Part shown: positions 1-64,000 of the stretch, in pieces | Position numbering within the stretch: position 1 is the first letter of the stretch | Layout: every line of letters begins with the position of its first letter | Assembly: GCF_000828655.1 (NCBI RefSeq) | Contig: NZ_AP014509.1 | Coordinates: 1,116,001 to 1,180,000 of the forward strand | DNA: 64,000 nucleotides | Direction: 5' to 3' | Source of the DNA: Thermotoga caldifontis AZM44c09 | Lineage (GTDB): Bacteria > Thermotogota > Thermotogae > Thermotogales > DSM-5069 | The notes under the pieces: model-generated | What the model saw: the letters and a program-made list of their open reading frames with translations, nothing else | Told to the model about the DNA's origin: nothing | The model's database searches: none | Made by a program: the position numbers and the translations under genes

Positions 1-159
1 TATTCTTCGAGCGTCATGGCGAACTACATGTACATACAGGCGTTCCACAACTACAGGATGGGTTACGGTGCAGCCATAGCGGTGATACAGTTCCTCATAA
101 CTTTCGGTTTCATCCTCGTCTACGTGCTGAACGTGCTCAAGAGGGAGGAAAGGATATGA
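1..159 (+). CDS. Sugar ABC transporter permease, MalF type (C-terminal fragment)
   Basis: The window opens inside this gene; only its last 52 codons are present, read in frame 1 to the TGA at 157-159. The fragment contains one long hydrophobic segment and ends in a short basic tail (LNVLKREERI), as MalF-type permeases do. The stop overlaps the ATG of the next permease (ATGA), which is typical of a MalF/MalG pair. Together with the downstream permease, beta-galactosidase and LacI regulator it probably imports a galactoside or other oligosaccharide. Family assignment rests mainly on context. Confidence 0.75.
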   Translation, partial: YSSSVMANYMYIQAFHNYRMGYGAAIAVIQFLITFGFILVYVLNVLKREERI

Positions 160-986
160 GAAAGACTCTCAAAGCCGTTTTCTTCTACGTGTTCTGTACG
201 CTCATCGTGGTACTCTGGATGGTCCCGTTGGTGGTGGCGTTCTTCACCGCCTTCAAAACGATGGACGAGATCTTCATGCTCAGAAACTTCTGGGCTCCTC
301 CAAAAACCTGGACTTTCGAGAATTTCAAGATCGCCTGGACTGAAGGCCGCATGGCGCGTTACTTCGTGAACACCGCCATTGTAACTGCAGCTTCTGTCGC
401 TGGCACGCTGTTCCTTTCGAGCCTGAGCGCGTTCGCACTCGCCTGGTACGAGTTCAAACTGCGTTCACTCATTCTGATGATCTTCGTTTCGGGCATGCTG
501 ATACCTTTCCAGATGCTGCTCATTCCGGTCTACAGATTTTCCGTCGTGACGGGTCTGTACGACACGTTGATCGGAGTGATACTGTTCCATATTGCCTTTC
601 AGCTGGGTTTTTGCACATTCTTTTTGCGGAACTTCATGGTGACGATACCAACCAGCCTCTTCGATGCCGCGAGGATCGATGGTGCGAGCGCTTTCAGGAT
701 ATATTCGAAGATCATCATGCCGCTGGTGAAACCTGCCGTTGCTGCCCTCAGCATCCTCGAGTTCACCTGGATATGGAACGATTATCTCTGGTCTCTGATA
801 CTGCTCCAGAGTGACGCCAAGAAGACCGTCACGATAGGTCTCACCACCCTGCAGGGCCAATGGATCAGCAGCTGGAACATCATAGCCGCTGGGGCGTTGC
901 TCGCCGCCACAGTTCCTGTTATAGTTTTTCTGATCTTCCAGCGATACTTCATCCAGGGTCTGACTCTGGGTAGCGTTAAAGGATGA
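156..986 (+). CDS. Sugar ABC transporter permease, MalG type
   Basis: Inner-membrane permease of a carbohydrate (CUT1) ABC importer, 276 residues, the usual MalG length. An N-terminal membrane segment (about residues 8-30) is followed by several more. The cytoplasmic EAA loop is visible at about 169-195 (DAARIDGASAF...MPLVKPA), the site that contacts the ATPase. The start ATG overlaps the stop of the preceding permease and its own stop overlaps the next gene, so translation is coupled. No ATPase gene is present; CUT1 systems commonly share one encoded elsewhere. The binding protein is presumably upstream of the window. Substrate is inferred from the neighbouring GH42 enzyme. Confidence 0.93.
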   Translation: MRKTLKAVFFYVFCTLIVVLWMVPLVVAFFTAFKTMDEIFMLRNFWAPPKTWTFENFKIAWTEGRMARYFVNTAIVTAASVAGTLFLSSLSAFALAWYEFKLRSLILMIFVSGMLIPFQMLLIPVYRFSVVTGLYDTLIGVILFHIAFQLGFCTFFLRNFMVTIPTSLFDAARIDGASAFRIYSKIIMPLVKPAVAALSILEFTWIWNDYLWSLILLQSDAKKTVTIGLTTLQGQWISSWNIIAAGALLAATVPVIVFLIFQRYFIQGLTLGSVKG

Positions 987-997
987 GGAGGGGTTGG

Positions 998-2836
998 ATG
1001 CAGATCTACGGTGCAGACTACTATCCGGAGCACTGGGAGGAATCCGAGTGGGAACGGCACGTGAAGATCATGAAGGAGATCGGTGTCGAATGGGTGCGGG
1101 TTGGCGAGTTCGCCTGGTCCGTCGTCGAACCTGAGGAAGGCCGGTACGATTTTTCGAAACTTGAAAGAGCAATGAAGGTTTTGAAAGACAACGGGATCAA
1201 GATCATCGTTGGAACGCCGACCGCGGCTCCCCCACTGTGGCTGACGAAGAAGCACCCGGAAGTCCTGCCTGTGGATAAATTCGGTAGGCAGAAAGGTCCA
1301 GGAAGCAGGAGACATTACTGTCCCGCGAACGAGACCTACCGCGAGTATTCGAAAAGGATCGTTGAAAAATACGCCGAACATTTCTCCCAGTACGCGGACA
1401 TGTGGCAGATAGACAACGAGTTCGGTTGCCACGACACGACCCTGTGCTACTGTGAGTCGACGAGGAAGGCGTTCATCGAGTGGTTGAAGAAAAAATACGG
1501 TTCCATAGACGAGCTGAACTACCGGTGGGGAAACAAGTTCTGGAGCCAGACGGTAATGGACTGGGACGAGATAGTCCTGCCGGTGAACACCCCTGCGTTC
1601 GAAAATCCCCACCTGATGCTCGATTTCTTCAGATTCTCGAGCGATCTGTACATAGACTACATGAACATGCAGAGCGAGATCGTTCGAAGGTACTCGGACA
1701 AACCGATCACCCACAACCTCATGGTGGATTTCTTCGACATCGATTACAGAAAACTTTCCGAGCATCTGGATCTCGTCAGCTGGGACAACTACGTTCCGAC
1801 GAAGGTTTACGAGCCTCTCAGACAGGCGGCGAATCACGACTTGATGAGATCGTTGAAGAAGAAGCCTTTCCTCGTGATGGAACAACAACCGGGAAGGGTC
1901 AACTGGAAGATCGTCAACGAACAGTATCCCGATGGGTTCGTGAAGCTCTGGATCAAACAGGCTCACCTGCACGGGGCTCTCGGAGTACTCGTGTTCAGGT
2001 TCGACCAGATCCGGTGGGGTGCCGAACAGTACCACGGGGCACTGCTGGACTACGCAGGTAGAAAGACAGATAGGTGTTCAGAATTTGCCCAGGCTAAGAT
2101 TGAGACCGAAGGCATCGTTGAACCGGAAAGGGAAGTGGCCATTTACTTTTCTTACGAAAACGCATGGATCCACAGGATAAACCATCTGAATCGGAATTTC
2201 AACTACTGGGAAGCGATCATGCAGATCTACAGGGCAGTTCGACGGCTCGGCTACAACGTGGACTTCGTGTTCGAAAACGATGACATCGATCCTTACAAGC
2301 TGTTGATCGTGCCGTACGCGATGTACCTGCCGGAGAGTTTCATCGAGAAAGTCAAAGCCTTCCGCGGGGATGTTCTGATCACGTGCATGAGTTCCATCAA
2401 AGACGAATACAACTGGCTGCGGAAAGAATTTCCACACGGTCTTCAGGAATTTCTTGGCATAGAGATCGTGGACTTCGCCGGTGCCGATCGGCTGGATGTG
2501 AACGTTCTTGGATTGAACCTCTGTGGGACTCTGTGGTGTGATAAAATTTCTGTCAAAGATGCGGAAGTCCTGGGGTCTTTCAGGGCAGGCCCGTTCGTCG
2601 GTTTACCGTGTGTGACGAAGCATCAGAACGCTTACTATGTGGCGACAGTCTTCGATGAATTTTTCTACACTTTACTGCTCGGAAGAATCCTGCCAGCGAA
2701 ATTCGTCGGTGATGAGATCGATTCTGTGCAGCTTTCGGACAAGCTGGTTCTTCTGAACGTCAGTGATCGCGAGGGCGTGGTCTGGACGGGTAAAGGAAAA
2801 ATCAACTTGAAACCGTTCGAAAGGCGGGAGGTTTGA
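998..2836 (+). CDS. Beta-galactosidase, glycoside hydrolase family 42
   Basis: Cytoplasmic enzyme that hydrolyses terminal beta-D-galactosides. The N-terminus (MQIYGADYYPEHW) is the classic GH42 opening of the TIM barrel. The acid/base glutamate lies in WQIDNEFG (about residue 141) and the nucleophile is probably the glutamate in LVMEQQPG (about 300). An in-frame ATG at 983 overlaps the previous stop, but I prefer 998 because GAGGAGGGG sits at 985-993 and the family starts at this point. About 612 residues, slightly short for the family, so the C-terminal beta domain may be reduced. It likely processes sugars imported by the two permeases and is probably controlled by the LacI gene just downstream. 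Confidence 0.92.
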   Translation: MQIYGADYYPEHWEESEWERHVKIMKEIGVEWVRVGEFAWSVVEPEEGRYDFSKLERAMKVLKDNGIKIIVGTPTAAPPLWLTKKHPEVLPVDKFGRQKGPGSRRHYCPANETYREYSKRIVEKYAEHFSQYADMWQIDNEFGCHDTTLCYCESTRKAFIEWLKKKYGSIDELNYRWGNKFWSQTVMDWDEIVLPVNTPAFENPHLMLDFFRFSSDLYIDYMNMQSEIVRRYSDKPITHNLMVDFFDIDYRKLSEHLDLVSWDNYVPTKVYEPLRQAANHDLMRSLKKKPFLVMEQQPGRVNWKIVNEQYPDGFVKLWIKQAHLHGALGVLVFRFDQIRWGAEQYHGALLDYAGRKTDRCSEFAQAKIETEGIVEPEREVAIYFSYENAWIHRINHLNRNFNYWEAIMQIYRAVRRLGYNVDFVFENDDIDPYKLLIVPYAMYLPESFIEKVKAFRGDVLITCMSSIKDEYNWLRKEFPHGLQEFLGIEIVDFAGADRLDVNVLGLNLCGTLWCDKISVKDAEVLGSFRAGPFVGLPCVTKHQNAYYVATVFDEFFYTLLLGRILPAKFVGDEIDSVQLSDKLVLLNVSDREGVVWTGKGKINLKPFERREV

Positions 2837-2839
2837 ACC

Positions 2840-3829
2840 TTGGCCAAACGCTTCATCACGATAAGAGATATAGCCGAAGAAGCTGGTGTCTCCGTGAACA
2901 CGGTTTCAAGGGCTTTGAACAACAAACCCGACGTGAGTGCGGAAACGAGAAGGAAGGTTCTCGAGATCGCGAGGAAACTTGGATACATAAGGAATTCCGA
3001 TGCCGTACTCTTCAGGAAAGGCACCACAAAAACCATAGGCGTGGTGTTTGAAGACAGTTCCAACCCATTCTATGCGGAAGTGTTCAAAGGAATCGAGACG
3101 AGTGCACGCAAGTACGGTTATCAGGTGATACTGATGAACACAGAGAGAGATTACATAAACGAGCTGCAGGCGGTCGAAACGCTCCTGCAAAAGCGTGTCG
3201 ATGGCATCATCATCTCCCCCACCCAGTTCGACAGCAAGGACATAGAAAAGCTCGTCAAGCTCAACTATCCATTCGTCATCCTTGGAGTGCACTTCGAGGG
3301 TGCCAAACTCGATGAAGTCTACTCGAACGATGCCAAGGGTGGTTATCTGGCAACCAGGCACCTGCTGGAAAGAGGCAGAAGAAAGATCCTGATGCTCAAC
3401 GGTTTCATGTACAAGTCCGTGGCACGCATGAGGTACGAAGGTTACGTGAGGGCCATGTCCGAGTACGGTTTGCAACCCTACATGATGGTCGAGATCGAGG
3501 AAGGCTACGAATCTGCCTTCAACAAGATCATGGAACTGAAAGACACCGAATTCGACGCTCTGTTCTGCTTCAACGATGTCTTCGCCATCGCTGCCCTTAA
3601 GGCTCTGAGACTGCTCAAAAGGAGGGTGCCCGAAGATGTGGCGGTCGTTGGTTACGACGACATCTCCTACGCCGAGTTCGTTCAGCCCTCACTCACGACG
3701 GTTAGAATTGACAAATTCCTTGAGGGTGTCGTGGCCTTCGAAATGCTCTACGAGAGACTTTCGAATCTTCGAACCGATCCAAAACAGGTGGTTCTCGATG
3801 TAGAATTGATCGTGAGAGAAAGCACGTGA
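2840..3829 (+). CDS. LacI-family transcriptional regulator
   Basis: 329-residue repressor. A LacI-type helix-turn-helix and hinge occupy about residues 6-55 (TIRDIAEEAGVSVNTVSRAL, then PDVSAETRRKVLEIA). A periplasmic-binding-protein-like effector domain follows, with the recognisable stretches RVDGIIISP, DEVYSNDAKGGYLATRHL and VAVVGYDDI. The start is TTG at 2840, three bases after the beta-galactosidase stop, with GGGAGG upstream. As the last gene of the sugar-uptake/GH42 operon it most likely represses that operon and is released by a galactoside. The operon promoter lies outside the window, so the operator cannot be inspected. Confidence 0.92.
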   Translation: MAKRFITIRDIAEEAGVSVNTVSRALNNKPDVSAETRRKVLEIARKLGYIRNSDAVLFRKGTTKTIGVVFEDSSNPFYAEVFKGIETSARKYGYQVILMNTERDYINELQAVETLLQKRVDGIIISPTQFDSKDIEKLVKLNYPFVILGVHFEGAKLDEVYSNDAKGGYLATRHLLERGRRKILMLNGFMYKSVARMRYEGYVRAMSEYGLQPYMMVEIEEGYESAFNKIMELKDTEFDALFCFNDVFAIAALKALRLLKRRVPEDVAVVGYDDISYAEFVQPSLTTVRIDKFLEGVVAFEMLYERLSNLRTDPKQVVLDVELIVREST

Positions 3830-3909
3830 CTAACTCATTTCTCAGCAGAACTACGGGCAAGGAAGAAGTTCATGAGAGATCGACCTGAGGATGCGAGGTG
3901 TTCTGAGCT

Positions 3910-4170
3910 GTGCTTTTCTTTTTGGTCCTGCTGTTCTTTGCGGGTTTCTTTCTTGGACGTTTTTTGAAGACGGACTGGATCAGAAAGTACAGGGTGCTCA
4001 TCGTTTTGACCTTCCTTCTCCTCTTTGCACTGGGTGTGGAGATAGGTTCGAACGAAGATGTGGTTGTGAAACTTGAGAGTATCCTATCTTCAGCCTTCCT
4101 GATTTCCACCTTCGCGGTGCTGGGAAGTTTCGTCTTCGCGGTGATCTTAGAGAAGGTGTTGAGAAAATGA
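3910..4170 (+). CDS. LysO-family exporter, N-terminal half as a separate small protein
   Basis: 86-residue membrane protein with three hydrophobic segments. It resembles the N-terminal part of LysO/YbjE (DUF340), the lysine exporter that in E. coli is a single protein of about 300 residues. The start is GTG at 3910 after a GAGGTG site. It ends in an ATGA overlap with the gene for the larger half. Because the two reading frames differ and each has its own start, this looks like a genuine split-gene organisation rather than a sequencing error. The partners presumably form a heteromeric amino-acid exporter. The substrate is not established from sequence. Confidence 0.7.
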   Translation: MLFFLVLLFFAGFFLGRFLKTDWIRKYRVLIVLTFLLLFALGVEIGSNEDVVVKLESILSSAFLISTFAVLGSFVFAVILEKVLRK

Positions 4171-4745
4171 TGGCACTCTTTTTGTTGAGTTCCGTGGTGG
4201 TCGGCGTGCTGGTGGGGAGGTTCACCGGCTTCAGGCTTCCAGATTGGTCAGTCAACGTGGTTCTCTACGTCATCATCTTCTTAGTGGGCGTGGACCTGAG
4301 CAAGGAAAAGCTCCGTTTCGATGTGGCTCTCAAAGTCTTGCTCACCGTTGTCGGAACGGTACTTGGAACTTACTCGGGGGCGCTGATCTTTTCGTTATTT
4401 TCTTCCCTGAAAATTTCTGAGATCCTGGCTGTCGCATCTGGGTTCGGTTGGTACAGTCTGTCGGCCGTCATCGTGTCGAACGTTCACAGTGCACAGCTCG
4501 GTGCGATCGCGTTCTTTTCCAACGTGTTGAGAGAGCTGTACGCGATAGTTCTGACCCCAGTCCTTTCGAAGTACTCGAGAAACGCCGTGGTTTCGATCGC
4601 AGGCGCAACATCGATGGACACACTGCTTGGCCCCATAAGCCACTACACAGACAGAGAAACTTCCTTGCTGGCGTTCGCGCACGGTTTCATCGTGACGATG
4701 CTCGTACCTGTCATGGTCAATTTGTTCCTCGTGTTTTCACGCTGA
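4167..4745 (+). CDS. LysO-family exporter, C-terminal half
   Basis: 192-residue hydrophobic protein with about six membrane segments. The DUF340/LysO signature region is visible (LAVASGFGWYSLSAVIVSN, and later SIAGATSMDTLLGPI). It corresponds to the conserved C-terminal two-thirds of LysO. The start ATG overlaps the stop of the 86-residue partner, so the two are translationally coupled. The likely role is export of lysine or a related cation such as thialysine across the inner membrane, as known for E. coli LysO. It runs convergently toward the SpoVS homologue and shares the intergenic hairpin. Confidence 0.8.
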   Translation: MMALFLLSSVVVGVLVGRFTGFRLPDWSVNVVLYVIIFLVGVDLSKEKLRFDVALKVLLTVVGTVLGTYSGALIFSLFSSLKISEILAVASGFGWYSLSAVIVSNVHSAQLGAIAFFSNVLRELYAIVLTPVLSKYSRNAVVSIAGATSMDTLLGPISHYTDRETSLLAFAHGFIVTMLVPVMVNLFLVFSR

Positions 4746-4748
4746 GAA

Positions 4749-4776
4749 AATAAAAAGCCCCGCGTTCGCGGGGCTT
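4749..4776 (-). terminator. Intrinsic terminator of the tRNA-spoVS operon (possibly bidirectional)
   Basis: A perfect 10-bp stem (AAGCCCCGCG / CGCGGGGCTT) spans 4755-4776. On the minus strand it is followed by TTTTTATTTT, a good terminator for the SpoVS gene. On the plus strand the run after the stem is poor (TTGCGG), so termination of the LysO genes is less certain. Confidence 0.85.
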
Positions 4777-4786
4777 GCGGTTCGGC

Positions 4787-5050
4787 TCAGTTTCTTGGAA
4801 AGACTATGAACTTGATGGCGGTCCTTGTCTCCTTGTCGATCTCGACATCGGTGAAGGCAGGAATGCTTACCAGGTCGATCCCACTCGGTGCCAGGTAGCC
4901 CCTTGCGATGGCGATTGCCTTGACTGCCTGGTTCACAGCACCAGCACCGATCGCCTGAAGTTCCGCCCTCCCGTGCTCTCTGATCATACCTGCGAGCGCT
5001 CCAGCCACCTTGTTCGGATTCGAGGTTGATGCTACCTTCAGTACTTCCAT
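4787..5050 (-). CDS. Stage V sporulation protein S (SpoVS) homologue
   Basis: 87-residue protein, exactly the SpoVS family size, starting MEVLKVASTSNPNKVAGALA and containing the conserved GAGAVNQAVKAIAIARG. SpoVS is a small Alba-fold, probable nucleic-acid-binding protein found in many non-sporulating thermophiles, including Thermotogota; its role there is unknown. The start is ATG at 5050 with GGAGGT just upstream; a longer frame continuing through the tRNA genes is an artefact. It lies about 75 bases downstream of tRNA-Arg on the same strand with no clear terminator between, so it is probably transcribed with the tRNA cluster. Confidence 0.93.
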   Translation of the reverse strand: MEVLKVASTSNPNKVAGALAGMIREHGRAELQAIGAGAVNQAVKAIAIARGYLAPSGIDLVSIPAFTDVEIDKETRTAIKFIVFPRN

Positions 5051-5124
5051 CACTTCTACCTCCTTTTCAACAACCCATTTAACCAGCGTTGTATTCAGCA
5101 ATGTTTTTTCACCGAGGGGCGCAC

Positions 5125-5200
5125 TGGCGCGCCTGGCAGGACTTGAACCCGCAACCATCGGATCCGAAGTCCGACGCTCTATCCATTGAGCTACAGGCGC
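5125..5200 (-). tRNA. tRNA-Arg (anticodon TCG)
   Basis: Complete cloverleaf on the minus strand: acceptor GCGCCTG/CAGGCGC, D-arm, anticodon loop CTTCGGA (TCG at 34-36), T-loop TTCAAGT, and encoded CCA. It is the last tRNA of a four-tRNA cluster. Confidence 0.95.
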
Positions 5201-5207
5201 GCTCCTC

Positions 5208-5285
5208 TGGGGTGACCAGCGGGACTTGAACCCGCGACCACCTGATCCACAGTCAGGCGCTCTACCGTGCTGAGCTATGGTCACC
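5208..5285 (-). tRNA. tRNA-His (anticodon GTG)
   Basis: Anticodon loop CTGTGGA with GTG. The extra G at -1 pairs with discriminator C73, the histidine identity element, and CCA is encoded. Seven bases separate it from the next tRNA-Arg. Confidence 0.95.
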
Positions 5286-5290
5286 ACATC

Positions 5291-5367
5291 TGGCGCGCCC
5301 GGCGGGAGTCGAACCCACAACCCTCGGATTAGAAGTCCGATGCTCTATCCTGTTGAGCTACGGGCGC
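5291..5367 (-). tRNA. tRNA-Arg (anticodon TCT)
   Basis: Acceptor GCGCCCG/CGGGCGC, anticodon loop CTTCTAA (TCT), encoded CCA. Its 5' end directly abuts the CCA of tRNA-Gly with no spacer. Confidence 0.95.
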
Positions 5368-5442
5368 TGGAGCGGGCGACGGGATTCGAACCCGCAACCC
5401 TCGGCTTGGAAGGCCGATGCTCTACCGTTGAGCTACACCCGC
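5368..5442 (-). tRNA. tRNA-Gly (anticodon TCC)
   Basis: Acceptor GCGGGTG/CGCCCGC, anticodon loop CTTCCAA (TCC), T-loop TTCGAAT, encoded CCA. It is the first gene of the minus-strand cluster, with a promoter immediately upstream. Confidence 0.95.
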
Positions 5443-5456
5443 CTTTACCACCATGT

Positions 5457-5484
5457 ATTTTACTACGAGATTCAGAAAAATCAA
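5457..5484 (-). promoter_or_regulatory. Sigma-70-type promoter of the Gly-Arg-His-Arg tRNA (spoVS) operon
   Basis: Read on the minus strand: -35 TTGATT (5484-5479), 16-base spacer, -10 TAAAAT (5462-5457), about 15 bases upstream of tRNA-Gly. The region 5485-5674 beyond it holds no convincing gene, only a possible gene remnant. Confidence 0.75.
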
Positions 5485-5501
5485 GGTCCTTTGCACAGGT
5501 T

Positions 5502-5645
5502 TCAAAAGCCACACATCGGATGCGTTTCGATCCACCCGCCGGATTGAAGATCTCCGTGTTTCATCACTTCTGTGACCGAGATGTCTTCTATGAAGGTCAG
5601 TTCGTCTATAGTTTTTCCAGCCAGAACGCGGCACGCTTCACTCAT
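5502..5645 (-). pseudogene. Possible short remnant with an IscU/NifU-like segment
   Basis: A 47-codon minus-strand frame contains SEACRVLAGKTIDEL, which resembles the segment following the conserved cysteine in IscU/SufU-type iron-sulfur scaffold proteins (typically ...TELVKGKTLDEAL). The rest does not match anything I recognise, there is no good ribosome binding site, and it lies between two tRNA promoters. It could be a decayed fragment or chance. Confidence 0.2.
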
Positions 5646-5674
5646 TGATGGTGGTCCCTGAGCACCGTTTCCCC

Positions 5675-5703
5675 TTGATCTGTGAAGGTCTCTGATGTAT
5701 AAT
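5675..5703 (+). promoter_or_regulatory. Promoter of tRNA-Thr (and probably the tilS-ftsH operon)
   Basis: -35 TTGATC at 5675-5680, 17-base spacer, perfect -10 TATAAT at 5698-5703, 20 bases upstream of tRNA-Thr. No terminator follows the tRNA before tilS, so this promoter probably drives both. Confidence 0.85.
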
Positions 5704-5723
5704 AATCGAGGCAACATGTGCGA

Positions 5724-5799
5724 GCCAGCGTAGCTCAGCAGGCAGAGCGGCGCACTCGTAATGCGCAGGTCGGGGGTTCGAATCCCTTCGCTGGCTCCA
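5724..5799 (+). tRNA. tRNA-Thr (anticodon CGT)
   Basis: Acceptor GCCAGCG/CGCTGGC, anticodon stem-loop GCGCA-CTCGTAA-TGCGC (CGT), T-loop TTCGAAT, encoded CCA at 5797-5799. The tilS start codon lies only 13 bases further on. Confidence 0.95.
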
Positions 5800-5812
5800 C
5801 TTTTTATTTTGG

Positions 5813-7147
5813 GTGGTGCGAAGGATTTTCGACCCTCTCGAATTCAAAGTCCTCAGATTCATCCAGACGCACGGTTTGCTTTCCAAAGGTGAGAGTGTCC
5901 TCGTAGCGCTGTCTGGTGGGATCGATTCGGTCAGCCTCCTTCATGTGCTTTTGCAGCTCCGCGATACGCTCGATCTACGCGTCTGCGCGGCCCATCTCAA
6001 CCACATGCTCAGGACTACCGCGGACAGGGACGAAAATTTTGTACGGGAACTCTGTGAGAAATTGGGTGTGGAACTGTACGTCGAAAGGATGGATGTGGCC
6101 AGGTTCTGTAAGGAAAACAAACTCGGTATTGAAGAAGGCGCGAGGAAGTTGCGGTACCAGTTCCTCGAGGATGCTAAGGAAAAGCTCAAATGCGATGTGA
6201 TAGCGCTCGCTCATAATTTGAACGATCTTGTTGAAACCATGCTGCACAGGATCGCGCGTGGTACGGGGCTCCTCGGTCTGGTTGCGATGAAGCCGAAGCT
6301 TGGAGACAAGATAAGGCCGTTCATCTACACTCCAAGGTCAGAGATAGAAGAGTATGCGAACAGAAAGAATCTATCCTTCGTTGAGGACGAAACCAATTAC
6401 GATCTCAGATACACCAGAAACTACATCCGGCACGCGGTGATTCCCACCCTCAAACGGATCAATCCATCGCTTGAAAACGCGTTGTTACAGCTGCACATTT
6501 CGAGCTCTCTTTTGGAAGGCCATGTTGAACGTTTGATGCACAGAGAAAGAGTGATCAAACTCGGGCACAGAACCGTATTCTCATCGAAGGGTTTGGACGA
6601 ATTCGAACTGGTGGAAGTGCTGAGAAGGTGCGTTCAGGAATTCGGTGTTCAGCTCGAATTCAGGCACGTTCAGCAGCTCCTCAAACACGCGAACGATTCT
6701 TCCTGGAAGATCAAACTGGCTGAAGGCTTGTGGCTCGAAAAAGGCTTCGACCTTCTGTGCGTGTACAGAGAGCGCAGAGTGGTTGAGCGTCTGAAGATCG
6801 AAAAGCCGGGGCTCTACGATTTCAACGGCTGGATCTTCAGTCTCAGCGATCGCGTTGAGAGCGATCAGTACTCGTTCGTTGAACCACCGATCCTTCTGAG
6901 AATTAGAAGACCGGGTGATCGGATCGGTTCGAAGAAGTTGAAGGATCTCATGATCGATGCGCGCATCCCGAGTTTTCTGCGTGACGAGATGCCCGTGGTT
7001 CAGGAGGGTGATATAATTCTCTGGGTACCGTACGTGTACGGTGGCAAAAAATTGAATGAAAGACTAAAAAACCATGATTTTCTCGTTCTCAATCTGTTGG
7101 AAGACCCACTGCGCGCTATACTTGAATTGAGAAAGGAGGAAGGATGA
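5813..7147 (+). CDS. tilS: tRNA(Ile)-lysidine synthase TilS
   Basis: ATP-dependent enzyme that converts C34 of the CAU-anticodon tRNA-Ile to lysidine, allowing AUA decoding. The N-type pyrophosphatase PP-loop is at residues 34-39 (SGGIDS in VLVALSGGIDSVSLLHVL); the following ARGTGLLGL region is also typical. The C-terminal TilS domain is present, ending with a conserved ...VPYVYGGKKLN segment. 444 residues, normal length. GTG at 5813 or the adjacent GTG at 5816 is the start. It begins just after tRNA-Thr and is followed by ftsH, the common tilS-ftsH neighbourhood. Confidence 0.93.
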   Translation: MVRRIFDPLEFKVLRFIQTHGLLSKGESVLVALSGGIDSVSLLHVLLQLRDTLDLRVCAAHLNHMLRTTADRDENFVRELCEKLGVELYVERMDVARFCKENKLGIEEGARKLRYQFLEDAKEKLKCDVIALAHNLNDLVETMLHRIARGTGLLGLVAMKPKLGDKIRPFIYTPRSEIEEYANRKNLSFVEDETNYDLRYTRNYIRHAVIPTLKRINPSLENALLQLHISSSLLEGHVERLMHRERVIKLGHRTVFSSKGLDEFELVEVLRRCVQEFGVQLEFRHVQQLLKHANDSSWKIKLAEGLWLEKGFDLLCVYRERRVVERLKIEKPGLYDFNGWIFSLSDRVESDQYSFVEPPILLRIRRPGDRIGSKKLKDLMIDARIPSFLRDEMPVVQEGDIILWVPYVYGGKKLNERLKNHDFLVLNLLEDPLRAILELRKEEG

Positions 7148-7148
7148 C

Positions 7149-9029
7149 TTGAACGGAAACAAGCCGAATTACATTTCGCTCATCTTCGCAGCACTCATCA
7201 TACTGTCTATATTCTGGCTCGTCCGTTCGTTCTACAGTCCTTCAACCAGCGCGTCAAAGATGAGTTTCAGCGATTTCATACAGATAGTCGAAACGGATCC
7301 AGGTCGCATCGCCGAAGTTGTGGTCAGGGACGATGGAACCATAAGGGTCATTTCGAAACGCGGCGAGTACTACGAAATCTACGCTCCTTGGTTCTCTCAG
7401 GATACCCAGACCATAAGAATGTTGAGCGAAAAAGGCATACGCGTGACCGGCGAAAAAGGTCTGAGCAGTTCTTTCTGGATCAACGTCATCGGTAACGTGA
7501 TCTTCATAGCCTTCCTGCTGTTCATGTTCTTTTTCATGATGAGGACCATCTCCGGTCGCAACAGTCAGGCCTTCACGTTCACACGCAGCAGGGCCCAGAT
7601 GGTCAGACCGGGTCAGCAACGCGTCACTTTCAACGATGTGGCCGGTGTGGACGAAGCGGTGGAAGAACTGAGAGAAACGGTGCTGTTTTTGAAAGATCCA
7701 GGCCGGTTCGCACGCATAGGTGCACGGATGCCGAAAGGGATACTCCTTGTGGGTCCTCCCGGTACCGGCAAAACTCTGCTCGCGAGGGCCGTCGCCGGGG
7801 AAGCGAACGTGCCGTTCTTCCACATAAGTGGTTCTGATTTCGTCGAGCTGTTCGTTGGTGTGGGTGCGGCACGCGTCAGGGATCTGTTCGCGCAGGCCAA
7901 GGCGAACGCACCCTGTATCGTGTTCATAGACGAGATCGACGCGGTTGGAAGGCACAGGGGAGCAGGACTTGGAGGCGGACACGACGAGCGCGAGCAGACG
8001 CTGAACCAGCTTTTAGTGGAGATGGATGGGTTCGATGTCAACCAGGGCATCGTGGTGATGGCGGCAACGAACAGACCCGATATTTTGGATCCTGCGTTGC
8101 TCAGGCCTGGCAGGTTCGATAAGAAAGTGGTCCTGGATGTGCCAGATGTGAAAGGGAGAGAGGCGATCCTCAGGATACACACCAGGAACAAACCCATCGC
8201 CGAGGACGTGGATCTGAAGGTTCTGGCACAGCGCACCACTGGATTCGTCGGAGCGGACCTGGAGAATCTGGTGAACGAGGCGGCTTTGCTCGCCGCGAGG
8301 GCTGGTAGGGACAAAATAACGATGGCCGACTTCGAGGAGGCGATCGACAGGGTCATAGCTGGGCCTGCGAGGAAGTCCCGAGTGATCAGCCCGAGGGAGA
8401 AGAGGATCGTGGCCTACCACGAGGTCGGGCACGCCATCGTTTCTACTCTTCTACCGAACGCCGACCCTGTTCACAGAATCTCCATAATACCTCGAGGTTA
8501 CCGCGCGCTCGGTTACACGCTGCAGTTGCCAGCCGAAGATAGGTACATCGTTACGAAGAACGAACTCCTCGACCAGATAACGGCCCTCCTCGGTGGACGC
8601 GCCGCGGAGGAAATCGTCTTCGGTGAGATCTCTACGGGTGCCGCGTCGGACATTGAGAGAGCCACTGAACTTGCGCGAAAGATGGTCTGCCAGCTTGGGA
8701 TGAGCGAACGGTTGGGACCACTCGTGTGGGGTAAGACTGAGCAGGAGATCTTCCTCGGCAAAGAGCTCACGAGGCTCAGGAACTACAGTGAAGAAGTTGC
8801 AAGCGAAATAGACGAAGAAGTCAAACGGATCGTGACCGAATGCTACGAGAGGGCGAAGCGGTTACTGTTGGAACACAGGAGACAGCTCGACGAGCTGGCC
8901 GAACTTTTGCTCGAAAGGGAAGTCATAGAAGGTGAAGAACTGAGGAAAGTCTTGAAGAAAGAATTGGGCGGGGAAGTGGTGAACGGTGAAAAACTTGGAA
9001 CAGTTGCTCGGGACGAACAGAACAGTTGA
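7149..9029 (+). CDS. ftsH: ATP-dependent zinc metalloprotease FtsH
   Basis: Membrane-anchored AAA+ protease that degrades misfolded membrane and regulatory proteins. Two membrane segments (about residues 9-29 and 112-134) flank the periplasmic N-domain. The AAA domain shows Walker A GPPGTGKT (about 202), Walker [16 protein letters not shown] and the RPGRFDK second region of homology. The zinc site HEVGH is at about 424. 626 residues, normal length. Start is TTG at 7149 with AAGGAGGAAGG upstream, one base after tilS stops. Its last 44 bases overlap the thioesterase gene. Confidence 0.97.
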
Positions 9030-9387
9030 GCTCACCATAGACGAAGCCCTGGCTTGGCGCGAGGACCGAGAGATGGAATTGCTCGAGCTCGCCAGCACGT
9101 CTGGACTCTGCGCCCAGATCTTCCACATCGGCTACGATTTGATACAACCGTTTCTGGATGAGACTGAAGTCTCGGTTGTGATCGAAGCGAACGTCAGGCA
9201 TCTGGCTCCAGTGAAGGTTGGACAGACCGTCGCGGTGGGAGTAAAAATCATCGGAATAGCTGAGAACAAGATCAAACTCCGTGGGGTCGTGATGAAGGGT
9301 GAAACGAAGATTCTCGAGATCGAATTCGTGAGGGCAGTTGTATCGAGGAACTATCTCAGGAGGGCTGCCCTTGAGAAGACCACGTGA
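8986..9387 (+). CDS. Thioesterase, FlK-like hot-dog fold
   Basis: 133-residue single-domain protein resembling the fluoroacetyl-CoA thioesterase (FlK) branch of the hot-dog superfamily. Typical segments are ASTSGLCAQIFH near the N-terminus and VEANVRHLAPVKVGQTVAVGVKI in the middle. It is predicted to hydrolyse an acyl-CoA or act on a related thioester; the substrate cannot be deduced. The GTG start lies inside the 3' end of ftsH (44-base overlap) with a GGGGAAGTGG site. Both ends overlap neighbours, so it is firmly part of this operon. Confidence 0.75.
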   Translation: MKNLEQLLGTNRTVELTIDEALAWREDREMELLELASTSGLCAQIFHIGYDLIQPFLDETEVSVVIEANVRHLAPVKVGQTVAVGVKIIGIAENKIKLRGVVMKGETKILEIEFVRAVVSRNYLRRAALEKTT

Positions 9388-10819
9388 TTCGAAGGATTTG
9401 AAGGAACAGAGCATCGTTGCACACCTCAGAGCCGGTGAGAAATATATTGAAGAGGTCAACATGAAGGGCGACGTGATGGTCGCCCTTATTTATCCAAACA
9501 CGTACGACCTTGCAGTTTCCAGCCTCGGGTTCAACCTCGCGTGGAAACGCCTCAACCAAGTCAGACGGCTTCGCTGCGAGCGGTTCGTTTACGACGAGAG
9601 TTTCGAAAGGTTCTACTCGCTCGACAGTCAAACGCCATTGGACCAGTTCAAGGTCTGGGCATTCTCGCTTCACTTCGAGAACGATGTTCTCAACGTTGTA
9701 AAACTCCTCCTGAAGAAAGCTGTACCGCTGAAAAATCTGGATCGATCCGATCTGCATCCCGTTGTTCTGTTTGGAGGAGCACTCACGTACGTCGATTTGC
9801 CCCTGATCCGCAAGATCGCCGATGTGATACTCCATGGCGACATCGAACCGATGCTGCCCCACCTCGAAGAAGCGTTCCAGAGCACCGACAGGTCATCACT
9901 TCTACACGCCTTCGCGAAACTTCCTTTTGCCAGCGTGCCGGCACTGGGTAAAGGGTACGAGGGAATCTCCCAGTGCCATGGACTCGACCTCCATGTCCCT
10001 GTTTCTCCGCTGATCTCTTCACGCGGTGACTTCGCGGGTAGACTTCTGGTTGAGATAGAGAGGGGCTGCATTCACAGATGTGCCTACTGCATGATGGGCA
10101 AATTGAAGAAGCCCGCCAGGTTCTTGAGCTTGGAAAAGGTATCTGACGTTTTGCGCAGACACAATTCTGTGGGGCTGATCGCCTCGAACGTGACCGATTA
10201 TCCCTGGCTGGGAGAACTCATCGATCTGCTCGAACGTTCCAGCGTATCGGTTTCCGTTTCGTCGCTCAGACTGGACCGACTGAGCGAGAGGTTCTTGAAT
10301 TTTTTGAGAAGGCACCAGAACAGCTTCACCGTCGCTCTGGAAAGTGCGAGTGAGAGGTTGAGGAACGTTCTGAAGAAAGACCTGTCTGATGCACAGATCG
10401 AAAAGGCCCTGCTCATGGCAAGGAAGGCTGGTTTCGAAGAGATCAAGGTCTATTTCATGTTCGGTTTCGACGAGGAAACCGACCACGATCTGAGAGCGAT
10501 CGGCGATGTGGCCAGACACATTCTTGAACTTGGATTCAGAACGGTCAAGTTCTCAATAAATCCGTTCGTACCCAAACGCGGCACCGAGATGGGGGAACGC
10601 CAGATGCAGGATGAAAGAACTTTGAAAGAAAAGATGAAGATCATCTCCTCATCGTTACCCAAAGACGTGAAAGCCACGTTCGAGAGTCTGAAGCAGAGCA
10701 AGATCCAGTACATCATAAACAGCATGGGTGAAGACTGCGCCGAGGAGTTCTTAACACGCGTTCAGCAGTTCAGCGAGGGCAAAATCGACAAAATCGTGTT
10801 CGAAGTGGCAACTTTTTGA
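9371..10819 (+). CDS. B12-binding-type radical SAM protein (TIGR03960-like)
   Basis: 482-residue radical SAM enzyme. The N-terminal third looks like the cobalamin-binding-type Rossmann region of these proteins (VALIYPNTYDLAVSSLG ... VVLFGGALTYVDLPLI). The SAM-cluster motif is RGCIHRCAYC (CxxxCxxC) at about residue 230. Later conserved stretches include ESASERLRNVLKK and FMFGFDEETDHDL. An upstream GTG at 9338 is possible, but TTG at 9371 has AGGAGG at the right distance (9358-9363). It overlaps the thioesterase end. The substrate is unknown; the family often has a separate or fused radical SAM-linked C-terminal domain, which I do not see here. Confidence 0.82.
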   Translation: MRRPRDSKDLKEQSIVAHLRAGEKYIEEVNMKGDVMVALIYPNTYDLAVSSLGFNLAWKRLNQVRRLRCERFVYDESFERFYSLDSQTPLDQFKVWAFSLHFENDVLNVVKLLLKKAVPLKNLDRSDLHPVVLFGGALTYVDLPLIRKIADVILHGDIEPMLPHLEEAFQSTDRSSLLHAFAKLPFASVPALGKGYEGISQCHGLDLHVPVSPLISSRGDFAGRLLVEIERGCIHRCAYCMMGKLKKPARFLSLEKVSDVLRRHNSVGLIASNVTDYPWLGELIDLLERSSVSVSVSSLRLDRLSERFLNFLRRHQNSFTVALESASERLRNVLKKDLSDAQIEKALLMARKAGFEEIKVYFMFGFDEETDHDLRAIGDVARHILELGFRTVKFSINPFVPKRGTEMGERQMQDERTLKEKMKIISSSLPKDVKATFESLKQSKIQYIINSMGEDCAEEFLTRVQQFSEGKIDKIVFEVATF

Positions 10820-10843
10820 ATTTGTTCAGGCGTATAATCCAAT

Positions 10844-10859
10844 GTGAAAACCGATTCAC
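10844..10859. promoter_or_regulatory. Candidate TetR-type operator upstream of the double-TetR gene
   Basis: GTGAA-AACCGA-TTCAC is an inverted repeat with 5-bp arms, six bases downstream of a TATAAT (10833-10838) and 18 bases before the start codon. The same half-site, GGTGAATC, recurs upstream of the KAS III-like gene at 12212. An autoregulatory site is inferred only. Confidence 0.35.
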
Positions 10860-10877
10860 CAGACAGGGGGAAGAACG

Positions 10878-12092
10878 TTGAGGAGAGATCCGAAACGCTC
10901 GGATGGGAAGAAAACCTTCTCCGACTTGCTCGGCTCGGCCTTGGAACTTTTCGCAGTGCACGGTTATCACGCCGTCTCTGTTCCCATGATTTCTAAGAAG
11001 GCAGGTGTGAAGCCTCCAACCTTCTACCAGTATTTCAACAGCAAAGAGAGCATTCACGAAAGGTTGATCCAGGAAGCGTTCAACCTCTTTGTGGGCAGCA
11101 TGAGTACCATCAACGATGAAAATCCCAGATCACTCGTTGAAACTTTCATAAGGGCGTACGCCGCGTTCTTTTCAAACCACTTTCAGCATTTCCGCATCCT
11201 CCACGAAGCCGTCTATCTGAAGAGGAACCTCAAAAGAAAACTCGATCAAGTTCTGAGGACCAGAGTTGTGGAAAAACTCCTGCCGAACATCGAAGAGAAA
11301 GAAAAAAGGGTGGCCACTTGGTTCGTCACAGGTCCGATCAGATTCGCGTGCATATTCAGATCTCTTGTGGGAGAGCGGACGATCGAAGAAACGATGGTGG
11401 AAGACTTCGTTGAGCTCATCACCAGCGGCATCGATCCGGACGATCACGTTTTAGACAGCCGTGTTTTCAATGTGGATGTGAAACCTCTCACCGTTGAAAC
11501 CAGTTCAACCAAAGCACGCTTGCTTCAGGCTGCCGAAAGGCTCTTCGGAAAGTACGGATATCGGAACACGATGGTGAGTGACATCACAAAATTGGCGAAC
11601 GTTGCGGCTGGCACTTTCTACGTGTACTTTCAGAGTAAGGAATCCATACTCGAAGAGCTCGTGATGTCCACGAACAGGAACCTGAGGCTCACCATCGCGA
11701 GTGCGATAAAAGGTTTCACCGACAGGCGTGACGCCGAGATAGCGGGTTACAACGCGTTCCTGAAGTTCTTCCTGAACCATCCCAGCATGTATTCGGTTGT
11801 CAGGCAGGCTGAGTTTTTCAACTCCAGCATCTCGCGGATGTACTACGAGAAAATCTTCAACAGTTACCTTTCACCCCTGAACAAGGCGATCGAACTGAAC
11901 ATGATCAGACCCCTCAGAGCCACAAATCTTGCGGTTGCGCTCATGGGCATTGGCCATTTCATGGGAGAAGACCTCGTCGTCTACAGCAAGACGTCCCCGT
12001 CCCAGATCAACGATTATCTCTTCCTCCTCGCGCGCTACCTCTTCAAGGGCTTAGGGTCAGAGAAAGCGAGAACGAGCAACAGCGTGCAATAA
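10878..12092 (+). CDS. Tandem TetR-family transcriptional regulator (two TetR units in one chain)
   Basis: 404 residues, twice the usual TetR length. Two separate TetR helix-turn-helix domains are visible: residues 14-60 (ALELFAVHGY ... VKPPTFYQYFNSKESI) and 211-260 (AAERLFGKYGYRNTMV ... AAGTFYVYFQSKESI). Each is followed by its own helical ligand-type domain. This resembles a covalent TetR dimer. Start TTG at 10878 follows CAGGGGGAAG. It is transcribed in the same direction as the large LIV/KAS III cluster that begins 170 bases downstream and is the obvious candidate regulator of it. The effector is unknown. Confidence 0.88.
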   Translation: MRRDPKRSDGKKTFSDLLGSALELFAVHGYHAVSVPMISKKAGVKPPTFYQYFNSKESIHERLIQEAFNLFVGSMSTINDENPRSLVETFIRAYAAFFSNHFQHFRILHEAVYLKRNLKRKLDQVLRTRVVEKLLPNIEEKEKRVATWFVTGPIRFACIFRSLVGERTIEETMVEDFVELITSGIDPDDHVLDSRVFNVDVKPLTVETSSTKARLLQAAERLFGKYGYRNTMVSDITKLANVAAGTFYVYFQSKESILEELVMSTNRNLRLTIASAIKGFTDRRDAEIAGYNAFLKFFLNHPSMYSVVRQAEFFNSSISRMYYEKIFNSYLSPLNKAIELNMIRPLRATNLAVALMGIGHFMGEDLVVYSKTSPSQINDYLFLLARYLFKGLGSEKARTSNSVQ

Positions 12093-12177
12093 AGAGTGCA
12101 AGAAAGATACACGCACACAGTTTCCTCTCACGCTCGGTAAACTTCAAGCTGTGACGTTTAACACTCTATTTCAGATA

Positions 12178-12246
12178 TTGCGTTTAGATTTCCAAAGGTG
12201 TTATGATATGTGGTGAATCATGTATCAGATTGACTGCTGGTTCACC
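12178..12246 (+). promoter_or_regulatory. Probable promoter and operator region of the LIV/KAS III cluster
   Basis: -35 TTGCGT (12178-12183), 18-base spacer, -10 TATGAT (12202-12207). Downstream lie GGTGAATC (12212-12219) and the inverted GGTTCACC (12239-12246), matching the half-site found before the tandem TetR gene. The rest of 12093-12177 shows nothing recognisable. Confidence 0.5.
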
Positions 12247-12262
12247 TTACAGGAGGGAAAAC

Positions 12263-13294
12263 ATGCAGGATCACGTGGGTATAGCCGGGATGGGAACGTA
12301 CCTTCCGAAACGGTATTTGAGTGCGAAAGAACTGGCTTCCTTGATCGGTATAGACGAAAAAGTTATCGTAGAAAAGTTCGGAATCAAAGGCAAGTATGTT
12401 CCAGCGGAGGATGACACTACGAGCCATATGGGCATCATGGCCGCAAGGGAGGCGATCAAAAACGCGCGAATCGATCCGGAGGAAATCGATGTTGTTATCT
12501 GGAACGGCGCGCAGCACAAAGATTATCCGTGCTGGCTCGCCTGTACTAAGGTTGCCCATGAAATCGGTGCGAAGCGCGCCTGGGCTTTCGACATGGAAGC
12601 GATGTGCGGTTCGATGATTGTGGGACTTCAAGTGGCGAGGTCCATCATGCTGAGTGAGAGGAACGTGAACACGGTTTTGCTGGTGAGCGGTTATCGAAAC
12701 GTCGATCTGGTGAATCATTCGTACAAACCAACCTCCTTCATGTTCGACATAGGTGCCAGCGGAGCGGCCGTGGTCCTCAGGAAGAATCTGGGTCAGAACG
12801 TCCTTCTGGGCGTCTCGAGCATCGTTGACGGATCTTTCGCGGAAGACTGTATCGTACCGGTCGGAGGCACCAAAAAGTGGCCGATGAAGCCTGAAGATCT
12901 CGACGAGTATTATTTTCATCTCGTGGATCCTGAATCATTCAAAGAGAGATTGAACAGCGTCACGTTGAAAAACTTCTATTCGGTAATAGACGACGCTCTG
13001 ATGAAGAGCGGCTTTTCCCGCAAAGACATATCGTACCTCGCCATACTCCATTTCAAGAGATCGGCACACCTCGAGGTGCTGGCTGAACTCGGTCTGAGGG
13101 AGGATCAGTCTTTCTACCTCGAAGATTACGGTCACATGGGACAGAACGATCAGATCTTTTCGTTGCAGGAAGGTTTGAAACGCGGAAGGATCAAAGATGG
13201 AGACGTGATCGTCCTGGTGGGAGCGGGCGTGGGCTGGACGTGGAACGCGGCGGTGCTGAGATGGGGAAAGATGAGGCAGCCCATCATGTGGTGA
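12263..13294 (+). CDS. KAS III-like (thiolase superfamily) acyl-CoA enzyme with modified active site
   Basis: 343-residue protein of the beta-ketoacyl-ACP synthase III/HMG-CoA synthase group. The N-terminus (VGIAGMGTYLPKRYL) is typical. The nucleophile is Cys115 (DMEAMCGSM). His263 (ILHFKRSAH) fits the catalytic histidine, but the usual Asn in YGNT is replaced by His291 (YGHMGQND). Ordinary decarboxylative condensation is therefore doubtful; acyl transfer, a Claisen-type reaction or its reverse are possible. ATG at 12263 is chosen because AGGAGGG lies five bases upstream and the family starts here; an upstream in-frame ATG at 12203 overlaps the promoter. It is first in the cluster. Confidence 0.8.
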   Translation: MQDHVGIAGMGTYLPKRYLSAKELASLIGIDEKVIVEKFGIKGKYVPAEDDTTSHMGIMAAREAIKNARIDPEEIDVVIWNGAQHKDYPCWLACTKVAHEIGAKRAWAFDMEAMCGSMIVGLQVARSIMLSERNVNTVLLVSGYRNVDLVNHSYKPTSFMFDIGASGAAVVLRKNLGQNVLLGVSSIVDGSFAEDCIVPVGGTKKWPMKPEDLDEYYFHLVDPESFKERLNSVTLKNFYSVIDDALMKSGFSRKDISYLAILHFKRSAHLEVLAELGLREDQSFYLEDYGHMGQNDQIFSLQEGLKRGRIKDGDVIVLVGAGVGWTWNAAVLRWGKMRQPIMW

Positions 13295-13306
13295 GGGGGA
13301 ACGAAC

Positions 13307-14608
13307 ATGGACTGGCGAGAAGTTTACAGGAGGAAACTGGTCGACATCGACAGAGTGCTGGACCTCGTTCGGAGCAATCAGACGATAGTCGTCGGAATGA
13401 CACCGATGGAACCCAAAGTCTTTCTGCGAAACCTTCACAGGGTCGCAGACAGGGTTGAGAACGTAACTGTGTTCACCTGTCTCAACATGGAGGAATATCC
13501 ATTCTACATGAGTGAGAGATACAGCAAAAGTTTTCAGAACGCATCCTGGTACTTCGGTGCCTCGAACAGACTGGCTGTGAAGAACAACTACGGAACGGTC
13601 AGCTACGTTCCGAACAACCTCCATCAGGCAGCAACGAACCTTCTGGACAGCAGGGATGTCGATCTCTTCGTGGGCGTCGCTTCGCCCATGGACAAAAACG
13701 GTTTTCTCACACTGTCAGCATCGGTTGTCTACGAAAAGGATGTGATGGAGAAGGCTAAAAAGGTAGTGCTCGAGGTCAACAGTAAGGCACCGAGAACACA
13801 TGGAGATACCCAGGTTCACATCAGCGAGGTAGACTACGTGATCGAAGTCGATTACGACTTGCCGGAGGCTGAACTCGTTGAGCCAACGGACATTGAATCG
13901 AAGATTGCGCATCATGTCAGTGAATTGATCGAAGATGGTTCCACTATCCAGATAGGCATCGGCGGGATACCAAACGCCGTTGCCAAATTGCTTTCCAGCA
14001 AAAGGGATCTTGGTGTTCACACGGAGATGTTCACCGAGTCCATGATAGACCTCTTCGAAATGGGGGTGATAACGAACAGAAAGAAGAGTTTGTGGAAAGG
14101 CAAGTTCGTCTGTGCGTTCGCTTTCGGCACGAAGAGGCTCTACAACTTCGTGGACGACAATCCTTCGGTGATGTTCCTGCGTGGAAGGTACGTGAACGAT
14201 CCGTACGTGATCGCACAGAACGAAAAGATGGTGAGCATCAACACGGCGCTCATGGTGGATCTGACAGGAAACGTCTGCTCCGAAGCTTTAGGCACACAGC
14301 ACTACAGCGGGACCGGCGGACAGCTCGATACCCACAGAGGAGCGGTGAAGAGTAAAAACGGTAAAGGTATCATCGCTTTGAGATCGACCGCGAAGAACGG
14401 CAGCGTTTCAACGATCGTGCCGCTCTTGCCGCAGGGTTCTCCCATCACCGTTCCCAGGCAAGAGCTGGACTACGTTGTCACCGAATGGGGCATCGCGCAC
14501 GTCAGGGGAAAAACCGTGAGGGAAAGAACCTTAGAACTCATCTCCATCGCTCATCCAGATTTCAGGGAAATGCTGCGGTTCGAAGCCAAAAAACTGGGTT
14601 TAATCTGA
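13307..14608 (+). CDS. Acetyl-CoA hydrolase/transferase family CoA transferase
   Basis: 433-residue protein of the acetyl-CoA hydrolase/4-hydroxybutyrate CoA-transferase type. It shows the paired domains of class I CoA transferases: GIGGIPNAVAKLL, then HTEMFTESMIDLFEMGVITN, where the glutamate is the likely CoA-thioester residue. The conserved GTGGQLD segment and VTEWGIAHVRGKT near the C-terminus are also present. It moves CoA between acetyl-CoA (or another acyl-CoA) and a carboxylic acid, a normal activation step for an imported acid. It lies 12 bases after the KAS III-like gene, with GAGGGGG before the ATG. Confidence 0.88.
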   Translation: MDWREVYRRKLVDIDRVLDLVRSNQTIVVGMTPMEPKVFLRNLHRVADRVENVTVFTCLNMEEYPFYMSERYSKSFQNASWYFGASNRLAVKNNYGTVSYVPNNLHQAATNLLDSRDVDLFVGVASPMDKNGFLTLSASVVYEKDVMEKAKKVVLEVNSKAPRTHGDTQVHISEVDYVIEVDYDLPEAELVEPTDIESKIAHHVSELIEDGSTIQIGIGGIPNAVAKLLSSKRDLGVHTEMFTESMIDLFEMGVITNRKKSLWKGKFVCAFAFGTKRLYNFVDDNPSVMFLRGRYVNDPYVIAQNEKMVSINTALMVDLTGNVCSEALGTQHYSGTGGQLDTHRGAVKSKNGKGIIALRSTAKNGSVSTIVPLLPQGSPITVPRQELDYVVTEWGIAHVRGKTVRERTLELISIAHPDFREMLRFEAKKLGLI

Positions 14609-14624
14609 TCGAAGGGGTGATATT

Positions 14625-15851
14625 ATGAAAAAGATCGTGGTCTCACTGCTGATCCTCTTCGCAGTCTTGAGTTTTGCACGAACCATCAAAATCGGTGCCG
14701 TTCTGCCGCTATCCGACATAACGGGAAGGCAAGCCGCGAACGCTATGAAGCTGGCGGTGAAAGAAGTCAACGAGGCAGGCGGTGTGCTCGGCATGCAACT
14801 GGAACTGTTCATCGTCGACGATGAGATGAAGCCAGAGAAGGGAGCTGCTGCGATCGACAGGCTCGCCACGGTAGAAAAAGTCGATTTCTTCGTCGGAGGC
14901 ATGTCCAGCAGCGTGCATCTCGCGCAGATACCCATACTGAAAAAGTACCAGAAGATAACAGTTTGGATAGGTGCCGCGTCCTACAGGTGCGAGGAAGCGA
15001 TAGGGCCAGACGCAGATTGGTACTTTCATCTGCATCCATGGGATTATCTGCAGGGTGAAAGCTACGCGCACGGCTGGCGGGCGATCACAGAAAAGTATCC
15101 TCAAGTGAAGATCGAAAAGATCTTCCTGGCTTACGAAGAAGGCGCCTTCGGAACGAGCTCGTTCAAATCGTACCAGGACGAGTTCGAACTCGCGAAGAAG
15201 GGAACGGGAGTTTGGACCGGCTTGATGAAGGACCTCAAGGGTGCTTCCTTCAAGAGTGCGGCGCTCGGAGGAGGAGACTACAGGGCGGTCCTTCTTCAGG
15301 CGAAACAGTACAATCCTGACCTGTTCATCTGGGCCGGTTACGATGCCGACGCGATACCCATTCTCGTTCAGGCCAAAGAGATAGGTTTCGCGCCAAAACT
15401 GTTCGTCGGAGCGCCTCCGGGATGGCCGGCAGATTTTGGTAAGAACCCGCTCTCTCACGGTGTCATTCTGTACGGCATGTGGGCACCGGCTTTGAAAGAT
15501 GTCAGTCCTGTCGCAAAACACTTCTGGGATGCGTACGTCAAGGAGTTCAACGAAGAACCGGCAACGTACTTCGCCCCGCTCGGATACACCAACATAATGT
15601 TCCTCGTCGAGGGCATCAAGAAAGCTGGTTCGCTCGACAGAGAAGCCATCATCAAAGCATTGAGGGAGATCGAGTACGATTCGCCGGTTGGAGGAGTCCT
15701 CAAGATCTCACCGAGCAGGATCATCAAGAACCAAGGTTTCAGGGCCCAGAAGATCTTGCAGTGGCAGAACGGCGTACAGCACGTGATCTGGCCTTTCGAG
15801 TATCAGACGGCGGAATTGATCTATCCTTTCCCTGGCTGGGAAGGTAGATAA
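14625..15851 (+). CDS. LIV-type ABC transporter substrate-binding protein 1
   Basis: 408-residue exported binding protein of the branched-chain amino acid/amide family (Peripla_BP_6). A signal peptide occupies about residues 1-19 (MKKIVVSLLILFAVLSFA), followed by TIKIGAVLPLSDITGRQ and AVKEVNEAGGVLG, the family hallmarks. It delivers an extracytoplasmic solute to the LivH/LivM permeases encoded next. Family members bind amino acids but also aromatic acids, urea and short amides. A strong hairpin lies just after the stop. The surrounding CoA transferase suggests an organic acid ligand, which is inference. Confidence 0.92.
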   Translation: MKKIVVSLLILFAVLSFARTIKIGAVLPLSDITGRQAANAMKLAVKEVNEAGGVLGMQLELFIVDDEMKPEKGAAAIDRLATVEKVDFFVGGMSSSVHLAQIPILKKYQKITVWIGAASYRCEEAIGPDADWYFHLHPWDYLQGESYAHGWRAITEKYPQVKIEKIFLAYEEGAFGTSSFKSYQDEFELAKKGTGVWTGLMKDLKGASFKSAALGGGDYRAVLLQAKQYNPDLFIWAGYDADAIPILVQAKEIGFAPKLFVGAPPGWPADFGKNPLSHGVILYGMWAPALKDVSPVAKHFWDAYVKEFNEEPATYFAPLGYTNIMFLVEGIKKAGSLDREAIIKALREIEYDSPVGGVLKISPSRIIKNQGFRAQKILQWQNGVQHVIWPFEYQTAELIYPFPGWEGR

Positions 15852-15858
15852 TTCGTAT

Positions 15859-15879
15859 GGCTGGGCCCCGTGCCCAGCC
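15859..15879 (+). other. Intercistronic hairpin after binding protein 1
   Basis: Perfect 8-bp stem GGCTGGGC / GCCCAGCC with loop CCCGT, eight bases after the stop codon and without a T-run. It probably stabilises the binding-protein mRNA or partly attenuates readthrough into the permease genes, raising the ratio of binding protein to permease. Confidence 0.6.
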
Positions 15880-15908
15880 GTTATCGAGTTCGAAAGAGGT
15901 GGAAGGGT

Positions 15909-16823
15909 GTGGACAAGAAAACGATCGGCTACATAGTTTTAGTTGTTGTGCTTCTCCTCGTTGCGTTGTTGAGACCGTACGCTTTTTTCTACGGCTTGCA
16001 GAGGGGCAGTCTCTACGGTTTGGTCGCTTTACCCCTGGCGCTCATACTCGGCATCGTTGGGCTCTTGAACTTAGCCCATGGTGAATTTTTGACGCTGTCA
16101 CTTTACCTCACTTACGTTCTTTTCGACAAGTTTGGAGTGGACCCAGCTGCTTCTTCTCTGTTAACGTTTCCCATCCTCTTTGCTTTCGGGCTGCTCGTGT
16201 ACAAACTTGTCATAGAGAGGTCTTTGAAATTCCACCATCTCAACCTTCTGCTCTTAACGTTCGGCGTCTCCATAGTCATGGTCGAATCGTTCAACATCCT
16301 GTGGACCTCCAGACCCAGGAACATATACACACCTTACGCGACGACATCGATCAGAGTTTTTGGCATCCACGTGGGCGCGTACGAGTTCGTATACACACTC
16401 TTGGCGTTCCTCGTGCTGGTAGGATTGCTCGTTTTCTTGAAGAAGACACGGTTGGGTCAGGCAGCTTACGCTGTTGGACAGAACCCGAAAGGTGCAGCCC
16501 TGGTGGGTATCAACGTTAAACTGGTGTACGCGTTCGTGTTCGGTCTTTCGGCGGCACTGGTGGCACTCGCAGGATCATTCCTGTCTGTGAGGAGTTCCAT
16601 CTTCCCGCACGTCGGGGGACCATTCACGATGAAATCTTTCAGCTTGACGGCGATGGCGGGCCTGGGGAATCTCTTCGGTATAGTGCTTGCCGGTATTGTG
16701 CTCGCGATCGCTGAGGAAGTCGTGAAATCCATACCGGGTTACGCGGGCTGGGCAGACCTGGTGTTCTTCGCTGTGCTAATAATCGCGATCGTCGTAAGGG
16801 CTTTTGGGAGGAGAGAAGGATGA
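15909..16823 (+). CDS. LIV-type ABC permease LivH, system 1
   Basis: 304-residue inner-membrane permease with about eight membrane segments. Characteristic LivH stretches are visible: YGLVALPLALILGIVGLLNL, AHGEFLTL, and GQNPKGAALVGINVKLVYAF in the cytoplasmic coupling loop. I take GTG at 15909 as the start because AGAGGTGG precedes it at good distance; an in-frame ATG at 15870 would put the start inside the intercistronic hairpin. It ends in an ATGA overlap with the LivM gene. It pairs with LivM, LivG and LivF encoded immediately downstream. Confidence 0.92.
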   Translation: MDKKTIGYIVLVVVLLLVALLRPYAFFYGLQRGSLYGLVALPLALILGIVGLLNLAHGEFLTLSLYLTYVLFDKFGVDPAASSLLTFPILFAFGLLVYKLVIERSLKFHHLNLLLLTFGVSIVMVESFNILWTSRPRNIYTPYATTSIRVFGIHVGAYEFVYTLLAFLVLVGLLVFLKKTRLGQAAYAVGQNPKGAALVGINVKLVYAFVFGLSAALVALAGSFLSVRSSIFPHVGGPFTMKSFSLTAMAGLGNLFGIVLAGIVLAIAEEVVKSIPGYAGWADLVFFAVLIIAIVVRAFGRREG

Positions 16824-17737
16824 GAATGAGATACATCTTTATACCGGCGATATGCGTGCTGTGCTTTGTGCTGCCCTTTTTCATCGACGCCTATCTCGTG
16901 CACGTGCTCACCTCGATCATGATCTTCCTATCCTTGGCGTTGAGCTGGGACATGATGCTGCGCACGGGCCAGCTTTCTTTTGGAATAGCCGGTTTCTTTG
17001 GCCTTGGTGCCTACGCTTCGATCATAGCTGTTGACGATTTTTCCGTTCATCCGATGCTGAGCATCCTTGTTGCCGCAGTCTTTGCAGCCCTCGTGGCCTT
17101 CGCCCTCGGATGGATAGTACTGAGGCTCAGGGAGATCTACTTCGCCATAACGACACTCGCGCTTTCGAGCGTTTTCATGATCTTTGCGAGGAACCTGAGC
17201 GATCTCACCGGTGGTTCTGCGGGAAAGGTACTATACGAATCGATTTTTGGTGGAGATCCCATCAGAACTTACTGGCTCGTCCTTTCGGTGACACTCGCAG
17301 TGATCCTGCTATCGGAAATTTTTCAGAGAAGCAGGATTCGCTTCGCGATCAACTCCATAAGGGACGATGAAATCTCGGCGAAGTGTTCTGGTGTGAACAT
17401 TTTCAAATATCTCCTGTTCGCCTTCGTGCTCACATCGGCCATTCAGGGTGCGGTTGGTGCACTTTACGCTCAACAGTACGCGTTCGTGGAACCAGAAAGC
17501 ACTTTCTCCGCGAACTTTCTGTTGCTCCCGATGTCGATGGCGCTGGTTGGTGGTATCTATTCGACCATCGGCCCAATCATAGGTGCCCTCGCCCTCGGGC
17601 TGGCCTCAGAATACCTCAAGTTGCTCATGCCCTACGGGCATTTGATCATCTACGGTTTGATCCTCATCGTGACGATACTGTTTTTACCGAGAGGCGTCTA
17701 CGGAACCATCACCGACAGAATGGTGAAGAAAAGGTAG
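16820..17737 (+). CDS. LIV-type ABC permease LivM, system 1
   Basis: 305-residue membrane permease. It contains the LivM signature ALSWDMMLRTGQLSFGIAGFFGLGAYAS, and the coupling loop with INSIRDDEISAKCSGVNIFKYLLFAF. Unlike the second LivM in this cluster it ends at the normal point after PRGVYGTI. The start ATG overlaps the LivH stop, with GGGAGGAG upstream. It forms the translocation pore with LivH. Confidence 0.93.
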   Translation: MRMRYIFIPAICVLCFVLPFFIDAYLVHVLTSIMIFLSLALSWDMMLRTGQLSFGIAGFFGLGAYASIIAVDDFSVHPMLSILVAAVFAALVAFALGWIVLRLREIYFAITTLALSSVFMIFARNLSDLTGGSAGKVLYESIFGGDPIRTYWLVLSVTLAVILLSEIFQRSRIRFAINSIRDDEISAKCSGVNIFKYLLFAFVLTSAIQGAVGALYAQQYAFVEPESTFSANFLLLPMSMALVGGIYSTIGPIIGALALGLASEYLKLLMPYGHLIIYGLILIVTILFLPRGVYGTITDRMVKKR

Positions 17738-17750
17738 GAGGTCCGATGCC

Positions 17751-18464
17751 GTGCTTTTGAGAACGCAGCGATTGACAAAGAGTTTCGGAGGTTTAGTGGC
17801 TGTCAAGCAGGTAGATCTTCAGATCGAATCGGGTGAGATACTGGGCATCATAGGCCCAAACGGGGCAGGCAAAACCACGCTGACAAATCTCATATCGGGT
17901 GTCTTCTATCCGAACGAGGGGCGTATCTATTTCGAAGAGAAGGACATCACCTTCATACCAGCCCACCTGCGGGCACGCATGGGCATAGCGAGAACCTTTC
18001 AGCTCGTGCGGCCGTTGAGGGATTTCACCGCTTTCGAAAACGTTATGGTTTCCTGCTTGTTTGCGAAAGGCGATTCTTTGCGGCAGGCGCGTGAGTCAGC
18101 GAGGAAGATATGTGACATGGTGGGTCTTGAAAATCCCGATAGACGTCTGGACAGGCTCACTGTGTTCGAGCTGAAAAAACTTGAAATTGCGAGGGCGCTC
18201 GGTTGTCAACCCAAGTTATTGATTCTCGACGAGGTCATGGCTGGCCTAAACTTCGAAGAGATGCAGAGTGTGGTAGCTCTGGTGAAATCTCTGAGGGAGA
18301 GACAGATAACGATCTGTGTGATCGAACACGTGATGAGCGTGATAAGTCAGCTCACGGATCGGGTGGTGGTCCTCGACAGAGGCGAGGTCATCGCTGAGGG
18401 TCCCTACGAGAAAGTGGCTCACGATCCAAAAGTCATCAGCGCCTATCTCGGGGAGGAAGCGTGA
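17751..18464 (+). CDS. LIV-type ABC ATPase LivG, system 1
   Basis: 237-residue nucleotide-binding subunit. Walker A GPNGAGKTT is at about residue 36, and LivG-typical GIARTFQLVRPL follows. The expected ABC signature region is unusual: the position before Walker B reads LTVFELKKLEIARALG rather than a clear LSGGQ. Walker B is LLILDEVMAGL. The start is GTG at 17751 after AGGAGG. The degenerate signature is not unusual for LivG proteins, which often have LSYGxQR, but this one is further from consensus. Confidence 0.92.
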   Translation: MLLRTQRLTKSFGGLVAVKQVDLQIESGEILGIIGPNGAGKTTLTNLISGVFYPNEGRIYFEEKDITFIPAHLRARMGIARTFQLVRPLRDFTAFENVMVSCLFAKGDSLRQARESARKICDMVGLENPDRRLDRLTVFELKKLEIARALGCQPKLLILDEVMAGLNFEEMQSVVALVKSLRERQITICVIEHVMSVISQLTDRVVVLDRGEVIAEGPYEKVAHDPKVISAYLGEEA

Positions 18465-19171
18465 TGTTGAAGATAGAAGGTCTGAACGCCGCTTACGGGA
18501 GGATACGGGTTCTCTGGGACGTTTTTCTCGAGGTGAACGAAAAGGAGGCTGTTGGACTGTTCGGTCCCAACGGGGCCGGTAAAACTACCCTCGTGAACTG
18601 TGTTGTTGGACTTCTGAGGCCGATGTCCGGGAGGATCATCTTTCAGGGAAGGGATATAACTGGCATGGAAACGCACGAAATCGTCAAACTTGGAATCTCT
18701 CTGGTACCGCAGGAGCGTGAACTTTTTCCCGGAATGACGGTTGAGGAAAATCTGAGGGCTGGGGCGAACTACATTCCGCATGCGCGTGCGAGGATGAACG
18801 AAGCCTTCGATCTGGTGTTCACACTGTTTCCGATCTTGAAGGAGAGGTCCAGACAGAAAGTTGGCACGATGAGTGGTGGACAACAGAGAATGGTTGCCGT
18901 TGCGAGGGCTTTGATGTCATTTCCAAAGCTGTTGATACTCGACGAACCTTCCGTTGGTCTACAGCCTTCCATCGTGTCGGAACTGTTTTCGAAATTGCGT
19001 GAGATAAAAGATTATGGGGTTTCGATCCTTCTCATAGAACAGAACGTCAAACAGGGTTTAAAGGTTGTTGAGAGAGGCTACGTTCTTGAAAACGGTAGAA
19101 TAGTGTTGCAGGACTCTTCTGTCAATTTGATGAATCACGGTCATGTTAAGAAAGCCTATCTCGGTCTGTAG
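18464..19171 (+). CDS. LIV-type ABC ATPase LivF, system 1
   Basis: 235-residue second ATPase. Walker A GPNGAGKTT, signature MSGGQQRM, Walker B LLILDEPSVGL and the LivF hallmark ISLVPQERELFPGMTVEENL are all present. ATG at 18464 sits six bases after GGAGGA and overlaps the LivG stop; GTG at 18461 is an alternative. It completes an intact binding protein-LivH-LivM-LivG-LivF importer. Confidence 0.94.
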   Translation: MLKIEGLNAAYGRIRVLWDVFLEVNEKEAVGLFGPNGAGKTTLVNCVVGLLRPMSGRIIFQGRDITGMETHEIVKLGISLVPQERELFPGMTVEENLRAGANYIPHARARMNEAFDLVFTLFPILKERSRQKVGTMSGGQQRMVAVARALMSFPKLLILDEPSVGLQPSIVSELFSKLREIKDYGVSILLIEQNVKQGLKVVERGYVLENGRIVLQDSSVNLMNHGHVKKAYLGL

Positions 19172-19186
19172 AAAGGAGTGGTATGA

Positions 19187-19933
19187 ATGAGGCTGGAAGG
19201 GAAAGTGTGCATCATCACGGGTGCGGCGAGCGGGATTGGCAGAGCGGCAAGCTTGCTGTTCGCCAAAGAGGGAGCAACTGTCTGCGCGTGTGACGTGTCC
19301 GAACAGGCGTTGAACAAACTCGTCGAGGATGCGAAAGGTCTTCCCGGTTCCATCGATCCCTACGTGCTCGACGTGACGAACAGGGAGCAGGTCTTCAAAA
19401 CCGTGGAGCAGATCGCGACGAAGTACGGGAAGATCGATGTTCTCGTGAACAACGCGGGAATAACCAGAGACGCTCTGCTCGTCAAGATGACCGAAGAAGA
19501 ATGGGACGCGGTGATCAACGTCAATCTGAAAGGCGTTTTCAACATGACACAGGCGGTCGCACCGTACATGATCAAGGCTCAGAAAGGTTCGATCATCAAC
19601 ACTTCTTCCGTCGTGGGCATCTATGGAAACATCGGTCAGACCAACTACGCTGCTACAAAGGGTGGAGTCATAGCCATGACGAAGACATGGGCGAAGGAGC
19701 TCGCGCGCAAAGGCGCGCAGATAAGGGTGAACGCGGTCGCACCTGGATTCATAAGAACGCCCATGACAGAGAAGGTTCCCGAAAAGGTCATCGAAGCCGT
19801 GCTGAGCAGAACTCCGCTGGGGCGCATGGGTGAACCCGAAGAAGTGGCGTACGTCTATCTGTTCCTGGCGAGCGATGAATCGTCCTTCGTCACGGGTCAG
19901 GTGATAGGTGTCGACGGGGGTCTAACGTTCTGA
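19187..19933 (+). CDS. Short-chain dehydrogenase/reductase (FabG-like)
   Basis: 248-residue classical SDR. NAD(P) motif TGAASGIGRA (about residues 10-19), NNAG at about 88, catalytic Ser in INTSSVVGI and YAATK with the catalytic Tyr and Lys, and a C-terminal TGQVIGVDGG, all as in 3-oxoacyl-ACP reductases. It interconverts a 3-oxo and a 3-hydroxyacyl group or another ketone/alcohol pair. Its position between two LIV importers and near KAS III-like and CoA-transferase genes suggests a catabolic role on the imported compound rather than fatty acid synthesis. Confidence 0.9.
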   Translation: MRLEGKVCIITGAASGIGRAASLLFAKEGATVCACDVSEQALNKLVEDAKGLPGSIDPYVLDVTNREQVFKTVEQIATKYGKIDVLVNNAGITRDALLVKMTEEEWDAVINVNLKGVFNMTQAVAPYMIKAQKGSIINTSSVVGIYGNIGQTNYAATKGGVIAMTKTWAKELARKGAQIRVNAVAPGFIRTPMTEKVPEKVIEAVLSRTPLGRMGEPEEVAYVYLFLASDESSFVTGQVIGVDGGLTF

Positions 19934-19958
19934 AAACTCTCTCGAGGGGGGATGTGCG

Positions 19959-21119
19959 GTGAAGAAGGCGCTCGTTGCGTTAATGTTGCTGACCGCGCTC
20001 TTTGTCTTCGCAGAAGTGGGTGTCTATCCAGACAAGATCGTCGTTGGAACGTTCCAGGCTCTCTCCGGACCGTACGCCGTGATAGGTCAGGAGATGTCCA
20101 AGGGCTTGCTCGCCTACTTCAACTGGGTCAACAAGAACGGCGGAGTTTACGGCAGGAAGATCGAACTCATCATAGCGGACGATCAGCTCAATCCGACCAA
20201 GACCGTCGTTGAGGTCAAGAGGCTCGTCGAGTCTGACAAAGTCTTCGCGATCGTTGGAGGTCTCGGCACCTACGGCTGTCTCGCCGTCATGGACTATCTG
20301 GAACAGAACAAGGTACCATTCGTCTACCAGGGTGCCGGTACGAGTTTGCTGGTGGTCCCACCGAAGAGGTACATCTTTGGAGTTCAGCCGGACTACACGC
20401 TCGAAGGGCAATTGATCGCGAAGTTCCTCGTCGAGAACCTGAAAAAGAAGAAGATCGGAGTAATCTACATGGCCAACGACGTGGGTAAAGAAGGTCTGGC
20501 CGCGGTGAAGATGAGGCTTGAAAAGTACGGTATGAAGCCCGCCTTAGAAATCGCTTACAACCCACTTGAAACCGACTACAGTGCCTTGGCGATAGACGTT
20601 CTGAACGTTTCACCCGATGCCATCGTGATATACGGTTTCATCACAGACACCGTCAGGTGGATCAAAACACTCAGAGATTATGGAATAGGCGCCGACATCG
20701 TCACAACCTACGCCAACGCCGATCCGAGTTTCATAAACCTTGCCGGTAAGTACGCCGAAGGTGTGTACCTGACCGGATGGGTCCCGCTGCCGACGCCGGA
20801 CCGACCGGAGTTCGTCAGGGACTATCAGAGGGCGGTCGCGATATTCCAAGAGAGCTATCCGAACCAGATCATGTCTTCTTATGCGGTTGCTGGTTTCATA
20901 GCCGCCGAGGTGTTCGTCGCCGGCCTGGTGAAAGCGGGCCCAGACCTGACGAGGGAAAAGCTTGTTGAAACGCTCGAAACCTTCAAGAACTGGAACGGCA
21001 TCCTGGCCAAGGACATCACCTGGGGTCCAGGGCTCAGAAGGGGTAAATCGACGATGTACTTCATGAAGATCGAAAACGGTGTCTTCACACCGGTCACAGA
21101 TCTGATAGGACTCGACTGA
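19959..21119 (+). CDS. LIV-type ABC transporter substrate-binding protein 2
   Basis: 386-residue exported binding protein. The signal peptide is MKKALVALMLLTALFVFA, then VYPDKIVVGTFQALSGPYAVIG and FNWVNKNGGVYGRKIEL, as in Peripla_BP_6 proteins. It is clearly distinct in sequence from binding protein 1, so the two importers probably take different ligands or different size classes of one. The GTG start follows GAGGGGGG. A GC-rich hairpin overlaps the stop. Confidence 0.92.
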   Translation: MKKALVALMLLTALFVFAEVGVYPDKIVVGTFQALSGPYAVIGQEMSKGLLAYFNWVNKNGGVYGRKIELIIADDQLNPTKTVVEVKRLVESDKVFAIVGGLGTYGCLAVMDYLEQNKVPFVYQGAGTSLLVVPPKRYIFGVQPDYTLEGQLIAKFLVENLKKKKIGVIYMANDVGKEGLAAVKMRLEKYGMKPALEIAYNPLETDYSALAIDVLNVSPDAIVIYGFITDTVRWIKTLRDYGIGADIVTTYANADPSFINLAGKYAEGVYLTGWVPLPTPDRPEFVRDYQRAVAIFQESYPNQIMSSYAVAGFIAAEVFVAGLVKAGPDLTREKLVETLETFKNWNGILAKDITWGPGLRRGKSTMYFMKIENGVFTPVTDLIGLD

Positions 21120-21139
21120 GGAGGGGTTTGCCCCTCCTC
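21118..21139 (+). other. Intercistronic hairpin after binding protein 2
   Basis: Perfect 9-bp stem GAGGAGGGG / CCCCTCCTC with loop TTTG, beginning in the stop codon. No long T-run follows. It occupies the same position as the hairpin after binding protein 1, suggesting the same expression-balancing role. Confidence 0.6.
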
Positions 21140-21160
21140 TTCGTTCTGGGGGAGTAGAAC

Positions 21161-21931
21161 TTGGCGCTGTTGAAGATAGAATCGCTCACGGTTCGCTTCG
21201 GTGGCCTCGTGGCAGTGGACAGCTTTTCAATGATCGTTCAAAAAGGAACGATTCATTCCCTCATCGGACCCAACGGGGCTGGAAAGACGACAGTTTTCAA
21301 CGCGATAACTCGCGCCGTGAAGGTTCATTCTGGAAGTATTGAACTCGACGGTGTCGAGCTGACGCGTGTTCCACCGCATCGGATCGTTTCAATGGGTGTT
21401 GCGAGGACCTTCCAGAACGTCGCCGTGTTCAAGTACCTCACCGTGCTGGACAACCTTTACCTTGGATACCACCACAGGATCGAGGGAGGATTGCTGAACG
21501 ATCTGGTCTTTACGAAACGCAGGCTCGTTCAAAGTTACGAGATGTACAGAGAAGCTTTAGAAATTGCGGATTTTCTCAATCTGAAGAGTCGATTGCTGAG
21601 CTATGCGGGTACCATACCTTACTTCCATCAAAAACTGGTAGAGATAGGCCGCGCTTTGATGGCGAAACCCAAACTGTTGCTTCTGGACGAACCTGCCGCC
21701 GGACTCAACGAAGTGGAGACGGATCAGCTCGTGAACATCATAAGGCGCATCAGGGATGAGCTGGGGATCACCGTTCTACTCATCGAGCATGACATGCGTG
21801 TGGTGATGGATATTTCTGACATGGTGACCGTGATGGATTTCGGAAAGAAGATCTCTGAGGGTCTTCCACAAGAGGTTCAAAAAGATCCAAAGGTGATAAG
21901 CGCTTATCTGGGAGAGATCCAGAGTGCTTGA
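21161..21931 (+). CDS. LIV-type ABC ATPase LivG, system 2
   Basis: 256-residue ATPase with Walker A GPNGAGKTT (about 38), GVARTFQNVAVF, and Walker B LLLLDEPAAGLN. The signature position reads IPYFHQKLVEIGRAL, again far from LSGGQ, as in the other LivG here. The longer central insertion (KYLTVLDNLYLGYHHR) is LivG-like. TTG start at 21161. Gene order G-F-H-M in this system differs from H-M-G-F in system 1, so they are not a simple tandem duplication. Confidence 0.92.
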   Translation: MALLKIESLTVRFGGLVAVDSFSMIVQKGTIHSLIGPNGAGKTTVFNAITRAVKVHSGSIELDGVELTRVPPHRIVSMGVARTFQNVAVFKYLTVLDNLYLGYHHRIEGGLLNDLVFTKRRLVQSYEMYREALEIADFLNLKSRLLSYAGTIPYFHQKLVEIGRALMAKPKLLLLDEPAAGLNEVETDQLVNIIRRIRDELGITVLLIEHDMRVVMDISDMVTVMDFGKKISEGLPQEVQKDPKVISAYLGEIQSA

Positions 21932-22625
21932 GGTCAGGAACGTGACCGTCACGTATGGTCCTGTGGTCGCCGTGAAGAATGTTTCTCTGAGGGTGGAGAA
22001 GAACTCCATCGTGGCGATCCTCGGAGCGAACGGCTCGGGGAAAACGTCCCTGCTCCATGCGATCGTTGGATTGAACAAGATCGCTTCGGGCGAAATACTC
22101 TTCGATGGCGAACGTATCGACAGATTCGAGGCGCACGAGGTCGTCAAGCGTGGTCTGGTTCTCTGTCCCGATAACAGGATGGTCTTTCAAAAGATGACCG
22201 TGCTGGAAAACTTACTTGCCGGTGCCTATCTCAGAAAGGAAGATCTGTCTCAAGATCTTGATTTCGTCTTCAACCTGTTTCCAAGACTCAGGGAACGTTT
22301 GAAGCAGAAGGCAGGAACCCTTTCGGGAGGAGAACGGCAGATGCTCGCCATCGCCAGGGCGCTGATGGCGAAACCGAAACTATTCATGCTCGACGAACCA
22401 TCCACGGGGCTCGCACCGAATCTGGTGAGCGAGATCATGAAGGCGATAAAGCAGATAAACGAGCTCGGCATAACGATCCTTCTGGTCGAACAGAGTGCCT
22501 ACGCAGCCCTGAGGATCGCCCATTACGCTTACGTGCTCCAAACCGGCAGACTGGTCATGGAAGGACCCTCTGAACAGCTCATCAAGGACAGTTCGGTGAT
22601 TCAAAGCTATCTGGGGGGAAGATGA
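21924..22625 (+). CDS. LIV-type ABC ATPase LivF, system 2
   Basis: 233-residue ATPase. Walker A GANGSGKTS, signature LSGGERQM, Walker B LFMLDEPSTGL, and the LivF-like LVLCPDNRMVFQKMTVLENL. GTG start at 21924 overlaps the LivG end by eight bases and its stop overlaps the LivH start. It pairs with LivG of the same system. Confidence 0.93.
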   Translation: MLEVRNVTVTYGPVVAVKNVSLRVEKNSIVAILGANGSGKTSLLHAIVGLNKIASGEILFDGERIDRFEAHEVVKRGLVLCPDNRMVFQKMTVLENLLAGAYLRKEDLSQDLDFVFNLFPRLRERLKQKAGTLSGGERQMLAIARALMAKPKLFMLDEPSTGLAPNLVSEIMKAIKQINELGITILLVEQSAYAALRIAHYAYVLQTGRLVMEGPSEQLIKDSSVIQSYLGGR

Positions 22626-23504
22626 GTGCTTCTGAACAGGATCGTTCTTGGATTGTCGAGTGGAAGCTTCTATTCGCTCGCGGCGATCGGTATCGTGCTC
22701 ATCTTCAAGGTGACAGGCTTGATGAACTTCGCGTACGGGAACATGGCCATGTTCATGGCGTACGTCACGTACACGCTGGTTTCGTTGGGGCTCGGTCCCT
22801 GGCCCGCACTCGCCGTTGTGATAGCCGTCAGCATGCTCTTCGGTTACGTTGTGGAACGTTTCACCCTGAGGCCTCTGCGGAAGCTTTCGCACGGTTCCAT
22901 GCTCATAGTCACCTTCGGACTGCTCATGATCTTAGAAGGACTCGCGACGCAGATATGGGGCACGCAGTACAAATCGTTGCCAGAACTGATAACTGGCAGA
23001 CCCTTCATCTTGAGGGGTAACTTCGGCATAGTCGTGTTCAGAAGGCAGGATTTGCTTTTGTTCGCAGTCCTCGCCATCGTTTCACTGACGATTTTTCTTC
23101 TGTACAGGTTCACCAAGATAGGCATCGCGATGCGAGCCGTCTCGGAGAACGAGAAAGCGGCCCAGCTCATGGGCATCAATCCGAACAGGGTGATCAGTTA
23201 TTCATGGATGGTTGGAACTGCCATCGGAACACTGGTAGCCGTGCTCGGTGCTCCGAGAACTTACGTTGCTCCGACGATGATGATCTACTACCAGCTGCAG
23301 GGCTTCACCGCGGCCGTTCTGGGCGGTTTCGACAGTCTGTTGGGAGCCGTGTGCGGAGGGCTCGCACTGGGCGTGATAGAGAATCTGATCGGTGGTTACA
23401 TAAGCAACGAGCTGAAGACGACGCTCTCTCTGGCGATCATCGTGGTCATACTCTTGATCAGACCTCAGGGTATGTTCGGCAGTGAAGAGATCAGGAGAGT
23501 GTGA
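22626..23504 (+). CDS. LIV-type ABC permease LivH, system 2
   Basis: 292-residue permease with about eight membrane segments. LivH features: SGSFYSLAAIGIVLIFKVTG, FAYGNMAMF, the coupling loop AMRAVSENEKAAQLMGINPN, and a C-terminal KTTLSLAIIVVILLIRPQG. GTG start immediately follows the LivF stop. It partners the LivM-hydrolase fusion encoded next. Confidence 0.93.
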   Translation: MLLNRIVLGLSSGSFYSLAAIGIVLIFKVTGLMNFAYGNMAMFMAYVTYTLVSLGLGPWPALAVVIAVSMLFGYVVERFTLRPLRKLSHGSMLIVTFGLLMILEGLATQIWGTQYKSLPELITGRPFILRGNFGIVVFRRQDLLLFAVLAIVSLTIFLLYRFTKIGIAMRAVSENEKAAQLMGINPNRVISYSWMVGTAIGTLVAVLGAPRTYVAPTMMIYYQLQGFTAAVLGGFDSLLGAVCGGLALGVIENLIGGYISNELKTTLSLAIIVVILLIRPQGMFGSEEIRRV

Positions 23505-23508
23505 AACC

Positions 23509-25206
23509 ATGAAATGGTTACTGCTCGTTGTCCTTTTTGCGTTGCCGTTCTTGCCAAGGATCAGTGGCTTCGTGTTGACCTTGTTGAACCTGACGCTGAT
23601 CTATTCCATAGCGGCGATGGGTCTGAATTTGATCATGGGCTATGCCGGACAGATCTCGATAGGTCATGCGGCTTTCATGAGCGTTGGTGCCTACACTTCT
23701 GCGATCCTCGTGCAACGTTTCTCCGTACCCATTCCTTTCTCGATCCTCACCGCCGTAGTCCTCGGAGCGATCTTCGGCATGGTTTTAGGTTTCCCTGCGT
23801 TGAGATTGAAGGGCTTTTACCTGGCGATAGTGACGATGGGATTCGTCGTGGCGATCGAGCAGCTCTTCGGCGCCTGGGAGAAGTTCACCGGCGGGCACAT
23901 CGGAATGAGAAACATCAGGCTCTTCGGGAGCGACACGGTGAGTTACTATGTCAACCTCTTGATCCTTCTGGCCTGTTTCTATCTGTTCCGGCTCATCGTC
24001 ACAGGGAAAACGGGGAGGGCGCTCGCGGCGATCAGGGAAAACGAATTGGTCGCTCGCATCTTCGGTGTCAACCTGACCTATCACAAAGTCGTAGCGTTCA
24101 GTGTGGGCTCCGCGTTCGCGGCGCTCGCCGGGGCGCTCTACGCACACACGATAGGTTACATAGCCCCGAGCCTCTTTGGTCTTTCCAAATCCCTGGATCT
24201 GCTCGCGATGGTGGTGATCGGTGGCTTAGCCTTAGAGATCGGACCGTTTTTTGGTGCGGCGCTGTACACCGTACTTCCCTTCCTTTTCAGCAGGAGTGGT
24301 TTTTCGCTCTCCATAATCTTCGGTTCGATACTCATCATCACCGTTCTGTTCATGCCGCGCGGTATCGCCTATTATGCGATGAACTTCTGGTTGATGTGGG
24401 GAGAATTGCCCATCGTGTGGCTCAAGAGAAGGCTTGGCAAACCAGCTGGCAAGTTCGTTGAAACGTCGCTTGGGCGAATACACTACGTGGAAGCTGGTGA
24501 AGGAAGACCGTTGATATGCATCCACGGGAACTTCGGTTCGCTGAGATGGTTCGAACCCATTCTGGGGAAAATTCAGAATTTCAAAACCATCGCGCTGGAC
24601 CTGCCGAACTTCGGTTTCTCCGACAGGAACACCCCGAGCATCGAGGCCTACACCAAGGCTGTGGAAGCATTCATTGAAAAGCTCAATTTGAAAGATGTGG
24701 TTGTTCTCGCGCACTCTCTCGGTGGGGCAGTCGGTATGAAGCTGGCTCTCGAAAGGCCAGATCTCGTCAAAGCTTTGATCTTAGTCGATCCTTGTCCGAT
24801 CGACGGCTTACCCACACCGACTGAGAACCTTGCCTATCTGGAGTTCTACAAGAGGAACAGATCGATCCTGAGAAGGTCTCTCTACGGTCTGTTGAAGATC
24901 GTGAAAGATAGAAAGTTCGTTGAACAGCTGGTCGACGACGCTTTGAGGATGAATCCGGATGCGGTGTACGCGCACGCGGAGGAACTGGCAAAGTTCAACC
25001 TTACAGACCGTGTGGACAATTACCGTGTGAAAACGTTAGTCGTGTGGGGAGACATGGATCCGCTGCTCACGCGCGAACAGATGGAGAAAACAGCGAAGTG
25101 TTTGAACGCCGAGTTCGTTGTGTTCAACAACCTGGGGCACACTCCGTTCGTCGAAGCGCCGGTCGTCTTTCTGGAAAGAGTTGAAAGCTTTTTGAAGGGG
25201 GTGTGA
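23509..25206 (+). CDS. LivM permease fused to an alpha/beta hydrolase
   Basis: 565 residues. Residues 1-290 are a full LivM permease (MGLNLIMGYAGQISIGHAAF; coupling loop AAIRENELVARIFGVN; ending MPRGI). After a linker of about 25 residues with a further hydrophobic stretch (MNFWLMWGELPIVWL), residues 316-565 form an alpha/beta hydrolase. It has an oxyanion segment HGNF (339-342), nucleophile Ser403 in AHSLGG, probable Asp517 in WGDMDP and His544 in LGHTPF, so the triad looks intact. The reading frame is continuous. ATG at 23509 follows AGGAGAG. I know of no standard LivM with such a domain; it may hydrolyse the solute as it enters the cytoplasm. Confidence 0.88.
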   Translation: MKWLLLVVLFALPFLPRISGFVLTLLNLTLIYSIAAMGLNLIMGYAGQISIGHAAFMSVGAYTSAILVQRFSVPIPFSILTAVVLGAIFGMVLGFPALRLKGFYLAIVTMGFVVAIEQLFGAWEKFTGGHIGMRNIRLFGSDTVSYYVNLLILLACFYLFRLIVTGKTGRALAAIRENELVARIFGVNLTYHKVVAFSVGSAFAALAGALYAHTIGYIAPSLFGLSKSLDLLAMVVIGGLALEIGPFFGAALYTVLPFLFSRSGFSLSIIFGSILIITVLFMPRGIAYYAMNFWLMWGELPIVWLKRRLGKPAGKFVETSLGRIHYVEAGEGRPLICIHGNFGSLRWFEPILGKIQNFKTIALDLPNFGFSDRNTPSIEAYTKAVEAFIEKLNLKDVVVLAHSLGGAVGMKLALERPDLVKALILVDPCPIDGLPTPTENLAYLEFYKRNRSILRRSLYGLLKIVKDRKFVEQLVDDALRMNPDAVYAHAEELAKFNLTDRVDNYRVKTLVVWGDMDPLLTREQMEKTAKCLNAEFVVFNNLGHTPFVEAPVVFLERVESFLKGV

Positions 25207-25210
25207 ATCG

Positions 25211-26194
25211 ATGAAGTACGCCAGGATAATCTCTTCGGGCAGGTACGTGCCAGGCAAGATCATGACGAACCAGGAATTCGAGCGGCTGGTTCACGTCACG
25301 ATCGATCCTTACTTCACCGAGCAGATCGGCATCAACCACAGACACCTTTCCAGTGAGGAAGAGACACCAACGTTCATGGCGGCTGAAGCTGCGAAGAGGG
25401 CGCTCGAAAGGATCAACATGAAACCGGAACAGATCGATCTGATCATCGTCGGCACAGACACCCCGGAGGCCATTTCGCCACCGGACGCCGCGAGGGTTCA
25501 GTACCTGATCGGCGCGCACAGGGCCGAACCGTTGGCGTTCAACGTCAACGCTTCCTGCGCCAACGGAGCGTTGTTGCTGGACATCGCGTCGCGTTACATC
25601 GCATTGGGGGATTACAGGAACGTGCTGGTGATAGGTGTGTACGCCATGACCAAATTCCTGAGCTGGAAATATTCGTGGGAGGCGCTTTTCTCGGACGGAG
25701 CGGGCGCACTGATCCTCACCGCCGCGGACGAGCCGGGATATCTGGGAAGCGTTGCGCGGTGTGATGGTAGCTGGTGGTACAACTGGGGCATATACATGGG
25801 CGCCGGCACGATGAACCTCAACGGTTTCGAGAGAGGTTTACACAAGCTCGACCTGCGCGCGGCGTACCCGGCCACCGTGAACGAAGAAGGCTGGCCGATG
25901 CTTCTGAACCGTCTCATGCAGAAGTGCAATTTCACGAGAGAAGACATCGGCATGATCTTCTTCACCCAGGTGAGGAAGAAGACCATACAGAAGGTCATGG
26001 AAACGATGGGTCTGCCAGAAGAGAAGGCGCACATGATCATGCACAAGTATGGTTATACAGGCTCCGCGTGCGTCTACATGGCTTACGATGATGCGTACGA
26101 TGAGGGAAAGCTCGAAGGATTGCGGGGAAAAGTCATCATATTCCTGACCTCTGGAGTGGGTTATCAGCAGGTCGCGGTGGCGTTCAGAATGTGA
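25211..26194 (+). CDS. KAS III-like protein 2, active-site His and Asn not conserved
   Basis: 327-residue thiolase-superfamily protein of KAS III type. N-terminal ARIISSGRYVPGKIMTN and IGINHRHLSSEEE are typical, and Cys116 lies in the strongly conserved NASCANGALLLDI context. The catalytic His of HQAN is replaced (FTQVRKK, Thr252) and the Asn of YGNT is replaced (YGYTGSA, Tyr282). The cysteine alone could still accept an acyl group. It lies four bases after the permease-hydrolase fusion. It might form a heteromer with the first KAS III-like protein, as partly degenerate KAS III partners do in some other systems; that is inference. Confidence 0.82.
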   Translation: MKYARIISSGRYVPGKIMTNQEFERLVHVTIDPYFTEQIGINHRHLSSEEETPTFMAAEAAKRALERINMKPEQIDLIIVGTDTPEAISPPDAARVQYLIGAHRAEPLAFNVNASCANGALLLDIASRYIALGDYRNVLVIGVYAMTKFLSWKYSWEALFSDGAGALILTAADEPGYLGSVARCDGSWWYNWGIYMGAGTMNLNGFERGLHKLDLRAAYPATVNEEGWPMLLNRLMQKCNFTREDIGMIFFTQVRKKTIQKVMETMGLPEEKAHMIMHKYGYTGSACVYMAYDDAYDEGKLEGLRGKVIIFLTSGVGYQQVAVAFRM

Positions 26195-26204
26195 GGTGGA
26201 AGCA

Positions 26205-26996
26205 ATGTTCAGGACCTCTGACGGTGTCGAGATCGATTACGAATTCCACCCGGGCCAGGGGGACGTGGTCGTTCTCTTAAACGGAATCTTCATGAACATG
26301 AGAAGCTGGGATTTTCTCTCGAGGGACCTCAGGGATCGTTACTCGCTGCTGTTGCACAATTTCAGATGCCAGTGGTCTTCATCCAACGGGGCGTGTTCCT
26401 TCGAAAGGCACGTTCGGGATCTGAAAGAGCTCTGCGACTCTTTGAAGATAGACCGTTTCCACCTGGTCGGTACCTCGTACGGTGCGGAGGTCGGGATGCT
26501 CTTCGCGGCAGAACATCCTGAAATGGTCAAGAGCCTCGTGGTCATAACGGCCACGGCGCGAGTGACTCCCCACATACGTAACTGTGCGTTGCGCTGGAGA
26601 GCGGGGGCTGAGACGAAAGATCCCACGAAATTCGTGATCAGCTGGTTGAACGATGTCTACAGCGAAAGTTTCCTGGACTCACACCCAGAACTTCTGAATT
26701 CCATCGTTTCACGGATGGAGGATTTCAACTTTGAAGGCACCGTGATGTTGCTCGATTCTTTTCTCCAAATGGAGCGTTCGCCGATTTTGGAAGAACTCGG
26801 AAAGATAGAGTGTCCCACGCTCGTAGTGTACGCTGAACACGACAGAATCAAACCACCGCGCTTTTCACACGAAATCGCCGCGCACATCAAAAACTCCGTT
26901 CTCGTCTGCGTACCGGATTCAGGCCACGCGGTGGTGGTAGAAAAACCGAGAACGATCTCTTACTTAGTCAGGGCGCATCTGAATTCATTCGCTTGA
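26205..26996 (+). CDS. Alpha/beta hydrolase
   Basis: 263-residue soluble hydrolase. Nucleophile Ser in GTSYGAEVG, Asp in VVYAEHDRIK and His in PDSGHAVVVE form the expected triad; LLNGIFMNMRSW holds the oxyanion hole. ATG at 26205 has GAGGTGG five bases upstream; GTG at 26196 overlaps that site and is less likely. It closes the LIV/KAS III cluster and converges on cutA, with a 12-base overlap of the 3' ends. It is a second hydrolase beside the one fused to LivM; substrate unknown, probably an ester, lactone or 1,3-diketone-type compound. Confidence 0.85.
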   Translation: MFRTSDGVEIDYEFHPGQGDVVVLLNGIFMNMRSWDFLSRDLRDRYSLLLHNFRCQWSSSNGACSFERHVRDLKELCDSLKIDRFHLVGTSYGAEVGMLFAAEHPEMVKSLVVITATARVTPHIRNCALRWRAGAETKDPTKFVISWLNDVYSESFLDSHPELLNSIVSRMEDFNFEGTVMLLDSFLQMERSPILEELGKIECPTLVVYAEHDRIKPPRFSHEIAAHIKNSVLVCVPDSGHAVVVEKPRTISYLVRAHLNSFA

Positions 26997-27296
26997 GACC
27001 GTCGAAACGAGCCAGGCGAGGTAATCTCTGTCCACCTTCTTTGCCTCGATGCAGATGATCGCAGGTGTACTGTATGGATGAAGCTTTTTCAGAGCTTCGA
27101 AGACCTCGTCTTCTCTGGTCTCATCGGTTTTCAATATCGCCGCCCACTCCTGATCTTCCACCATTTTCCCTTCCCACCAGTAACCGGATTGAATCTGAAA
27201 GGCGTTGAAGCACGCGATCTTCCTTTCCTCGAGCAACTGTTTGCACACCCTCATACAATCTTCCCTGTTAGGAAAAGTGGTGTAGATCAGAACCAT
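26985..27296 (-). CDS. cutA: Divalent-cation tolerance protein CutA
   Basis: 103-residue protein closely matching my memory of Thermotoga maritima CutA1: MVLIYTTFPN, IACFNAFQIQSGYWWEGK, WAAILKTDE and LHPYSTPAI are family hallmarks. CutA forms very stable trimers and is linked to divalent-cation tolerance, although its molecular role is unclear. Start ATG at 27296 is preceded by CTGGAGGTG; a longer in-frame extension upstream is not supported. It converges on the upstream hydrolase gene. Confidence 0.95.
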   Translation of the reverse strand: MVLIYTTFPNREDCMRVCKQLLEERKIACFNAFQIQSGYWWEGKMVEDQEWAAILKTDETREDEVFEALKKLHPYSTPAIICIEAKKVDRDYLAWLVSTVSSE

Positions 27297-27349
27297 GCGA
27301 ACACCTCCAGTTACGATGTTACTATGAGAACGGTCGTCGAATTCGTCAC

Positions 27350-27378
27350 TTGAATTCATCGGGTTCCCATGATAGAAT
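27350..27378 (+). promoter_or_regulatory. Promoter of the glycerol-3-phosphate dehydrogenase operon
   Basis: -35 TTGAAT (27350-27355), 17-base spacer, -10 TAGAAT (27373-27378). The transcript would start just before the terminator-like leader hairpin at 27405. Confidence 0.7.
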
Positions 27379-27399
27379 AAAAACGGTGTGGTAGAGATC

Positions 27400-27440
27400 T
27401 GGAGAAAGCCACATCCCGCTTGGGGTGTGGCTTTTTATTT
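27400..27440 (+). promoter_or_regulatory. GlpP-type antitermination leader (terminator hairpin)
   Basis: Stem 27405-27434 (AAAGCCACATCCC / GGGGTGTGGCTTT, loop GCTT, one G-U pair) followed by TTTTTATTTT, ending right at the ribosome binding site of the first glp gene. Sequence and preceding GGAGAA are nearly identical to the leader of glpK on the other strand. GlpP, encoded between them, is known in Bacillus to antiterminate such leaders with glycerol-3-phosphate. Confidence 0.8.
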
Positions 27441-27447
27441 TGGAGGG

Positions 27448-28893
27448 ATGAACTTGCGCATCGCGGTGATAGGTGCGGGTGTCGTGGGTTCTCTGATCGC
27501 GAGGGAACTGTGCAAGTACGATGTGGAAGTACTGCTCATAGAGAAAAATCTGGACGTCGGCTGGGGCGTCACGAAGGCCAATTCCGCGATCCTTCACGCC
27601 GGTTACGACGATCCCGTGGGCAGCGTGAGGTCGAAGTTCTGCAGCGCGGGAAATTCGATGTATACAGAGCTGTCACGGGAACTGGATTTCGAAATCAAAA
27701 GGACAGGTTCCTACGTCCTCGCGTTCAACGATGAGGAGATCGCCGTTCTGCACAAACTTCTCAAACAAGGCGAAAAGAACAACGTTCCAGGTCTCGAACT
27801 GCACGATCGCGACACGATCCTGTCGAAAGAGCCGAGGGTCAATCCGGAGGTGAAGATGGGGCTCTGGGCTCCGACGGCGGGCATAACCGAGCCCTGGATG
27901 GTCGCGATAGCCGCCGTGGAGAACGCACTCGAGAACGGTTTGAAGCTTTTCCTGAACGAAGAGGTCGTCGATTTCGAAAGGCAGAACGGGAGGATCGTTG
28001 AGATCGTCACGAACAGGGCGAAGCACCGGGTGGACGTCGTCATCAACGCCGCGGGATTGTTCGCCGACGAACTCGCAAAACGCGCAGGTACCGAGTTCGT
28101 GCCTCTGCACCCGAGGAAGGGCGAGTACATTCTGCTCGATAAAAAACTTGGTAGCACTGTCAGTTCCATCATTTTCCCCACGCCAACAGAGAAATCGAAA
28201 GGAATCCTCGTCTTACCCACCATAGATGGCGGTCTTCTTTTAGGTCCCACCGCAGAAGACCTACCGAGCGACAGGAAGCACGATCTTTCGACGACGAGTC
28301 AGGGTCTCGAAGCGGTGAAGGGATTCGTTCTGAAACTCGTTCCGGGGATCGACTTTTCGATGGTGGTGAAAACCTTCGCGGGCTTAAGACCTGAAAGTCC
28401 CCAGAAGGACTTCTTCATACGCGCGAGCGATTCTGTGAGAAACTTCGTCAACGTCATGGCGATGAGATCGCCCGGTCTGACCGCCGCTCCCGCGATAGCA
28501 AAATACGTCGTCGAGGAGATCTTGCAGCAGCAACTCGGATTGAAATTATCCCTCAAGAGTGATTTCAATCCGCTGCGGAAGGGCATCAAGAAATACGCCG
28601 AACTGAGCGTTGAGGAATGGCAGAAGGCCGTGAAGGAAAATCCCGCGGCGGGAAGGATGGTCTGTTTCTGCAACGAGGTGACCGAGGCGGAGATAATCGA
28701 GGCGATCAGGCGAGGTGCCAGAACGCTGGACGGTGTGAAGTTCAGGACGCGGGCCATGTTCGGTCGCTGTCAGGGTGGTTTCTGCATGAGCAGGATTCTG
28801 AAAATCCTGGAGAGACAGCTCGGTCTGGACGCGTCGAAGATCGTTCTCAAATCTCCCAACAGCTGGATCGTCGACGGGAAGGTGAGAGAATGA
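27448..28893 (+). CDS. glpA: FAD-dependent glycerol-3-phosphate dehydrogenase-like protein with BFD [2Fe-2S] domain
   Basis: 481 residues. An N-terminal FAD fold (VIGAGVVGSLIARELCKYDVEVLLIEK) and DAO-family body are followed by a C-terminal bacterioferredoxin-associated-ferredoxin domain from about residue 405 with cysteines in CFCNEV and GRCQGGFC. This architecture is that of anaerobic GlpA-type glycerol-3-phosphate dehydrogenases. ATG at 27448 has GGAGGG directly upstream; an earlier in-frame start would run through the terminator hairpin. It forms an operon with an NAD(P)/FAD oxidoreductase and a DUF1667 protein, the typical anaerobic complex, which oxidises glycerol-3-phosphate to dihydroxyacetone phosphate. 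Confidence 0.87.
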   Translation: MNLRIAVIGAGVVGSLIARELCKYDVEVLLIEKNLDVGWGVTKANSAILHAGYDDPVGSVRSKFCSAGNSMYTELSRELDFEIKRTGSYVLAFNDEEIAVLHKLLKQGEKNNVPGLELHDRDTILSKEPRVNPEVKMGLWAPTAGITEPWMVAIAAVENALENGLKLFLNEEVVDFERQNGRIVEIVTNRAKHRVDVVINAAGLFADELAKRAGTEFVPLHPRKGEYILLDKKLGSTVSSIIFPTPTEKSKGILVLPTIDGGLLLGPTAEDLPSDRKHDLSTTSQGLEAVKGFVLKLVPGIDFSMVVKTFAGLRPESPQKDFFIRASDSVRNFVNVMAMRSPGLTAAPAIAKYVVEEILQQQLGLKLSLKSDFNPLRKGIKKYAELSVEEWQKAVKENPAAGRMVCFCNEVTEAEIIEAIRRGARTLDGVKFRTRAMFGRCQGGFCMSRILKILERQLGLDASKIVLKSPNSWIVDGKVRE

Positions 28894-30107
28894 AGACCGA
28901 CGTGCTCGTCATAGGTGCCGGGGCTGCCGGAATGGCGGCGGCGATCGCGGCGGCGAAAAACGGATTGAAGGTGATCGTTGCGGAGAGGGACGAGGTCACC
29001 GGCGGCATCCTGAACCAGTGCATCCACAACGGTTTCGGCCTTCACTATTTCAAAGAGGAGCTGACAGGCCCGGAATACGCAGAGAGGTTTCGCGAAAGGC
29101 TCAGTGAGTATACCGATGCGATACAGGTTCTGACCGACTGCCACGTGCTGAAACTGAACAGAGACAAAAAGGCTCTGCTCGTTTCACCGAGGGGCGTGTT
29201 CGAACTCGAAACGAAAGTCGTGATATACGCAGCCGGAGCCCGAGAAAGGCCTTTCGGTTCGCTGATGATACCTGGCGATAGGCCTTCCGGCATATTCACC
29301 GCCGGTGTGGCCCAGAGGTTGATGAACATAGACAACAGAAAGATAGGGAACAGGGCGCTCATCGTCGGTTCGGGTGACATCGGCATGATCATGGCGAGAA
29401 GGTTGACCCTGGAAGGAACGGAAGTGGTGGGGGTGGTTGAAAGGCTGCCTTACCCTGGAGGATTGCTCAGGAACGTGATACAGTGCCTGAAGGATTTCGA
29501 TATACCTTTGTATCTGTCGAGCACGGTGGTGGAAGTCAGGGGAAAGGAGAGGCTCGAAGAGGTTGTTGTCGCCAACGTAGACGAACATTTCAAACCCATA
29601 CCAGGCACGGAGAAGATCTTCAAAGTCGACACGCTCGTTCTTTCGGTAGGCCTCATACCACAGGTTGAGATGCTGGATGGCCTCGTATCGCTCGATGCAA
29701 GGACCAGGGGGATCGCCTGCTCCAGTACAGGTCAATCCTCCTGCGAGTGGATCTTCGCGGCCGGTAACTGCACCGCGATCTTCGATCTCGTCGATTACGT
29801 GACCAGGGAAGGCGAGCGCGCCGGTGAGTACGCCTCACGCTACGTTGTGGGAGAACGCTTCACTCGAAACGTTCCGATCGTTCCGGGAGAGAACGTCATG
29901 CTCACCTTTCCGAACTCTTACAGCGACGTCGACGATCTGACTCTGTACGTCAGGTGCAGAAAGCCCATGGAAAAGGCCGTGCTCAAAGTCGGAAGTTTCG
30001 AAAGAGTGTTCGAAGATCTGATTCCGAGCGAAATGATCGTTGTGAGAGTCCCCAAACAGAAGCTGATGGGACTCGACAGGATCGAAGTGACGCTTGCGGA
30101 GGTGTGA
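28890..30107 (+). CDS. NAD(P)/FAD-dependent oxidoreductase of the glycerol-3-phosphate dehydrogenase operon
   Basis: 405-residue two-dinucleotide-binding flavoprotein. FAD motif VIGAGAAGMAAAIAAAKNG near the N-terminus, second Rossmann motif LIVGSGDIGMIMARR at about 155, and a C-terminal conserved CTAIFDLVDYV-type FAD contact. ATG at 28890 overlaps the stop of the upstream gene (ATGA). It probably serves as the GlpB-like electron-transfer partner of the GlpA-like protein. The electron acceptor is not visible from sequence. Confidence 0.87.
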   Translation: MKTDVLVIGAGAAGMAAAIAAAKNGLKVIVAERDEVTGGILNQCIHNGFGLHYFKEELTGPEYAERFRERLSEYTDAIQVLTDCHVLKLNRDKKALLVSPRGVFELETKVVIYAAGARERPFGSLMIPGDRPSGIFTAGVAQRLMNIDNRKIGNRALIVGSGDIGMIMARRLTLEGTEVVGVVERLPYPGGLLRNVIQCLKDFDIPLYLSSTVVEVRGKERLEEVVVANVDEHFKPIPGTEKIFKVDTLVLSVGLIPQVEMLDGLVSLDARTRGIACSSTGQSSCEWIFAAGNCTAIFDLVDYVTREGERAGEYASRYVVGERFTRNVPIVPGENVMLTFPNSYSDVDDLTLYVRCRKPMEKAVLKVGSFERVFEDLIPSEMIVVRVPKQKLMGLDRIEVTLAEV

Positions 30108-30109
30108 GC

Positions 30110-30478
30110 ATGGAGAAACTCGTCTGCGTGCTGTGCCCGATGGGCTGTAAGATAAAGTACGAGGCCGTTGACGGAAAGATCGTATCGGTCGAAGGCAACC
30201 GCTGTCCGAGAGGCATCGCGTATCTGGAAGACGAACTGAAGGAGCCAAAGAGGATCGTACCGACAAGCGTTAAAGTCCTCAACGGCGAAATGCCACTGGT
30301 GTCTGTGAAGACATCCAAACCCATTCCAAAAAGGTTGATTCCACAGTTCATGGATCTGATCAAAAAGGTTGAAGTCCAAGCTCCCGTGAATGTGGGAGAC
30401 GTGATTGTGAGGAACGTCCTCAACAGCGGTGCAGACGTGGTCGCAACTCGGAGCGTCAAGAGGATCGGCTCAGCTTAG
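30110..30478 (+). CDS. DUF1667 protein, probable iron-sulfur subunit
   Basis: 122-residue protein. Four cysteines (C6, C9, C13, C32 in CVLCPMGC and NRCPRG) look like a metal or iron-sulfur binding site, followed by a DUF1667 body (RIVPTSVKVLNGEMPLVSVKTS). It is known to be encoded next to the flavoprotein pair in Thermotogota and clostridia and is probably a third subunit of the anaerobic glycerol-3-phosphate dehydrogenase. ATG at 30110, three bases after the previous stop. Its 3' end overlaps that of glpP by nine bases. Confidence 0.87.
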   Translation: MEKLVCVLCPMGCKIKYEAVDGKIVSVEGNRCPRGIAYLEDELKEPKRIVPTSVKVLNGEMPLVSVKTSKPIPKRLIPQFMDLIKKVEVQAPVNVGDVIVRNVLNSGADVVATRSVKRIGSA

Positions 30479-31048
30479 CTTCAAATTCCACAGGCTCTCT
30501 TCACTCGTCGAGACGGCGATCGCACCTTTCCTGAGCGCTTCGAGTACCTGCTGTGCGGTCTTGACGAGTCCTCCGGTTATAACGGGTATACCGGTTTCCT
30601 GAAGGATCTGCTGGATCAGGTCAGGTATCAATCCTGGAAGGACCTCTATGTATTCTGGCCTGTGCGTTTTCACCTGCGAGATGCCGGTGGCCAGCGATTG
30701 GGAATCGAGGAGGAAGACCCTCTGAATGGGTATCAGTCCCACCTTCTTCGCAACGTCTATGAGGTTTCCTTTCGTGGTTATCACGCCGTCCGCCCCCACC
30801 TCAACCTTGAGATATTCGACCGCGCTCTCGTCTTTACCGAGTCCTTTCACCAGATCCAGATGTACGAAGACCTTCTTTCCGTGCTGGTGAAAGAATTCGA
30901 CGACACGCTTCAGTTCGAGCAGATCCCCGTAGAGGAGAAAGACCGAGGTCGCCAGACTCTCAGCCGCACGGTGCAGTTTTTCACCGCTCCTCAGAGCCGG
31001 CACTATGGGGTAAGCGAAGTACTTCTCATTTTTCATACCTTCAACCAT
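30470..31048 (-). CDS. glpP: Glycerol-3-phosphate-responsive antiterminator GlpP
   Basis: 192-residue protein matching the GlpP family: [53 protein letters not shown] and [10 protein letters not shown], a TIM-barrel-like fold. In Bacillus, GlpP with bound glycerol-3-phosphate prevents termination in glp leader RNAs. Here both glp transcripts have a matching leader hairpin. ATG at 31048 overlaps the glpK end by 16 bases; ATG at 31036 is an alternative. It is translated from the glpK transcript, giving positive feedback. Confidence 0.93.
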
Positions 31049-32529
31049 CCCTTCGCACGGTCCACAGCTCTCTTCCAGCCTCTGTACAGTTCCTCTCTTC
31101 GTTCCTCATCCATGCTGGGAACGAACCTCCTGTCGAGCTGCCATTGAGATTCGATCTGACTCAACCCTTCCCAGTAACCCACAGCCAGACCGGCAAGATA
31201 CGCCGCGCCGAGTGCCGTGGTCTCGTTGACTTTTGGTCTTTCCACAGGCACGTTCAGGATGTCCGCCTGAAACTGCATCAGGAAGTTGTTCTTCGAAGCT
31301 CCTCCATCGACTCGTAGCGTCTTCAACCGGGTATTGCATTCTTCACACATCGCTTCAACGACGTCCCTCGTCTGGTACGCGATCGATTCTAAAACGGCCC
31401 TGACTATGTGTTCTTTCCTTGCACCACGCGTCAGGCCGAACATGGCACCCCTCGCGTACATGTCCCAGTGTGGTGCGCCCAGGCCGACGAAGGCGGGAAC
31501 GAAATAGACACCCGCAGAATCGGGAACACTGAGTGCGAGCTGTTCGGTTTCCGCGGCGCTCTCGATCATTCTCACTTCGTCCCTGAGCCACTGTATGGCC
31601 GCTCCCGCGATGAAAACGCTGCCTTCCAGTGCGTAGGAAACTTCGTCTCCCACTCTCCATGCAACGGTTGTGAGCAAACCGGAACGAGAGAACACAGGCT
31701 TGCTGCCAATGTTCATGAGTATGAAGCATCCTGTGCCGTAAGTGTTCTTCATTGTACCGGGACGCACGCACATCTGTCCGAACAGGGCCGCCTGCTGATC
31801 TCCTATATCCGCCGCGATGGGTATCTCCACCCCAAAGATCTCTTTTTCCGTAACACCGTAAACGTAACTTGACGGGAACACTTCGGGCAGCACGGAACGC
31901 GGCACACCGAACATGTCCAGAAGCTCTTCATCCCAGCGAAGGTCGTTTATGTTGAACAGCATCGTTCTCGAAGCGTTGGAAACGTCTGTGGCGTGCACTT
32001 TGCCACCTGTGAGGTTCCATACGAGCCAGCTGTCGACCGTGCCGAAGGCGATCTCTCCCCTTTTCGCCTTCTCCATCACGCCCGGCACGTTCTTCAAGAT
32101 CCACTGAATCTTCGTCGCGGAGAAATACGCATCCACGACCAAACCTGTTTTACGTCTTATCACATCCGTCAGACCCTGCGCCTTGATCTCGTCGCACATA
32201 CCGGCCGTTCTTCTGCACTGCCAGACGATCGCGTTGTAAACGGGTTTACCGGTTCTTTTGTCCCACACGATCGTCGTTTCTCTCTGGTTCGTGATACCGA
32301 TCGCCGCTATCTGTTGAGGCTCGATGTTCAGGTTGCGCAGGAGTTTTTTCGCCACGCTCAGCTGGGATTCCAGGATGTCGTATGGATCGTGTTCAACCCA
32401 GCCCGGTTTGGGATAGATCTGAGGGAATTCCTGGTTCACCATTCCGAGCATGTTGCCCTGCGAGTCGAACAGTATGGCTCGCGAGCTGGTTGTACCCTGA
32501 TCGAGCGCGAGAACGTAACGTTCCTTCAT
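31033..32529 (-). CDS. glpK: Glycerol kinase GlpK
   Basis: 498 residues, the normal length. N-terminal [16 protein letters not shown] is the FGGY-kinase phosphate-binding segment; [14 protein letters not shown] and [20 protein letters not shown] are glycerol-kinase-specific. Phosphorylates glycerol to glycerol-3-phosphate, supplying the substrate for the convergent dehydrogenase operon and the effector of GlpP. ATG at 32529; a longer in-frame extension crosses the leader hairpin and is rejected. No glycerol facilitator gene is visible nearby. Confidence 0.96.
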
Positions 32530-32552
32530 CACGGCACACCCCCAGCAAAGAA

Positions 32553-32592
32553 AATCAAAAAAGACCACACCCCATTCGGGACGTGGCCTTCT
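32553..32592 (-). promoter_or_regulatory. GlpP-type antitermination leader of glpK-glpP
   Basis: On the minus strand: AAGGCCACGTCCC / GGGGTGTGGTCTT around loop GAAT (stem 32561-32590), followed by TTTTTTGATTTT. It matches the leader at 27400-27440 at nearly every position including the loop flanks. It lies between the promoter and the glpK ribosome binding site. Confidence 0.8.
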
Positions 32593-32615
32593 CCTTTTCT
32601 CCTCCACGCGAGATT

Positions 32616-32645
32616 ATTTTACAACAATTGGGCCATGTTTTTGAA
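32616..32645 (-). promoter_or_regulatory. Probable glpK-glpP promoter
   Basis: Minus strand -35 TTCAAA (32645-32640), 18-base spacer, -10 TAAAAT (32621-32616), upstream of the leader hairpin. The -35 is weak. Confidence 0.55.
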
Positions 32646-32730
32646 CAACTCTTCTGTGCAATGCCGAACGTTACTTTTGAAGCCGAGAAACATTAACCTG
32701 TACTACGCGAGGTTGGTTTCGAGGGATCTG

Positions 32731-32736
32731 TATAAT
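32731..32736 (+). promoter_or_regulatory. -10 element upstream of the PhoU-like gene
   Basis: Perfect TATAAT, 46 bases before the start codon and divergent from glpK. No good -35 hexamer is visible at 16-18 bases, so the promoter may be weak or activator dependent. Confidence 0.4.
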
Positions 32737-32781
32737 AGAAACGGAGTTGTGGAGATTCTTCACCGACAGGGAGTGCTGTTG

Positions 32782-33432
32782 ATGGGTTGGATAGTGGGTA
32801 AGAAAGAGCTTGAAATCGTGAACCTGGTTGGCGAACACCTCGAGAAAATAGGAGAAACGTTGCTGAGCCTGAAGAACCTTCTCGATGCTTATTTGTCGGC
32901 TCATACGGAGCACATCGACCAGCTGGCCGAGGAAGTGCGAAAGTACGAGCATGAAGCAGACATCGTGAGGAGAAAGGTCGAGCGGATCATGTACGGGGGC
33001 GCATTCTTACCAAACTTCAGGGGCGATTTGCTCGGAATCATCGAAGCTGCAGACAAGGTTGCCAACAAAGCCGAGTACGTCGCCGATGTGCTCGAGATCG
33101 AAAAACCGTACGTTCCATACCCGTTGCACGCAGAATTGAGGGCTTTACTCGGTGTGTCCATCGAAGCGTTCGAAGCGCTCAAAGAAGCTATAAAATATCT
33201 GTTCGAGGATTTGAACCGGGTCGCCGAGTTCATTGAGAAAACGGAGACGAAGGAACACGAAGTGGACGGGATAGAGAGAAGCTTGCTCAGAAAAATATTT
33301 GCCATAACCGATATTTCCCACGGTCAGAAGATGCACCTGAAGGACCTGGTCAGAAGCATTGCAGACATCGCGGACAGGGCCGAAGATTGTTCGGACAGAG
33401 TTCAGATCGTATCGCTCAAAAGGAGGGTGTAG
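32782..33432 (+). CDS. PhoU-like DUF47 family protein
   Basis: 216-residue, almost wholly helical protein of the TIGR00153/DUF47 group, distantly related to PhoU. Typical features are the heptad-rich HIDQLAEEVRKYEHEADIVRRKVE and a second repeat ETKEHEVDGIERSLLRKIF, ending in IADIADRAEDCSDRV. These proteins bind metal clusters and are often encoded with PiT phosphate transporters; no transporter is seen here. ATG at 32782 is preferred, with GGGAG upstream. It is immediately followed by mazG. Confidence 0.87.
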   Translation: MGWIVGKKELEIVNLVGEHLEKIGETLLSLKNLLDAYLSAHTEHIDQLAEEVRKYEHEADIVRRKVERIMYGGAFLPNFRGDLLGIIEAADKVANKAEYVADVLEIEKPYVPYPLHAELRALLGVSIEAFEALKEAIKYLFEDLNRVAEFIEKTETKEHEVDGIERSLLRKIFAITDISHGQKMHLKDLVRSIADIADRAEDCSDRVQIVSLKRRV

Positions 33433-34203
33433 ATGGCCGCCACAGGAGAAGCGTTCGAAAGATTGGTCCAGATCATGGAGACACTGCGTTCTGAGAAAGG
33501 TTGCGAGTGGGACCGCAGTCAGACCCACGAATCTCTGAAGCCTTATTTGATCGAAGAAGCTTACGAGCTGCTCGATGCCATCGACGAAAAAAACGATGAA
33601 AAAATAGCAGAAGAACTCGGAGATGTGCTGCTCCAGGTGGTCTTCCACTCGCAGATCGCTAAAGAAAGAGGCGCGTTCGACATCCTGAAGGTCCTTCAGA
33701 TCCTCAACGAGAAGCTCATCAGGAGGCACCCTCACGTTTTCGGTGACAGTCCAGGTTATTCCTACGAACAGTGGGAGAGGATCAAGGCACAGGAGAAGGG
33801 ATCGAAGAAATCTTCCGCCATAGGAGGATTGAACAAGGCGTTGCCTGCTCTCAGCCTCGCGAGGAGGATTCAGGAGAACGCGGCCGCGGTTGGATTCGAC
33901 TGGCCGGACGTGTCAGGGGCTCTGGAAAAGGTGAAAGAGGAGATAAAGGAACTGGAAGAAGCTATGAAAGATGGGAATTCGAAATCTGTGGAAGAAGAAC
34001 TCGGTGATCTGCTGTTCGCGGTTGTCAACGTTGCGAGGTTTTCGAACGTCGATCCCGAAGTGGCGCTGCGCAGATCCATCGAGAAGTTTGTCAGCAGGTT
34101 CGCCATGGTCGAGCACTTTGCAAAAGAGCGAGGGCTCGAGTTGCGGAGAATGACTCTGGAACAGCTCGATGCCCTGTGGGAAGAGGCGAAAGGAGGAGAA
34201 TGA
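33433..34203 (+). CDS. mazG: Nucleoside triphosphate pyrophosphohydrolase MazG
   Basis: 256 residues with two MazG helical domains, the full-length form. First domain: GCEWDRSQTHESLKPYLIEE, EAYELLDAID and EELGDVLLQVVFHS carry the metal-binding glutamates/aspartate. Second: VKEEIKELEEAM and EELGDLLFAVVN. Hydrolyses (d)NTPs to NMP and pyrophosphate, a house-cleaning role. Starts directly after the PhoU-like stop and overlaps neither. Confidence 0.95.
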   Translation: MAATGEAFERLVQIMETLRSEKGCEWDRSQTHESLKPYLIEEAYELLDAIDEKNDEKIAEELGDVLLQVVFHSQIAKERGAFDILKVLQILNEKLIRRHPHVFGDSPGYSYEQWERIKAQEKGSKKSSAIGGLNKALPALSLARRIQENAAAVGFDWPDVSGALEKVKEEIKELEEAMKDGNSKSVEEELGDLLFAVVNVARFSNVDPEVALRRSIEKFVSRFAMVEHFAKERGLELRRMTLEQLDALWEEAKGGE

Positions 34204-34204
34204 G

Positions 34205-35233
34205 GTGAAAAAGTTTCTGATCGTCGTTGTGGTGCTGTTCGCACTGACTCTTCTGGCACAACAGGCAACGATCGTCGCCGAAGTCAACGGTAGGCCCGTC
34301 ACACAGGAAGAACTCGACAGGGAAGCCAATCTCAACAGGCTTCTGCTCCAGCTTCAATCCATAGACGAGAGGTTCTACCAGGTTCTCACCGGAACACCGG
34401 AAGGATTGGCACTGCTTCAGCGTTACAAGAGAGAGGTGCTCAACAATCTGATCGACCAGATCCTGATCGTCCAGATCGGTGAGAAGATGGGCATCGTGGT
34501 CCCGAAGGAAACGATCGAGAGTCTCGTTTCCAACGAACTCAACAAGACCCTTTCTCAGTACAACATGACCGAGACCGATCTGGATTGGTACCTGAAGAAC
34601 GCGAACCTTGGCGATCTTGAAAGCTTCAAAAACAGACTCAGGTGGATCTTCACGGTCCAGCAGACTCTGGAACAGATCTACCAGAAGGTGACGGAAGGTG
34701 TCGCTGTCAGCGATGAAGATGTGAAGCAGTTCTACGAAGAGAACAAGGAGCACTTTTCGGTGGAAGAGTCCGCCAGGCTCTTGAGGATCATCGTTGAGAC
34801 CAAGGAACAGGCCGACAAAGTTCTGGAAAGGCTCAGGGCGGGCGAAGATTTCTCGAAGGTTGCCAGTGAGGTCTCCATCGATCCTTTAACGAAGGACAAG
34901 GCGGGAGACCTTGGCTGGGTTGAGCGCTACAGCGGTTTGATAAACCAGGAAGTTGAGGAAAAAATCTTTGCGAGCCCGGCGGGTGCGATCGTCGGACCGA
35001 TGCAGACCAGTGGTGGCTGGGAGATCTACCGTGTTCTGGAGAAGCGACCGAAGGGTTACCAGCCGCTCGAGGAAGTTGCCGCGGATATAAGAAACTATTT
35101 GTCGCAGTCCAAGGCGAACGAACTGTGGCAGAAATGGATCCAGGAAGAATTCCTTAAATTCAAGCAGTCGAGCGACATCAAAGTTTACCTGCTCACGGAA
35201 CCTCAACCCGAGGGAGGATCGCAGCAGCAATGA
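34205..35233 (+). CDS. Exported peptidyl-prolyl isomerase/chaperone, SurA/PrsA type
   Basis: 342 residues. A signal sequence (MKKFLIVVVVLFALTLLA) is followed by a SurA-like N-terminal chaperone region beginning ATIVAEVNGRPVTQEEL. A parvulin domain lies at about residues 195-285 (SARLLRIIVETKEQADKVLERL ... GDLGWVERYSGL). Likely helps fold secreted or toga/outer-membrane proteins. GTG at 34205 follows AAGGAGGAG and lies three bases after mazG. The stop overlaps the mtnA start. Confidence 0.88.
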   Translation: MKKFLIVVVVLFALTLLAQQATIVAEVNGRPVTQEELDREANLNRLLLQLQSIDERFYQVLTGTPEGLALLQRYKREVLNNLIDQILIVQIGEKMGIVVPKETIESLVSNELNKTLSQYNMTETDLDWYLKNANLGDLESFKNRLRWIFTVQQTLEQIYQKVTEGVAVSDEDVKQFYEENKEHFSVEESARLLRIIVETKEQADKVLERLRAGEDFSKVASEVSIDPLTKDKAGDLGWVERYSGLINQEVEEKIFASPAGAIVGPMQTSGGWEIYRVLEKRPKGYQPLEEVAADIRNYLSQSKANELWQKWIQEEFLKFKQSSDIKVYLLTEPQPEGGSQQQ

Positions 35234-36273
35234 CGTTGAAAACGATAACGATGCACTGGACAGGGAATTCCCTCATCCTTGTCGATCAAAGAAAGCTCCC
35301 ACACGTGGTCGAGAACGTGGTGTGTGAGACTTACCAGCAGGTCGCTCAGGCGATAAAGGATATGGTCGTGCGCGGCGCCCCAGCGATAGGCGCCGCGGCG
35401 GCCTTCGGTTACGTGCTCGGTGCGAAGCAGTTCTCGCACCTGAAGGGTGAGGATCTGTTGAAGGCCATGCAGCAGGTGCACGATACGATCGCTCGAACGA
35501 GGCCGACGGCCGTGAACCTCTTCTGGGCGCTCAGAAGGATGCACGAAAAATTCCTGACGAACCACGATGGAGACTTCGTGAACGTTCTCGAGCAGGAAGC
35601 GATGAAAATAGCCCAGGAAGACATAGAAACCAACAGGGCGATAGGCAGACACGGTCAAGCCCTTCTCAGAGATGGAGACACGGTTTTGACTCACTGCAAC
35701 GCCGGAGCACTGGCGACGGTGGATTACGGTACAGCACTCGGTGTCATACGCGCCGCGATCGAAAATGGGAAAAGACTGAAAGTCTACGTTGACGAGACGA
35801 GGCCCTACCTTCAGGGTGCGAGGCTCACCGCGTGGGAACTCGTCCAGCTCGGTGTGGAAACGATCCTCATCTGTGACAACATGGCGGGCTGGGTCATGAA
35901 GCAGGGAAAGGTCAACGCCGTGATAGTGGGTGCGGACAGGATCGCCGCCAACGGTGACGTCGCCAATAAAATCGGAACCTACACGTTAGCGGTGCTCGCG
36001 AACAGACACGGTGTGCCTTTCTACGTCGCCGCACCGACTTCGACCATAGACCCGAACGTGAAGGACGGTTCACAGATCCCCATCGAAGAACGCGCACACA
36101 CCGAGGTGACACACGTTGGAAACGTGAGGATCGCTGCCGAGGGAGTGAAGGTCTACAACCCCGCTTTCGATGTGACGGAGCACGAACTTGTGACCGCGAT
36201 AATCACCGAAAGGGGAGTTGTCAGACCGCCGTACGATGTCAATCTGAGGAAGATAATGGGGGTTGAAGTTTGA
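35230..36273 (+). CDS. mtnA: S-methyl-5-thioribose-1-phosphate isomerase MtnA
   Basis: 347 residues of the eIF2B-like family. VVRGAPAIGAAAAFG at about 40, catalytic Cys in LTHCNAGALATVDYGTALGVI and catalytic Asp in GADRIAANGDVANKIGTY are all present. Converts methylthioribose-1-phosphate to methylthioribulose-1-phosphate in methionine salvage. No other salvage gene is adjacent; ahcY at the window end belongs to the related SAM cycle. ATGA overlap with the upstream gene. Confidence 0.95.
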   Translation: MTLKTITMHWTGNSLILVDQRKLPHVVENVVCETYQQVAQAIKDMVVRGAPAIGAAAAFGYVLGAKQFSHLKGEDLLKAMQQVHDTIARTRPTAVNLFWALRRMHEKFLTNHDGDFVNVLEQEAMKIAQEDIETNRAIGRHGQALLRDGDTVLTHCNAGALATVDYGTALGVIRAAIENGKRLKVYVDETRPYLQGARLTAWELVQLGVETILICDNMAGWVMKQGKVNAVIVGADRIAANGDVANKIGTYTLAVLANRHGVPFYVAAPTSTIDPNVKDGSQIPIEERAHTEVTHVGNVRIAAEGVKVYNPAFDVTEHELVTAIITERGVVRPPYDVNLRKIMGVEV

Positions 36274-36716
36274 GGATAGATCCTCTGGAGGATGGCAACA
36301 TTAAAAGTCCTCAGGTGAAGGGCAAGAAGCTTTCGAAAAGCAAGCTTTCCACCCGCGCCAGTCAGGAGACTGGCTTTCTCGATGTGCTGGAAAAGGTCGA
36401 AGAAGACACGTACAACCAGCTCTTAGAGAAGGCCATCAAAGACGTCGTCGAAGCGGGCAACGAGCTCGTTCGATCACCGACTCACGAGAACTTCAAAAAA
36501 TACCGCGAGAGCGTGAAACATTTTTTGAAGCTCGTCGAGAAGAAGCTCTACAGGATCGAAAAGACTGTGAGTGTGGATCTGCACGTCGTGGCGAACCAGG
36601 TAGATGAGAAACTGAACGAGATCGCCAGCACCCTGTTGCAGCTCGAAAGTGGAGCGATAAAATTGGCGGCGAAGGTCGAGGAGATTTACGGCTTACTCAT
36701 AAACATCTACAGGTGA
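36270..36716 (+). CDS. yaaR: YaaR family protein (DUF327)
   Basis: 148-residue, mostly helical protein with the DUF327 pattern (LEKAIKDVVEAGNELVRSPTH, KHFLKLVEKKLYRIEK). Function unknown. In Bacillus subtilis the order yaaR-holB-yaaT is conserved, and exactly that order is seen here, which strongly supports the call. TTG start at 36270 overlaps the mtnA stop. Confidence 0.85.
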   Translation: MRIDPLEDGNIKSPQVKGKKLSKSKLSTRASQETGFLDVLEKVEEDTYNQLLEKAIKDVVEAGNELVRSPTHENFKKYRESVKHFLKLVEKKLYRIEKTVSVDLHVVANQVDEKLNEIASTLLQLESGAIKLAAKVEEIYGLLINIYR

Positions 36717-37594
36717 GGACTGTGGAAAAGATCTTTGAACGTCTCAAAGATTTCCTCAAGAGATCCATTGGCAGTTCGGTGTGCGTCAGATCGCGCGACG
36801 AAAGTCTGTTGAAGCGCGTTGACGGTGTTGTTGCGGGCATCACGAAAGAGTACCTGATCTTCACGGAACCCTCGATAGACGAAGTGAGACAAGCGGAGGA
36901 ATTCCTCTACACGGCTTCTGCTGACAGCGTGAAAATCGTCGTTCTGCACAGGTTCGAACGTTCTTCCATGGAAGCGATCAACGCCTTTTTGAAAACGCTC
37001 GAAGAACCCCCATCTCACAGTCTGATAATCCTCTCCTCCCTCAAATTCCGCGACCTGCCCCAGACGGTTCGTAGCAGGGTCAAGGTGTTCGATCTTTTCG
37101 TTCCAAAAGACTTTTACGAAGAACTCAGGAAGAAGGTTTCGGTGGAACCGGAGCTGGTGCTCAGGCTCTGCGAACTCGACTTCGACGTGGCCGAGCATGT
37201 GGACAGATCGAACGCCACTCTGCAGCCCGTTCGCTTCGAACCTTCTTCTTTTCTCTCACTCTTCAAAGGAGAAACTCTGAAACCAGAAGAGAAGGTTCAG
37301 GCGTTGCTCGCGCTGAACGATCTGTACTCTCGTTTCGAGAAGGGCGAGATAGACGATCGAAGTTTCGTGGAGCTTTACATGGCGCTGGTCGAGCAAGCCA
37401 GAAAGGTCGATCTGGCGAGGATGCTGGTTCAGCTCGCGATGCTCTGCGAGATCGTCCTTGAACATCGTGGCGTCAACGATCTGTCTGTTTATAGATGGTT
37501 CGACTCGATCCTCAAAAACAGGCTTCTGAATTTCAACACGCAGCTCACCTTTGCGAACCTGCTCGTCAAAATCAGACGCACCGCAAGGAGGTGA
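36713..37594 (+). CDS. holB: DNA polymerase III delta' subunit-like protein
   Basis: 293 residues. The clamp-loader signature INAFLKTLEEPPSHSLIILSS and LPQTVRSRV (the SRC-like motif) identify it as a DnaX/HolB-type protein. A Walker A loop is not visible, as expected for delta', and the N-terminal domain is shortened. It probably serves as a clamp-loader subunit. GTG start overlaps the yaaR stop; ricT follows after four bases. Confidence 0.82.
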   Translation: MRTVEKIFERLKDFLKRSIGSSVCVRSRDESLLKRVDGVVAGITKEYLIFTEPSIDEVRQAEEFLYTASADSVKIVVLHRFERSSMEAINAFLKTLEEPPSHSLIILSSLKFRDLPQTVRSRVKVFDLFVPKDFYEELRKKVSVEPELVLRLCELDFDVAEHVDRSNATLQPVRFEPSSFLSLFKGETLKPEEKVQALLALNDLYSRFEKGEIDDRSFVELYMALVEQARKVDLARMLVQLAMLCEIVLEHRGVNDLSVYRWFDSILKNRLLNFNTQLTFANLLVKIRRTARR

Positions 37595-37598
37595 AACC

Positions 37599-38429
37599 AT
37601 GGACATGATCGCTGTAGTTTACGGGGTAGAGTTGCTGCCGAAAGGAAAGATTCATTACTATGCGGAAAACGGTGAGGACATAAAACCCAACGATCTGGTG
37701 CTCGTCATGAGTGAGTTCGGACTCGACGTGGGGCGTGTCCTGTTCGGGCCGAGAGAACTCAGCATAGAACAGATCGGTAGCGAACTGAAGCCCATAATCA
37801 GGAAACTCACCGAGGAGGATCTGAAACAGCACCAGGAAAATTTGAAAGATGCGGCCGAGGCGCACGAGATATGCAAGCAGAAGATAAAGGAACACAATTT
37901 ACCCATGAAGCTTCTCCACACGCGTTACATGTTCGATAGATCGAGGCTGGTGTTCTATTTCAGTTCAGAAACGCGAGTCGATTTCAGAGAACTCGTGAAA
38001 GATCTGGCGCGCATATTCAAAACCAGGATCGAGCTCAGACAAGTCGGTGTTCGTGACGAGCTGAAGTTCATGGGAGGCATAGGTCTGTGTGGCCTTCCGG
38101 TCTGCTGCAGCAAATTCCTGCGTGAGTTCGACAGCGTCACGTTGAAACACGCGAAGGCGCAGCAGCTCATGATCAACACCGCGAAGATCTCCGGAGCGTG
38201 CAGGCGGCTCCTCTGCTGTCTCACGTACGAGTACAATTTCTACAAAGAGATGCTCGAAGGCATACCCGATGAGGGTGACACCTTCGTTTACGAAGGTAAA
38301 ACCTGTGTCGTTCAGTCCATAGACGTGTTCAAACAGAGAGTGCTCGCCGTCTCACAGGCTGAAGATGCCATGTTCTACGTGCCCTTCTCCTACTTCAGGG
38401 GAGGCGGTGAGAATGGTAGCGCTGGCTAA
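37599..38429 (+). CDS. ricT: PSP1/RicT (YaaT) family protein
   Basis: 276-residue PSP1-domain protein. Cysteine-rich conserved segments GGIGLCGLPVCCSKFL and SGACRRLLCCLTYEY are the RicT hallmarks and likely iron-sulfur ligands. In Bacillus RicT acts with RicA/RicF in mRNA maturation by RNase Y and in development. ATG at 37599 follows AAGGAGGTG. The gene context (yaaR, holB) matches the Bacillus locus. Confidence 0.92.
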   Translation: MDMIAVVYGVELLPKGKIHYYAENGEDIKPNDLVLVMSEFGLDVGRVLFGPRELSIEQIGSELKPIIRKLTEEDLKQHQENLKDAAEAHEICKQKIKEHNLPMKLLHTRYMFDRSRLVFYFSSETRVDFRELVKDLARIFKTRIELRQVGVRDELKFMGGIGLCGLPVCCSKFLREFDSVTLKHAKAQQLMINTAKISGACRRLLCCLTYEYNFYKEMLEGIPDEGDTFVYEGKTCVVQSIDVFKQRVLAVSQAEDAMFYVPFSYFRGGGENGSAG

Positions 38430-38634
38430 GTTCCTGATCTTCATAGGCGTGGTGCTCTTGGTAACTGGGACGGTTCTCTATCTCATAGGCAGGTTCACAC
38501 CGCTTGGAAGGCTCCCGGGAGACATCGTGATAAAACGTGAGAGGTTCGTCTTCTACTTTCCGATCATGACGAGCCTGCTTTTGAGTTTGGTTTTGACGGC
38601 TCTGTTCTTCATCATCTCGAGGTTTGGAAGATGA
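38413..38634 (+). CDS. DUF2905 small membrane protein
   Basis: 73-residue protein with two membrane segments joined by the conserved GRLPGDIVIKRERFVFYFPI, the DUF2905 signature. Function unknown. ATG at 38413 lies within the 3' end of ricT (17-base overlap), preceded by GGGGAGG. Followed by transketolase. Confidence 0.88.
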   Translation: MVALAKFLIFIGVVLLVTGTVLYLIGRFTPLGRLPGDIVIKRERFVFYFPIMTSLLLSLVLTALFFIISRFGR

Positions 38635-38652
38635 GAAACGGGAGGGATACGC

Positions 38653-40542
38653 GTGAGGAACTTCGACAAAGAAGCGGTGAAAAGGCTCAAAGAGCTCGCT
38701 CGAATCTGTCGTGGTGATGTGCTCAAGATGACCTACGTCGCTGGTTCGGGGCATCCTGGAGGTTCCATGTCCTCCATCGAAATCTTTTTGAGCATCTACA
38801 GTTTTGCCAACATCGATCCGAAGAATCCTTTTGATCCGCTGAGAGATCGCGTTGTGATCAGTCACGGTCACACCTCTCCCGGCGTTTACGCCGTGCTCGG
38901 GAGACTGGGCTTCGTGGACATAGATCAGGTCATCGCAGGTTTCCGCCACCATTCGAGCATCTTCGAGGGTCATGTGACGCGCGGCATTCCGGGTATCGAC
39001 TGGTCCACGGGAAACCTCGGTCAGGGTCTGGCGGCGGGAGTTGGGTTCGCGCTGGCCGCGAAGATGAAAGAACAGGATTACCACGTCTTCGTTGCCATGA
39101 GCGACGCTGAACAGGCCAAGGGACAGGTCGCCGAGGCTCGGAGAATCGCGAGGAAGTTCGGCTTGTCGAACATCACGGTCGTCATAGACTACAACGACGC
39201 CCAGATCTCCGGAAGGGCGCGCGACGTGATGCCTGTGAACATAAAAGAGAATTACCTTGCAGACGGCTGGAGAATCATCGAGGTCGACGGTCACGATATA
39301 GAACAGCTCCTGTTCGCACTGAAGGAAGCCGTTGAAGACAAGGTCAGTCCCGTTGCTATCCTGGCGCACACGGTGATGGGTAAGGGTGTCTCCTTCATGG
39401 AGAACGACGTGTCCTACCACGGAAAACCACTCACGAAAGAGCAACTTGAAAAAGCGCTCGCCGAGCTGGGCATCGAGAACGATGTTGAAAAATACTTGGA
39501 GATGAGAAAGAAACTGCCTCTTGCCAAACATGAGCCACTGAAAATTGAATACGAGGTCAAGTTGAACATCCCTGCGCCGAGGACGTACACGGACAAAACG
39601 GACAACAGGAGCGCCTTCGGCAGGGCCCTTCTGGACATCGTGAAGGCGAACAGAAACAGTGAAACGCCGGTGGCCGTCGTCGACTGCGACCTCGCATCCT
39701 CCGTCAGGACCGACATGGTGATGAAAGAAGTTCCAGAGAGGTTCGTTCAGATCGGTGTACAGGAGCACGCGGCCGCGACCGTTTCTGGCGCCATGTCTGC
39801 CGACGGGATCGTGACCTTCTTCGCCGACTTCGGCGTTTTCGGTGTGAGCGAGACTTACAACCAGCACAGGCTGAACGCGATAAACCACACGAACCTGAAG
39901 GTCGTCGTGACACACTGTGGCCTGAACGTTGGAGAAGACGGAAAGACTCACCACGGACTCGATTACGTTTCTGCGCCGGCGAACTGGCTGGGTTACAAGG
40001 TCATAGTGCCTGCCGATCCGAACCAGACGGACCGTGCTGTGAGGTACGTCGCCTCAGTCTACGGAAACTTTCTGATCGCCATGGGCAGAGCGAAGCAATC
40101 GATCATAAAGAGCGAAGATGGAAAACCCTTCTTCGGTGACGACTACGTTTTCGAGTACGGGAAAATCGACGTGCTCAGAGAAGGTGACGAAGTGACCCTC
40201 GTTGGTTGCGGTGCGATCGTGGAGAACCTGGTCGCGGCGGCGGACAGGTTCAAAGGCAGGGTCACCGTTCTCAACGTTTCGTGTCCGTTCGATCTGGACG
40301 AGGCCACGCTGAGAAGATACTGTGACAACAGAAAGGTGCTCGTCGTGGAAGACCACGCGGCTCCACTGGGTCTGGCAGCGTTGCTCGCGAAGTTCATGAT
40401 GCAGCGAAAGATCTTCCCGTCCCACTTCGAACAGATCGCTGTTGAGGAGCACGCAGTTTCTGGTCCCTACGAGGCTCTGTACGAACTTTACGGTCTGAGC
40501 GCCGAGAGGATCGGCCAGAAGGTGGCCGCGCTTCTGTCATGA
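38653..40542 (+). CDS. tkt: Transketolase
   Basis: 629-residue full-length transketolase with N-terminal ThDP domain, central pyrimidine domain and C-terminal domain. Seen: GSGHPGGSMSSIEIFLS, SHGHTSPGVYAVL, NLGQGLAAGVGFALA, the pyrimidine-domain GVQEHAAATVSGA and the FGVSETYNQHRLNAI region. The Mg-ThDP motif normally written GDGELxEG reads MSDAEQAKGQ here, keeping the aspartate, with the following asparagine in DYND. It transfers two-carbon ketol units in the pentose phosphate pathway. GTG start after GGAGGG; rnc overlaps its end. Confidence 0.9.
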   Translation: MRNFDKEAVKRLKELARICRGDVLKMTYVAGSGHPGGSMSSIEIFLSIYSFANIDPKNPFDPLRDRVVISHGHTSPGVYAVLGRLGFVDIDQVIAGFRHHSSIFEGHVTRGIPGIDWSTGNLGQGLAAGVGFALAAKMKEQDYHVFVAMSDAEQAKGQVAEARRIARKFGLSNITVVIDYNDAQISGRARDVMPVNIKENYLADGWRIIEVDGHDIEQLLFALKEAVEDKVSPVAILAHTVMGKGVSFMENDVSYHGKPLTKEQLEKALAELGIENDVEKYLEMRKKLPLAKHEPLKIEYEVKLNIPAPRTYTDKTDNRSAFGRALLDIVKANRNSETPVAVVDCDLASSVRTDMVMKEVPERFVQIGVQEHAAATVSGAMSADGIVTFFADFGVFGVSETYNQHRLNAINHTNLKVVVTHCGLNVGEDGKTHHGLDYVSAPANWLGYKVIVPADPNQTDRAVRYVASVYGNFLIAMGRAKQSIIKSEDGKPFFGDDYVFEYGKIDVLREGDEVTLVGCGAIVENLVAAADRFKGRVTVLNVSCPFDLDEATLRRYCDNRKVLVVEDHAAPLGLAALLAKFMMQRKIFPSHFEQIAVEEHAVSGPYEALYELYGLSAERIGQKVAALLS

Positions 40543-41261
40543 AAGAGGAAGAATTGAAAAGGCTGATCGAATTCATGGAAAAGTTGCAGTACCGTTTTCT
40601 CGAGCCGAAGTTGCTCTTCACCGCACTGTGCCACTCTTCGTACGCACACGAAGAGAGGCAGCGCGGCAGGAAGGACGTCGAATCTAACGAGAGGCTCGAA
40701 TTTCTGGGAGACGCCGTCGTGGACTTTTTGATAGCGGAGCACCTATACACCAGTTATCCTGAAGCACCTGAAGGCACCATGTCCAAGATCAAGGCCGCGG
40801 CGGCGAGCGAGGATGCCCTCGCGCTGATCGCGAGAGATCTTGGTTTGAACGAATACATCTTTCTCGGACACGGAGAAGAGCTGAGCGGTGGACGCGAGAG
40901 AGAATCCATACTCTCGGGTGCTGTAGAGGCGCTGGCTGCGGCGCTGTATCTGGACGGGGGACTGAAGGTCACAAAATCGGTTCTGCTCTCTCACCTCGCA
41001 CGTTACATCGAACAGATCGCCGAAGGAAGGATCGTCTTCGACCACAAGACCACGCTGCAGGAGATAGTTCAGGAAAGGTACAGAACGCTGCCCGAGTACG
41101 TCCTCGTTCGCGAGGAAGGCCCGGCACACATGAAAAAATTCTTCGTAGAAGTGAGGGTGAAGGGCCAGGCACTCGCGGTCGGCGAAGGCTCTTCGATAAA
41201 GGACGCCGAGAAGAACGCCGCGAAACTGGCCCTCGAAAGGCTGAGGGTGATGGACAGCTGA
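40539..41261 (+). CDS. rnc: Ribonuclease III
   Basis: 240 residues. The RNase III signature NERLEFLGDAVVDFLIAEHLY with catalytic Glu/Asp is at about residue 50, and a C-terminal double-stranded RNA-binding domain from about 165 includes AVGEGSSIKDAEKNAAKLAL. Processes rRNA precursors and structured mRNAs. ATGA overlap with transketolase. Its stop overlaps the proposed CTG start of the radical SAM gene. Confidence 0.96.
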   Translation: MKEEELKRLIEFMEKLQYRFLEPKLLFTALCHSSYAHEERQRGRKDVESNERLEFLGDAVVDFLIAEHLYTSYPEAPEGTMSKIKAAAASEDALALIARDLGLNEYIFLGHGEELSGGRERESILSGAVEALAAALYLDGGLKVTKSVLLSHLARYIEQIAEGRIVFDHKTTLQEIVQERYRTLPEYVLVREEGPAHMKKFFVEVRVKGQALAVGEGSSIKDAEKNAAKLALERLRVMDS

Positions 41262-42247
41262 AGATCCTGCCCGTCTTTTTACCCCAGAGGGGCTGTAAGA
41301 ACAGATGCATCTTCTGTTCCCAGCAGGCCATAACGGGCCTGGAAAAACCGTTGGGCTTTGAAGAGCTCGATGAGCTCGTGCAGAAGTACTCGAACACTGC
41401 GGGCAGGTTCGAGATCGCCTTCTACGGTGGAACCTTCACCGCGATGGACGAACATGAACAGGTGCGCTATCTCGAGTGGGCCAACCGGTACGTGAAGTCC
41501 GGCGTTTGTACCGGTATAAGATTGTCAACGAGGCCGGACGAGATCGACGAACCGAGGGTGAAGATTTTGAAAGAAAAGGGTGTGAGTTTCGTTGAACTCG
41601 GGGTGCAGTCCTTCGACGATGAAGTGTTGAAATTGAACCGACGTGGTTACACTTCCGCGGACGTGTACAGGGCGTGTGAAATCCTCAAAAAACACGGAAT
41701 AGACTTCGGCGTTCATCTGATGGTAGGTCTGGTGGGAGACGAACCGTCCAAAGACGTATTCAGCGCCTGGCGAACGGTCGAGGTTGGCAGTGAAAGTTGT
41801 AGGATCCATCCGACGTTGGTGTTGAAGGATTCACCGCTCGAAGTTCTCTACAAGCTCGGTGAGTACACTCCCATGGATCTGGAAACGGCAATCGACGTGT
41901 GCAGTGACATGGTATCGATCCTCGAGGGCCACGGTGTTCGTGTCGTAAGGCTTGGACTCTACGTTCCGCCGGATCTGTTCAGAAACGTGGTTGCGGGACC
42001 ATGCCATCCAAGGTTCGGGGAACTGGTCAGAACGAAGCTGGTTGAAAAAGTTTTCAACTTTCTGGACGCCAGCACCGTCGTTCACACACGCAGAGAATCG
42101 AGCTGGGTTTCGAGCCTGGACGTTCCAAAACTCGAAGGCGCAGAGTTTGGCTTCATCGTGAAAGAAAGTTTTGTTCCCTGGCAGTCATCGCTCAGGCTTT
42201 ACGCTGAAAGCATCCTGCAAGGGGTGATTCAATGTTCGAAGAATTGA
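41258..42247 (+). CDS. Elp3-like radical SAM protein, probable CTG start
   Basis: 329 residues. The radical SAM cluster motif GCKNRCIFC begins 35 bases after the rnc stop, so the gene must start well before the first conventional start codon in the frame (41351), which would delete the motif. Upstream, the frame has no ATG, GTG or TTG near the expected start. CTG at 41258 overlaps the rnc stop (CTGA) and is preceded by GAGGGTGATGG; it gives (M)[16 protein letters not shown], the natural family N-terminus. Other motifs: [32 protein letters not shown] (split here: [15 protein letters not shown]). Function unknown. Overlaps pheS by 16 bases. Confidence 0.82.
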
Positions 42248-43236
42248 AGGAAAAGGCGCTCAGGGAGATCTCCGAGGCGCAGGACATCGCGCAACTGGAA
42301 CGAATCAGGGTGAACTACCTTGGAAGAAAAGGGATTTTGACCGAACAGATGAGGAGCATCGGCAAGCTTCCACCACATGAGCGTCCCAGGGTGGGTCAGA
42401 TGCTCAACGAGCTGAAACAGATCGTGGAACAGGCACTCGAAGAGAGAAAGAAGTTCCTCGAAGTCGAGGAAGAAAAGAGAAACCTTCAAAAGCTATGGAT
42501 CGATGTCACCCTGCCCGGCGCGGTGAGGAAGGTCGGCCATCCGCATCCCATATCCAGGGTGCTCGAAGAGATAGAAACGATCTTCGTGTCCATGGGCTTC
42601 AAAGTCGTTGAGGGCCCGGAGATAGAAGACGCCTGGCACAACTTCGACGCTCTGAACACGCCCGAATGGCACCCCGCCAGAGACATGCACGATTCTTTCT
42701 ACCTGGCGGACAAACTTTTGAGAACACATACTTCGCCGGTCCAGATAAGAACGATGCTTTCAGAGAAACCGCCCATCGCGATCGTTTCTCCCGGAAGAGT
42801 TTACAGGAGAGACTACGACGCGACGCATCTGCCCATGTTCACACAGGTGGAAGGATTGTACGTAGATGAAAACGTCAGCGTGGCGCATCTGAAGTACATG
42901 CTCGAAATCTTCGCCAAGCGGATGTTCGGTCCGGAAAGGAGGATCAGACTCAGACCCAGCTATTTTCCTTTCACCGAACCCAGCTTCGAGGTCGATGTTT
43001 CCTGCGGCATATGCAACGGCAAGGGCTGTCCGTCCTGCAAATACACGGGCTGGCTCGAAATCCTCGGAGCGGGGATGGTTCACCCGAACGTTTTCAGGAA
43101 CGTTGGATACGATCCAGAGAAATACACAGGTTTTGCCTTCGGTATGGGTGTCGAACGCATCGCGATGTTGAAGTATCAGATCAAAGACATTCGCGACTTC
43201 GTGAGGAACGACGAAAGATTCCTCGAATGCTTCTGA
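42232..43236 (+). CDS. pheS: Phenylalanyl-tRNA synthetase alpha subunit
   Basis: 334 residues. An N-terminal coiled-coil arm (1-90) is followed by the class II catalytic core: motif region [48 protein letters not shown] and [12 protein letters not shown] (motif 3). A CxxC pair insert [17 protein letters not shown] is present as in many bacterial PheS. Followed directly by pheT. Confidence 0.97.
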
Positions 43237-43249
43237 AAGGGTGATCGAA

Positions 43250-45616
43250 GTGCAGGTGCCAGTGGAATGGCTCAAAGAGCTGGTCGACATCGATGTCTCT
43301 GTTGAAGAGCTTGCCCACAGACTCACGATGGCCGGTGTGAGTGTGGAGAGGATCTTCAATCCCTTCGCATCCGGAAAGATCGTCTCTGCTCGCGTCGTCG
43401 AGGTTCGTCCCCATCCGAACGCCGAAAAACTGAGAGTGTGCAGAGTCTTCGACGGATCGGGCTACCACACAACGATCACGTCGGACACGAACGTGAAAGA
43501 AAGCGACGTCGTGGTCATAGCGTTTCCAGGCTCCAGGTTCGCCGATGGCAGTGAAGTTCGACAGACGTCCATCAGGGGTGTGCTGTCAGAGGTGGTCATG
43601 TGCTCCCTCCAGGAGCTCGGTTTAGAGGAAAAATCGGACCACGTGTACATCGTGGAGGAAGACATCGATCCCGGTGTGGACATGATCAGGCACTGGCGGT
43701 TAGATGAGCCTGTGCTGGATCTGGACATCACGCCGAACAGGCCAGACTGTCTCGGGATCATCGGTCTTGCGAGGGAAGTGGCCGTTCTGCTCGGGAAAGA
43801 ACTGAAACGACCCGAGCCAGAAACAGAGTGCTTCGATGAACCAGTGGAAAGATTCGTCTCGGTTCACATAGAGGACGTTGAAGGCTGTCCACGTTACTGC
43901 GCCGCCTACGTGCGGTCCGGCGGTGTGAAAGACAGTCCCGTGTGGATGAAGCGCCGTCTCATGGCCTGCGGTATCCGACCCATAAACAACGTTGTGGACG
44001 CGTCGAACTACGTGATGCTTTTGACGGGCCATCCGGTGCACGTGTTCGACTATTCGAAAGTGAAAGATGGGAAGATCGTGGTCAGGTGCGCGCGAAAGGG
44101 TGAGCGGGTCGTTCTCCTCGACGAAAGGCTCTACGAACTCACCGGCATAGAGACGCTCATAACCGATGGTGAGAACATCCTCGCGATCGGTGGCGTGATG
44201 GGTGGCCGCGATTCTGGCGTGACTTCAGAAACGAAAGAGCTGCTCCTCGAGGTCGCGTATTTCGATCCGGTCAGGATCAGGAGAACTTCGAGGGCGCTGA
44301 ACGTAAGGAGCGACGCGTCTCACAGGTTCGAAAGAGGTGTGGATCCGAACGATGCCGAGTTCGTGATGAAGCTTTTGATACACACGATCCAGCAGGTCGC
44401 GGGTGGTTCGAGTGCGAGAGGTTTCGTCGATGTCTATCCACGCAGAATAGAGCGAAAGACTGTGAGACTGCGCAGAGAAAGGTTGAGAAGAGTTCTCGGC
44501 GCCGATGTTCCAGACGCCGAGGTTGTTCGCATTCTCGAATCGCTTGGCATGGAAGTGGGGAGCGATGGAGCCGGCTGGAACGTGCTCGTTCCGACCCACA
44601 GACCCGACATTTCCATCGAGGAAGACCTGATCGAAGAGGTCGGCAGGATCTTCGGTTACGAGAAGATCCAGGCGGAAGTGCCGCGGATACTCGCGCTCGC
44701 CGGAGGCTGGAACGATTATCAGAGGTTCAGGCGAAGGGTGAAACAGCTCGCACAGGCTTGCGGTTTCAACGAAGCCGTGAACCTGTCCTTCTGCAAGTCT
44801 GCCACGGTCAAGCAGTTGATCGGTCAGGAACCTTTGAAGTTGAACAATCCCATGATCGAGGACATGGACAGTCTCAGACCTTCGTTGCTCTTCGGTTTGA
44901 TCGACTGTGTGGCGTACAACGTCAGGAGGCAGAACAGAGATCTCAAGTTCTTCGAAGTCGCGAAGATTTACGGCTTCGAGGACGGTTCCATGTTCGAACG
45001 CGAAAAACTCGGTTTGATCGCTTCCGGAAAGCTCGAGGAAGACGATTACACAGACACCAGGAACGTGTCCTTGCTCTGGCTCAAGGGCGTGATCGAGGAG
45101 ATCGGAAGACATTTGAATCTGTTCTTCGAGTTCGAACCTGCCGACATCGACTGGCTCACGCCTGGCAGGCGCGCCGAGATCTACCTCAACGGTCAGAAGG
45201 TTGGTTACATGGGCATGCTGAGTCGGAAGTTCAACGAGCTGTACGACATCAAAACCGAGGTGTACTTCGCCGAACTGGACATGCAGACGATGTTTGAAAA
45301 TTACAATCCTGTTCCTTCGATCCCGACGGTCGGTGCGTTCCCGTACGTTCGAAGAGACATTTCCCTGCTGCTTCCAGTCGGCAGCAGGGCGATCGAGATA
45401 CTGAATTTTTTGAAGAATTCTCACAGCTTCGTCGAAAAAGTCGGTGTCAGTGACGTCTACACAGGCAAGGGTCTTCCTGAAAACACCGTCAGCGTCACGT
45501 TCTACGTCATCTACCGTGCTCCGGACAGATCGCTCACCGACGAAGAGGTCAACCAGCTGTTCGAAGAAACAATTCAAAAAGTCGAGCAGACCTTCAAAGT
45601 GAGGCGAAGGTTCTGA
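43250..45616 (+). CDS. pheT: Phenylalanyl-tRNA synthetase beta subunit
   Basis: About 788 residues. Domains in order: N-terminal strand (QVPVEWLKELVDIDV), tRNA-binding OB fold (residues about 38-150), B3/B4 editing region, B5, catalytic-like core (EEDLIEEVGRIFGYEKI) and C-terminal anticodon-binding FDX-ACB domain (VGAFPYVRRDISLLL). GTG at 43250 is preferred since AAAGGGTGAT lies at proper distance and it matches the usual N-terminus; GTG at 43241 is the alternative. Confidence 0.96.
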   Translation: MQVPVEWLKELVDIDVSVEELAHRLTMAGVSVERIFNPFASGKIVSARVVEVRPHPNAEKLRVCRVFDGSGYHTTITSDTNVKESDVVVIAFPGSRFADGSEVRQTSIRGVLSEVVMCSLQELGLEEKSDHVYIVEEDIDPGVDMIRHWRLDEPVLDLDITPNRPDCLGIIGLAREVAVLLGKELKRPEPETECFDEPVERFVSVHIEDVEGCPRYCAAYVRSGGVKDSPVWMKRRLMACGIRPINNVVDASNYVMLLTGHPVHVFDYSKVKDGKIVVRCARKGERVVLLDERLYELTGIETLITDGENILAIGGVMGGRDSGVTSETKELLLEVAYFDPVRIRRTSRALNVRSDASHRFERGVDPNDAEFVMKLLIHTIQQVAGGSSARGFVDVYPRRIERKTVRLRRERLRRVLGADVPDAEVVRILESLGMEVGSDGAGWNVLVPTHRPDISIEEDLIEEVGRIFGYEKIQAEVPRILALAGGWNDYQRFRRRVKQLAQACGFNEAVNLSFCKSATVKQLIGQEPLKLNNPMIEDMDSLRPSLLFGLIDCVAYNVRRQNRDLKFFEVAKIYGFEDGSMFEREKLGLIASGKLEEDDYTDTRNVSLLWLKGVIEEIGRHLNLFFEFEPADIDWLTPGRRAEIYLNGQKVGYMGMLSRKFNELYDIKTEVYFAELDMQTMFENYNPVPSIPTVGAFPYVRRDISLLLPVGSRAIEILNFLKNSHSFVEKVGVSDVYTGKGLPENTVSVTFYVIYRAPDRSLTDEEVNQLFEETIQKVEQTFKVRRRF

Positions 45617-45617
45617 T

Positions 45618-46532
45618 ATGCTCCCGTTCGAGTACGATAAGAGCAAACCGTTCAACATCCAGAAGAAGTCTTTTCTGGACTTCAACCTCGTCTCTTTCGA
45701 TGCCGTCTATGAACCCGATGTGGAGGAAAGCAGGCGCGTCTACGTGTACGAGTTCCTCGCGAACGAACCGAAGCTCGACCTCATCTTCGTGCACGGCATA
45801 GGCAACAGGAACATATCCTATCTGCTCTGGTTCGCCGAGAATTTCAAAAATCACGGGATCAACACTTACTTTCTCATTCTGCCGTACCACTGGTTCCGTG
45901 CCCCTTCATCCTGGCGGGGCGGGGAACCTTTCTTTTCAACCTCTCCGAAGCACTGTTCTGTCAAGTTCCACGAAGCCGTCAAGGACGTTCGAAGGACGCT
46001 CGATTACGTAGAGCAAAGCTCCAGCCTTCCCAAGACGATCATGGGCTTCAGCTTCGGTGGCATGATCGCCACCATGGCGCTCGCGATAGACGAGAGGTTC
46101 GAAAAAGGGATTTTATCGTTCACGGGTGGGGATTGGCGCTGGATCAACTGGTACGCGCCGCACACGGAACAGCTCAGAAAAGATTACATGCGCCTGAGCA
46201 ACGAATACAACTGCCGGGACGAAGAAACCTGTGTTAAGAACCGTGCAGAGGCACTCAAAAAGCTGGACGGGCTTGAAAGCGTAGAGGATATATTCGACCT
46301 GCAGCCAGCCTGTTTCCACTACGATGCTATATCGTACGCGAAGTTCGTGCGAAAGCCGATCCTGTTCTTCAGAGGACTGTTCGACAGAGTCATCATCTCG
46401 AAGAGCTCGCGCGCCTTGATCGAGCGTCTCAAAGATGTCAGGCAAATCCTGCTTCCGTGTGGCCACAGATCGTCGTACTTCTTCAGAAGATTCATCCTGA
46501 AGCAGTCGTTGGAGTTCCTGCTTGAGGGGTGA
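45618..46532 (+). CDS. Alpha/beta hydrolase family protein
   Basis: 304-residue predicted hydrolase. LDLIFVHGIGNRN holds the oxyanion-hole strand, GFSFGGMIA the nucleophilic serine, FRGLFDRVI a probable aspartate and LPCGHRSSYF the histidine. Compared with typical lipases or esterases it is long in the cap region and contains several tryptophans. No signal peptide, so cytoplasmic. Substrate unknown. Starts one base after the pheT stop. Confidence 0.75.
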   Translation: MLPFEYDKSKPFNIQKKSFLDFNLVSFDAVYEPDVEESRRVYVYEFLANEPKLDLIFVHGIGNRNISYLLWFAENFKNHGINTYFLILPYHWFRAPSSWRGGEPFFSTSPKHCSVKFHEAVKDVRRTLDYVEQSSSLPKTIMGFSFGGMIATMALAIDERFEKGILSFTGGDWRWINWYAPHTEQLRKDYMRLSNEYNCRDEETCVKNRAEALKKLDGLESVEDIFDLQPACFHYDAISYAKFVRKPILFFRGLFDRVIISKSSRALIERLKDVRQILLPCGHRSSYFFRRFILKQSLEFLLEG

Positions 46533-46538
46533 ACGTGA

Positions 46539-47630
46539 TTGATCATCGTTCGATACGGTGAAATAGGATTGAAAGGAAAGAACAGAGGAATTTTCGAGAG
46601 AAAACTCGTTGAGAACATCAAAAAGGCCCTCGAGAGACACAACATTCACTGTCAGGTTCACACCACACAGGGCAGGCTCGTGGTGGACGCACCCCACGAG
46701 GCGGTGGACATCGTCAGGAAGGTTCCGGGCATCGTGTCCGTCTCACCTGCCTGGAAGATGGACTATGGAGATGTGCCCAGATTCCTTTCAGAGCATCTTG
46801 CCGGTATGAACCCATCCTCTTTCAGAGTTGAAGCGCGGAGGATCAACAAAGTCTTTCATAAAACCTCACAGCAGATAAACGAGGAAATCGGAGCCTTCGT
46901 CGTTCAGAACTTCGGCTGGAAGGTGGATTTGGAAAATCCAGAGCTGGTGATAGGCATCGAGATGATAGACAACGAAGCGTACGTGTTTTTTGAGACGAAG
47001 AAAGGAATCGGTGGCCTTCCATCGACAACGCAGGGAAAGCTCGTGCTGTTGTTGAGTCCCGGCATCGACTCGCCCGTTGCAGGTTTTCTGATGCTCAGAA
47101 GGGGTGCGAGCCTGGTCGCGCTCCACTTCGATCAGGGTCATTCCGAAACCGTCAAGCAGATGGTGAACGTTTTGAACGATTATTCTTCCGAACCCATAGA
47201 GTTGATCGTTGTCGATCATCATGAATTCTTTTCGCCTTACGTCATCGAGCTCGAAAGGATGCACAAAAGAGAATGGACCTGCGTCCTGTGCAAAGTTCTG
47301 ATGCTCAAGAAGGCAGAACAGGTTGCGAAGCAGAAATCCGCCCTCGGCATCGTGACCGGTGACAATCTGGGCCAGGTCGCGTCGCAGACGCTCGAGAACC
47401 TTTTTCTTGAAAGCAGTGCGGTGAACGTTCCCATATACAGACCCCTCATAGGCATGGACAAAGATGAAACGGTGAAGATCGCGAAAGAGATCGGCACGTT
47501 CGACATCTTCCTGAAAGCTGCGAGACATTCCTGCCCGTTCAGACCTTTCTCCGTCGTGACGCGTGGTTCACCGTACGTGTTGAGAAGGATAATCGACACT
47601 TTCAAGGTCCAGGGCCTCTGGCAGGATTGA
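46539..47630 (+). CDS. thiI: tRNA 4-thiouridine synthase ThiI
   Basis: 363 residues. N-terminal RYGEIGLKGKNRGIFERKL, THUMP domain (about 60-160), and PP-loop LLSPGIDSPVAGFLM at about 172, with later GDNLGQVASQTL. The C-terminal rhodanese domain found in E. coli ThiI is absent, as in most thermophile homologues, so sulfur must arrive differently. Thiolates U8 of tRNA; some homologues also serve thiamine synthesis. TTG start at 46539. No strong terminator follows directly. Confidence 0.93.
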   Translation: MIIVRYGEIGLKGKNRGIFERKLVENIKKALERHNIHCQVHTTQGRLVVDAPHEAVDIVRKVPGIVSVSPAWKMDYGDVPRFLSEHLAGMNPSSFRVEARRINKVFHKTSQQINEEIGAFVVQNFGWKVDLENPELVIGIEMIDNEAYVFFETKKGIGGLPSTTQGKLVLLLSPGIDSPVAGFLMLRRGASLVALHFDQGHSETVKQMVNVLNDYSSEPIELIVVDHHEFFSPYVIELERMHKREWTCVLCKVLMLKKAEQVAKQKSALGIVTGDNLGQVASQTLENLFLESSAVNVPIYRPLIGMDKDETVKIAKEIGTFDIFLKAARHSCPFRPFSVVTRGSPYVLRRIIDTFKVQGLWQD

Positions 47631-47704
47631 AGCCTTCGGGTTCCACATCGTTCCGTAACGGTGATGTTTCACATCCGCAATGGGCACCTCCCGTATCTAA
47701 TTAA

Positions 47705-47716
47705 TGGGAGCGCTCC
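47705..47716. promoter_or_regulatory. LacI/CebR-like operator palindrome, copy 1
   Basis: TGGGAGCGCTCC, containing the perfect 10-bp palindrome GGAGCGCTCC. It matches 12 of 14 positions of the CebR box TGGGAGCGCTCCCA known from actinobacteria, and LacI-family boxes with central CG are common in Thermotoga. Confidence 0.5.
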
Positions 47717-47804
47717 AGAGAGAAACGTTCGAACGTACCGTTTCGTATCTGGCCCCATTCTAATTCGTTCAGACTGTGGGTATTTTCTGATCAAGAATGC
47801 TCTT

Positions 47805-47816
47805 TGAGAGCGCTCC
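47805..47816. promoter_or_regulatory. LacI/CebR-like operator palindrome, copy 2
   Basis: TGAGAGCGCTCC, one mismatch from copy 1 and exactly 100 bp downstream of it. The spacing is compatible with looping between two operators. Confidence 0.45.
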
Positions 47817-47948
47817 TTTGAGGAAAAAACAATATGACGGTTTTTGATACCACGCTCAAAGAAACGATCAGAATTCTCTGAGGTGATGATCGAGGTTTCA
47901 GAAACACTTTTTCTGGATCGAAAGAAACTATAATCTCGATGTTGATCC

Positions 47949-47975
47949 AAAAGCCCCGAAAAGGGGCTTTTTTGT
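47949..47975 (+). terminator. Intrinsic terminator in the intergenic region
   Basis: AAGCCCC / GGGGCTT stem with GAAAA-type loop followed by TTTTTTGTTTTT. The flanking A-run means it may also stop minus-strand transcription. It could terminate the thiI transcript about 320 bases after the gene or a small RNA. Confidence 0.85.
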
Positions 47976-48192
47976 TTTTGCAGGTTCCCTCAACAACGAT
48001 TTCTTGACTTCGATGTGTGTTCAAAAATCTATTCCACAGACTCAGAGATGCTCACCACTCTCAGTGCGATAAGTATGAAGCAACGTTGAGACCTGCCAAA
48101 TTTCACCGCCTTTCCACTCAGTCAAAAGGGAAAACAGTGTTATACTAAGTCAACAAGGATTTCACCGGTGGTTCTTCCAAGGGGGGACCTGT

Positions 48193-51100
48193 GTGGGCAA
48201 GGAAAAACGCTTAATCCTGCTTGTAATGTGCATGCTGTTCTTCGTTGCTATCGCGCAGAGCGAAGAAGTCTTTCAGCAGTTCATACACCTTCGAAGCGCT
48301 ACAGGCTCATTAGTGGACTTCGCAGTTTCTGATGATTTTGTAGTGTTGGTTCTGCAAGCACAGAACGGATACATCGTTCAGGCTTTCAAAGAACCTGAGG
48401 GTAACTTGCTCTGGCAAAAACCTTTTGATCAGGTGTACTCCAACATCAGCAGAGTAGCAGTCGTAGGTGGATGGTTGTGCCTCTACGGAAAAGAAAAACC
48501 TTCGGATTTTGAGAGGACATATGTGCTCAATTTGAACAGTGGCAAGGACGAGTTTTCGAACTTCAAAAGCGATTTTCTGCACAGGATGTATCCAATGGTA
48601 GGACATTTTGAGAACCGGCTCGTTTTGAGGAGGGCTTCTGACTTCTACATACTGGACGTGAAAGAGAAAAAATGGTTCAAAGACGATCTGACAAACGGCA
48701 AATCTTTCATAGCCATGGTCGGTGAAAGGGTTATATTCATGGATAAGAAAAACAGGCAACCTCTGTTTCTTTCTCTGAAAGATGGATCAGTTGGATGGAC
48801 CAGCCGCAGGTTCACCGATAAAGAAATAGATTTTCTGTACAACGAACCACTCTACCTGAATGATTCTTTTACAGTCAAAAACTTCCCGGTTTTGCTCACT
48901 TCAAAAAAGGGATTGAAATCAACTCCAACGAGATTTTTCGTCCTGACCGAAACAGGACCTTGCAAGATCTACGAACCGCAGGATCTGATGATGACGGTTG
49001 AAAGATGGAAGATCGTCTATCAAGACACGGTAGGATCTGGCACGAACTCGGTGCTGGTGGCTGCGGTTCGTCCAGACACACCATCCATCGCTGACAGATT
49101 GATCTTACTCGCCTTCGATTCAAACGGCAATCTTTTAGCGCGTCGCGAGTTCGAATACGCCGATCTTCACTGCATAGGCTTGAATCAAACCAGCAGGTTG
49201 GTTCTGATCTACGGTGATTACCAGAGCGGCTTTCTTGTAAAAGGTTTTGATGTTCCTTCTTTGAATGTGTTCTTTGAAAAAGACTACGGTGAATCGCTAC
49301 TGGCGAAAGGTTTCAGCTCACAGAAAGGTAAAGATCTTTACATCTGGACTTTTTGTAAGATGAGCGAAGACGATTCCGCGTTGCCTTCCATCGTTGGGCT
49401 TGATACGAACAATGGGCAGGTGACGGCCTTCTATCCGTTTTCAGAAACGCTCGGATTCATGCGTGAGGGTGCGGCGAATTCTTCGAGTCTCTTTGTTCCA
49501 TTTGAAGGAGAATCTCAGCAGCTCACAATCTTGCGCATACCCTTCACAAACAGAGGCTGGTGGAACGCCACGTTGAAGGTCGCTGAACCGATCTATCCAA
49601 ACTCGACGGTGCGTGTGGATCATTCGCCGATGATGGCTATCCTTTCAGCAAGTGCCGGTGTGATCTCACAGAACAATTTCTGGACAACTCCCGACAGACC
49701 AGGTAGATACACATTGACTCTCACCTTAGGAGAACTGAAGCAGGATTTCACCGTAACGGTTTCGGCGTACGAATTTTCATTGAATCTCCCAGAATTGGTT
49801 TACACAAACAGTACTGTTGAAATTTCCTACACACCAGCCGTTGCGAGCTTGACTGTGAGTGGAGGAAGCCTTGAGGGCAACATCTGGAAAACACCCCGTG
49901 AACCGGGTGTTTGCATACTGACGTTGACAACTGGAAGAGATGCTCGCCAGTTTCTGGTGAACGTTCTGCCAAAAGACACAGACAGAGATGGTGTGAGCGA
50001 CTGGGACGAATATCTTCAGGGTACAGACATTGAGAATCCCTACACAGACTCAGACTCACTGCCTGACGGCGAAGACCTTTCACCGACCATAGATCCGTCG
50101 GAATCCATTTTTAAAGATCTTCAAGAACCAGGAATGGTGAGAATCGAGCAACCTGTCATCTTCTACGGACTGCACGGTTGGGTGGACGTCTACACGCTCG
50201 ATGTCCCATCCTTCAATCTGGTCTTTCTGAGACGAACTGAATCGGACGGTGTCAGACACAGCAAGATGGATGAAACCAGCTACAAGAAAAATCTCGATCA
50301 CGTGTTCAGTCAGGAAAAATTCACAGTGTACGATATGAAAAAGAGCGCAATTTATCAACCTTCGTGGTCGAACAAACCAGATTACGATTCCGAGTTCCAG
50401 TATTTCTTTCTCGCGGATAAACTCCATCCCAACGAGTACAGATTCTACTACGATTTTCTGCAAGATTTTCAAATTGTGTACATGAAGAACACTGAATCGA
50501 TGAGATATCCAGACGTATTCAAATTCTATCGTTACATAATGTATCCGATCAGATTAGCCAGAGGGCACAGATCAAAAATCACCGTGCAGTTCACAGATGG
50601 TTCGATGTACAACGAGCTGAGCTACACCGACGACTCACACTACAAAATCCCAGGTTTTCTCTACTCTTTCTTCGCTTCGAATGACTTCAACGACGATAAC
50701 AATCTACCTTACCACCAGGGTATAGCCGTGGCGTTCATCGAAAAAGCTGGGGTCTTTCGTTTCGTCATCGATGTGCCGAGCGATAAAGCCATCCGCGAAC
50801 TGAGTTATCTGAAAGTCACACCGGTGTGGATAGAGAAGGATGGAGACTCAGTTTCGTACACTCCCATGACCGTGAGATGGGATGTAACGGCAATCGTACG
50901 CGAGACAATCTATTTGCAGGAAGACGTGGGAAACAGCAAAGTAGTCCGCGAAGAACTGAGCAGTTTCGATGCGTTGCGCAGTGCACCCATTTCAATTGTG
51001 AATTTCGCATCGTTCTCAGATGTCAAGAGCTCTTCAGATTGGTTCGGCATTCTGCAGAAAGATCAAGACTCTCGAGACATCACAGTCGTTGAAATGTCTC

Positions 51101-51900
51101 AGACTGTGCAAACTGTTGTCCTGGAAGGTCTTGAAATGGGTAAGAAGTTGTGCTCTCTGACAGAAGCGAGTGTCAAAACAGTTCGCAAGGTGGACGATCT
51201 TGATAAGTTACCCGATGGCCACTGGGCAAAGTCCGATGGCTTTTCGGGTGTAAAATCTGCTTTCGAGGTCGCTACCGGCATCGTGTCGATCGTCACGAAC
51301 GGCCGTGAGGCGTGGCTCGCCTTCAAGCAGGGAGACTACGTGAATGTCAGCTATTACGCGCTCAAATCGGTTTCTTCAGTTGTGGCATCGGCTCCCGAGA
51401 TGGTGAACCTCGCCAGGACGACGTTGGGTTACAGTGGTAAAGCGACCCAACTGGGAGTGATCGCTTCGAAAAAGGGACAGGTGGCGCTCGCCATAGCCAC
51501 CGGCGTGATCGAGGTTGGCTACGATGTTTACAAGTACTCATCGACCGACGATCCCATACTCAAATCGGCCTACGGTGAAAAAATAGCGGCCGACACATTG
51601 GACACGGTGATTTCGGTGTTCAGCGAGCTCTATCCACCGGTGAAGGTCGTGCAGATAACCTGGGCCGTAGAGATGCAGATATATTCGTGGATCTTCGGGA
51701 AGGATCTGGCTTACAGGGTTTGTCAAAGCCCTGGGAGCGCGATAGTCTTCCTGTGGAAGTATTTCGTGACCGATATACCTTCGCAGTTCGCCGAGGAGGC
51801 GTACGATAACGCGGTGAGCAAATTGATGGAACTGATCAAGATCAGTAACGATGCGTTCAAAGGACAGTACATAGCAGTCTTTGTCGATCCACAGCTCTGA
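48193..51900 (+). CDS. Large exported protein with Ig-like repeats and a TSP3-type calcium motif
   Basis: 1235 residues; not recognised as a whole. A signal peptide (LILLVMCMLFFVAIAQS) is followed by about 430 residues of beta-rich, propeller-like sequence. Two tandem Ig-like repeats follow at about 462-530 and 530-595 (both open with NSTV and contain W-TP-PG). An aspartate-rich thrombospondin-3-like segment (DTDRDGVSDWDEY) is at about 594-640. After a mixed central domain, the last 215 residues are helical with hydrophobic and glycine-rich stretches (ATGIVSIVTNGREAWLAFKQG). GTG start follows AAGGGGGGA. Base composition and codon use are AT-richer than neighbours. Surface or secreted location is inferred; the C-terminal helical domain could be membrane active. 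Confidence 0.75.
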   Translation: MGKEKRLILLVMCMLFFVAIAQSEEVFQQFIHLRSATGSLVDFAVSDDFVVLVLQAQNGYIVQAFKEPEGNLLWQKPFDQVYSNISRVAVVGGWLCLYGKEKPSDFERTYVLNLNSGKDEFSNFKSDFLHRMYPMVGHFENRLVLRRASDFYILDVKEKKWFKDDLTNGKSFIAMVGERVIFMDKKNRQPLFLSLKDGSVGWTSRRFTDKEIDFLYNEPLYLNDSFTVKNFPVLLTSKKGLKSTPTRFFVLTETGPCKIYEPQDLMMTVERWKIVYQDTVGSGTNSVLVAAVRPDTPSIADRLILLAFDSNGNLLARREFEYADLHCIGLNQTSRLVLIYGDYQSGFLVKGFDVPSLNVFFEKDYGESLLAKGFSSQKGKDLYIWTFCKMSEDDSALPSIVGLDTNNGQVTAFYPFSETLGFMREGAANSSSLFVPFEGESQQLTILRIPFTNRGWWNATLKVAEPIYPNSTVRVDHSPMMAILSASAGVISQNNFWTTPDRPGRYTLTLTLGELKQDFTVTVSAYEFSLNLPELVYTNSTVEISYTPAVASLTVSGGSLEGNIWKTPREPGVCILTLTTGRDARQFLVNVLPKDTDRDGVSDWDEYLQGTDIENPYTDSDSLPDGEDLSPTIDPSESIFKDLQEPGMVRIEQPVIFYGLHGWVDVYTLDVPSFNLVFLRRTESDGVRHSKMDETSYKKNLDHVFSQEKFTVYDMKKSAIYQPSWSNKPDYDSEFQYFFLADKLHPNEYRFYYDFLQDFQIVYMKNTESMRYPDVFKFYRYIMYPIRLARGHRSKITVQFTDGSMYNELSYTDDSHYKIPGFLYSFFASNDFNDDNNLPYHQGIAVAFIEKAGVFRFVIDVPSDKAIRELSYLKVTPVWIEKDGDSVSYTPMTVRWDVTAIVRETIYLQEDVGNSKVVREELSSFDALRSAPISIVNFASFSDVKSSSDWFGILQKDQDSRDITVVEMSQTVQTVVLEGLEMGKKLCSLTEASVKTVRKVDDLDKLPDGHWAKSDGFSGVKSAFEVATGIVSIVTNGREAWLAFKQGDYVNVSYYALKSVSSVVASAPEMVNLARTTLGYSGKATQLGVIASKKGQVALAIATGVIEVGYDVYKYSSTDDPILKSAYGEKIAADTLDTVISVFSELYPPVKVVQITWAVEMQIYSWIFGKDLAYRVCQSPGSAIVFLWKYFVTDIPSQFAEEAYDNAVSKLMELIKISNDAFKGQYIAVFVDPQL

Positions 51901-52035
51901 CTGACAGCACTGATCGAGTAAGATGGATCGCCTTTTCACATTCTCCATGACTCGAACTTCGTAAGGTCTATCGCGAGGAATCTCCGCCTGGATGGAAGAA
52001 CTAATTAACTGACAGATTCCAAAGAGGTGGGAAGC

Positions 52036-55000
52036 ATGCTGGAGGAAATCGCCAAACTCATTCAGAAGGGCGAATTCGAAAAGGCGAAGCTGTACGCGGA
52101 CAAGATCGAATCTGCTGTGGACAGACACAACGTGCTTGGAATCATCTTCTATCAGGAAGGCAAGCTGGACGAAGCGTTGAATCACTTCAAGAAAGCCTTA
52201 GACCTCGATCCGACTCACGACGATGTTCTGTTCAACTACGCGAAATTGCTCTACGAAAAACAAGACTACTTCGAGTCCTGGAGATATCTGACACGAATAA
52301 AACACAAAAGCTGGGAAGTGTTCGATCTTCTTGGAGACACCCAGCTCAGACAGAACAATCCAGCGATGGCACTGCATTACTACAAAAAGGCCTGCGGGTT
52401 CGATGCCCCCGAGCAGATGAAGCAGAAATTCGAAGAAGCCAGAAGATTGTTCAAAAGGAACGAAAGGATAGCCATCTTCTGTCTTCCCGGTCTGGACAAT
52501 TTCATAAAGGATATAGCGCAGATTTTATCCAGCATCTACGATGTGAAACTCGTAGTCACCACCGAGGGCAGACAGATCCAGGAAGCCTACAGCTGGGCAG
52601 ACATCGTCTGGCTCGAGTGGGCAAATGAAATGGCTGTGGAGATAACGAACAAACTGCCGAAGGCGGGAAAGAGAATTCTGTGCAGGTTGCACGGTTATGA
52701 ATCACTTCGCACAGACTTCCTTAATAACATCAAGTGGGATAAGGTTGACCATGTTGTTTTCGTCGCAGAGAACGTTTTGAAAACCGCCCTTGAAAACTGT
52801 CCCAAGCTCAGATCTGTTCCCCGCTCTCTGGTCTGGAATGGCATAGACCTGACCAAGTTCACTTTCAAAATAAGAAAACCAGGTTTTAACATTGTTTTTG
52901 TAGGACACTTCAACTACAAGAAGAATCCTGTTCTTGCCGTTCAAATACTGAAGAAGCTGACAGATATCGATCCTAGATACAACTTGTCCTGGGCTGGCCA
53001 GATGCAGGATGAAAGGATGCAGAGGTACATCTGGTACATACTTGAAAGAATGGGAATACAAGATAAATTCGAGTTTGACGGGTTCATCACGAACGTCGAA
53101 GCCTATCTGGAAGACAAAAATGTTTTTCTCTCCACCAGCATACATGAAGGATACGGTGTGGCGATACTCGAAGCCATGAGCAAAGGAATAAAACCCGTGA
53201 TTCACAACTTCTATGTGGCAGAAGAATTCTATCCTAAGGAGTACATCTTCCACACTGTCGACGAGGCGGTGGAGATGATAACATCACCTGACTACGACTC
53301 CGTGAAGTACCACGAGTTTGTAGAGCAAAGCTGCTCTCTTGAAAAGCAGATCGCCGCGATATCAGAAGTACTCCAAAACCATCGTAGAAACGATGCGCGA
53401 ACTGAGGGACGCGTCAGTTCTAACGAAAAGCCACAAGTAGAGAATACCTTCGCGAAAATATGGCAGAAGTATCTTGAGCTCGATTCTTTCACGATTATGA
53501 ATGACCTTTCTGGGAAGAGTCTGAGGTCGGAGTTTGTAAGTTTACTCGAGCGCTTTTTTGTGCTCAATCAATCACGCATTCTGGAAGTTGGAACTGGTAC
53601 GGGAGCGTTTTCCATCGAACTTGCGTTGAGAGGAGCACACGTTGTTGGCATGGATATCGCTCCTTCGTCGGTTGAACTTGCATCCCGAATCAGTGCGGAT
53701 TATCATATTGAAAACGTCAAGTTCACTGTTGGTGATGGTTTCCAGCTGCTCAAGATGTTCAAGCCGCAAGAATTTGATATTGCCTTCAATATAGGTGTGC
53801 TCGAGCATTTCGAAGATGAAGATATTGTCAGGATGCTGAAGCAAATGGGGGAAGTCGCAAAATTCGTAGTCGTGGGGGTGCCCTACAGCGGTTCACAGGC
53901 CTATAAACTGGCTAAAGACACTTCCCAGAAGCTTGGTACCTGGGAATACGGTTTCGAGAGAGACTTCTGGACCCTGGAGCCGTTGATCAAACGCGCGGGG
54001 TTGATACCGCTCTACGAAGAAGTCATTGGGGTGTTAGTGGAACCAAATTATCTGAGAAGAGTTAATCCATCAGAAGTACCTGTGAAGACAGCTGAAAACT
54101 TGCATCGATTCTTCCAGGGTGACAGGGTTGGATGCTGGTTAATTTGCATCGCAACAAAGTGGGAGAGCTGTGCGGATGATTTCGCAAAATTGGAGAATCG
54201 CGAAAGGATACGGTTTGAAGGAACTAAAACAAGCTTGGTAACTGTTCCGGAACCGCTGGTTTCGATTGTTATACCCGTTCTGAACGGGGCAGGTTACGTA
54301 AAGCGCACCGTAGAGAATCTAAAGGGAATCAAGTATGATAATCTTGAAATCGTGTTGGTTGACGATGGTTCAACGGATGGGACCGCGGAGTTTTTTGAAG
54401 GACTAATAAAAGCAGAACCTGCTTTGCGAGATAAGGTTTCGATAATCAAAAACGAGGAAAACATCGGAACTTTTCACTCGAGACTGGTCGGTACTCGTCA
54501 TAGCAAAGGAGAATTCGTTTTCTTCCAAGACATTGACGATATCGTCCATCCTGAAGGGATAAGCAGACTGACTGTCGATTTCACTAACTTTCCGAAGAGT
54601 AAACCCCTTCTGACTGTCTCGTGCGCCTTGATGGAGAACGGGAGTTTTAACGGTGAAGTATGGGCTAGCAATTTTTACAGGACCATCGGGGAAATACTCG
54701 TTTCGGAAGTTGTGAGTCTTTCGGGTAAGGTATCGATAATAAACACGCTTATAGAGCGAGAGCGTCTTTTGAGTGTTTATCAAGAACTGGATAAAATTTT
54801 TAACAGTGTCGGTGTAAGGAGAATGACGATCGCTGAGGATTCTATTCTCTCTGATTATCTTTTGCTGAAAAGTGTTGTTAAGAGAAATATACCTGTGTTC
54901 TACACTTTTCTAGGGTACGAGCGCAGTAACGTGCATACCAGTTCCAAGAGAATATTGGGAAGGGTACAGCAGATTCCCATACACACAGCTTTCCTTATGA

Positions 55001-55161
55001 TAATGATGGAAAGAGAAAGACTACTGGACAAAAACAGTCTCAACCAACTTGATGCCATCATCAAACAGAACGCCAGCAAAATCTATGGTCAGGAATTAGG
55101 TCGAAAGTTTTACGAGAACTATCTTGACTTCAAAGGCCGTTTCGCCGAGATTCTGCTGTGA
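52036..55161 (+). CDS. TPR-GT4-methyltransferase-GT2 multidomain protein, probable flagellin glycosylation enzyme
   Basis: 1041 residues with four modules. TPR-like repeats at about 1-130 (DEALNHFKKALDLDPTHDD). A GT4-type glycosyltransferase at about 145-450 (SIHEGYGVAILEAMSKGIKP, the E-x7-E donor site). A SAM methyltransferase at about 475-700 (ILEVGTGTGAFSIEL, then VVGMDIAPSS). A GT2 glycosyltransferase at about 740-900 (VSIVIPVLNGAGY, VLVDDGSTDGTAEFF, FFQDIDDI). No signal peptide, so cytoplasmic. ATG at 52036 follows AGAGGTGGG. The second half is visibly more AT-rich than the first, suggesting mosaic origin. The flagellin gene next door suggests its acceptor. Confidence 0.85.
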   Translation: MLEEIAKLIQKGEFEKAKLYADKIESAVDRHNVLGIIFYQEGKLDEALNHFKKALDLDPTHDDVLFNYAKLLYEKQDYFESWRYLTRIKHKSWEVFDLLGDTQLRQNNPAMALHYYKKACGFDAPEQMKQKFEEARRLFKRNERIAIFCLPGLDNFIKDIAQILSSIYDVKLVVTTEGRQIQEAYSWADIVWLEWANEMAVEITNKLPKAGKRILCRLHGYESLRTDFLNNIKWDKVDHVVFVAENVLKTALENCPKLRSVPRSLVWNGIDLTKFTFKIRKPGFNIVFVGHFNYKKNPVLAVQILKKLTDIDPRYNLSWAGQMQDERMQRYIWYILERMGIQDKFEFDGFITNVEAYLEDKNVFLSTSIHEGYGVAILEAMSKGIKPVIHNFYVAEEFYPKEYIFHTVDEAVEMITSPDYDSVKYHEFVEQSCSLEKQIAAISEVLQNHRRNDARTEGRVSSNEKPQVENTFAKIWQKYLELDSFTIMNDLSGKSLRSEFVSLLERFFVLNQSRILEVGTGTGAFSIELALRGAHVVGMDIAPSSVELASRISADYHIENVKFTVGDGFQLLKMFKPQEFDIAFNIGVLEHFEDEDIVRMLKQMGEVAKFVVVGVPYSGSQAYKLAKDTSQKLGTWEYGFERDFWTLEPLIKRAGLIPLYEEVIGVLVEPNYLRRVNPSEVPVKTAENLHRFFQGDRVGCWLICIATKWESCADDFAKLENRERIRFEGTKTSLVTVPEPLVSIVIPVLNGAGYVKRTVENLKGIKYDNLEIVLVDDGSTDGTAEFFEGLIKAEPALRDKVSIIKNEENIGTFHSRLVGTRHSKGEFVFFQDIDDIVHPEGISRLTVDFTNFPKSKPLLTVSCALMENGSFNGEVWASNFYRTIGEILVSEVVSLSGKVSIINTLIERERLLSVYQELDKIFNSVGVRRMTIAEDSILSDYLLLKSVVKRNIPVFYTFLGYERSNVHTSSKRILGRVQQIPIHTAFLMIMMERERLLDKNSLNQLDAIIKQNASKIYGQELGRKFYENYLDFKGRFAEILL

Positions 55162-55209
55162 ATTCTGCTTTCCACATCCACGTTTGAACCCTCGTTTTAA
55201 CCTTCCTAC

Positions 55210-55232
55210 AGCCGCTGGTGCGGCTTTTTTAT
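55210..55232 (+). terminator. Intrinsic terminator after the multidomain glycosyltransferase
   Basis: AGCCGC / GCGGCT stem with TGGT loop followed by TTTTTTATT, 48 bases after the stop. It separates this gene from the flagellin transcript. Confidence 0.85.
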
Positions 55233-55277
55233 TGGATCGTTAACCTTTTTGTTTCGACGAGTCATGCTGAAACACCC

Positions 55278-55304
55278 TAAAGTGTTTCCTCCCTGTGCCG
55301 ATAT
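55278..55304 (+). promoter_or_regulatory. Sigma-28 (FliA) promoter of flagellin
   Basis: TAAA (55278-55281), 15-base spacer, GCCGATAT (55297-55304), close to the sigma-28 consensus TAAA-N15-GCCGATAA. The leader downstream contains GGCCCATGGGCC (55316-55327), a palindrome that may fold in the mRNA. Confidence 0.88.
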
Positions 55305-55383
55305 TGAAGATGAAGGCCCATGGGCCCGTGGGTGAAGAGAAACATCGCCAGGGAGGCGGTGTGAGGTACAGGGAGGTGCGTGT

Positions 55384-56547
55384 ATGCGTATCAATCACAA
55401 CATCAACGCACTGAACGCATGGAGGAGCATGAGCGAGACACAGTACGCGATGAGCAAAACGCTCGAGAAGCTCTCTTCAGGTTTGAGGATCAACAGGGCA
55501 GGAGACGACGCGGCAGGGCTTGCGATCAGCGAAAAGATGAGAGGTCAGATCAGGGGCTTGAACATGGCAGTGAAGAACGCACAGGACGCGATATCGCTGA
55601 TACAGACGGCAGAAGGTGCACTGACAGAGGTACACTCGATCTTGCAGAGGATGAGAGAGCTTGCGGTACAGGCAGCATCCGACACGAACACGGACGTTGA
55701 TAGGAACCAGATTCAGGCAGAGCTGGACCAGTTGAAGGAAGAGATAGACAGGATCGCAAGGACGACGGAGTTCAACACGATGAAACTTCTGGATGGAAAG
55801 ATCGAAAGCTTCAGGGCATCTCCAGATGCGAAGGTGGTTACCGCTGGAAATATCAACTTGACGCTTGGAGAAGTTAGCTCTGCAGCAGTTGAAGGAACCT
55901 ACGTTGTTGAAGTTGGGCAACTTGATGGTTCAGAGACAAGCGCGCTGGATGTTAAGATAACGCTCTTCACTGCGGGTGGTATGGACTCCACCATAGCGAC
56001 ACTTGGTGCAGGCAGTGCCGCGATTGGCAATATTACGTTCAAATGGGATTCAACTGTTTTCAAACTTGCCGATTTTGGCGGCGCTCTACCGCTGAATGAA
56101 GTTATCGACAGCGCCGTAGTCAGGGTGGAAGCACTTTACACGGCTGCAAAACAATTGATCTTCCAGATCGGTTCGAACGAAGGTCACAACATGATCGCGG
56201 GTATCGACGATATGAGAGCAGCCGCACTTGGGCTTACCACTGCATCACTGAAAGTCACCGATCAGAACAGTGCAGAAAGAACGATCATGGTTATAGACGC
56301 GGCGATACACAAGGTGAGCAGTGCGAGGGCAAGGCTTGGAGCAGTTCAGAACAGGCTGGAACACACGATAAGCAACCTTGGAGTTGCGGCGGAGAACCTG
56401 ACAGCGGCGGAGTCTCGAATCAGGGATGCGGACATGGCGAAGGAGATGATGGAGTTCACGAAGCAGCAGATACTGATGCAGTCGAGCATGGCGATGCTGG
56501 CGCAGTCGAACGCGTTGCCGCAGACGGTGCTGCAGCTGTTGAGATGA
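55384..56547 (+). CDS. fliC: Flagellin
   Basis: 387 residues. The conserved N-terminal D0/D1 region starts MRINHNINALNAWRSM and includes LEKLSSGLRINRAGDDAAG; the C-terminal D1/D0 region includes NRLEHTISNL and ends SNALPQTVLQLLR. The middle (about 140-290) is the variable, surface-exposed domain and is more AT-rich. No signal peptide; exported by the flagellar type III system. ATG at 55384 follows CAGGGAGGTG. Controlled by the sigma-28 promoter and ended by a strong hairpin terminator. The adjacent multidomain glycosyltransferase may modify it. Confidence 0.96.
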   Translation: MRINHNINALNAWRSMSETQYAMSKTLEKLSSGLRINRAGDDAAGLAISEKMRGQIRGLNMAVKNAQDAISLIQTAEGALTEVHSILQRMRELAVQAASDTNTDVDRNQIQAELDQLKEEIDRIARTTEFNTMKLLDGKIESFRASPDAKVVTAGNINLTLGEVSSAAVEGTYVVEVGQLDGSETSALDVKITLFTAGGMDSTIATLGAGSAAIGNITFKWDSTVFKLADFGGALPLNEVIDSAVVRVEALYTAAKQLIFQIGSNEGHNMIAGIDDMRAAALGLTTASLKVTDQNSAERTIMVIDAAIHKVSSARARLGAVQNRLEHTISNLGVAAENLTAAESRIRDADMAKEMMEFTKQQILMQSSMAMLAQSNALPQTVLQLLR

Positions 56548-56564
56548 TCGATCGACTGAACACG

Positions 56565-56597
56565 AAGGCGGGCTTCACGCCCGCCTTTTATTTTTGT
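56565..56597 (+). terminator. Flagellin terminator
   Basis: AAGGCGGGC / GCCCGCCTT stem, loop TTCAC, followed by TTTATTTTTG, 17 bases after the stop codon. Confidence 0.92.
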
Positions 56598-56634
56598 TTT
56601 CGTGGTTTAGAATAAAATCAAGGAGGTGCGGGGC

Positions 56635-57396
56635 TTGACACAGACTACCGTGCTTTTCGACAACGGCACTCACAAATTCTACTTCCTTGGATGGGAGGAG
56701 AAAGAGGAAGAGATCGTTCAGACGAACCAGTACCTGATCGTGGATGGGAACGAAGCGGTGCTGCTCGATCCAGGCGGAGCACACGTCTTTCCAAGGGTCT
56801 TGGCGAACGTGTCAGAGATAGTGGATCCATCGAAGATAACTCACATATTCTATACCCACCAGGATCCCGACGTGACCAGCGGAATAATCCTGTGGCTTTC
56901 CATAGCCGAAAACAGCAAGGTTTACATCTCGAACCTGTGGGTGCGCTTTCTGCCGCATTTCGGCGTTTTCGATCAGAGGAGGATCGTACCGATACCAGAC
57001 CACGGAGACACGATCAGGTTCAAGAGCGGAAACGTTCTGGAGATCATACCGTCGCACTATCTGCACTCGACGGGAAACTTCACGCTCTACGATCCGACGG
57101 CGAAGATCCTCTTTTCCGGAGACATCGGAACGTGCGTCTTTCCCGCCGGTAGAAGGTACAGAGAGACCGAAGATTTCGAATCGCACGTGAAGAACATGGA
57201 GCTGTTCCACAGAAGGTACATGACCAGCAACGTTGCCTGCAGAAAGTGGGTCGATATCGTTTCGAAGAAGCAGATAGAGCAGATCGCACCACAGCACGGA
57301 GCGGTCATGAAGGGCGGCTGCGTTCAGAAGTTTTTCCAGTGGCTCAGGGAACTCAGGTGCGGAATTGATCTGATCGATCAGTTCTACGGGAAGTGA
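56635..57396 (+). CDS. Oxygen-binding diiron protein (ODP), flavodoxin-less FprA-like metallo-beta-lactamase fold
   Basis: 253 residues: only the diiron metallo-beta-lactamase half of flavodiiron proteins, without flavodoxin. Ligand candidates are H75, D77, D79 (HQDPDV), H144 (SHYLHSTGN), D163 (SGDIGTC) and H221 (APQHGAVM). The residue after D79 is Val instead of the His of flavodiiron reductases. Such proteins from Thermotoga and Treponema (ODP) bind oxygen and act as chemotaxis sensors, and the next gene is a cytoplasmic chemoreceptor. TTG at 56635 lies eight bases after AGGAGG; GTG at 56626 overlaps that site. Confidence 0.85.
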
Positions 57397-58235
57397 TACC
57401 TGTGGACAGAAAAACGTTCGAAAAGATCTCTTCAGCGTTCTTCGCAGAGAATCTGATGACCAGCTTCATGAACCAGCTCGATGAGGCGCTCGTTTCGAGG
57501 GTGATCGATCTGCAGAAACAGATCGGCTCCGTTATGGAAAATTTTTCTAAGATGAGCCAAGAGCTTACGGAGCTTCAAGAACAGTTCTCCAGGGACAGCG
57601 AGGCGCTCTCTTTGGCCTTCGAATCCATCAAGAAAATGAACGACGAGATGCAATCACAGCTTTCAAGATCCGGTGCGAGCCTGGAACATGCGAGTGAAAG
57701 GTTCGACAGCGCCCTGGATCAGACGTCCAGAACGATCGAGAGCTTCAAAGAGACGCAGAACATGGTCGAGAAAATCAACAACATCGCGAAACAGACCAAG
57801 CTTTTGGCGCTGAACGCTTCCATAGAAGCCGCGCGGGCGGGTGAGCACGGACGCGGTTTCGCGGTGGTGGCTGCGGAGATACAGAAGCTCGCGGGGGAAT
57901 CGAGCAGCGCGGCGCAGGAGATAACGAAGAAGGTGCAGCAGTTGAGCGAGATGATAGAGAAATCCCTGGAAGGTTTGAAGACCGTCGGGGAACTCTTCGA
58001 ACTGTTCAGGGGCTCCACGGAACAGATGCTTTCTTTCCTGAAACAGAACGCGGAGCTCATCGTTCAGGCGAGGAGGACCTTCGAACAGGCAGAGGAAAAT
58101 TTCGAAAGCCAGAAACGTTCGATAGAAGAAACGCACAGAGTTCTCAGCAGCGCCAACGAGAAGTTCGACGCGATGCTCAGAGTTATAAGGTCTGTGGTCA
58201 GGGCACAACAGAAGTTGAAGGATGTGAGGCTGTAG
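57393..58235 (+). CDS. Cytoplasmic methyl-accepting chemotaxis protein
   Basis: 280 residues with no membrane segment. Almost entirely coiled coil; the receptor hairpin tip reads [22 protein letters not shown], then [19 protein letters not shown]. It lacks a recognisable N-terminal sensor domain, so the sensing unit must be supplied by another protein, most likely the ODP encoded immediately upstream (stop/start overlap GTGA at 57393). GTG at 57402 is an alternative start. It would couple oxygen to CheA/CheW signalling. Confidence 0.9.
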
Positions 58236-58342
58236 GTCTGGTAGATCCATCTTGTCACGAACCGGCCGAACGAGCCGTGAAGATGCTTTGCGAACGAACG
58301 AGTCTTTGGGAGCTTCGAAGATCGCAGGTTGGTTGAGATCGG

Positions 58343-58371
58343 TTGTGTTTCGTTTTTTGCTTTGATATACT
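58343..58371 (+). promoter_or_regulatory. Promoter of the archaeal-type ATPase gene
   Basis: -35 TTGTGT (58343-58348), 17-base spacer, -10 TATACT (58366-58371). The -10 overlaps the first of two operator palindromes. The preceding 58236-58342 shows nothing further. Confidence 0.75.
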
Positions 58372-58406
58372 ATCAGTGGTGATAGTAACTATCAGGGGTG
58401 ATAGTT
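58368..58406. promoter_or_regulatory. Two abutting perfect palindromes (operator) over promoter and ribosome binding site
   Basis: TACTATCA-GTGG-TGATAGTA (58368-58387) and AACTATCA-GGGG-TGATAGTT (58387-58406), each with perfect 8-bp arms and centres 19 bp apart. The first covers the -10 element, the second covers the AGGGGTG ribosome binding site and ends at the start codon. Repression at DNA level, or RNA hairpins blocking translation, would both fit. Confidence 0.8.
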
Positions 58407-59494
58407 TGCTGTTCGATCCACAACCGAAGAGCAACCGCGACGATCTCTACGATAGAGAAGAGGAACTGAAACAACTACAGCTCAGCGAAGAACCCATCGT
58501 ACTGATACTGGCTCCCAGGAGGTTCGGGAAGACTTCCCTGTTGAAGGTGTTCTTATCCGAAACGGACAGGCCCAGCGTTTTCTTCGATTGCAGATCGATC
58601 TCCGTGAACACCGCGAAGGAAGACTTCCTCCTGAGCTTCGTTCGCCAGGTTGGGAAGTTGGTGGAAACCTACAGTTCCTTCATGAACTTTCTCAGGCGGA
58701 TCAGGGGCTTGAAGGTGTTCGGTATGGAGATCGCGCTCGCCGACGAGAGGAAACCAGACCCTGTGGAGGTTTTGGAGAAACTCGACGACTGGGCCGAGCG
58801 TCAGGAAAAGAAGCTCGTTTTAGCTTTCGATGAAGTTCAGTTTCTGAGGTTCCTCAGGAAAGCCGGCGGGATCGATCTTCCTCGTTTGCTCGCTTACGCC
58901 TACGACAATCTCAAAAATCTGCAGTTCATCATGACGGGTTCCGAGGTGGGTATCCTTGAAGATTTTCTCGCTCTCGAAAATCCGAATTCACCACTCTACG
59001 GAAGGTACGTGAGAGAGATCCACGTCCCACGGCTCACGCCCGAACAGTCCAAGGACTTTCTCATCAAAGGGTTCGCCCAGTACGGGCTGAAAGTTCCAGA
59101 AGACGCGATCGAGGCCGCTGTGAGGAGGCTGGACGGAATAATAGGCTGGCTCGTTCACTTCGGCAAGCGGACCCTCGATTTGGGCGCGCCGAACGAAAGG
59201 ATCCTGGAGCAGATCGTGCAAGAAGCGAAGCAAGCGGTGCTGCAGGAACTGGAGAAAATCTTCCAGCTGAGTGAGAGGTACAGGCACGTTCTCAGAGCCG
59301 TCGCGCTGGGCTTACACACATGGAATGATATCAAAGAGGCTGTGGAGATGAAAGAGAGGATGAAGCTGACCGACACATCGTTCAACAGGATCATCAGCAA
59401 GCTGGTCAAGATGGGTTACCTTGAAGTGGAACGCGGCGAAAAGAATCAATATTTCATCATCGATCCTGTGGTCAGAGAAGCTATGATAGATTGA
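58406..59494 (+). CDS. Archaeal-type ATPase (PF01637-like) with C-terminal winged helix
   Basis: 362 residues. The start LLFDPQPKSNRDDLYDREEELKQL (N-terminal: LFDPQPKSNRDDLYDREEEL) is typical of archaeal ATPases. Walker A is PRRFGKTSL (near 40), Walker B LVLAFDEVQFL, sensor region FIMTGSEVGIL. A helical C-terminus (MKLTDTSFNRIISKLVKMGYLEVERG) resembles a winged helix that could bind DNA. TTG at 58406 is chosen because of AGGGGTG just upstream; earlier GTG codons lie inside the palindromes. Function of this STAND-like family in bacteria is poorly known. Its last bases adjoin the patB leader. Confidence 0.83.
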   Translation: MLFDPQPKSNRDDLYDREEELKQLQLSEEPIVLILAPRRFGKTSLLKVFLSETDRPSVFFDCRSISVNTAKEDFLLSFVRQVGKLVETYSSFMNFLRRIRGLKVFGMEIALADERKPDPVEVLEKLDDWAERQEKKLVLAFDEVQFLRFLRKAGGIDLPRLLAYAYDNLKNLQFIMTGSEVGILEDFLALENPNSPLYGRYVREIHVPRLTPEQSKDFLIKGFAQYGLKVPEDAIEAAVRRLDGIIGWLVHFGKRTLDLGAPNERILEQIVQEAKQAVLQELEKIFQLSERYRHVLRAVALGLHTWNDIKEAVEMKERMKLTDTSFNRIISKLVKMGYLEVERGEKNQYFIIDPVVREAMID

Positions 59495-59553
59495 TTGAAA
59501 ATTTAACCCGTCTGTGGCACAGCCACTCGCAAGCTGAGGAAGGAGGAAAACGC

Positions 59554-60708
59554 GTGTCGATCGAGTTCGTCGAGAGGGATGGTACGAACTGTGTCAAGTA
59601 CGACGCAATAAGGGCAAGGTACGGCGATGACGTCATGCCTGCCTGGATCGCGGACATGGACGTTAAGGTGTGCGATCGCATGGTCGAGGCGTTCAAAAAG
59701 AGAGTTGAACACGCGGTCTTCGGTTACACGTTCAGACCGGAGGAATACTACGCGGCGATAGTTGACTGGTACGGAAAAAGGCACGGCGTTTCGATCCAGA
59801 AGGAATGGATCATCGATGGACCGGGCGTGATGCCGATGATGGCGTTGCTTGTGAATCTCCTCACCGAACCGGGCGATGGGATCGTCGTACAGCCACCGGT
59901 CTATCCACCATTTTTCAACGTCATCAGGAGGAACAAAAGAATCGTCGTGGAGAACAAGCTCAAAAAGTTGAACGAAAAGTACGTCATGGACCTTGAGGGA
60001 TTAAAGAAGCTGTTGTCCCATCACAAGGTCAAACTGCTGATCCTTTCCAACCCGCACAATCCTGTTGGAAGGGCGTGGACGTACGGAGAGCTGAAAGAGC
60101 TGTCGGAAATTTGCTCGAAACACAACGTGACGATCATCAGCGATGAGATACACGCAGACATCGTGTACGAACCGTTCAGGTTCACTTCGATGCTGAAGGT
60201 GGGACTTCAGAACGTGATCGTTCTCAGCTCGGCGGGAAAGAGTTTCAACGTTCCGGGCCTGACGAACGGTTACGGGATCGTTCCAGACGAGAAGATCAGA
60301 AAGCTTTACAACGAAGCTCTCGAAGCCTTCGAACTCACGACACCGAACATCTTCGGAACGCTCGCCCTGCAGATCGCTTACACATCCTGCGAAGCGTGGT
60401 TCAAAAGCCTGCTGGAAAAACTTCGCGAAAACAGAGACTTCGCTTACCGCTTTGTGAAAGAGAAGATGCCGCTGATCGACGTCGTTTTACCCGAGGCGAC
60501 GTTTCTGATGTGGCTCGATTGTTCCAAGCTGGGTTTAGAAAATCCGCACAGATTCTTCCTCGAAAAGGCGAGGGTGTATCTGAACAACGGCGCAGACTTC
60601 GGCGAGCCGATGGGTGTGAGGCTGAACTTCGCCTGCTCCATGGAGAACCTGAAAAGAATACTCGAAGCGATGAAGAAGGCTTACGATTCGATCGTGAACC
60701 GTACCTGA
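59554..60708 (+). CDS. patB: PatB/MalY-type cystathionine beta-lyase (PLP-dependent C-S lyase)
   Basis: 384-residue class I/II aminotransferase-fold enzyme. MPAWIADMDVKVCDRMVEA and FGYTFRPEEYYAAIVDW near the N-terminus, NPHNPVGRAWTYGEL, and the PLP lysine in LSSAGKSFNVPGL (about 229) match PatB/MalY. Cleaves cystathionine or cysteine conjugates to thiol, pyruvate and ammonia. GTG at 59554 follows AGGAGGAAAACGC; the in-frame extension to 59491 lacks a good site and would overlap the ATPase gene. Confidence 0.9.
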   Translation: MSIEFVERDGTNCVKYDAIRARYGDDVMPAWIADMDVKVCDRMVEAFKKRVEHAVFGYTFRPEEYYAAIVDWYGKRHGVSIQKEWIIDGPGVMPMMALLVNLLTEPGDGIVVQPPVYPPFFNVIRRNKRIVVENKLKKLNEKYVMDLEGLKKLLSHHKVKLLILSNPHNPVGRAWTYGELKELSEICSKHNVTIISDEIHADIVYEPFRFTSMLKVGLQNVIVLSSAGKSFNVPGLTNGYGIVPDEKIRKLYNEALEAFELTTPNIFGTLALQIAYTSCEAWFKSLLEKLRENRDFAYRFVKEKMPLIDVVLPEATFLMWLDCSKLGLENPHRFFLEKARVYLNNGADFGEPMGVRLNFACSMENLKRILEAMKKAYDSIVNRT

Positions 60709-60749
60709 CGACACGATGACACGCAACGTGTGAACGTGTGGCTCAGGAA

Positions 60750-60781
60750 GAAAAAAGCGAAAAACCCGCCACCTGGCGGGT
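60750..60781 (-). terminator. Terminator after tRNA-Leu
   Basis: On the minus strand ACCCGCC-AGGT-GGCGGGT is followed by TTTTCGCTTTTTTC. It starts two bases beyond the tRNA CCA. Confidence 0.88.
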
Positions 60782-60782
60782 C

Positions 60783-60873
60783 TGGTGCCGAGGGCGGGAG
60801 TCGAACCCGCACGAGGGGGTCAACCCTCAACTGATTTTGAGTCAGTCGCGTCTGCCAGTTCCGCCACCTCGGC
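60783..60873 (-). tRNA. tRNA-Leu (anticodon CAA)
   Basis: Class II tRNA with long variable arm on the minus strand. Acceptor GCCGAGG/CCTCGGC, anticodon loop CTCAAAA (CAA), T-loop TTCGACT, encoded CCA. It lies downstream of the AEC transporter gene on the same strand. Confidence 0.95.
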
Positions 60874-60918
60874 GCTCACTGAAATTTTATCACACACACC
60901 TGTCCGGTTCAAGTGAAT

Positions 60919-61830
60919 CTATCTGATGGTCAGCAGTATCAGAACCGGAAGGCTGATCATGGAGAGCGCCGTGGACAGCACAACGCCCTGGGCGGCGAGT
61001 TTGTAATCCCTGTTGAACATCTTCGCGAAAACGGCGGTGTTCACACCCGAAGGCATACCCGCCATCAGGATGGGTAGAGCCTTCACGATCTCTGGCAGAT
61101 GGAAGTTTTCGATCAGAAGAAACACAAGCGCAGGTGTTGCGATCAATTTCAGAATCGATGCCAGATACAGGTCCATCTGGGCGACGAGATCCTTCAACTT
61201 AGCTTCGGCCAGGAACGCGCCGACCAGAAACATGGCGAGCGGGGTGGTCATCGAACCGACGCTGTCGAGCACAGATTTGATCAAGCCGGGCAACCTGAGC
61301 GGTGTGAGGAATATGAACAGGCCGAAGAGTGTCGAGAGCAGACCAGGGTTGATGAACATGTTTCGAACGTTGAGCCTGCCACGTGCCAAGATGCTCACAC
61401 CGAGTGTCCAGGTCAGAACGTTGAACCAGATGTTGAACACCGCACTGTAGAAGATTCCGACATCCCCATAGATGGCGTTCATGATTGGATAACCCAGATA
61501 GCCAACGTTGCCGAAGATGATCATGTACATGTAGACGCCACGCTGGTGCTCTTCGAACCTTCTGAAACGGGCGAACAGAAAAGCCAGCAGGGTTGAACAC
61601 GCGTACATGATGGCACCCATGAGGAATATTTGAAGCGATGTTCTGGCAACGTCCCTGGAGAATTCCCTGTCCATCGAACTTATTATCATCGCCGGCAGTG
61701 TGACGTAGATGATCAGATCGGAACTGCTCTTGGTGAATCCATCGCTGAGGAGATCGATTTTCTTCAGCGCGAACCCGAAAGCTGTCAGAAGGAAGATCGC
61801 TAAGACCTGGTTCAGCACAACGTTCGTCAT
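60919..61830 (-). CDS. AEC (auxin efflux carrier) family transporter
   Basis: 303-residue membrane protein with about ten hydrophobic segments, typical AEC length. Family features include LLTAFGFALKKIDLLSD near the N-terminus, FGNVGYLGYPIMNAIYGDVG and a C-terminal GMPSGVNTAVFAKMFNRD. Bacterial members transport malate, malonate or other carboxylates; substrate not predictable here. ATG at 61830 has GAGGGATTCGG upstream on the minus strand. It is divergent from the DUF362 gene, and the ~92 bases between hold no clear promoter. Confidence 0.9.
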   Translation of the reverse strand: MTNVVLNQVLAIFLLTAFGFALKKIDLLSDGFTKSSSDLIIYVTLPAMIISSMDREFSRDVARTSLQIFLMGAIMYACSTLLAFLFARFRRFEEHQRGVYMYMIIFGNVGYLGYPIMNAIYGDVGIFYSAVFNIWFNVLTWTLGVSILARGRLNVRNMFINPGLLSTLFGLFIFLTPLRLPGLIKSVLDSVGSMTTPLAMFLVGAFLAEAKLKDLVAQMDLYLASILKLIATPALVFLLIENFHLPEIVKALPILMAGMPSGVNTAVFAKMFNRDYKLAAQGVVLSTALSMISLPVLILLTIR

Positions 61831-61922
61831 CCGAATCCCTCAAAATGATGATAAACTAAGATCGAGCACAGAAAGCACTCTTTATTGGGAAAGAAACAAC
61901 ACTTTCACGATGGGAGGCCGTC

Positions 61923-62963
61923 ATGAAAGTAAGTTTACTTCGCTGTGATTCTTACGAAGAAGCCACGCAGATCCTCAAGAACGCTCTGAAAAATTTCGCG
62001 GACCTTTTCAGACCAGGTGATACCGTGCTCGTCAAACCCAACATGCTTTCGGCTCGAAGACCGGAAGAAGCCGTGACAACGCATCCGGCGATCGTGAGAG
62101 CCGTTCTATCCTTCCTCAAGGAGATCAGATGCAACGCGATGGTGGCGGACAGCCCCGCTTCGGGTAACTTTCAAAGAATAGCTGAAAAGACGGGAATGAA
62201 GGACGTGTGTGAAGAATTCGACGTGCCCATTTTCGAGCTCGATCAACCGGTTCCGGTGAACGGAGAGGTCTACAAGAAGATAAACATCGACAGGAGGATC
62301 TTCGAGGTCGATAAGATCGTGAACGTGGCCAAACTGAAGACCCATTCTCAGATGGTGCTCACGCTCGCGGTCAAGAACACCTTCGGTTGCGTGCCGGGTC
62401 TGGAGAAGTCTGGATGGCACATGAGGTGTGGAACGAACGAGAATTTCGCCGCGCTGCTCGTCGACATTCACAAACTGGTCAAGCCCACATTGAACATCGT
62501 CGACGGTGTTGTCGGGATGGAGGGCAACGGCCCGGCGAACGGAAAGATAAAACGTTTCGGTGTGATTGCGCTCAGCACCGACGGGTTCACACTCGATTTT
62601 GTGCTGTGCAAGAGAATGAGCGTTGATCCACTGATCATCTACACCGTGCGTGAATCCCTCGAAAGGGGTCTGATCGTCGATCACGATGTTGAAGGAGACT
62701 GGACGTCCCGCATCGAACTTCCCGTCACCGCTCCCGTACTCCCGGTCCCGGAGGCGCTCAGATCGCTCGCGAGGCGTCTGGCCCGATCGCCCAGGATTTC
62801 CAGAACGAAGTGTGTTCGCTGTAGAATATGTGAAGAGAGATGCCCTGCGAAGGCGATAGACATAGACAGGTTGAAGATCGATTATGAAAAATGCATAAAG
62901 TGCTACGTGTGCCACGAGGTGTGTCCACAGGGAGCCATAAGTCTGGTGAGGCGCATCTTCTGA
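61923..62963 (+). CDS. DUF362 protein with 2[4Fe-4S] ferredoxin domain
   Basis: 346 residues. DUF362 body with VLVKPNML, ATVADSP-like MVADSPASGNF, KIVNVAKLKTHSQMVLTLAVKN and IVDGVVGMEGNGP. A C-terminal bacterial ferredoxin domain carries two CxxCxxCxxxCP motifs (CVRCRICEERCPAKAI, about 297; CIKCYVCHEVCPQGAI, about 325). Probably an electron-transfer enzyme; function unestablished. ATG at 61923 after GGGAGG. 15 bases before ahcY. Confidence 0.9.
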   Translation: MKVSLLRCDSYEEATQILKNALKNFADLFRPGDTVLVKPNMLSARRPEEAVTTHPAIVRAVLSFLKEIRCNAMVADSPASGNFQRIAEKTGMKDVCEEFDVPIFELDQPVPVNGEVYKKINIDRRIFEVDKIVNVAKLKTHSQMVLTLAVKNTFGCVPGLEKSGWHMRCGTNENFAALLVDIHKLVKPTLNIVDGVVGMEGNGPANGKIKRFGVIALSTDGFTLDFVLCKRMSVDPLIIYTVRESLERGLIVDHDVEGDWTSRIELPVTAPVLPVPEALRSLARRLARSPRISRTKCVRCRICEERCPAKAIDIDRLKIDYEKCIKCYVCHEVCPQGAISLVRRIF

Positions 62964-62978
62964 AAGGAGTGAACGAGT

Positions 62979-64000
62979 TTGAAATCGGGACACGTGAAGA
63001 TCGAGTGGGTCTACAGGTTCATGCCGATACTGAGATCGATCGAGGAGGAATACGGACCGAAGAAACCTTTGAAGGGTCTGCGCATAGGCATGTCGATCCA
63101 CCTCGAGGCGAAGACCGCGAGGTTTGCACTCCTGCTCAGAGACCTTGGCGCGGAAGTCATAGTGACCGGGAGCAATCCTTTGAGCACGCAGGACGACGTC
63201 GCGGAGGCGCTGAGAGAAAGAGGGTTAACGGTGTACGCCAAACGCACCGAGGATGAGCGAGTGTACGTGGAGAACTTGAAGAAGGTGTTGATGACCCAAC
63301 CGCACCTGATCCTGGACGACGGTGCCGATCTGACGGTGATGGCACACACGGAACTCCAGGAAGCTTTGAAGAACCTGCGCGGAGTCACGGAGGAGACCAC
63401 GACCGGTGTGAGAAGACTGCGCGCTCTGCACAGGAAAAACCTTTTGAAAGTTCCTGTGATCGCCGTGAACGATGCGTTCACCAAGCACCTGTTCGACAAC
63501 CGCTACGGCACGGGACAGTCCACGTGGGACGGCATCATGAGGAACACGAACCTGACGATCGCCGGCAAGGTCGTCGTGGTGTGCGGTTACGGCTGGTGTG
63601 GCAAAGGCATCGCGATGCGCGCCAGGGGGCTTGGGGCGAGGGTCATCGTCACCGAAGTGGATCCGGTGAAGGCGCTTGAGGCGGTCATGGAAGGTTTTGA
63701 AGTGATGAAGATCTCTCAGGCTGCGAAGCTTGGAGATTTCTTCATCACGGCCACGGGGAACACGAAGGTGATAAGCGAAAAAGAATTCCTTCAGATGAAA
63801 GACGGTGCGATCTTGGCGAACGCGGGGCACTTCGACGTCGAGGTGGACGTGAGAGCGCTGGAGAGAATGTGCGTGGAGAAGTACGAGGCGAGGCCCAACG
63901 TTACAGCCTACAGGCTCGCAGATGGTAGAACGCTCTATCTACTCGCTCAGGGAAGGCTGGTGAACCTGGCGGCCGCGGACGGTCATCCCGCGGAGATAAT
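62979..64000 (+). CDS. ahcY: Adenosylhomocysteinase (3' end outside window)
   Basis: At least 340 residues, open at the window end. Very close to the Thermotoga form of the enzyme: [65 protein letters not shown] and NAD motif [24 protein letters not shown] ([10 protein letters not shown]). The N-terminus and one region seen in mesophilic enzymes are shorter, as known in Thermotoga. Hydrolyses S-adenosylhomocysteine reversibly to homocysteine and adenosine, clearing the methylation by-product. TTG start at 62979 with AAAGGAGTG upstream. Confidence 0.95.

Follow-up and report, generated by a model that had tools for sequence, protein, structure and literature searches.

The window analyzed here is a stretch of 64,000 nucleotides from Thermotoga caldifontis AZM44c09, and it carries a cassette in which the last gene of a Liv-type ABC importer is continuous, in one frame, with an alpha/beta hydrolase. 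The features are as follows, in window positions.

10878-12092, plus strand: double TetR/FadR-like regulator (NF053878 below its cutoff; conserved in the cassette)
12203-13294, plus strand: KASIII-like 3-oxoacyl synthase, PRK06840 (NF005308, 484 bits; cutoff, 315)
13307-14608, plus strand: CoA-transferase of the acetyl-CoA hydrolase/transferase family (PF13336, PF02550; TIGR03948 at 291 bits, below the equivalog cutoff)
14625-19171, plus strand: second Liv system, consisting of SBP1 (14625-15851), LivH1, LivM1 (16820-17737, without hydrolase), LivG1, and LivF1 (translations, Pfam)
19187-19933, plus strand: FabG-type short-chain dehydrogenase, a 3-oxoacyl reductase (TIGR01830, 317 bits; cutoff, 298)
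19959-21119, plus strand: Liv-type substrate-binding protein SBP2 (PF13458)
21161-21931, plus strand: LivG-type ATPase (translation, synteny)
21924-22625, plus strand: LivF-type ATPase (translation, synteny)
22626-23504, plus strand: LivH permease partner, unfused (translation, Pfam, NCBIfam)
23509-25206, plus strand: LivM::alpha/beta-hydrolase fusion gene, 565 aa (translation, Pfam, orthologues)
23509-24357, plus strand: LivM permease domain, residues 1-283 (PF02653; BtuC-like model)
24358-24453, plus strand: linker, residues 284-315 (positively charged; modelled as two short helices, with no transmembrane segment; dN/dS, 0.07-0.10)
24454-25203, plus strand: alpha/beta hydrolase domain, residues 316-565 (PF00561; closest solved chain, PHB depolymerase 8ynv)
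24715-24717, plus strand: codon of catalytic Ser403 (motif AHSLG; conserved among fusions)
25057-25059, plus strand: codon of catalytic Asp517 (motif DMDPL; conserved among fusions)
25138-25140, plus strand: codon of catalytic His544 (motif LGHTP; conserved among fusions)
25211-26194, plus strand: second KASIII-like protein (PF08541/PF08545)
26196-26996, plus strand: second alpha/beta hydrolase, unfused (PF00561)

The two KASIII-like proteins that flank the cassette are different from each other, and the one at 12203-13294 scores above the PRK06840 cutoff. A 9-pair GC-rich hairpin (GAGGAGGGGTTTGCCCCTCCTC) at 21118-21139 starts at the SBP2 stop codon, ahead of LivG, and might reduce read-through, leading to an excess of binding protein.

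The ATG of the fusion gene at 23509 has AGGAG upstream and lies four bases beyond the LivH stop codon (23504), and from there a single stop-free frame of 565 residues extends to 25206. It was predicted from the letters of the DNA that this frame would hold a complete LivM followed by a complete alpha/beta hydrolase with a Ser403-Asp517-His544 triad, and that the other LivM of the cluster would lack the hydrolase. All of this was confirmed: BPD_transp_2 (PF02653) matched residues 22 to 261 (138.5 bits; cutoff, 26.8), Abhydrolase_1 (PF00561) matched residues 334 to 551 (92.1 bits; cutoff, 25.8), the triad residues are at the predicted positions and are invariant in 40 of 40 nonredundant fusions, and Pfam found no hydrolase domain in LivM1 (305 aa). 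The PF02653 score, together with an operon that includes a binding protein, LivG, LivF, and LivH, places the protein among the Liv-type ABC permeases; likewise, the PF00561 score and the Ser-acid-His triad place the second domain in the alpha/beta hydrolase superfamily. Membership does not extend to the LivM subfamily model PRK11301, against which the fusion scored 142.9 bits (curated cutoff, 366).

The LivM-hydrolase fusion is real and is kept across most of the Thermotogota. In a profile search the junction was read through in one frame in 52 of 103 species genomes of the phylum, a hand count from the search table in which a few frames end at contig ends. The fusion is intact within the genus at 78 to 93% identity (one copy is cut by a contig end), and it recurs at 58 to 62% identity in the same family and at about 43 to 51% in other families of the phylum. 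Comparison with the closest relative, which is 93% identical, gave dN/dS values of 0.11 (LivM), 0.07 (linker), and 0.12 (hydrolase); therefore, purifying selection acts on all three parts as a single protein. The sequence-only reading had allowed for a stop codon or frameshift near position 24400, or for homologues that are always two genes, and the fusion survived this examination, with single-frame relatives in the genus, the family, and other families. That an assembly or sequencing error joined two genes has a probability close to nil and was rejected, since orthologues carry the same fusion, in one frame in those 52 species genomes, and since purifying selection has acted on the linker. 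In one genome (G006, L094:10740-11240) a repeat of about 480 bases, with 59 matches in that genome and apparently the remnant of a multicopy mobile element, disrupts the fusion gene.

Fusions were seen solely in the Thermotogota in the collections that we covered. A scan of 84,980 species (A2) returned 52 loci and no fusion outside this phylum, with patterns that were derived from Thermotogota and that distant independent fusions could escape. No fusion was found in 111 genomes of the phylum that contains the Trueperaceae, and none that covered 80% of the query was found in 72,556 plasmids.

On which side of the membrane the hydrolase lies depends on the linker, in which a further hydrophobic stretch had been suspected from the sequence. 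As a membrane segment this stretch did not hold up: residues 285 to 305 reach a Kyte-Doolittle maximum of only 0.91 over 19 residues, and AlphaFold2, which modelled the full-length protein with confidence (mean pLDDT, 91.6; pTM, 0.80), placed two short helices there (residues 286 to 298 and 300 to 309). The segment that follows the last membrane helix has a mean net charge of +6.4 and never falls below +3. LivM residues 1 to 283, for which a separate LivM-only model was obtained (pLDDT, 89.7; pTM, 0.90), superpose on residues 18 to 324 of BtuC (1l7v; Z score, 14.7; rmsd, 4.5; 257 aligned residues), a distant fold match. The C terminus of BtuC is cytoplasmic. Because of this superposition and the positive charge after the last helix, the hydrolase is most likely cytoplasmic as modelled; an extra transmembrane helix that would put it outside was rejected on the grounds of hydropathy, model, and charge.

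The nearest structurally solved relatives of the hydrolase domain are PHB depolymerases. A profile search ranked PHB depolymerase 8ynv/8ynw first (3e-43, 151 bits), ahead of the next family (7.5e-30, 107 bits), and 8ynv was also the top match by single sequence and by Foldseek. In VIA-align the PHB depolymerase gave a Z score of 33.6 (rmsd, 1.9; 254 aligned residues), with other esterases close behind (Z score, 32.5). The best NCBIfam model for the domain was NF050089, for intracellular scl-PHA depolymerases, at 100.6 bits against a cutoff of 300; the fused hydrolase is therefore a relative, not a member, of that family.

The cassette that the fusion closes is conserved: it comprises a KASIII-like synthase, a FabG-type reductase, a CoA-transferase, and often a thiolase, followed by the binding protein, LivG, LivF, LivH, and, last, LivM::hydrolase. 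Within up to 20 kb of 32 fused loci, some of them cut by contig ends, we counted a CoA-transferase near 27, a KASIII near 26, the double TetR/FadR-like regulator near 26, a FabG-type reductase near 19, and a thiolase near 14. T. caldifontis itself has a single thiolase, encoded elsewhere than in the cassette, and its genome has no evident extracellular PHB depolymerase (PF10503, 1.7e-4, below its cutoff). For both binding proteins, no close relative with a known hydroxybutyrate ligand was found among the nearest solved structures.

A search of the Thermotogota placed a PHA depolymerase model above its cutoff in 11 genomes, all from one family (f9), which we take to be the Petrotogaceae. In 4 of the 11 (G096, G085, G097, and G095; loci L151 to L154), PhaZ heads a codirectional run of PhaZ, KASIII, reductase, CoA-transferase, thiolase, SBP1, and Liv genes. 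The three of these PhaZ proteins that were scanned scored 449 to 456 bits (NCBIfam cutoff, 300), with that of G096 at 449 bits and 2.7e-103 to 8ynv. In G096 and G085 (L151/L107 and L152/L123) the run continues on one strand through LivHMGF, a chemoreceptor, and SBP2-LivGFH to LivM::hydrolase. The methyl-accepting chemotaxis protein that thus lies between two Liv systems in these Petrotogaceae-like genomes (L151:1025-3025 and L152:18583-20000) may act as a receptor for the compound that is taken up. Elsewhere (L155:7161-10515), two nearby genes encode PHA depolymerases, one of them with a hydrophobic stretch at its N terminus, perhaps a signal peptide. PHA synthase PhaC (PF07167) was found in none of the 103 Thermotogota genomes; therefore, the polyester must come from outside, and PhaZ cannot draw on a PHB store that the cell itself has synthesized through PhaC. 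For the Petrotogaceae-like PhaZ, oligomers taken up from outside are the simplest substrate.

This gene context suggests a coherent job for the fused hydrolase. The use of 3-hydroxybutyrate requires activation with CoA, oxidation by an (R)-3-hydroxyacyl-type reductase, and thiolysis. Since a CoA-transferase, a FabG-type reductase, and a thiolase match these needs, we propose, at about even confidence, that the system is a Liv importer of 3-hydroxybutyrate oligomers (PHB breakdown products) or a close relative, with a tethered esterase that cuts in the cytoplasm. LivM::hydrolase, LivH, LivG, LivF, and SBP2 would import the short oligomers or their relative, and the tethered hydrolase would cleave their ester bond on entry into the cytoplasm. 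The hydroxy acid thus released would be activated by the CoA-transferase, the FabG-type reductase would oxidize the hydroxyacyl product to acetoacetyl-CoA, and the thiolase encoded elsewhere in the genome would yield acetyl-CoA. The tether may provide local capture and a low inside concentration of oligomer. We infer the substrate, catalysis, channelling, and coupling of cleavage to transport. Several results count against the proposal: the subthreshold PHA depolymerase score of the fused hydrolase, the near tie with other esterases in structure, the binding proteins' lack of a close solved relative with a hydroxybutyrate ligand, the subthreshold PF10503 match in this genome, the CoA-transferase score below its equivalog cutoff, and the untethered hydrolases of Mesotoga and Athalassotoga.

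The same layout and mechanism could instead serve an ester or lactone of another short hydroxy or keto acid, a reading with an appreciable probability that is well short of even. It is consistent with the subthreshold PHA depolymerase score of the fused hydrolase, with a Trueperaceae cluster that, as read from sequence, has an acyl-CoA synthetase-like gene in place of the CoA-transferase, and with the KASIII-like proteins, which have no clear role in 3-hydroxybutyrate use. Weighing against it are the above-cutoff PhaZ in the same gene run of Petrotogaceae-like genomes and the rank of a PHB depolymerase as the nearest solved relative by several methods.

Lineages that carry the two activities on separate genes bear on what the tether does. 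In the Athalassotoga group (L115 to L118), LivM and the hydrolase are neighboring genes with spacers of 60 to 313 nt, and the hydrolase starts are preceded by ribosome-binding-site-like sequence. In L111 to L114 (family f11), which we infer to be Mesotoga, with the Kosmotogaceae record L060 among the grounds, a solo hydrolase gene lies directly 3' of the other Liv system, SBP1-LivHMGF, and this system and the solo hydrolase stand where the fused system stands elsewhere. Export of the Mesotoga hydrolase was considered and rejected: the apparent hydrophobic extensions at the N terminus show little conservation, and the domain is preceded by a conserved internal Met; the open reading frame rule has therefore most likely misplaced the start. 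In the hydrolase tree, the Mesotoga solo proteins are nested beside fused Kosmotogaceae proteins (SH-aLRT, 99 and 97); those of Athalassotoga stand beside a fused relative (SH-aLRT, 99). This topology, in which the deepest forks are poorly resolved and four changes are needed in all, would fit one old fusion followed by later splits. Outside the Thermotogota, only solo relatives were found; they adjoin Liv genes in the Trueperaceae (Deinococcota) and in one deltaproteobacterium. Long frames near the solo hydrolase in Deinococcota bins (L075, L079, and L080) suggest either that LivM- and LivG-type parts are fused or that frames overlap.

The separate genes of Mesotoga and Athalassotoga show that the tether is dispensable and cannot be essential. 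The idea that the tethered hydrolase acts on the imported solute stands in part: the enzyme looks intact, it is cytoplasmic by prediction, and its gene is tied to Liv genes even where it is unfused, but strict coupling is opposed by these two lineages. Vectorial hydrolysis, in which cleavage would drive transport or trap the product, is possible. More specifically, and only tentatively, the permease may hand 3-hydroxybutyrate oligomers to its own esterase, and cleavage at the inner mouth would keep the gradient directed inward, as a hydrolytic counterpart to group translocation.

The separate genes, of which that of Mesotoga accompanies the other Liv paralogue, also agree with a plainer explanation, in which the hydrolase works in the pathway as an ordinary cytoplasmic esterase and the fusion merely fixes stoichiometry or coexpression, with cleavage uncoupled from transport. 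We regard this as unlikely, because the single frame and the constrained linker persist throughout the phylum, in relatives as distant as about 43% identity, even though the two parts can evidently be separated. A sensor or transporter-regulating role for the hydrolase domain, with no enzymatic part in the pathway, is very improbable: receptor-like alpha/beta hydrolases exist and D14 was among the structural matches, but the triad is complete in all 40 fusions, and D14 ranks below esterases and has no special link to this system.

To our knowledge, little is known about transport systems dedicated to PHB oligomers, and none came up in the literature searched; nor do we know of a thermophilic anaerobe of the Thermotogota that is recognized as a PHB user. 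A cassette that occurs throughout the phylum and links a Liv importer with PHB-type hydrolases would provide a testable candidate for PHB oligomer uptake. If the proposal is true, it would also be a rare instance of an ABC importer whose permease chain includes a catalytic domain, and what tethering contributes could be examined in Mesotoga and Athalassotoga, where the same parts are naturally unfused. We found no report of the fusion architecture or of PHB oligomer uptake in Thermotogota in the literature searched, in which few subscription journals are represented; it is very likely that automated databases already list such proteins.

Among known systems, the LivHMGF branched-chain amino acid importers (LivM/PRK11301 and UrtC) share with the fusion the LivM fold, LivG, LivF, LivH, and a Peripla_BP_6 binding protein. 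The fusion differs in its 250-residue hydrolase on the cytoplasmic C terminus, in falling short of the LivM model (143 bits; cutoff, 366), and in its neighbors, which are short-chain acyl-CoA genes and not amino acid genes. PhaZ (NF050089; 8ynv/8ynw from Bacillus thuringiensis) shares the alpha/beta hydrolase fold and the Ser-Asp-His triad and is the best match by profile and structure; however, the fused hydrolases are 26 to 29% identical to it, are joined to a permease, and have the serine motif GHSLGG or AHSLGG rather than GWSMGG. Unlike the PHA-storing hosts of PhaZ, the Thermotogota have no PHA synthase that we could find. LplT-Aas proteins are fusions of a lysophospholipid importer and an acyltransferase; like the protein described here, they combine a transporter and an enzyme for its cargo in one chain, but both the transporter class and the chemistry differ.

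Follow-up and report, generated by a model that had tools for sequence, protein, structure and literature searches.

Tandem inverted repeats at the start of a Thermotoga caldifontis ATPase gene covary with the recognition helix of the encoded ATPase

At the start of an ATPase gene in Thermotoga caldifontis, two inverted repeats lie in tandem over the putative promoter and the ribosome-binding site. At up to two mismatches the pair occurs only once in the genome, its architecture recurs before related genes in bacteria and archaea, and the bases of its arms vary across the family together with residues of the recognition helix of the ATPase itself. Sequence comparison strongly supports recognition of the operator by its own ATPase, and we regard it as highly probable that the protein binds its tandem operators and represses itself, with nucleotide or ligand state tuning its affinity.

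Paired repeats at the start of the ATPase gene

The repeats were found in a 64-kb stretch of the chromosome, which was analysed as a whole and is called the window here; positions are counted from its first base (Table 1). Each repeat is an inverted repeat with 8-bp arms and a 4-bp centre, of which the core ACTATCA-N4-TGATAGT makes up 18 bp. Base 58387 is common to both operators, giving a period of 19 bp, and the last base of operator 2, 58406, is also the first T of the TTG start codon. The first-pass annotation had described two perfect 20-bp palindromes. Inverted repeats sharing one base are indeed present, but they are not perfect, the centres (GTGG in operator 1 and GGGG in operator 2) not being palindromic. 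Its further proposal, that compensating outer bases reveal selection for symmetry, had to be given up: there is just the single shared outer base, A58387, which pairs with T on either side, and across the family the outer base and the linker are complementary in 71 of 141 members on the left and in 51 of 141 on the right. That the repeats cover the -10, the start region and the ribosome-binding site of the ATPase gene can be read from the sequence, as the same annotation had stated.

A search of the 2.01-Mb genome for ACTATCA-N4-TGATAGT, which had been suggested as a check, returned this pair alone at up to two mismatches. The window itself holds the two exact sites and one more, found only at three mismatches. 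A scan of the window for 18-bp palindromes paired at a distance of 19 bp gave this pair a tandem score of 21 out of 21, and no other place scored above 15.

Table 1. Features at the start of the ATPase gene and in its product, in window coordinates
Feature	Position	Strand	Remarks
Operator 1 (distal), T-ACTATCA-gtgg-TGATAGT-A	58368..58387	+	Read directly; kept before orthologues
Operator 2 (proximal), A-ACTATCA-gggg-TGATAGT-T	58387..58406	+	Read directly; kept before orthologues
Extended -10, TGaTATACT	58363..58371	+	Consensus by eye; its closing ACT doubles as the first three bases of operator 1
Shine-Dalgarno-like GGGGTGA	58395..58401	+	G-rich centre of operator 2 together with the first bases of the right arm
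ATPase gene, TTG start, 362 aa	58406..59494	+	Relatives align from this start
PF01637 ATPase domain	58448..59155	+	57.7 bits, cut-off 33.2
C-terminal winged-helix domain, residues 289-349	59270..59452	+	PF21100 (MCM_C winged HTH), 31.2 bits, cut-off 27
Residues 322-328 (T-D-T-S-F-N-R), N-terminal part of the recognition helix	59369..59389	+	Strongest operator association

A longer open reading frame, beginning at 58343, would run through both operators. In the encoded ATPase the Walker A residues (RRxGKTS: R38, R39, G41, K42, S44) and the Walker B residues (DE: D142, E143) are invariant in 50 aligned members. The AlphaFold2 model of the protein (mean pLDDT 91.7, pTM 0.88) ends in helices 290-300, 306-317 and 323-336 followed by a two-strand wing, the usual order of a winged helix, and agrees with the PF21100 match above cut-off in bearing out the winged-helix-like C-terminus noticed in the first-pass annotation. 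By its position, helix 323-336 would be the recognition helix; residues 322-328 open this third helix in the model.

Conservation of the pair across the ATPase family

Loci of the family were collected from named genome records (77 loci), from a search of Thermotogota and from two archaeal classes, part of the archaeal matches being fetched; 334 loci with a usable start gave 270 members with distinct first 150 residues. Matches at E <= 1e-40 were present in 41 of 103 Thermotogota genomes, and those at E <= 1e-80 in 71 of 115 genomes of the Thermococci class and 68 of 147 of the Thermoproteia-type class.

An identical pair precedes the orthologues in G004 (94% protein identity) and in G021 (47%, a genome of another family), and a tandem palindrome pair (score at least 15.5 of 21) stands at the gene start in 211 of the 270 distinct members, from Thermotogota, Caldisericota and Archaea. 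The pair is thus conserved before orthologues and in most of the family; the outcome named beforehand as refuting, a lack of conservation before orthologues, did not arise, and the suggestion that such repeats mark a family of ATPase loci proved correct. The exact build seen in the window, with 4-bp centres and a 19-bp period, is shared by 153 of the 211 pair-bearing members, and the commonest distal start is -38, which corresponds to two 19-bp units abutting the start codon. In an earlier subset of 80 members, the tandem score exceeded all 60 dinucleotide shuffles in 60. Many of the 59 members below the score show degenerate pairs by eye; no clear operator pair was found at the start of L011, and none at the start of L021 (in G040), which is intact and has a helix of the ACTTCCG type, GDSRLYS.

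Arm sequences vary by subfamily, with 33 versions among the 142 members used for covariation below; orthologues of the same build carry ACTTCCG, ACTCAA, AGTATCG, AGTAATG, ACTTACG, AGTTACA and more. Comparison of the regions upstream of related ATPase genes, another check proposed at the outset, therefore gave a divided answer: the architecture and its match to the protein are kept, but the arm sequence itself, which the first-pass annotation had expected to recur, diverges.

Several loci depart from the common arrangement. Four head-to-tail copies of AGTATCGGGGGCGATACT, not two, precede the gene of a Thermococcaceae member (L083), and a paralogue in the T. caldifontis genome (L024) has three operator copies. 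One in-frame TGA interrupts L008 of G021, which retains intact operators and the helix TDTSFNR; L020 of G010 contains in-frame stops, one TAG and two TAA. In the Thermococci members L298-L308, whose helix is DDKNF or DDRNF, the usual pair is absent and an outward-facing CCACCAGTAACTGGTGG-like half-site pair lies directly before the start. Since these members have only the outward-facing CCACCAGTAACTGGTGG, the dimer unit is unsure; their arrangement suggests that the dimer may sit on the half-site junction and not on each palindrome.

Covariation of operator bases with the recognition helix

If the ATPase reads its own operator, variation in the arms is expected to track the recognition helix in preference to other regions of the protein. 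For 142 of the 270 members (4-bp centres, 19-bp period, score at least 16.5 and a protein of at least 335 aa; about 59 effective sequences at 70% identity), each base of the half-site was compared with all alignable columns of the protein by mutual information weighted for relatedness. For base 2, residue 323 (D323 in the window protein) ranks first of all alignable columns, with 0.98 bit and a Z of 10.2, the next column having 3.5. Residue 322 (T322) comes first for bases 4 and 5 (Z 5.0 and 4.8), and residue 325 (S325) for base 7 (Z 3.8). Bases 1, 3, 6, 8 and 9 are not accounted for by the helix.

With residue classes defined after the table was seen, Asp or Glu at 323 goes with C at base 2 in 81 of 81 members, as does the single Gly, and Asn, Lys or Ser goes with G in 59 of 60. 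Arg at 325 goes with G at base 7 in 74 of 74 members and Lys with C in 11 of 11. Pairing of Asp with cytosine, and of Arg or Lys/Asn with guanine, represents ordinary contacts; Lys325 with C would mean a contact to the G on the opposite strand. The Caldisericum locus L070 has the helix SNQTLSN with AGTCAAC, and L017, L084 and L089 have TDQTLSN with ACTCAA, which, as judged from the sequences, is apparently a one-residue, one-base switch within one helix type.

Members left out of the table offered a further comparison, which drew on 84 of the 128 others but skipped 12 that lacked a readable register. Here Asn or Lys at 323 occurs with G in 19 of 19 members and Asp with C in 36 of 41; five Ser, two Thr and one Pro occur with C, and three Ser and one Pro with G. 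These members are related to the 142, so the comparison is not fully independent. Four exceptions (L009, L082, L239 and L352) resemble register errors by eye and were counted as exceptions.

The association is strongest at the helix. In a partial correlation with operator distance from which ATPase-domain distance was removed (the 142 thinned to 76 members under 75% identity), window 322-328 came first of 354 protein windows, with r 0.39, while windows before residue 300 had a mean of 0.005, a standard deviation of 0.055 and a maximum of 0.147. On the ATPase-domain tree, the class of residue 323 changes four times, base 2 four times and their joint state also four times, hence all these changes coincide. 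Independent changes are few, and the sign test on supported branches, whose three pairs all agree (p 0.25), is too small to become significant. For Arg325 and base 7 there is one supported pair, concordant in 0.8 of pairings; for residue 322 and base 4 there are eight pairs, on average 5.1 concordant and none opposed (median p 0.06). The first-pass annotation had raised autoregulation through the winged-helix C-terminus, and this idea gains considerably from operator bases that covary most with the ATPase's own recognition helix. Autoregulation and the marking of a family of loci, offered there as alternatives, both hold up and come down to one phenomenon.

The same data bear on the possibility that the repeats are recognized by another DNA-binding protein, through which the ATPase genes would be controlled. 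A regulator of some kind normally occupies operators that overlap a promoter, and binding by the ATPase is a prediction. Under an outside regulator, though, one would not expect the arm bases to follow the ATPase recognition helix more closely than any other part of the protein, nor the paralogues of a single genome to have separate operators, and no neighbouring gene that might encode it is conserved across the 77 loci. We consider such a regulator improbable, if still the best of the alternatives to recognition by the ATPase itself.

Paralogues, further sites and genomic neighbourhood

Six family members in G133 have six different helices and six different operators. In T. caldifontis (G000), the window gene combines ACTATCA with the helix TDTSFNR, and a paralogue at 226 kb combines ACTTCCG with SDSRLYS. 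A single regulator shared by all paralogues is unlikely, the operators differing within one genome. A third PF01637 protein of comparable size that scores above cut-off in the genome (L035), which belongs to another subfamily, has no such pair in the 120 bases upstream of its start.

Across the 45 genomes of the order, exact sites of the ACTATCA type occur at eight places, six before orthologues and two (in G023 and G024) in a homologous open reading frame, and those of the ACTTCCG type also at eight, seven before family ATPases and one (in G031) inside an open reading frame. At this strictness, the gene's own start is consequently the only target; weaker sites elsewhere are possible. The single exact sites of G023 and G024 were considered as operators and rejected: they lie inside a small open reading frame after an MCP gene and are read as coding sequence. 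At positions 1501-1518 of loci L029 and L030, a single ACTATCA-N4-TGATAGT follows the same MCP gene that precedes the ATPase gene of the window; it is probably a chance occurrence within coding sequence, odd though the shared surroundings are.

A comparison of positions 57393-60900 with L398 and L399 showed that the MCP and PatB neighbours of the window ATPase are kept in G003. In that genome the other flank of PatB carries a family ATPase with ACTTCCG-type operators, placed between PatB and a tRNA-like sequence. In G005, PatB adjoins flagellin and the family ATPase is absent. The family is distributed patchily, being present in 21 of the 45 genomes of the order, and this distribution together with the G003 arrangement makes horizontal movement of a single ATPase gene with its operator plausible. 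Among the 77 loci, no conserved neighbour gene was found; recurring non-family open reading frames are antisense readings of the ATPase or genes common to three to five Thermococci loci at the same place.

Could the repeats be element ends, an integration target or replication iterons, with the ATPase acting as an Orc1/Cdc6-like initiator of a small mobile unit? Outside the family, the closest folds are those of Cdc6/Orc1 proteins that are bound to origins or act on them, and the patchy occurrence and the ATPase of another operator class across the same PatB gene in G003 fit a mobile unit as well. Repeats occur, however, at the 5' end only, none being reported at the 3' end, and the NCBIfam ORC1-type model gives 13.3 bits against a cut-off of 354. 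Searches of plasmid DNA with the window start region, and of plasmids with a Thermococci member, gave no match; viral matches to the family were confined to one viral contig. In PADLOC, the window protein had no confident match to a defence model, its best being PDC-S01 (E 1.2e-5), across 46 residues only; the match of the Thermococci member L092 was PDC-S27 (E 2.9e-12). With neither a conserved partner gene nor a plasmid match, and one viral contig, the mobile element envisaged in the first-pass annotation finds little to recommend it, and we judge the mobile-initiator explanation very improbable.

Promoter and ribosome-binding site

The overlap of TATACT with the operator is retained in L004, L058, L061 and L153. 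A sigma-70 scan, which requires a -35, called no promoter at the window gene; the best -35-like hexamer, TTGTGT at 58343, matches in only three of six positions. The scan result follows from the lack of a good -35, and the window promoter is thus a reading by eye. Among the 122 members whose pair abuts the start, 90 have GGGG as their proximal centre and 24 have GTGG; over all 142 members the commonest distal centres are GGGG (41), GTAC (29) and CCCC (18). The pair directly adjoins the start codon in most members and, in archaea, comes after a TATA-like stretch; in the ACTTCCG class of Thermotogota (e.g. L012, L022, L024) it lies just upstream of a TATAAT-like -10. Either placement would be expected to block a promoter.

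These placements also bear on whether the repeats act as RNA, forming tandem hairpins that hide the ribosome-binding site as a thermosensor or riboregulator. Operator 2 would fold as an 8-bp hairpin with GGGG in its loop, and the segment 58372-58440 has a folding energy of -22 kcal/mol (z -2.40). RNA hairpins, on the other hand, would not require the two copies to share their arms or to correspond to a protein helix, and the repeats of the ACTTCCG class, being upstream of the -10, would not be transcribed; we find this explanation more improbable still than a mobile initiator. Chance inverted repeats without function deserve next to no credence: one pair alone could be a curiosity, but a pair that is conserved over phyla and domains and is the only such place in 64 kb refutes this reading.

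Discussion

Our preferred reading remains that the ATPase recognizes its own tandem operators. Under this model, the C-terminal winged helix would read the half-site ACTATCA with residues 322-328 of the recognition helix, and the four half-sites of the two 18-bp palindromes would hold two dimers or one tetramer. Bound there, the ATPase would lie over the -10, transcription start and ribosome-binding site of its own gene and so shut it off, which would amount to negative autoregulation. The affinity probably depends on the state of the ATPase domain, whether in its ATP or ADP form or with a ligand. Physical binding, its stoichiometry, repression as the sign of regulation and control by nucleotide are what we infer from the arrangement of the site and the domains of the protein.

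A wider proposal is that the solitary ATPases of hyperthermophilic bacteria and archaea form a large, ancient family of one-gene circuits. Each member would recognize its own operator only, following a code in which residue 323 specifies base 2, residue 322 bases 4-5 and residue 325 base 7; paralogues would work without cross-talk, and an Orc/NLR-like ATPase cycle would gate the switch. We offer this tentatively, as a serious prospect that stops a little short of being probable.

To our knowledge, no function has been assigned to these ATPases despite two solved structures. The covariation predicts DNA targets for more than 100 family ATPases, including the protein of PDB 2QEN. It also yields a naturally occurring collection of heat-stable helix-operator pairs that differ from one another, with 33 arm sequences, and a bacterial-archaeal example of a promoter architecture that is kept while its sequence diverges.

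The closest known proteins are those of PDB 2QEN (Pyrococcus abyssi PABY2304) and 2FNA (SSO1545), which belong to the same family over their full length (hmmsearch E 2e-136 and 2e-101) and match the fold of the window protein, including the C-terminal winged helix, with TM-scores of 0.85-0.90. No DNA is mentioned in the titles of either PDB entry. The gene of 2QEN is L249 in G133, with one mismatch in 347 residues, and its tandem operators are ACTTATGccccCGTAAGT and ACTTATGgtggCGTAAGT; ACTTATGccccCGTAAGTcACTTATGgtggCGTAAGT is accordingly marked out as the predicted DNA target of the P. abyssi protein. In 2FNA the helix reads ISDSEIYNYL, a type that is accompanied by ACTTCTA/ACTTCTG arms in this family. 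A tandem self-operator with a residue-base code was not found for this ATPase family in the literature searched, which consisted mostly of papers outside subscription and included parts of PMC5760070 and PMC4599002.

Two other kinds of protein resemble the window protein more distantly. STAND/NLR-type ATPases (Apaf-1, plant NLRs, MalT) are matched by Foldseek with TMq of 0.44-0.61; unlike them, the window protein ends at the winged helix and has no sensor repeats or effector domain. Orc1/Cdc6 initiators, the nearest fold outside the family, likewise join an AAA+ domain to a winged helix, but the window protein does not reach the ORC1-type family model and its two repeats lie on a promoter, not in an origin array.

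In regulatory design, the nearest counterparts are negatively autoregulated winged-helix repressors, and those with tandem palindromic operators are a general, known kind. They too have an operator over their own promoter, palindromic half-sites and covariation of helix and operator. Unlike the usual winged-helix repressors, the gene described here is solitary and in no operon, has no further target sites at the strictness searched, and encodes a putative DNA reader joined to an AAA+/STAND-like ATPase. Both the family and the winged helix were already known; what appears to be new, in the literature searched, is the proposed tandem self-operator with its residue-base code, in an unusual, ATPase-fused form.
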